5,054 nt of DNA from an uncultured Dysosmobacter sp. (GTDB lineage Bacteria; Bacillota; Clostridia; Oscillospirales; Oscillospiraceae). The stretch spans positions 1-5,054 of the forward strand of contig CAKTSC010000132.1 in assembly GCA_934597465.1 (NCBI GenBank). The letters are read 5' to 3'. Numbering within the stretch: the stretch's first letter is position 1; every line of letters starts with the position of its first letter. Made by a program: the position numbers and the translations under genes. Of this stretch, positions 1 to 5,054 are shown piece by piece. The notes beneath the pieces are model-generated. The model ran no database searches. It had not been told where the DNA came from and saw only the letters and a list, made by a program, of their open reading frames with translations.

Positions 1-542
1 ATGGGGCCCAGGGCCGTGCCGTAGCGGGAGGTGGCGAGAGGCCCGGCGTTGCAGTGGGTGAGGATGCCGTCGCCGTCTTTCACCAGGGTCAGGCCGTACT
101 CGGAGATGGCTTTACACTTGGCGATGTCGTCCTCATGGATGGCCACGGCCTCCCGGTAGAGGGCGCCCAGGGTTGCTTCCCGGCCTTCGGGGAGGTGGGC
201 CTTCGCGGTCTCCAACTGCTTGCCGATGGCCCAGCTCAGGTTCACCGCCGTGGGGCGGGAGGAGTTCAGGTAAGCTCCGGCTTTCTTGAGTTCCTCATAG
301 AAGCTCTCCCCCTCCCCGGGGATCTCCCGGGCCAGGGCGTACATGCAGTAGCCCGCGCAGATGCCGATGGCGGGGGCACCCCGCACCTGCAGCAGGCGGA
401 TGGCCTCGTACATCTCCTCCGCCGTTGCGAGGCGGATCTCCCGCTCGGTGTTGGGCAGCAGGGTCTGGTCGATGATCCAGAGGGATTCGGTCTCCCTGTC
501 GTAGCGGATGTTCTGCACATGGGTGACGTTGCGGATCTCCAT
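1..542 (-). CDS. mtnA: S-methyl-5-thioribose-1-phosphate isomerase, N-terminal part (cut by window edge)
   Basis: Cytoplasmic aldose-ketose isomerase of the methionine salvage pathway. It converts 5-methylthioribose-1-phosphate to 5-methylthioribulose-1-phosphate. About 180 residues are visible of a family length near 350. Family signatures are clear: RGAPAIG at residues 54-60, SRPTAVNL at 95-102 (usually TRPTAVNL), and LTHCNAGPLAT at 161-171, followed by YGTALGP. Cys164 in the HCNAG motif corresponds to the catalytic cysteine of characterised MtnA enzymes. The catalytic aspartate should lie beyond the edge. The start at 542 is fixed by AGGAGG at 550-555, seven bases upstream, and by a good promoter at 590-618. 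The gene is transcribed alone from this promoter as far as can be seen. Related sugar-phosphate isomerases (5-deoxyribose-1-phosphate or ribose-1,5-bisphosphate) share these motifs, so the exact substrate is a family-level inference. No other salvage gene is in the window. Confidence 0.93.
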   Translation of the reverse strand, partial: MEIRNVTHVQNIRYDRETESLWIIDQTLLPNTEREIRLATAEEMYEAIRLLQVRGAPAIGICAGYCMYALAREIPGEGESFYEELKKAGAYLNSSRPTAVNLSWAIGKQLETAKAHLPEGREATLGALYREAVAIHEDDIAKCKAISEYGLTLVKDGDGILTHCNAGPLATSRYGTALGP

Positions 543-589
543 GGCGCTTCCTCCTTCTTCCTCCCGGAGGGGAGGGGGTGTTCCCTTCC

Positions 590-618
590 ATCTTATCGGA
601 GCGGGGCGGGATTTGCAA
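590..618 (-). promoter_or_regulatory. Sigma-A-type promoter of mtnA
   Basis: Read on the minus strand, TTGCAA (613-618) is followed after exactly 17 bases by TAAGAT (590-595). Each box matches the consensus at four of six positions. The predicted start near 583 gives a leader of about 40 bases before the mtnA ATG. The promoter sits between the upstream terminator (641-671) and the ribosome binding site, where an independent mtnA promoter is expected. In the leader, CCTCCCGGAGG (560-570) is an inverted repeat just upstream of the AGGAGG at 550-555. Confidence 0.5.
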
Positions 619-640
619 GGGGCAATGCGCGGGGAATGCC

Positions 641-671
641 AAAAAGCGCCCCGCCGCAAAGGCGGCGGGGC
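641..671 (-). terminator. Intrinsic terminator after the 93-residue membrane protein
   Basis: A perfect 10-bp GC-only stem pairs 648-657 with 662-671 around a four-base loop (658-661), extendable by one more pair. On the minus strand it is followed at once by GC and then TTTTT (641-645). This is a textbook rho-independent terminator for transcripts coming from 1002-721. It isolates that gene from mtnA. Confidence 0.85.
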
Positions 672-678
672 GGGGAGA

Positions 679-699
679 GGGGCGTTGGGAGGACGCCCC
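679..699 (-). repeat. Second hairpin just upstream of the terminator
   Basis: The inverted repeat GGGGCGT / ACGCCCC (679-685 with 693-699) encloses a seven-base loop. It lies between the stop codon at 721 and the terminator at 641-671, so the transcript would end in two stacked hairpins. No T-run follows on the minus strand, so it is probably a 3'-end stability or helper structure rather than a terminator in its own right. Confidence 0.4.
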
Positions 700-720
700 G
701 GGGGAGGGGGATCGATTTTT

Positions 721-1002
721 TCACGGGTCGATGGGATCTTCGGAGGATCTCTTCTCATCCTCCTTCTCCCCGGCGGGCGGTTTCATGACGTAGCAGTGGA
801 TCTCATGCAGGAGGAAGCCGCCCATGCAGCAGACGCTGAGAATGATCGTCCGCTCGGTCAGGAGGTAGCTCGCCGCGACCCGGCAGAAGACCTCGCAGAT
901 GACATAGGTCGCCAGCAGGTAGAAGGCCGTCCGGCACCCCGGGCTCCGGCGGCAGGACTGGATCCGCTCCTGGATCCGGTCTTCCAAGGGGAAACTCTCC
1001 AT
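721..1002 (-). CDS. Small cysteine-rich two-helix membrane protein, unknown function
   Basis: I do not recognise this 93-residue protein. It has a short charged N-terminus (residues 1-24), two likely membrane helices (about 25-48 and 52-72) joined by a short TER-type turn, and a very hydrophilic acidic/basic tail (about 74-93). It has seven cysteines (17, 23, 36, 40, 58, 59, 70), including a CC pair inside the second helix and an HEIHC cluster at 66-70. That is unusually many for its size and might bind a metal or a redox cofactor (inference). The reading frame is open further upstream, but ATG at 1002 is chosen. It has AAGGAG (1009-1014) six bases before it with GGAGG adjacent, and the longer version would start across the terminator at 1085-1122. 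It is monocistronic, with its own promoter (1047-1075) and terminator (641-671). Confidence 0.75.
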   Translation of the reverse strand: MESFPLEDRIQERIQSCRRSPGCRTAFYLLATYVICEVFCRVAASYLLTERTIILSVCCMGGFLLHEIHCYVMKPPAGEKEDEKRSSEDPIDP

Positions 1003-1046
1003 TGTGTGCTCCTTCCTCCGTCCAGTGCTTCCAATCTTCCGCTTCC

Positions 1047-1075
1047 AGCATACCATACGCCCCGCCTTCCGGCAA
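1047..1075 (-). promoter_or_regulatory. Extended -10 promoter of the 93-residue membrane protein gene
   Basis: On the minus strand TTGCCG (1070-1075) and TATGCT (1047-1052) are separated by 17 bases. The bases before the -10 box are TGG, giving the extended form TGGTATGCT. The promoter begins ten bases past the terminator hairpin at 1085-1122 and precedes the start codon by about 45 bases. The same nine-base extended -10 recurs upstream of the sigma factor gene. Confidence 0.5.
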
Positions 1076-1084
1076 GGCCCATTC

Positions 1085-1122
1085 GCCAAAGCCCCCCCGG
1101 CGTGGCCGGGGGGGGCTTTGGC
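1085..1122 (-). terminator. GC-rich hairpin, likely terminator of the peptidase operon
   Basis: A 16-bp inverted repeat, GCCAAAG plus seven C plus GG, pairs with its complement across a loop of about five bases (1101-1105), with one bulged G near the loop. The AAAG/CTTT pairs at the base make it an A-stem-T structure, but only three T residues are present on either strand. It sits about 60 bases after the stop codon at 1184 and before the next promoter. Since only minus-strand genes flank it, I assign it to that strand. The structure itself is symmetric and could stop transcripts from either side. Confidence 0.6.
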
Positions 1123-1183
1123 ATCCCGCCGCCCGGGGAAGACGGCGGAGGAGAGAATGGGCGTTTCCGCCCAGGGGAAAGCT

Positions 1184-1615
1184 TTAGGGATCAATTCCAG
1201 CTTCCATCCGCTCCCGGAAGCTGCGGTACAGGGCCTCAAAGGCCGGATCCTCCCGGACGGGATGATAGAAGCGGATGCCCCGCTTCAGCTGCAGCGTCCC
1301 CCCGGCGGCGGTCTCCTGCAGCACCGCCAGGCACGTCCCCCGCTCGTTGTAAAGCAGGAACTGCATGGCGAGATTCCCGCCCAGGGGCTTGCCCCGGCGA
1401 AAGCGGTTCTCCAGGAACGGCGCCAGGATCCGGTCGATCTCCTCCGGATCCGTGAGGGTCAATCGCTCCTCCACGCCCCAGCATACCACCTCGATGGACG
1501 CCACCTGCTCCCGCTCATGCTCCGTCAGGATCCGCACCGGGATCACGTGGTATAGCAGCACCGCCAGTGCCGCCGCTCCTAGAAGGAGCCCGCAGACCGT
1601 CAGAAAACGTTTCAT
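1184..1615 (-). CDS. Membrane-anchored or secreted protein of unknown function, last gene of the peptidase run
   Basis: I do not recognise this 143-residue protein. Residues 4-25 form one hydrophobic helix after MKR, so it is a signal anchor or an uncleaved signal peptide. The Cys at position 8 lacks a lipobox context. The rest (about 30-143) looks like a small extracytoplasmic alpha/beta domain with LTLTDPEEIDRIL at about 52-64, a pattern common in poorly characterised Firmicute surface proteins. It starts only four bases after the stop codon of the peptidase gene (1620-1622), so the two are almost certainly co-transcribed. No Shine-Dalgarno sequence precedes the ATG, so translation probably depends on ribosomes finishing the peptidase. 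Its base composition is GC-rich (41 of 60 in 1261-1320 by hand count), unlike the peptidase gene beside it. A role in anchoring, inhibiting or maturing the peptidase is only a guess from position. Confidence 0.75.
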   Translation of the reverse strand: MKRFLTVCGLLLGAAALAVLLYHVIPVRILTEHEREQVASIEVVCWGVEERLTLTDPEEIDRILAPFLENRFRRGKPLGGNLAMQFLLYNERGTCLAVLQETAAGGTLQLKRGIRFYHPVREDPAFEALYRSFRERMEAGIDP

Positions 1616-1619
1616 CGGT

Positions 1620-2822
1620 TTAGTTCGGACGGAAATAGGTGATGAAATCGACCGTGACAGAATTCCAGTTCACATACCTGCGTGCAAGTCTGGGATTATC
1701 ATAGCCATCTACGACTTTGAAGAAGTCATATGTGATGCCAGCGCCCGTAACATCAACATTGGGAACCAGGTAAGACGCCCACGCAAAAGCAGTGACAGAG
1801 TGATCCGTATACTGATCACTGCTGGCAATATTCAAAATGCACGGACGGCCATTCTGAATTTCGCCTTTGGCCAATCCAAAAGTAGTAAATGTCATACTCG
1901 TCACATTCAGGTTAAGGCCATAGTGCGCACAGCAAGCTCTGGCAAACGGCTGAAGTTTTCTAAGTGCCATATAATAATTCATAACGCCATCAGAGTCCCT
2001 GCGCGCATATCCCCCAGTCTCAGCGTAGCTTAAGCAATAATTTACAATACTGCTAAAGCTATAGCTGCTTCCCAGGTGGAACTTGATCATGGCTGCGGTC
2101 GCATAGACTGCGCAAGCGTTGCGCTCTGCAATCGTATACAGCGTGACAGAAGTCTCACCTGCACTTGCCGACCCCAGCAGCTGGAATTGAGATGCCGGAT
2201 AGAGACTTTTCAAATACTCCAGCGGATTATAAATGTAGTTGCCCTCTTTTCCCGTGGGAGTGGTCGTCTGGACGGAGTAGCCCGCTTCCTGATTCACAGA
2301 CTGCACCATGCGAACCATTGCCGCTCCCGCTCGGAAATTTTCCTGGGACTGAACGGAATTTCTTTCGGCGTTGATTTCTGCGGTTTCCCGTTTTTCTGTG
2401 CCGTAGTTCATCGGCCCATAGTAATAAATTTTTTCAGCCGCAGGTTCATCTTCCGCAAGGGCAAGCTGATTCGGTTCACACACCATGGCTGTTGCATCAT
2501 CCGAATACTCGGCAATCAACGGATAGCACAGATCCGCCGAAACGATCACATAACCTGCGGCCCCGTCAGACGTTTTCAACTGAACCAGGTACGCCGACAC
2601 CGTCTCGTTGTTATCGTACATCGGAACGATACGGTCAACCGTTGTTGTCATGTCCCACTGGGAATTCCCGATATTCCCCAAGACGAACAGCAGCGCGACC
2701 GTTACGGCAGTCTCTTCATCCATTTCGGGGGCATCCTCCGCTGCCAGGGCGGGGATGCCAAGGGTCAGACACATTACGATGGTCAGGAGCAGACTTATGA
2801 ATCGCTTTTTCCAGTTCTTCAT
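1620..2822 (-). CDS. Secreted papain-like (C39/C10-type) cysteine peptidase with N-terminal propeptide
   Basis: This 400-residue protein begins with a signal peptide (KKR, hydrophobic core 8-23, likely cleavage after Ala27 in ALA-AED). Residues about 35-115 resemble the Spi/streptopain-type propeptide, with GYVIVSAD at 90-97 and PLIAEYSDD at 101-109. A linker (about 120-195) follows, then the catalytic domain. NACAVYATAAMIKFH at 235-249 gives the putative nucleophile Cys237. IQNGRPCILNI at 322-332 and HSVTAFAW at 341-348 give the putative His341, and VVDGYDN follows at 370-376. This order (C-x3-A-x-A-M, I-x2-G-x-P, H-[SA]-V) is typical of clan CA C39-like and C10 peptidases. The Cys-His spacing of 104 is shorter than in streptopain. 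The ATG at 2822 has a weak AAAGGAA site at 2831-2837. The coding sequence is AT-richer (27 of 60 GC in 1921-1980) than the window flanks. The substrate is unknown, and it could be an inactive or binding homologue. Confidence 0.65.
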   Translation of the reverse strand: MKNWKKRFISLLLTIVMCLTLGIPALAAEDAPEMDEETAVTVALLFVLGNIGNSQWDMTTTVDRIVPMYDNNETVSAYLVQLKTSDGAAGYVIVSADLCYPLIAEYSDDATAMVCEPNQLALAEDEPAAEKIYYYGPMNYGTEKRETAEINAERNSVQSQENFRAGAAMVRMVQSVNQEAGYSVQTTTPTGKEGNYIYNPLEYLKSLYPASQFQLLGSASAGETSVTLYTIAERNACAVYATAAMIKFHLGSSYSFSSIVNYCLSYAETGGYARRDSDGVMNYYMALRKLQPFARACCAHYGLNLNVTSMTFTTFGLAKGEIQNGRPCILNIASSDQYTDHSVTAFAWASYLVPNVDVTGAGITYDFFKVVDGYDNPRLARRYVNWNSVTVDFITYFRPN

Positions 2823-2876
2823 AAGAGTTGTTCCTTTCTGTCATGATTTTGTGGTCTGGGTTTGGCTGGGGAACGC

Positions 2877-3224
2877 TCAGGGGCAGGGCTTGGTGATACT
2901 CTGCGGGGTAAAGGCCTTGCCGTTGCTGGTGCCCACCAGGGTCAGGCGGTAGGTCTTGCCGCTGGTAACGGCAGTCGTTTCGCTGAAATTAACGTAGGAA
3001 GTACCGCTGGCATCCCAGCAGTCTATCAGGGTGGTGCCGCACCAGAGTTCCAGGGTGGCCTTGATCTGCTTACCGGCCTCGGAAACAGATGCGGTGCAAA
3101 TGGCGGTTGTTCCCTGAAAGCTTAACGTCATGCTAGGATGAGCTTCGCGGGCTTCCGCAGCACCAGCAATAACGGTCAGAGCCAACAGTGCGGCGGCCAG
3201 CAGGGGCAGGATTCGCTTGCACAT
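2877..3224 (-). CDS. Small secreted four-cysteine beta-rich protein, unknown function
   Basis: I cannot name this 115-residue protein. A signal peptide is clear (KR at 3-4, hydrophobic core 5-23, probable cleavage AEA-RE after residue 25), leaving about 90 mature residues. These alternate in a beta-strand pattern rich in Thr and Ser, as in an Ig-like sandwich. Four cysteines remain (43, 62, 69, 114), enough for two disulfides, and the protein ends in KPCP. The ATG at 3224 is chosen because AGGAGG lies at 3233-3238 with eight bases of spacing. A GTG at 3233 is in frame but is part of that ribosome binding site. The peptidase gene follows after 54 bases with no terminator or clear promoter between, so they probably share a transcript from the motif at 3258-3306. 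A structural surface role or a peptidase partner are both open. The chagasin-type inhibitor motifs are not visible. Confidence 0.7.
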   Translation of the reverse strand: MCKRILPLLAAALLALTVIAGAAEAREAHPSMTLSFQGTTAICTASVSEAGKQIKATLELWCGTTLIDCWDASGTSYVNFSETTAVTSGKTYRLTLVGTSNGKAFTPQSITKPCP

Positions 3225-3257
3225 GGGATTCACCTCCTTTCCTTTTTTGGGTTCTAC

Positions 3258-3306
3258 TTATAAAACGCCAGTGGGGGCGAAAATTTGCAAAGAAAGGGAA
3301 AATTTT
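3258..3306 (-). promoter_or_regulatory. Putative ECF sigma promoter of the secreted cassette (copy A)
   Basis: Read on the minus strand: AAAATTTTCCC (3296-3306), seven bases, GCAAAT (3283-3288), fifteen bases, CGTTTTATAA (3258-3267). The same elements with the same 15-base spacer occur upstream of the sigma factor gene. A -10 region starting with CGT is typical of ECF promoters, whereas no sigma-A -35 box stands 17 bases before TATAA. The predicted start lies near 3250, about 25-30 bases before the start codon at 3224. The rest of this AT-rich gap (3307-3351) holds only weak A/T hairpins after the DUF4367 stop codon and no convincing terminator. Confidence 0.6.
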
Positions 3307-3351
3307 AGAAATATTTTTAATTTTGTCGAGAGTTACAAAAAATTTTTCATA

Positions 3352-4044
3352 TTATGGCGCTTTTGCTAAAGCTACGCTTTCAGCAACCTGGAGAATATCA
3401 CTTCGGCTCAGATTACTGTCCACACTAAATACCAAATTGGTTCTTTCATCAAACCAAAGAAGCGTACTGGAGCCGTTTTCCTCCGTGGTTCCATAGAAAT
3501 CTCCAGGGAGGTCATTCACCATAACGGCTTCATAGGTATACTCGCTGCCAGCGATCCAAGTGCGTCCATCATCACTCATGCGGCGATAAGCGAAAATCAC
3601 ACAGTTCAAACTGTCTGTCTCCTGGTAGACAGCCTCATAGGTTCCGGTATCTGCATCATTTGTTTCGTTCACCAGTGTGAACCCCTCCGGGATCCAACCG
3701 GGACGATAGCAGGGGAAGGCCGTGGAAGCATTGTCCCCCGTGAAACGGTAAAGCACGAAGTTCGTCCCAATTTCCCGGATCCAGGAGCGCAGGGCGTCCC
3801 GGGCCTGGGCGTCCACGCTGAGGAAGGTTCCCCCCGTGAGGAGGCAGACCAGCAGGAGGGCGGCGGCCCGCTGCGCGGCGGCGTGGAGCCAGGGGTGCTC
3901 CGCCTGCCGCCGCAGGCGCCGCAGCTTCCGGCGGAAGGCCGGGGAGGGCGGATAAGCCGCCCGGGGGTCATAGTCTTCCTCCAGAGCCTCCACAAACATC
4001 CGGCTGGAGTTCCGGGCCGCCTGACGCAGCATCACGTCCGTCAT
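3352..4044 (-). CDS. DUF4367-domain membrane protein, probable anti-sigma factor or sensor
   Basis: This 230-residue protein has a cytoplasmic N-terminus of about 56 residues, rich in Arg (FRRKLRRLRRQ at 37-47). One membrane helix follows at about 58-77. The extracellular part contains a DUF4367-like domain at about 112-226, including CYRPGWIPEGF at 112-122 and ILQVAESV near the end. In Clostridia such proteins are commonly encoded directly after an ECF sigma factor and are thought to hold it at the membrane (family knowledge and inference). Here the ATG overlaps the sigma stop codon as ATGA (4041-4044), showing translational coupling. The gene changes composition in the middle. The 5' part is very GC-rich (48 of 60 in 3841-3900). 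The part encoding the extracellular domain is AT-rich (24 of 60 in 3421-3480). This may mark an exchanged sensor domain. No zinc-binding HxxxCxxC anti-sigma motif is present. Confidence 0.8.
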   Translation of the reverse strand: MTDVMLRQAARNSSRMFVEALEEDYDPRAAYPPSPAFRRKLRRLRRQAEHPWLHAAAQRAAALLLVCLLTGGTFLSVDAQARDALRSWIREIGTNFVLYRFTGDNASTAFPCYRPGWIPEGFTLVNETNDADTGTYEAVYQETDSLNCVIFAYRRMSDDGRTWIAGSEYTYEAVMVNDLPGDFYGTTEENGSSTLLWFDERTNLVFSVDSNLSRSDILQVAESVALAKAP

Positions 4045-4556
4045 TGCGCATCCTCCCTTTCATAGATCTCCTGCAAATGCTTCTTCGCCTTCCGGTGCAG
4101 GCGGGTCACGGCATCGTAGGAGAGGTTCAGCATGGGGCCGATCTCCTTGAGCTCGTAGCCGTGGGCATACTTGAGCCACAGCACCTGCCGCTCCGCTGCC
4201 GGCAGGCGGAGCAGGCAGTCCGCCAGGCGGTCTTCCCCCTGGGGCTGTGTCTCGATGCCCCGCCAGTCCTGCAGCGGCACCGTGGGCCGCCGCTGACGGC
4301 GGCGCAGCTGGTCGATGGCCCTGCTCTCAACAATTAAAACGACGAAGGCCTTGGTTTTTTGCGAGACCGGCTCCGAAATTTTTGAAATATTTTTCGCAAG
4401 GTACAAAAACGCCTCGTGAACGGCGTCCTCCGCGTCCTCCGGCTGGCGCAGCAGCCGGAAGGCCGTGTGGAACATCAGTCCCTGATAGGCCTCGTAGATC
4501 CGGACGAACTTGGATCGCTCGGACTCCGCCTCGATGCCGGTGACATAGATCAGCAT
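4041..4556 (-). CDS. ECF-type RNA polymerase sigma-70 family factor
   Basis: This is a 171-residue alternative sigma factor that would direct RNA polymerase to a small set of promoters. Region 2 spans about residues 14-85. It includes YEAYQGLMFHTAFRLL (21-36) and the DAEDAVHEAF core-binding and -10 recognition segment (41-50), ending in the basic RRRQRR at 85-90. Region 4 spans about 110-165, with LPAAERQVLWLKYAHGYELK (118-137) and the helix-turn-helix IGPMLNLSYDAVTRLHRKAK (139-158). Length and two-domain layout fit ECF factors, and region 3 is absent. ATG 4556 has AAGGAGG at 4564-4570, seven bases upstream. The gene overlaps the DUF4367 gene by four bases. Two promoters can be seen upstream: an extended -10 at 4663-4671 and the ECF-like motif at 4594-4641. 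This suggests basal plus self-activated expression. A locally AT-rich stretch at 4355-4410 encodes the end of region 2. Confidence 0.9.
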   Translation of the reverse strand: MLIYVTGIEAESERSKFVRIYEAYQGLMFHTAFRLLRQPEDAEDAVHEAFLYLAKNISKISEPVSQKTKAFVVLIVESRAIDQLRRRQRRPTVPLQDWRGIETQPQGEDRLADCLLRLPAAERQVLWLKYAHGYELKEIGPMLNLSYDAVTRLHRKAKKHLQEIYEREDAQ

Positions 4557-4593
4557 CCGCCCGCCTCCTTCCGCCGGGGCAAACTACCCCACT

Positions 4594-4641
4594 TTATAAA
4601 ACGATGCGGCCCGCCGATATTTGCGCGGGCGGGAAAATTTT
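4594..4641 (-). promoter_or_regulatory. Putative autoregulated ECF sigma promoter (copy B)
   Basis: On the minus strand: AAAATTTTCCC (4631-4641), six bases, GCAAAT (4619-4624), fifteen bases, CGTTTTATAA (4594-4603). All three elements match copy A at 3258-3306 exactly, and only the upstream gap differs by one base. The predicted start near 4586 leaves a leader of about 30 bases before ATG 4556. Copies of one promoter in front of an ECF gene and of a neighbouring operon are the usual sign of autoregulation. An inverted repeat GCCCGC/GCGGGC (4609-4614 with 4625-4630) flanks the GCAAAT element in this copy only. Confidence 0.6.
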
Positions 4642-4656
4642 TTCAAAAAATTTTCC
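4632..4656. repeat. Perfect 12-bp AT-rich inverted repeat
   Basis: GGAAAATTTTTT (4632-4643) and AAAAAATTTTCC (4645-4656) are exact reverse complements around a single base, C4644. The repeat lies between the extended -10 box (4663-4668) and the ECF-like promoter and includes the upstream AAAATTTTCC element of the latter. It could be an operator, an UP-like element or intrinsically bent DNA. With a one-base centre it suits a dimeric DNA-binding protein better than an RNA hairpin. Confidence 0.55.
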
Positions 4657-4662
4657 GCTTTC

Positions 4663-4671
4663 AGCATACCA
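4663..4671 (-). promoter_or_regulatory. Extended -10 element upstream of the sigma factor gene
   Basis: On the minus strand TGGTATGCT is present (TATGCT at 4663-4668, TGG at 4669-4671), identical to the extended -10 of the gene at 721-1002. The -35 region seventeen bases further up (TTCCCT, 4686-4691) is poor, so this would be a weak basal promoter. Its start near 4656 would place the inverted repeat 4632-4656 and the ECF-like promoter within a leader of about 100 bases. Confidence 0.35.
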
Positions 4672-4694
4672 CAGGGGAAGGGGGCAGGGAAGAC

Positions 4695-4723
4695 TTGCAC
4701 CGCCCCGCCGGATATGCTACACT
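4695..4723 (+). promoter_or_regulatory. Sigma-A-type promoter of dusB
   Basis: TTGCAC (4695-4700) and TACACT (4718-4723) are separated by 17 bases. TGC directly before the -10 box makes it an extended -10 promoter. Transcription would start near 4730, about 60 bases before the dusB ATG. It points away from the sigma factor promoters, so 4590-4725 is a divergent promoter region. Confidence 0.55.
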
Positions 4724-4740
4724 AAAAGATACGAAATTTC

Positions 4741-4769
4741 CTCCGGCGGGAACCTTTTCCCCGCCGGAG
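4741..4769 (+). other. Leader hairpin before dusB
   Basis: CTCCGGCGGG (4741-4750) pairs perfectly with CCCGCCGGAG (4760-4769) around a nine-base loop. It starts about ten bases after the predicted transcript start and ends ten bases before the AAGGAGG ribosome binding site (4779-4785). There is no T-run, so it is not a terminator. It may protect the 5' end of the mRNA or tune translation. Confidence 0.5.
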
Positions 4770-4791
4770 CGTCCAACGAAGGAGGGATCCT

Positions 4792-5054
4792 ATGCGGATC
4801 GGAAACGTGGAGCTGGAGGCGCCGCTGATGCTGGCCCCCATGGCCGGGGTCACGGACGCGGCCTTTCGCCTGATCTGCCGGGAGGAGGGGGCGGCCTTCA
4901 CCTGCACGGAGCTGATCTCTTCCAAGGCCCTCTGCTTCCATGACAGGAAGACCTTCTCCCTGCTGCGGCGCTTCCCGGGGGAGCGGCCCTCGGCGGTGCA
5001 GATCTTCGGCAGCGACCCCGCCTGCATGGCGGAGGCCGCCGCCATCGCCCTGGA
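4792..5054 (+). CDS. dusB: tRNA-dihydrouridine synthase, N-terminal part (cut by window edge)
   Basis: FMN-dependent cytoplasmic enzyme that reduces specific uridines in tRNA to dihydrouridine using NAD(P)H. Eighty-seven residues are visible of a family length near 320-350. The start MRIGNVELEAPLMLAPMAGVTD is the flavin-binding beginning of the Dus barrel, with the PMAGVTD signature at 16-22. It continues with TELISSKAL at 39-47 and QIFGSDPACMAEAA at about 70-83, all typical of the DusB group. The catalytic cysteine, normally near residue 100, lies outside the window. The ATG at 4792 is fixed by AAGGAGG at 4779-4785 with six bases of spacing. It is the only plus-strand gene and is divergent from the sigma operon. 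The assignment to DusB rather than another Dus subtype rests on the N-terminal resemblance and the usual occurrence of this subtype in Firmicutes. Confidence 0.92.
   Translation, partial: MRIGNVELEAPLMLAPMAGVTDAAFRLICREEGAAFTCTELISSKALCFHDRKTFSLLRRFPGERPSAVQIFGSDPACMAEAAAIAL

Follow-up and report, generated by a model that had tools for sequence, protein, structure and literature searches.

What would switch on an operon that encodes a sigma factor, a putative brake on that sigma factor and a secreted output, and could the sigma factor itself be the answer? The question is raised by the window considered here, i.e., the whole stretch of DNA that was analyzed, 5,054 nucleotides from an uncultured Dysosmobacter sp. 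(contig CAKTSC010000132.1). Its minus strand carries, in this order, an ECF-type sigma gene, a DUF4367 gene, a gene for a small secreted protein (SSP), and a gene for a 400-aa secreted protein, along with three promoter-like sites:

4594..4641, minus strand: P1, predicted ECF promoter upstream of the sigma gene, AAAATTTTCCC-N6-GCAAAT-N15-CGTTTTATAA (exact match; also in the relative L001)
4041..4556, minus strand: ECF-type sigma factor gene, 171 aa (Pfam Sigma70_r2 and Sigma70_r4_2, TIGR02937)
4334..4362, minus strand: Pint, predicted ECF promoter within the coding sequence of the sigma gene, GCAAAA-N15-CGTTTTAA (codon constraint in relatives; covariation with P2)
4052..4057, minus strand: GGGAGG, the predicted DUF4367 ribosome-binding site, 7 bases ahead of the start ATG (sequence)
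3352..4044, minus strand: DUF4367 protein of 230 aa, predicted to be a membrane anti-sigma factor (PF14285, E 1e-12)
3258..3306, minus strand: P2, predicted ECF promoter before the SSP gene, AAAATTTTCCC-N7-GCAAAT-N15-CGTTTTATAA (exact match; L001 orthologue; family motif)
2877..3224, minus strand: SSP, small secreted protein of the beta-sandwich type, 115 aa when started at ATG 3224 (homologues and structure model)
1620..2822, minus strand: 400-aa secreted protein (one full-length homologue, P0121, 97%)

The sigma protein matched Sigma70_r2 at residues 20–90 and Sigma70_r4_2 at residues 109–161 of its 171 aa, with no hit for region 3 in a Pfam/NCBIfam profile scan, and hence consists of regions 2 and 4 only; it is to two domains that the definition of ECF factors was later narrowed, according to the available part of PMC8103513. 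The start of the DUF4367 gene overlaps the sigma stop by 4 bases, and we infer from this position and from the domain that its product is an anti-sigma factor. For SSP, a start at ATG 3224, which is preceded by AAGGAGG, is likelier than one at GTG 3233, as given in the open reading frame list (118 aa, 3233–2877). The gene of the 400-aa protein follows after a gap of 54 bases and is probably co-transcribed with SSP. Neither a defence-system search nor a plasmid search (3.1 kb) gave a match.

The initial annotation had described two copies of a shared motif on the minus strand, at 3258–3306 and 4594–4641, and both are present there. In P1, GCAAAT occupies 4619–4624, CGTTTTATAA 4594–4603, and AAAATTTTCCC 4631–4641, while the same parts of P2 lie at 3283–3288, 3258–3267, and 3296–3306, respectively. 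GCAAAT-N15-CGTTTTATAA has exactly two matches in the window, the same two are recovered with up to three mismatches, and none was found in any of 200 dinucleotide shuffles. The 15-base spacer between GCAAAT and CGTTTTATAA at both sites, with unrelated spacer sequences, was likewise confirmed. The motif had also been called three-part, which stands insofar as AAAATTTTCCC occurs at both sites and does not in that its distance to GCAAAT varies, with 6 bases in P1 vs. 7 in P2; the palindromic AAAATTTT, upstream at both sites, may be better taken as an A/T-rich, UP-like flank. One copy, P1, does precede the ECF sigma gene, and the ECF-like CGT noted at the −10 recurs as CGTT in P1, Pint, and P2, and as the core of a family motif discovered blind (see below). 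Pint, the third copy in the window, had been overlooked.

For sigma relatives, GTDB contigs were scanned with an alignment of 31 sigma sequences, and the best 80 of 499 confirmed loci were taken. Only one of these best 80, L001, encodes a sigma factor more than 60% identical to that of the window (76%). Before its sigma gene, at the same place as P1, L001 carries TTTTCCCATCCCGC-GCAAAT-N15-CGTTATAAG, and after its DUF4367 gene lies the counterpart of P2 (L001:5650–5720), which reads TTTTTCC...GCAAAT-N16-CGTTTTACC and is followed by the start of an SSP orthologue and then by the contig end. Because L001 matches at the places of both P1 and P2, the −35 variant of the window is present at both places in two genomes. 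A loose motif pattern was uninformative in the partial genome of L001 (26 places vs. 24 for the control). The proposal of ECF promoters read by the neighboring sigma factor is supported by the comparison with orthologues suggested in the initial annotation, although few relatives have a recognizable motif upstream of the sigma gene. A TGTC-type motif was found there in at least 9 of the best 80 of 499 loci and in at least 6 of 115 genes, both of which are lower bounds because −35 variants such as that of the window are missed; in the 115-gene survey, open reading frames were moreover started at the first possible start codon, so that some upstream sites were missed.

A related motif precedes secreted-protein genes across the family. 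In 971 kb of the best 80 of 499 loci, not counting the coding strand of the sigma gene, there are 54 instances of TGTCC-N18-CGTT and 24 of TGTCC-N19-CGTT, vs. 2–16 at each of the 20 other spacings between 8 and 29. Many of the TGTCC sites in these best 80 loci lie ~33 bases before a gene for a 114–125-aa secreted protein, and these proteins are homologous to SSP of the window. With the window counted, SSP homologues were identified at 37 distinct loci, and 36 of these have a same-strand sigma gene within 2.5 kb upstream. Blind motif discovery upstream of 34 of these homologues (the window, L135, and L080 were left out) returned tGTCCaAAAtc.CC.CCTTtcttCGTT, ending in CGTT, with a log-likelihood of 412 vs. 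94–108 in 8 letter-shuffled sets that were run with fewer starts, and sites of ≥15 bits were present in 29 of the 34 regions. Judged by their letters, the window sites are a −35 variant of this predicted promoter motif, tGTCCaAAAtc...CGTT, with which they have the CAAA core and CGTT in common, with one extra base between. Because the window −35 differs, their scores against the family matrix are low (2.9 and 4.7 bits). When the window was scanned with a flexible-spacer matrix, Pint reached 11.1 bits, P1 9.6, and P2 5.2; the best match, at 1629 on the minus strand (16.0 bits), is probably due to chance.

Further copies of the motif were seen elsewhere in some loci. In L009 and L015, several more are distributed over both strands no further than 8 kb from the sigma gene, and some of these precede membrane or secreted proteins; two minus-strand copies in L058 (7920 and 13020) lie 32–33 bases before long membrane proteins that look, by eye, transporter permease-like.

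The intragenic motif lies at approximately position +192 in the sigma genes of relatives. On a first reading, these matches were taken for a coincidence of coding, which was overturned by codon counts in sigma genes with the peptide CPKT: of these 33 genes, 32 use TGT for the Cys and 32 use GTT for the last Val (52% and 24%, respectively, in sigma genes overall), and TGTCC-N18-CGTT is found in 29, vs. 1.5 expected. A codon-bias scan of 121 distinct sigma genes (GC3 0.21–0.93) ranked codon 73 highest, with 73 GTT observed vs. 25.4 expected, followed by codon 4 (Tyr) and codon 72 (GTC/ATC), and the smoothed peak fell at 74. Across these 121 genes, TGTCC-N18-CGTT occurs at the intragenic site in 45, whereas 1000 synonymous-codon shuffles gave a mean of 3.75 and a maximum of 11; no other part of these genes contains it. 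CGTT alone is found at the site in 69 genes (mean 7.9, maximum 19 in the shuffles) and is absent from it in 52. When a single gene per 55% identity cluster was retained, the counts were 15/44 for TGTCC-N18-CGTT (1.4 expected, maximum 6) and 25/44 for CGTT (3.0 expected, maximum 10), and among 55 GC-rich sigma genes they were 4 (0.4, maximum 4) and 18 (2.5, maximum 8), respectively.

Loci fetched later, through a class-level search of 291 genomes (11 matched) and a family search of 58 genomes (3 matched), supplied 14 distinct sigma genes, three of which (L221, L222, and L234) were already among the 121. In the 11 new genes, the enrichment in TGTCC-N18-CGTT was weaker than in the 121 (2 genes, mean 0.19, maximum 2, p 0.010), 3 genes had CGTT where predicted (mean 0.80, p 0.039), and TGTC with either CGTT or TGTT, a criterion chosen post hoc, was present in 8 (mean 1.7, maximum 7, p 0.0005). 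TGTCAC stands at the intragenic place in 6 of the 11, once with CGTT and five times with TGTT.

Pint and P2 vary together between loci. GCAAA is found in both sites of the window, TGTCCGG in both the SSP promoter and the sigma gene of L078, L077, and L057, where the peptide is CPET, GCACCAAA in both sites of L139, GTCACAAA in both sites of L119 and L130, and CATCAAA in both sites of L140, with spacings one base apart. In permutations that ignore kinship, the 203 of 256 −35 letters identical between Pint and P2 in 32 pairs compare with a mean of 169 and a maximum of 190, the 90 matches in 16 distinct −35 boxes with a mean of 70 and a maximum of 91 (20,000 permutations, p 1e-4), and the 27 of 32 pairs with identical −10 tetramers with a mean of 21.4 (p 0.0004). 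Where the P2 −10 is not CGTT, Pint matches it at 3 of 6 sites (CGTA in L115 and L124, GGTT in L080) and differs in L117, L135, and L148; the −35 match is poor in L061, L117, L069, and L024. Among the six sigma loci with TGTCAC, five (L223, L227, L228, L229, and L235, not L225) have a second TGTCAC-N-[C/T]GTT ~1 kb downstream, and in those five, several of which resemble one another, the first letter of the −10 is the same at both sites, T with T and C with C. Behind the second site, L223 and L228 encode a small secreted protein with a weak match to the SSP profile.

The −35 box was also compared with the recognition helix of the sigma factor. Five of the 37 SSP loci were left out, namely L021, which lacks a sigma gene upstream, and L039, L147, L118, and L138, without a ≥15-bit site in the piece taken, although the motif survey of loci did reveal a site in both L039 and L021; the boxes of L002, L003, L130, and L135 were shifted by one base for their longer spacer, the first letter of the L025 box was supplied (T in the motif survey), and the window box was entered by hand. 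Across the remaining 32 loci, −35 distance correlated with recognition-helix distance at r 0.40, and at 0.28 once region 2 was accounted for (p 0.0005 for both, in permutations that ignore kinship), vs. 0.09 for region 2 after correction for the helix. Other parts of the protein behave similarly, as sigma segments 14–26, 50–74, and 128–140 display plain correlations of 0.34–0.38 with the −35, and segment 62–74, among these, encodes the intragenic site. TGTC is found in none of the 7 members with a V/I-R/H-S-L helix and in 24 of 24 other members except the window, a pattern which may correspond to few events because the 7 may form one clade. A candidate rule linking an R-K recognition helix to TGTCAC was dropped, as L224 and L226 carry this helix yet have TGTCCC. 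The sites in L001, the conserved SSP promoter, and the correlation between −35 and helix lend comparative support to the proposal, already made in the initial annotation, that the promoters would be read by the neighboring sigma factor.

Intragenic CGTT is far commoner than a motif before the sigma gene, and the region after the anti-sigma gene has the motif in at least 27 of 110 cases (control 1). A predicted promoter for positive autoregulation precedes the sigma gene in the window and L001. Six genes have a TGTC motif upstream, and intragenic CGTT is retained in two of them and missing from four; L049, L056, L070, and L121 have the upstream motif without intragenic CGTT, as though one wiring had been swapped for the other. 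In the 114 relatives for which the open reading frame after the sigma gene was located, this frame overlaps the sigma stop by four bases in 76 and is preceded by an SD-like core in 93. A large regulon was not apparent in 59 sigma-positive genomes around L001, where the strict pattern TGTCCAAA-N15-CGTT matched 21 times vs. 11 for the reversed control, nor in 60 genomes without a sigma match (10 vs. 13). In 22 genomes picked for TGTCC-class loci, the strict pattern matched 40 times vs. 5; 12 of these 40 matches lie inside a sigma open reading frame, and 9 share the sequence of a site that precedes an SSP gene, including one (in G393) assigned by identical letters only. All six matches in G384 fall within 8 kb. 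From these counts, the regulon looks small, with about half of it accounted for by the operon itself.

We consider it likely that P1, P2, and Pint are promoters read by the adjacent ECF sigma factor, and that they drive the sigma factor, its DUF4367 brake, and the secreted output. A signal acting on the DUF4367 protein would free the sigma factor, which would fire P2 to yield SSP and the 400-aa protein as output. It would also fire Pint, ~300 bases before the DUF4367 gene, and so provide extra anti-sigma factor without extra sigma factor, i.e., a built-in brake. Through P1, the sigma factor of the window would further produce more of itself, a positive autoregulation. In most relatives examined, the sigma factor would drive brake and output and not itself, because only Pint and/or P2 are recognizable there. 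With slightly more caution, we think it probable that, in one family of clostridial ECF sigma genes, the codons contain the target promoter of the encoded sigma factor, that this embedded promoter makes the anti-sigma brake and has largely replaced positive autoregulation, and that part of the region 2 peptide (CPKT, CTKT, CHKT, CPET, or SQKT) changes with every shift in the DNA specificity of region 4. If true, the protein sequence of the sigma factor would be shaped by promoter specificity.

Other readings of the same sites were weighed. P1 and P2 could be promoters while binding at the intragenic site leads to no productive start of transcription, so that this site would act as a sigma-dependent pause or as a decoy titrating holoenzyme. 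Promoter-like intragenic sequences can indeed be bound but silent, or cause pausing, as stated in the available portion of PMC10771440; however, the full −35, spacing, and −10 of the intragenic site are kept and vary with P2, and the SD-like core of the DUF4367 gene fits an internal transcript, and we regard this reading as unlikely. It appears very improbable that the codon constraint serves the protein, its translation, or an RNA structure, with a merely coincidental likeness to a promoter: synonymous shuffles, which preserve both protein and codon use, fail to reproduce the motif, and where the peptide varies between clades, the DNA tracks the P2 of the clade in question, even though the peptide around the site is itself conserved and other codons, e.g., Tyr 4, are biased as well.

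We give still less credence to the window motif being the operator of another regulator, or the product of a recent duplication of an upstream region, unrelated to the window sigma factor. An operator is at odds with the fixed spacing and the ECF-type CGTT, with a −35 that correlates more with the recognition helix than with region 2, and with strict matches being enriched in TGTCC-class genomes and not in the 60 genomes without a sigma match, whereas the palindromic AAAATTTT at both sites would suit either version; recent duplication of one upstream region is contradicted by the unrelated spacers of P1 and P2.

The predicted arrangement resembles the autoregulated ECF sigma/anti-sigma operons in the available part of PMC8103513 in its two-domain sigma factor, adjacent predicted anti-sigma factor, CGT-type −10, and predicted self-control. 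It differs from what is described there in its −35, which is of the TGTCC, ACCAAA, TGTCAC, or GCAAAT type instead of ‘AAC’, and in the recurrent site predicted to be self-recognized, which lies inside the sigma gene and not before it. In the accessible text of the respective sources, the RpoE-dependent micL promoter lies inside cutC (PMC8103513), the sigV promoter inside cabp (PMC13171946), and SigH promoters inside C. difficile operons (PMC7438776). As in these cases, a promoter within a coding sequence would serve a small RNA or downstream gene; unlike them, as far as those excerpts go, the promoter here lies in the gene of the sigma factor that is predicted to use it, and codon choice and covariation allowed the site to be followed across many species. 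The promoter consensus of SigV, CsfU, and CsfT of Clostridioides difficile remained to be identified, according to the part of PMC7438776 available; these are, like the present ones, clostridial ECF factors, and the family studied here has a member in C. difficile strain CD160 (L075).

Our literature search, mostly outside subscription papers, found no earlier description of this motif or of a promoter code for this clostridial ECF family, nor of an ECF sigma gene that contains a sigma-dependent promoter. The predicted code combines TGTCC, TGTCAC, ACCAAA, or GCAAAT with CGTT or a near variant, and the predicted feedback design places the promoter of the antagonist within the sigma gene itself. 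Protein and promoter information would thereby reside in the same bases, and the two appear to move together over evolution.

Finally, we considered the output proteins. SSP has conserved cysteines at positions 46 and 117 (118-aa numbering), the second in at least 90% of sequences, and its structure model is a confident beta-sandwich (mean pLDDT 87) whose best PDB matches are generic Ig/FnIII-like sandwiches only (TM ~0.5). None of six SSP homologues reached the cut-off of a Pfam or NCBIfam model, and SSP (2877–3224) and its homologues form a conserved secreted beta-sandwich family with the pattern SFSGTTAxC...C. The secreted proteins encoded behind SSP, for which signal peptides were flagged with a crude regular expression, differ between genomes (L002, L003, L006, L015, L019, L024, L030, L036, and L079); most of the 10 scanned match no family, and two (L003 and L006) match Peptidase_C39_2. 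Because of these two, the designation of the 400-aa protein as a peptidase in the initial annotation is plausible but unproven. The protein itself had no NCBIfam or Pfam match and nothing below E 0.89 among PDB sequences, and its structure model was unusable (pLDDT 31). Its signal peptide, MKNWKKRF...LGIPALA (2739–2822, minus strand), is near-identical in the unrelated secreted proteins P0122–P0125, while P0121, its only full-length homologue, starts differently, a pattern resembling one 5′ end on different bodies.
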